Source of the DNA: Myxococcota bacterium
GTDB lineage: Bacteria; Myxococcota_C; UBA6777
Length of the DNA: 5,756 nucleotides
NCBI GenBank assembly: GCA_023150835.1
Contig: JAKLKB010000213.1
Coordinates: 1-5,756 of the forward strand
Direction of reading: 5' to 3'
Part shown: positions 1 through 5,756 of the stretch, one piece after another
How positions within the stretch are numbered: position 1 is the first letter of the stretch
How the letters are laid out: each line of letters opens with the position of its first letter
Translations under genes and position numbers: made by a program
The notes under the pieces: model-generated
The model's input: only the letters and a program-made list of their open reading frames with translations
What the model was told of the DNA's origin: nothing
Database searches by the model: none

Positions 1-234
1 ATTAAAACCCGCCCGTTTTGTGATCGTACAGAGGTAGTGGCAGCCCCCTGTGGCTGCCCAATAATCGGGCGTCTATGTATTAAAACCCGCCCGTTTTGTG
101 ATCGTACAGAGGTAGTGGCAGCCCCCTGTGTTGCCCAATAATCGGGCGTCTACGTATTAAAACCCCGCCCGTTTTGTGATCGTACAGAGGTAGTGGCAGC
201 CCCCTGTGGCTGCCTAATAATCGGGCGTCTACGT
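1..234. repeat. Tandem array of three ~78-bp palindromic repeats
   Basis: Three near-identical units run head to tail at 1-78, 79-155 and 156-234 (78, 77 and 79 bp). Each begins ATTAAAACC and ends GGGCGTCTAYGT. Within a unit, CGCCCG near the start is complementary to CGGGCG near the end, and an inner arm GGCAGCC pairs with GGCTGCC across a 6-nt loop (lost in unit 2, where GTGGCTGCCC has become GTGTTGCCC). The units differ by only a few substitutions and one-base indels, so they duplicated recently. The first unit starts at the window edge and the array may extend further left. There are no spacers between units, so this is not a CRISPR array. The array fills the 306 bases before the first gene apart from the last ~70. 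Its function is unknown; REP- or MITE-like intergenic repeats are the closest general class. Confidence 0.92.
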
Positions 235-238
235 ATTC

Positions 239-262
239 GCACACATCACTTGGATATCGTAT
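239..262. repeat. 24-bp boundary element, upstream copy
   Basis: This 24-bp stretch runs from GCACAC to GGATATCGTAT and matches positions 5592-5615 at 21 of 24 bases. In both places it lies just past the last repeat unit, after a shared CGGGCGTCTA (222-231 here, 5567-5576 there), with 7 nt between here and 15 nt downstream. The upstream copy lacks the complementary CGATATC arm that makes the downstream copy a hairpin. It could contain promoter sequence for the following gene, but no convincing -35/-10 pair is visible. Confidence 0.75.
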
Positions 263-293
263 CGTCGCCTCCGTCACAGGAGACATAAAGAAC

Positions 294-298
294 AGGAG
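294..298 (+). promoter_or_regulatory. Ribosome binding site of the caspase gene
   Basis: AGGAG lies 8 nt before the ATG at 307, which is good Shine-Dalgarno spacing. Two more AGGAG motifs occur at 278-282 and 301-305; the latter is only 1 nt from the ATG and too close to serve this start. The site supports 307 over the second ATG at codon 5 (319), which has no such motif at proper spacing. Confidence 0.75.
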
Positions 299-306
299 TC
301 AGGAGT

Positions 307-2328
307 ATGTTGCGCAAGATGGCAGTGTGGCTGGTGGGCTTGGTGCTGTTGGCGGGTGTGGTGGGGTTGGAGGCGCGAAGCAAGGGTGAGATCGTGTTGG
401 AGGTTGTGGGAGAAGGGCAGAATGTAGGCGCGCAAAAGCCGGGTGGGAAGGTGGTTGCGGTGTTGGTGGGGATCAACACGTACAAGGACGATCGGTTTCG
501 TCGGCTGCGGTATGCGGAAAAAGATGCGCGGGATATGAAGAAGTATCTGCTTTCGATGGGTGTGAAGTCTCGGGATATCAAGCTATTGGTGGGGCAGCAA
601 GCGACGCGGCGAGCGATCCAGCGCGCATTGTATGTATGGCTGCCGAAGAAGGTAGGCCCGAAGGACGGGGTGTTTGTGTTCTTTAGTGGACATGGCGAAA
701 AGTGGGGCGTGAAGGACTATATCGTGCCGTACGATGCAGAAGCGGATGCGTTGGAGATATCGGGATTGTTGGGTGCTGCGGTGGAGCGTTCGTTGAATCG
801 GCTGCGTGTGCGGCAGCAAGTGTTGGTGTTGGATACGTGCTTTAGTCGTGCGATAGCATCGGAGTATGTGGCGATGATGGCGAATGTGCGACCGCGAAGC
901 AACTTCTTGCCGAACACACACTTGAAGCGATTTCAAGGGCGTGGGCGTGTGGTGTTCGCGTCGTCGGATGGAAATGAAGTGTCGCTGGAGCCAAAGAACC
1001 TAGGGAATGGGCTGTACACGCACTACTTCTTGAAAGGACTACGAGGGGAAGCGGACAAGGACGGAGACAAGTGCATCACAGCGCGAGAAGTCCACGATTA
1101 TGTGAGCGTCAAGGTCTCGGTACACGCAAAGGGAAAACAAACGCCCGCATGGGATCAAAACAGCACAAAAGAGATCTTATTGGTGCGGATGCCGGGGTGT
1201 GGGCAACGGGTGGCCTCGACAGGAACGAGTGGAACGGGCGGTAGCAGCGGAACGCCTCCAAGCGGCGGAGGGTGGGGCGTGTTGGTGGTGTCGGCAGATG
1301 TGGGGGGCGTGGAGGTGTATGTGGGCCCTGTGTACAGGGCGCTTCTGCTGAAATCGGGAGAGAGAACGCGGTTGCGGCTACGAGCGGGACAGCACGAAGT
1401 GACGTTGAAGAAGCAGGGCTATAAAGACCAGAGCGTGCTTGTGCAAGTCGAAGCAGGCGGAGAACTGCCGTTGGAAAGGCGGATGATCCGAGATGATGCG
1501 GAGGCGGTGGTGCAACGTCCGACACCGCCAAGACAACCGCCCCTTGTGGCATCCGCGCAACCGAGCCGTGCGAGTTGGCCAACAGAGCCTAGTGCAGGGC
1601 AAGGACATCAGTTCATGGTGAAACGACAGACCTTCAGGGTGCGATGGATCCCCGCAGGTTCGTTTGTGATGGGGAGTCCAGAGAACGAGTCGGGGCGTGA
1701 TAGTGATGAAGGGCCACAGCGGAGTGTCACGATTAGCAAAGGGTATTGGATGCTAGAGAGCGAGGTGACACAAGGGCAGTACAAGGCGCTGATGGGGTCG
1801 AATCCATCGCGTTTCTCGTCGTGCGGCGACAACTGCCCTGTGGAGCGGGTGAGTTGGCATCAAGCGCGGGCGTTTGCGGATAAGCTGTCGAGAGTGCAAG
1901 GTCTTGCACCTTGTACGACGACGGGCAGGGGGATTTTTCGGTGCAAAGGATGGCGGTTGCCAACGGAAGCAGAGTGGGAATACGCAGCGCGAGCGAGAAG
2001 TACAGGAGCGCGGTATGGGGAGGTCGACGATGTGGCTTGGTATGGTGGCAATAGCAAGGGCAAAACGCATCCGGTGGGCAAACAGAGCGCGAATGGTTGG
2101 GGATTGAAGGATATGTTGGGGAATGTGTGGGAGTGGACAATGGATGTGGAGGGTTCGTACGCAGGTATGTCTACGCAGGATCCACTACGTAGCAGTGGCA
2201 GTACGAAGCGGGTGTTTCGAGGTGGTAGGTGGGCCTCCGTCGCGAGGTTCGTGCGCTCGGCGTTTCGCTACTTCAGTGCGCCGACGTATCGCGGCTACTT
2301 CCTCGGTTTCCGTTTGCTCAGGTACTGA
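307..2328 (+). CDS. Exported caspase-like peptidase with PEGA and FGE/SUMF1-type lectin-fold domains (putative DGR target)
   Basis: The 673-residue protein starts with a Sec-type signal peptide: Lys4, a hydrophobic core at about 6-20, and likely cleavage near LEA-RS (23-24). Residues ~47-295 form a C14 caspase/metacaspase-like domain: the AVLVGINTYK strand, catalytic His129 in FFSGHG and Cys178 in VLDTCFS. An EF-hand-like loop DKDGDKCITAREV (250-262) sits near its end, as in many bacterial caspases. A Gly/Ser/Thr linker (~303-322) leads to a PEGA-like domain (~323-393, with AGQHEVTLKKQGY) that may bind cell-surface material. After a Pro-rich linker (~395-435), residues ~440-673 are an FGE-sulfatase domain: IPAGSFVMGS, WRLPTEAEWEYAAR (549-562), GNVWEW (605-610), RVFRGGRW and LGFRLLRY at the very end. 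Cys506/510 and Cys536/546 could form disulfides. Positions matching the copper cysteines of true formylglycine-generating enzyme are Ser644 and Val649, so oxidase activity is unlikely and the fold probably binds ligand. The last ~35 codons look like a DGR variable region. The protease substrate is unknown. The domain calls are firm; the biological role is inferred. Confidence 0.95.
   Translation: MLRKMAVWLVGLVLLAGVVGLEARSKGEIVLEVVGEGQNVGAQKPGGKVVAVLVGINTYKDDRFRRLRYAEKDARDMKKYLLSMGVKSRDIKLLVGQQATRRAIQRALYVWLPKKVGPKDGVFVFFSGHGEKWGVKDYIVPYDAEADALEISGLLGAAVERSLNRLRVRQQVLVLDTCFSRAIASEYVAMMANVRPRSNFLPNTHLKRFQGRGRVVFASSDGNEVSLEPKNLGNGLYTHYFLKGLRGEADKDGDKCITAREVHDYVSVKVSVHAKGKQTPAWDQNSTKEILLVRMPGCGQRVASTGTSGTGGSSGTPPSGGGWGVLVVSADVGGVEVYVGPVYRALLLKSGERTRLRLRAGQHEVTLKKQGYKDQSVLVQVEAGGELPLERRMIRDDAEAVVQRPTPPRQPPLVASAQPSRASWPTEPSAGQGHQFMVKRQTFRVRWIPAGSFVMGSPENESGRDSDEGPQRSVTISKGYWMLESEVTQGQYKALMGSNPSRFSSCGDNCPVERVSWHQARAFADKLSRVQGLAPCTTTGRGIFRCKGWRLPTEAEWEYAARARSTGARYGEVDDVAWYGGNSKGKTHPVGKQSANGWGLKDMLGNVWEWTMDVEGSYAGMSTQDPLRSSGSTKRVFRGGRWASVARFVRSAFRYFSAPTYRGYFLGFRLLRY
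2218..2328 (+). other. Putative DGR variable region (VR) at the 3' end of the caspase/FGE gene
   Basis: Codons from RGGRW to the stop show the mark expected of adenine-specific mutagenesis of AAC/AAT codons. Twelve codons end in C or T at positions where related FGE-type DGR targets carry Asn runs: GCC TCC GTC (2233-2241), TTC (2248), TTT (2263), TAC TTC AGT (2269-2277), TAT (2287) and GGC TAC TTC (2293-2301). The codons between them are invariant-looking framework: CGC TCG GCG, CGC, then CTC GGT TTC CGT. Only 6 of the 78 bases from 2233 to 2310 are A. Most codons in the rest of the gene end in G (GTG, GCG, TTG), so the GTC/GCC/TCC run stands out. C-terminal placement on a lectin fold of the FGE subclass is the known arrangement of DGR targets such as TvpA of Treponema. 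The template repeat and reverse transcriptase are not in the window, so this rests on codon pattern alone. Confidence 0.62.
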
Positions 2329-2373
2329 CGCTTGTCCCTTTTACCCTTTTTCCCTTGGCCGAACGCAGGCGAG
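2329..2373 (+). other. Pyrimidine-rich tract after the VR, candidate IMH-type flank
   Basis: Immediately past the stop, CCCTTTTA (2336-2343), CCCTTTTT (2344-2351) and CCCTTGG (2352-2358) form 2.5 copies of an 8-bp pyrimidine repeat, followed by CGCAGGCGAGG. DGR variable regions are followed by an invariant initiation-of-mutagenic-homing sequence, and this conspicuous non-coding tract lies where one is expected. Without the template repeat its extent cannot be set. It is too weakly structured to be an intrinsic terminator. Confidence 0.35.
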
Positions 2374-2528
2374 GTCTACGTAGAGGGTGGTGGCGGAAGT
2401 GGCCGAAACGGAGACGCGGGAGTCTGAAGCGAAGAAAGCGCAGCAAGCGGAGCGTTAAGCGGAGCGGCAAGCGACCGAAGCGGAAGACCTCCCGCAAGGC
2501 GAAGAGAAGGCCTCGATGAGAAGGGGGG
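2374..2528. other. Purine-rich intergenic stretch, no supportable gene
   Basis: This stretch is rich in GAAGCG/AAGCGGAGCG words, with two copies of AAGCGGAGCG at 2446-2455 and 2457-2466. One forward frame (2384-2458) is open for 24 codons and reads as an acidic, Gln/Ala-rich, coiled-coil-like peptide (ESEAKKAQQAER) before a TAA. Another frame gives an Arg/Lys-rich peptide. Neither has a ribosome binding site or recognisable domain. It may be a decayed coding fragment or simple low-complexity DNA. Confidence 0.4.
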
Positions 2529-2529
2529 T

Positions 2530-2549
2530 TTGGGGGGAAGTCCCCCCAA
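2530..2549. terminator. Perfect G6/C6 hairpin between the two genes
   Basis: TTGGGGGG (2530-2537) and CCCCCCAA (2542-2549) are exactly complementary across the 4-nt loop AAGT. A second G6 run lies just before, at 2523-2528. The stem is strong, but no T-run follows on either strand, so a classical Rho-independent terminator is doubtful. DGR target genes often carry a GC-rich hairpin with a 4-nt loop shortly after the variable region. This one has that shape but sits ~200 bp past the stop, farther than in well-studied cases. The hairpin is certain as sequence; its role is not. Confidence 0.5.
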
Positions 2550-2570
2550 CGATTCTGGCGGGGGTGAGAT

Positions 2571-2602
2571 TGCGGACAGTTTGAAATGGGCTGCGGACAG
2601 TG
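2571..2602 (+). repeat. Direct repeat TGCGGACAGT, 22-bp spacing
   Basis: TGCGGACAGT occurs at 2571-2580 and again at 2593-2602, about two helical turns apart. The second copy lies in the spacer of the candidate promoter for the next gene and the first lies just upstream of its -35 hexamer. That arrangement would suit a regulator binding the same DNA face twice, but it could also be a chance or duplication repeat. Confidence 0.5.
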
Positions 2603-2609
2603 TATGTTC
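2582..2609 (+). promoter_or_regulatory. Candidate sigma70-type promoter for the GH94-like gene
   Basis: TTGAAA (2582-2587, 5 of 6 to TTGACA) and TATGTT (2604-2609, 4 of 6 to TATAAT) are separated by 16 nt. Initiation would fall near 2616, leaving a leader of about 20 nt with the ribosome binding site. It lies between the intergenic hairpin and the gene, which suggests separate transcription from the caspase gene. The -10 match is modest. Confidence 0.35.
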
Positions 2610-2626
2610 CGATCATGGGTCTGTTT

Positions 2627-2632
2627 GGAGGT
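2627..2632 (+). promoter_or_regulatory. Ribosome binding site deciding the GH94-like start
   Basis: GGAGGT lies 5 nt before the ATG at 2638. The frame stays open upstream to a TTG at 2530, but that start would lie inside the G6/C6 hairpin with no Shine-Dalgarno motif. It would also bury the lipoprotein signal 36 residues inside the protein. The ATG at 2638 is therefore the start. Confidence 0.85.
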
Positions 2633-2637
2633 GTAGC

Positions 2638-5421
2638 ATGAGGTCGCGGATTCGGGTGTTTGGGTGGTTGTGTGGAGCAGCGGTGCTGTGTTGTGTGGGG
2701 GCGTGTGAGCCGACGAAGCCGCCTGTTCCAGCGGTGGGTTGGGATGGAAAGATCTACGAACTACCGATACCCGAGCGTTCGGCGACTTGTGCGGTGGCGG
2801 AGAGTGCAGAGAAGTTGAAGCCGTGTGCGGAGGGTTCGGGAGCCTTTGGGTTTTGGCGGATCGATGAGCAAGGGCTGCCGGCGTATGAGTACACGCTAGA
2901 CCAACGCAGCGATCCCAAGGCGTTTTACAAACATTCTCGGAACAAAGAGCCGCGCACCCATCTTCATCAGATCGGAAACGACCGACTCAACGGGATCGCA
3001 TACAACGAAGGCTATGTCGAGCTGATGAGCCAAGAGCGCGGTGTGACTTACCACAATCGCTTTGATGAAAAGTATCGCAACTACACAGGCGGTTTTTCTT
3101 TGCTCGAAGAAGACGGGGTGGTGTGGAATACGGCGCAGCGTTGGATGCCTGCGGAAGCCAAGGCAAGGCGAGTATTTGGGGCGGGTTATGTGACGTATAT
3201 CACGCAGTATCGGGGGATTCGGTTGACCAAGACGATCCATGCGGCCTCGGGTGATCTGCCTGCGCTGGTCAGCGATGTGGTGATCGAAAACCTTACGCCC
3301 AACCAGCGGGAGATCCGGCATTACGAGTATTGGGATGTGAATCGCCATCAGGCGGTGTTTCAACCGCTGCGCACAAAAGAGGCGGGAGATGCAGGAGATA
3401 TCGAGCGAGATCTGTTGAACAAAAGCTTTACGCAAAAAGTGCAATGGGACGCCAAAGCCCAACGTGTGTGGGTGGAGTTTGTCAAAAAGCCCGATATCAG
3501 CGTCCCTGCAAAAGAGGCCGTCTCTACGGCTGATCTGCATCCCTCGCCGATCTTTTTGGCGGCGGTCGCTCCATCCGCAGTCGTCGAAGCCAACGATCTT
3601 TTTACTGATCAATCAGCTTTTTGGGGACAGGGCGGCCCGACACAGCCCGAAGCCGTCAAGCAACGCGCTCAAGGCTCGCTGCTCGAACAAGGCGAAGCCT
3701 TCCGCCAAAATGCGATGTTTGCGATGCGCCACAGTCTTTCTATCGCCCCCAAAGCAACGCTCTCGCTGCGTTTTGTGTACGGTTATCTGCCAAGCGGCCA
3801 CGATGCCAGCTTTTTGCAGCGATATGCCGATCCCGAAACACAGCAGAAGCCGCACATCCAACGCTTTCAGGACAAGTTGGCCTACTTTGTCGCGCCTGAT
3901 GCGCCGTTTCTTTCGCGGGAAGTGCCTTGGCACGCTTACAACCTGCTTTCGTCGGTCAACACGTTGGACTACTTCAAAGCGGCGGTGACACCGCAGGGAT
4001 CGGCGTATCTGTACTTGCATGGATTTGATGGAGCGCCCCGCGATCATGCGCTGTTTTCGATGCCGTTGGTGTATCTGCGCCCTGATCTGGCACGCGGCAA
4101 CTTGCGCTTGATCATGGGGATGACGCGAGCAGAAGATGGCGGTATCAGCTACAGCTATCACGGAAACGGATACTTGGAGAATGCGATCATCCACAAATAT
4201 CCGTCGGATCTGGATATCTTCTTTTTGGCGTCGATGGCAGAATATCTCGCCGCTACGGGAGATCGGGCCTTTTTGAAAGAAAAGATCGCTTTTCACCCCG
4301 GCAATCAAAACGAGTTCGCAGGAAAGCGCCCTTCGTATGTGAAAGACGATACGGTGTTGGATCACATCCGTTGTGCATTTTATCATCTGAAAGGGTTTGT
4401 AAAGCGCGGACCGAACGGCTTGATTCGGATCTGGGACGGCGATTGGTCAGACGGGATCGTCTGGGAAAATGGCGAAAAGTACGATGCCAACAAAAGCATC
4501 CAGTCTGGGGAATCGATCCCGAATACGCAGATGGCCTTGTATGCGCTGCCTTTGATGGCCGAAGTGATCGAGCCGGATGATGCGGTGCTTGCGGGAGAGA
4601 TGCGGGCCTTTGCAGCGGAGCTATTGGAGCCGATCCGAAAAGAGTTTTTGGGGAAGTATTTTGCGCGGGCATGGCTGCGAGATCGCAATGATCAGCCTGT
4701 TCATGTGGGGGTGGGCGGTGTGGATTTGGAGTCGCAGCCTTGGGGGATCATGGCGGAGCAGATCCTCGATCCTGCCCAAAAGACGGCGCTGCTCGACCAC
4801 ATACACGAGCGGCTGGACAAGGATTCACCGATCGGACCGCCTTTTACGCCCGGGGGCGCGGTGTGGCCGGCGATATCGCAGCTTGTGACGTGGGCGTATG
4901 CGCTTCATCAACCCGAACGGGCGTGGCAGACGCTGCTTCGACAGACGTATCATGCACACGCGACGCAGTGGCCGGATCTCTGGTTTGGGATCTGGTCAGG
5001 GGCCGATGGTTTCTTTTCCAAGTCGGGCAATGCGTGGGATAGCGTCGCTACGCCGATGACGGACTGGCCTGTGATGAACCTGAACCAAGATGCGATGTTT
5101 TTGCTCGGTTTGTTGCGGGTGGCAGGGATCCGACCCCATCGCAAGGGCATCTTGATCCAGCCGACAGGAGCGCCCAAGACTTTTTCGCTGAAGTTTCCGC
5201 TGGTGTCGTTGACGGTCGAAGCAAAGAGCGCAAAGGGCGAATACACCGCAGCCAACGACGGCGAAGTTTGGCTGTATTTCAATGCACCGTTTGGACAGAC
5301 CTTGAAACAAGCGACGTTGCAAACAGCCCAAGGGACGGAGATCTTGACGGGTGCAGGGCCGTTGGGGAAAGCCGTACAGGTCAAAACAGGCGAGATCGTG
5401 CGTTATACGATCGCTTGGTGA
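2638..5421 (+). CDS. GH94/GH36-like glycoside phosphorylase or hydrolase, lipoprotein
   Basis: The 927-residue protein begins with a lipoprotein signal: Arg2/4/6, hydrophobic core, lipobox VGAC with Cys23. Glu follows Cys23 rather than Asp, so outer-membrane sorting is plausible. Residues ~65-430 resemble the N-terminal beta-sandwich of GH94 enzymes (GFWRIDEQGLPAYEYTLD; GYVELMSQERGVTYHNRF). Residues ~440-840 resemble the (alpha/alpha)6 barrel: GFDGAPRDH (462-470), SDLDIFFL (523-530) where GH94 enzymes carry their general-acid Asp, GDWSDG (601-606), GES (624-626), VDLESQPWG (695-703), PPFTPGG (734-740) and NLNQDAMFLLGLLRVAGIRP, then a C-terminal beta domain. Cellobiose phosphorylases are usually ~800 residues and cytoplasmic, so this one is longer and exported. 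The phosphate-contact His that follows the ENGG-type loop in GH94 appears replaced: GGAVWPAISQLVTWAYA (739-755) has no His. Hydrolysis rather than phosphorolysis is possible, but my by-eye alignment there is loose. The sugar substrate is unknown. A 309-bp gap separates it from the caspase gene. Fold call good; reaction uncertain. Confidence 0.93.
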   Translation: MRSRIRVFGWLCGAAVLCCVGACEPTKPPVPAVGWDGKIYELPIPERSATCAVAESAEKLKPCAEGSGAFGFWRIDEQGLPAYEYTLDQRSDPKAFYKHSRNKEPRTHLHQIGNDRLNGIAYNEGYVELMSQERGVTYHNRFDEKYRNYTGGFSLLEEDGVVWNTAQRWMPAEAKARRVFGAGYVTYITQYRGIRLTKTIHAASGDLPALVSDVVIENLTPNQREIRHYEYWDVNRHQAVFQPLRTKEAGDAGDIERDLLNKSFTQKVQWDAKAQRVWVEFVKKPDISVPAKEAVSTADLHPSPIFLAAVAPSAVVEANDLFTDQSAFWGQGGPTQPEAVKQRAQGSLLEQGEAFRQNAMFAMRHSLSIAPKATLSLRFVYGYLPSGHDASFLQRYADPETQQKPHIQRFQDKLAYFVAPDAPFLSREVPWHAYNLLSSVNTLDYFKAAVTPQGSAYLYLHGFDGAPRDHALFSMPLVYLRPDLARGNLRLIMGMTRAEDGGISYSYHGNGYLENAIIHKYPSDLDIFFLASMAEYLAATGDRAFLKEKIAFHPGNQNEFAGKRPSYVKDDTVLDHIRCAFYHLKGFVKRGPNGLIRIWDGDWSDGIVWENGEKYDANKSIQSGESIPNTQMALYALPLMAEVIEPDDAVLAGEMRAFAAELLEPIRKEFLGKYFARAWLRDRNDQPVHVGVGGVDLESQPWGIMAEQILDPAQKTALLDHIHERLDKDSPIGPPFTPGGAVWPAISQLVTWAYALHQPERAWQTLLRQTYHAHATQWPDLWFGIWSGADGFFSKSGNAWDSVATPMTDWPVMNLNQDAMFLLGLLRVAGIRPHRKGILIQPTGAPKTFSLKFPLVSLTVEAKSAKGEYTAANDGEVWLYFNAPFGQTLKQATLQTAQGTEILTGAGPLGKAVQVKTGEIVRYTIAW

Positions 5422-5427
5422 GGGGAT

Positions 5428-5455
5428 GGCGGATTATACGAGATCCGCCCGTTTT
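5428..5455 (+). terminator. Possible Rho-independent terminator of the GH94-like gene
   Basis: GGCGGAT (5428-5434) pairs with ATCCGCC (5443-5449) across an 8-nt loop, 6 nt after the stop codon, and CGTTTT follows. Stem and position suit a terminator, although the T-run is only four bases. The right arm is also the start of the downstream repeat, so the repeat may itself supply terminator function. Confidence 0.45.
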
Positions 5456-5572
5456 GTGATCGTAAAAATGGTGGGGCAGACAGGTGTGGCTGCCTAAGAA
5501 TCGGGCGATCCGCCCGTTGTGTGATCGTAAAAATGGTGGGGCAGACAGGTGTGGCTGCCCAAGAATCGGGCG
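5443..5572. repeat. Tandem pair of 65-bp repeats related to the upstream array
   Basis: Two copies, 5443-5507 and 5508-5572, start ATCCGCCCGTT and end AATCGGGCG; they differ at only two or three bases. They share the left end CGCCCGTTTTGTGATCGTA and the right end GTGGCTGCCYAA.AATCGGGCG with the 78-bp units at 1-234, in the same orientation, but the middle differs (AAAATGGTGGGGCAGACAG). Outer arms CGCCCG/CGGGCG and an inner GGGCAG/CTGCCC pair can fold. At the unit junction, CGGGCG-ATC-CGCCCG (5502-5516) forms a second hairpin. This is the larger part of the 335-base non-coding end of the window. Confidence 0.9.
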
Positions 5573-5578
5573 TCTAGG

Positions 5579-5615
5579 CGATATCTTACGAGCACACTTC
5601 GCTCGGATATCGTAT
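5579..5615. repeat. Hairpin carrying the downstream copy of the 24-bp boundary element
   Basis: CGATATC (5579-5585) plus CGAGC (5589-5593) pairs with GCTCG (5601-5605) plus GATATCG (5606-5612), with a 3-nt bulge TTA and a 7-nt loop. Positions 5592-5615 match the upstream element at 239-262 in 21 of 24 bases. No long T-run follows, so it is more likely a repeat-family end or protein-binding site than a terminator. Confidence 0.75.
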
Positions 5616-5617
5616 GA

Positions 5618-5660
5618 GAGGGTGTCTAAAACAGTGAGATCTTTTGGATGTGTACACAGA
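5618..5660. mobile_element. Possible insertion-sequence end (IS256-like), remnant or partial
   Basis: GAGGGTGTCTAAAA at 5618-5631, followed at 5648-5660 by ATGTGTACACAGA, resembles the ends of IS256-family elements, in which the transposase stop side often reads TTCTGTGTACAC near a GACACCCTC-type terminal repeat. No transposase coding is visible in the remaining 96 bases on either strand, so this would be a solo end. The match is from memory of the family and is weak. Confidence 0.25.
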
Positions 5661-5722
5661 AACATCGAAGGAATGGACGTCTTGTGATTCCCCTCACCCC
5701 AAGAGGCAACACTTCTCAGCGA

Positions 5723-5744
5723 GGGCAACCGCGCATGGTTGCCC
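5723..5744. repeat. REP-like palindrome GGGCAACC-N6-GGTTGCCC
   Basis: GGGCAACC (5723-5730) and GGTTGCCC (5737-5744) are perfectly complementary across a 6-nt loop and are followed by CCTACG-type sequence. Short palindromes of this form are widely scattered in intergenic DNA of many bacteria. The inner hairpin of the 1-234 repeats, read on the minus strand (GGGCAGCC-N6-GGCTGCC then ACTACC), has the same layout, so the two may be relatives. Confidence 0.75.
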
Positions 5745-5756
5745 CTACGTGTCGGA

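Follow-up and report, generated by a model that had tools for sequence, protein, structure and literature searches.

The window analysed here, a 5,756-nt contig of a draft Myxococcota genome, carries a gene at 307-2328 (plus strand, as are all window features below) whose last codons raise the question whether they have been written by a DGR, where the template of such a system would lie, and whether it could still act. The initial annotation, made from the window alone, took the gene for a DGR target, and a template in the same genome, beside an Avd gene and a DGR-type reverse transcriptase (RT) gene, now supports this. We are highly confident that the gene is a remote target, diversified in trans.

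Domain architecture of the target gene

The open reading frame encodes 673 residues and, according to Pfam, joins a caspase, a PEGA and an FGE/C-type-lectin domain behind a hydrophobic N-terminus, which suggests that the protein is probably exported. The caspase (peptidase C14) domain lies at 454-1173 (residues 50-289; PF00656, E 1e-18, over its cut-off); the NCBIfam model caspase_w_EACC1 also matches this part, under its cut-off. Motifs in the translation place the putative catalytic His at codon 691-693 (SGHG) and the Cys at codon 838-840 (DTC), so that the protein has a C14 domain with a putative His-Cys dyad. The PEGA domain at 1273-1464 (residues 323-386; PF08308, E 7e-4), which links the caspase and FGE parts, scores 19.8 bits and thus falls slightly under its gathering cut-off of 20.8. 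The FGE-sulfatase/C-type-lectin domain at 1645-2322 (residues 447-672; PF03781, E 1e-43) holds the variable repeat (VR). Its best solved relative is 2y3c, TvpA of Treponema denticola (E 2e-31), which is likewise a DGR variable protein but is not fused to a caspase.

The variable repeat and its template

When the contigs of the same genome were queried with window positions 2090-2400, a template of the kind predicted by the initial annotation, about 120 bp long and matching except at A, was found on another contig of the draft. This template, TR1 (C63:17541-17663, minus strand), aligns without gaps over 123 bp to window positions 2199-2321, so that the repeat is longer than had been proposed; it stops about two codons short of the stop codon, in the 3' end of the C-type-lectin-fold gene. 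Over the 122 positions from 2200, the VR differs from TR1 at 23 of the 36 template A sites and at 3 of the 86 non-A sites (Fisher p 1e-12). Two of these three non-A differences (2304 and 2313, both T/C) fall in the last 20 bases of the VR and are shared with the related genome G001 described below. This 3' end, 2302-2321, is where the homing start site (IMH) would be expected; a search of the sequence surrounding the VR and downstream of it gave no inverted repeat of more than 6 bp. The strict TR1 pattern, with N at the adenines, matched three times in the 7.56 Mb of the genome, at TR1 itself, in the window and on contig C204, and the reversed control of this A-masked pattern gave no match. 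The C204 match is the VR of a Sel1-FGE gene (its Sel1 match is under the cut-off) and differs from TR1 at 19 of 36 A and 7 of 86 non-A sites, and all but one of these seven lie at the 3' end. Such clustering of non-A differences at the 3' end is common to all three TR1 VRs.

The variable codons are 637 (2215-2217; template AAT, here TTT), 643-645 and 648 (2233-2250; template AAC), 653 and 655-657 (2263-2277; template AAT/AAC), and 661 and 663-665 (2287-2301; template AAT/AAC). All of these except codon 637 had been named by the initial annotation, and each of the 12 is indeed AAC or AAT in TR1, while the framework codons that it had picked out agree with TR1 save for synonymous changes. Its list was incomplete, since codon 637 is a 13th varied codon and codon 651 has undergone a silent change, TCA to TCG, at a TR1 adenine. 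The TR1 adenines at codons 633, 634 and 660 are altered in G001. The count of only six A in the 78 bases from 2233 to 2310 proved correct, with a binomial P of 6e-4 at the gene's 22% A before any correction; 23 of the 1,945 windows of this size within the target gene are as A-poor, and the composition by itself is only suggestive, weak evidence for a DGR. AAY codons in which A is varied can encode 15 amino acids and no stop.

TR1 belongs to a cassette that reads, on the minus strand of C63, caspase-PEGA remnant, Avd gene, RT gene and then the 123-bp template, which begins 2 nt past the RT stop. The neighbouring caspase gene lacks an FGE part. The initial annotation expected an RT and an Avd next to the template, and both genes are there: the Avd exceeds its NCBIfam cut-off (NF033474, 86.9 bits against 80) and also matches Pfam bAvd, and the RT carries the DGR-type motifs LPIGNLTSQ and MDD; the RT gene, however, is broken. 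The downstream flank of the target gene, 2418-2512, recurs at 92% identity upstream of avd in this cassette, suggesting that the target once adjoined the C63 RT or was copied from there. The FGE gene directly downstream of TR1 (L036:7243-8113, minus strand) was considered as a current target and rejected, as in the scan it matches neither TR1 nor the second template, TR2, at non-A sites. Its VR-like end is interrupted by an in-frame TGA.

By analogy with characterised DGRs, TR1 RNA would have been reverse-transcribed with random bases placed opposite A, and the mutated cDNA would have replaced the VR, beginning from its conserved 3' end. In this way, about 13 residues of the C-type-lectin binding face would have been randomised.

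The genome contains a second system, on contig C185, in which TR2 is accompanied by an ORF with an HRDC domain and by the C-terminal portion of a DGR-type RT, so that the two systems have the accessory proteins Avd (C63) and HRDC (C185). The VRs on C221 and C118 show again what was seen with TR1: non-A differences from TR2 number 0 and 1 in the two C221 VRs, 2 in C118, 6 in C9 and 8 in C211. On C118 and C9, the targets encode Ser/Thr kinase-FGE proteins. Pooled over six VRs, the outcomes at A sites were A to T in 55 cases, A to G in 46 and A to C in 11, with 104 unchanged. FGE genes with VR-like ends are also present on C62, C122 and C203 (L038, L039 and L043), for which the assembly holds no close template; the one on C203 encodes another caspase-PEGA-FGE protein.

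Divergence from a related species

A syntenic copy of the target gene is present in G001, the genome of a species from the same genus, on a contig that ends at the gene start, and the comparison covers the gene and the region downstream. In the caspase-PEGA part (541-1680), about 6 differences were found in 1,140 nt (pS 0.004, pN 0.006). In the VR, by contrast, 29 of the 36 TR1 adenine sites differ against 1 of the 86 others (p 2e-20), while positions 2302-2370 are identical. The initial annotation had named synonymous-dominated divergence in a homologue as the finding that would speak against a DGR target; in G001 the VR shows the opposite (pN 0.39, pS 0.04). The glycoside hydrolase gene that follows (2638-3780) has a pS of 0.156, and the far lower value of the caspase-PEGA part suggests recent gene flow, after which the VR appears to have been rewritten in at least one lineage. 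No other single result is as strong as this comparison, since it holds whichever contig carries the template, and it amounts to a clean natural experiment: in two related species, the caspase-PEGA part is almost unchanged and the tip of the protein is rewritten only where the template has an adenine. No TR1 was found in G001. A TR2-type template and its flanks are retained there, and the HRDC-RT is absent, with a clean junction and matching flanks. Within the FGE domain, a 140-nt block (1987-2127) is highly diverged in G001 (L183) in a gene that is otherwise near-identical, as if swapped in from a paralogue.

Condition of the reverse transcriptases and relation to known systems

Both DGR-type RT genes look broken in the assembly, a draft of 239 contigs that is 93% complete. 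The C63 RT has a 23-nt deletion directly before YMDD that breaks the frame: between the (D/Q)(H/Q) motif and xDD, where 14 residues are present in the seven intact relatives whose sequences could be parsed, there are 19 nt in place of 42, and both halves of the gene are otherwise stop-free. In the C185 RT, the N-terminal part is missing. Searches of this genome and of four relatives from the same family turned up neither an intact DGR RT nor any DGR-type RT besides these two. RTs on C183 (group-II-like) and C85 (retron-like) were considered as an alternative source and rejected, as both lack the DGR motif. The C85 gene (L032:1183-3348, minus strand) encodes a 721-aa protein with two tandem RT domains, retron-like by NCBIfam and PADLOC, and copies of 720-723 aa are present in all four family relatives.

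Despite these broken genes, the VRs look freshly rewritten, with non-A changes at only 3/86, 2/86, 0/84 and 1/84 sites. With so few of them, either the RT was lost recently, or an intact RT was not assembled, or the lesions are assembly faults. The window VR seems to have been rewritten recently, and the present activity of the DGR is uncertain because the RT genes in the assembly are damaged.

Two explanations for this discrepancy, both of which keep the DGR origin, have to be weighed. The DGR may have written the VR and later died in the lineage, so that the gene now holds a frozen variant, a reading to which we give somewhat less than an even chance. It agrees with the disruption of both assembled RT genes, with the loss of the HRDC-RT from G001, which has kept its template and flanks, and with the degenerate DGR loci documented in Thiohalocapsa (PMC10907252), but it has to accommodate the scarcity of non-A changes, the open halves of the C63 RT, and VRs that, although the backbone has a pS of 0.004, differ at 29 A sites between this genome and G001; together these imply that any loss was recent, or that an intact RT copy lies outside the assembly. 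A bolder reading, which we consider improbable, is that sensors in this genus diversify, then lock, the DGR enzyme being lost repeatedly while templates and targets are retained. Caspase and kinase sensors would then be varied in bursts, by an RT that is present in some cells only or is re-acquired, and frozen afterwards.

Alternatively, the RT lesions were introduced by the assembly, or the assembly missed an intact RT, and the DGRs are fully active. This is a real possibility, if not quite an even one, given the fragmented, incomplete draft and the fresh appearance of the VRs, and two RT genes broken beside the same motif are suspicious, as repeats can mislead assemblers; however, a 23-nt deletion is atypical of sequencing error, and the separate assembly of G001 has its own clean HRDC-RT deletion. 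That ordinary positive selection, or recombination between FGE paralogues, made the VR differ without any DGR is very improbable: the genome does have many such paralogues (28 matches) and block 1987-2127 in G001 is clearly swapped, but the VR differences follow TR1 adenines even at the silent change in codon 651 and leave first and second codon positions untouched where TR1 has no A, the template exists outside any FGE gene beside Avd and RT, and swaps would merely move variants that a DGR had made.

Diversification of the gene in trans by a DGR has precedents. A survey of cyanobacterial DGRs reported variable proteins, many of them remote, whose N-terminal parts resemble orthocaspases or are kinases (PMC7517822). 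As here, their C-terminal C-type-lectin VRs are dispersed over the genome and joined to a domain of the orthocaspase-like or Ser/Thr kinase type; unlike in that set, there is no sign here of a cyanobacterial host, PEGA stands between caspase and lectin, the N-terminus looks exported and the RT genes are broken in the assembly. For Thiohalocapsa, Dore and colleagues described degenerate DGR loci as well as diversification in trans (PMC10907252), and strain PB-PSB1 resembles the present genome in its large size, its several DGR classes with degenerate loci, its VRs that match a remote TR at non-A sites, and its FGE-type sensors with effector domains. It differs in having one complete locus per class, whereas no intact RT was found here, and in its targets, which are of NACHT/STAND or MoxR-vWA type instead of caspase-, kinase- or Sel1-FGE. 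Fusions of a caspase homologue to an FGE-sulfatase domain, metacaspase-FGE, are known from 33 sequences (PMC3501461); the passages of that paper on these proteins draw no link to DGRs and speculate on formylglycine modification, whereas the FGE domain here is a diversified binding domain. Caspase-lectin and kinase-lectin proteins diversified by DGRs at remote VRs have therefore been described before, as have degenerate DGR loci; what sets the present case apart is the PEGA linker, the likely export of the protein and the damage seen in more than one RT gene.

As to function, the variable lectin face may bind a ligand, possibly a changing one, and thereby control the caspase-like protease, in a recognition or regulated-death module; we regard this as evenly poised. 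The locus connects targeted hypermutation with a caspase-like protease that is apparently exported, and does so in a sparsely sampled lineage outside the groups, cyanobacteria and purple sulfur bacteria, in which such fusions were previously described. Since the RT genes look freshly broken, it is also relevant to the question of how DGRs come to be shut down, or to be shared by the members of a population.

Among the genomes searched, kinship falls from the same family directly to the same domain, so that the lineage, with genomes of 6.6-10.8 Mb, seems sparsely sampled. Finally, five copies of a 78-nt repeat lie at the contig ends of the window, three in tandem at 4-237 and two in tandem at 5440-5582; similar pieces are present on C63, and the repeat may explain the contig breaks.
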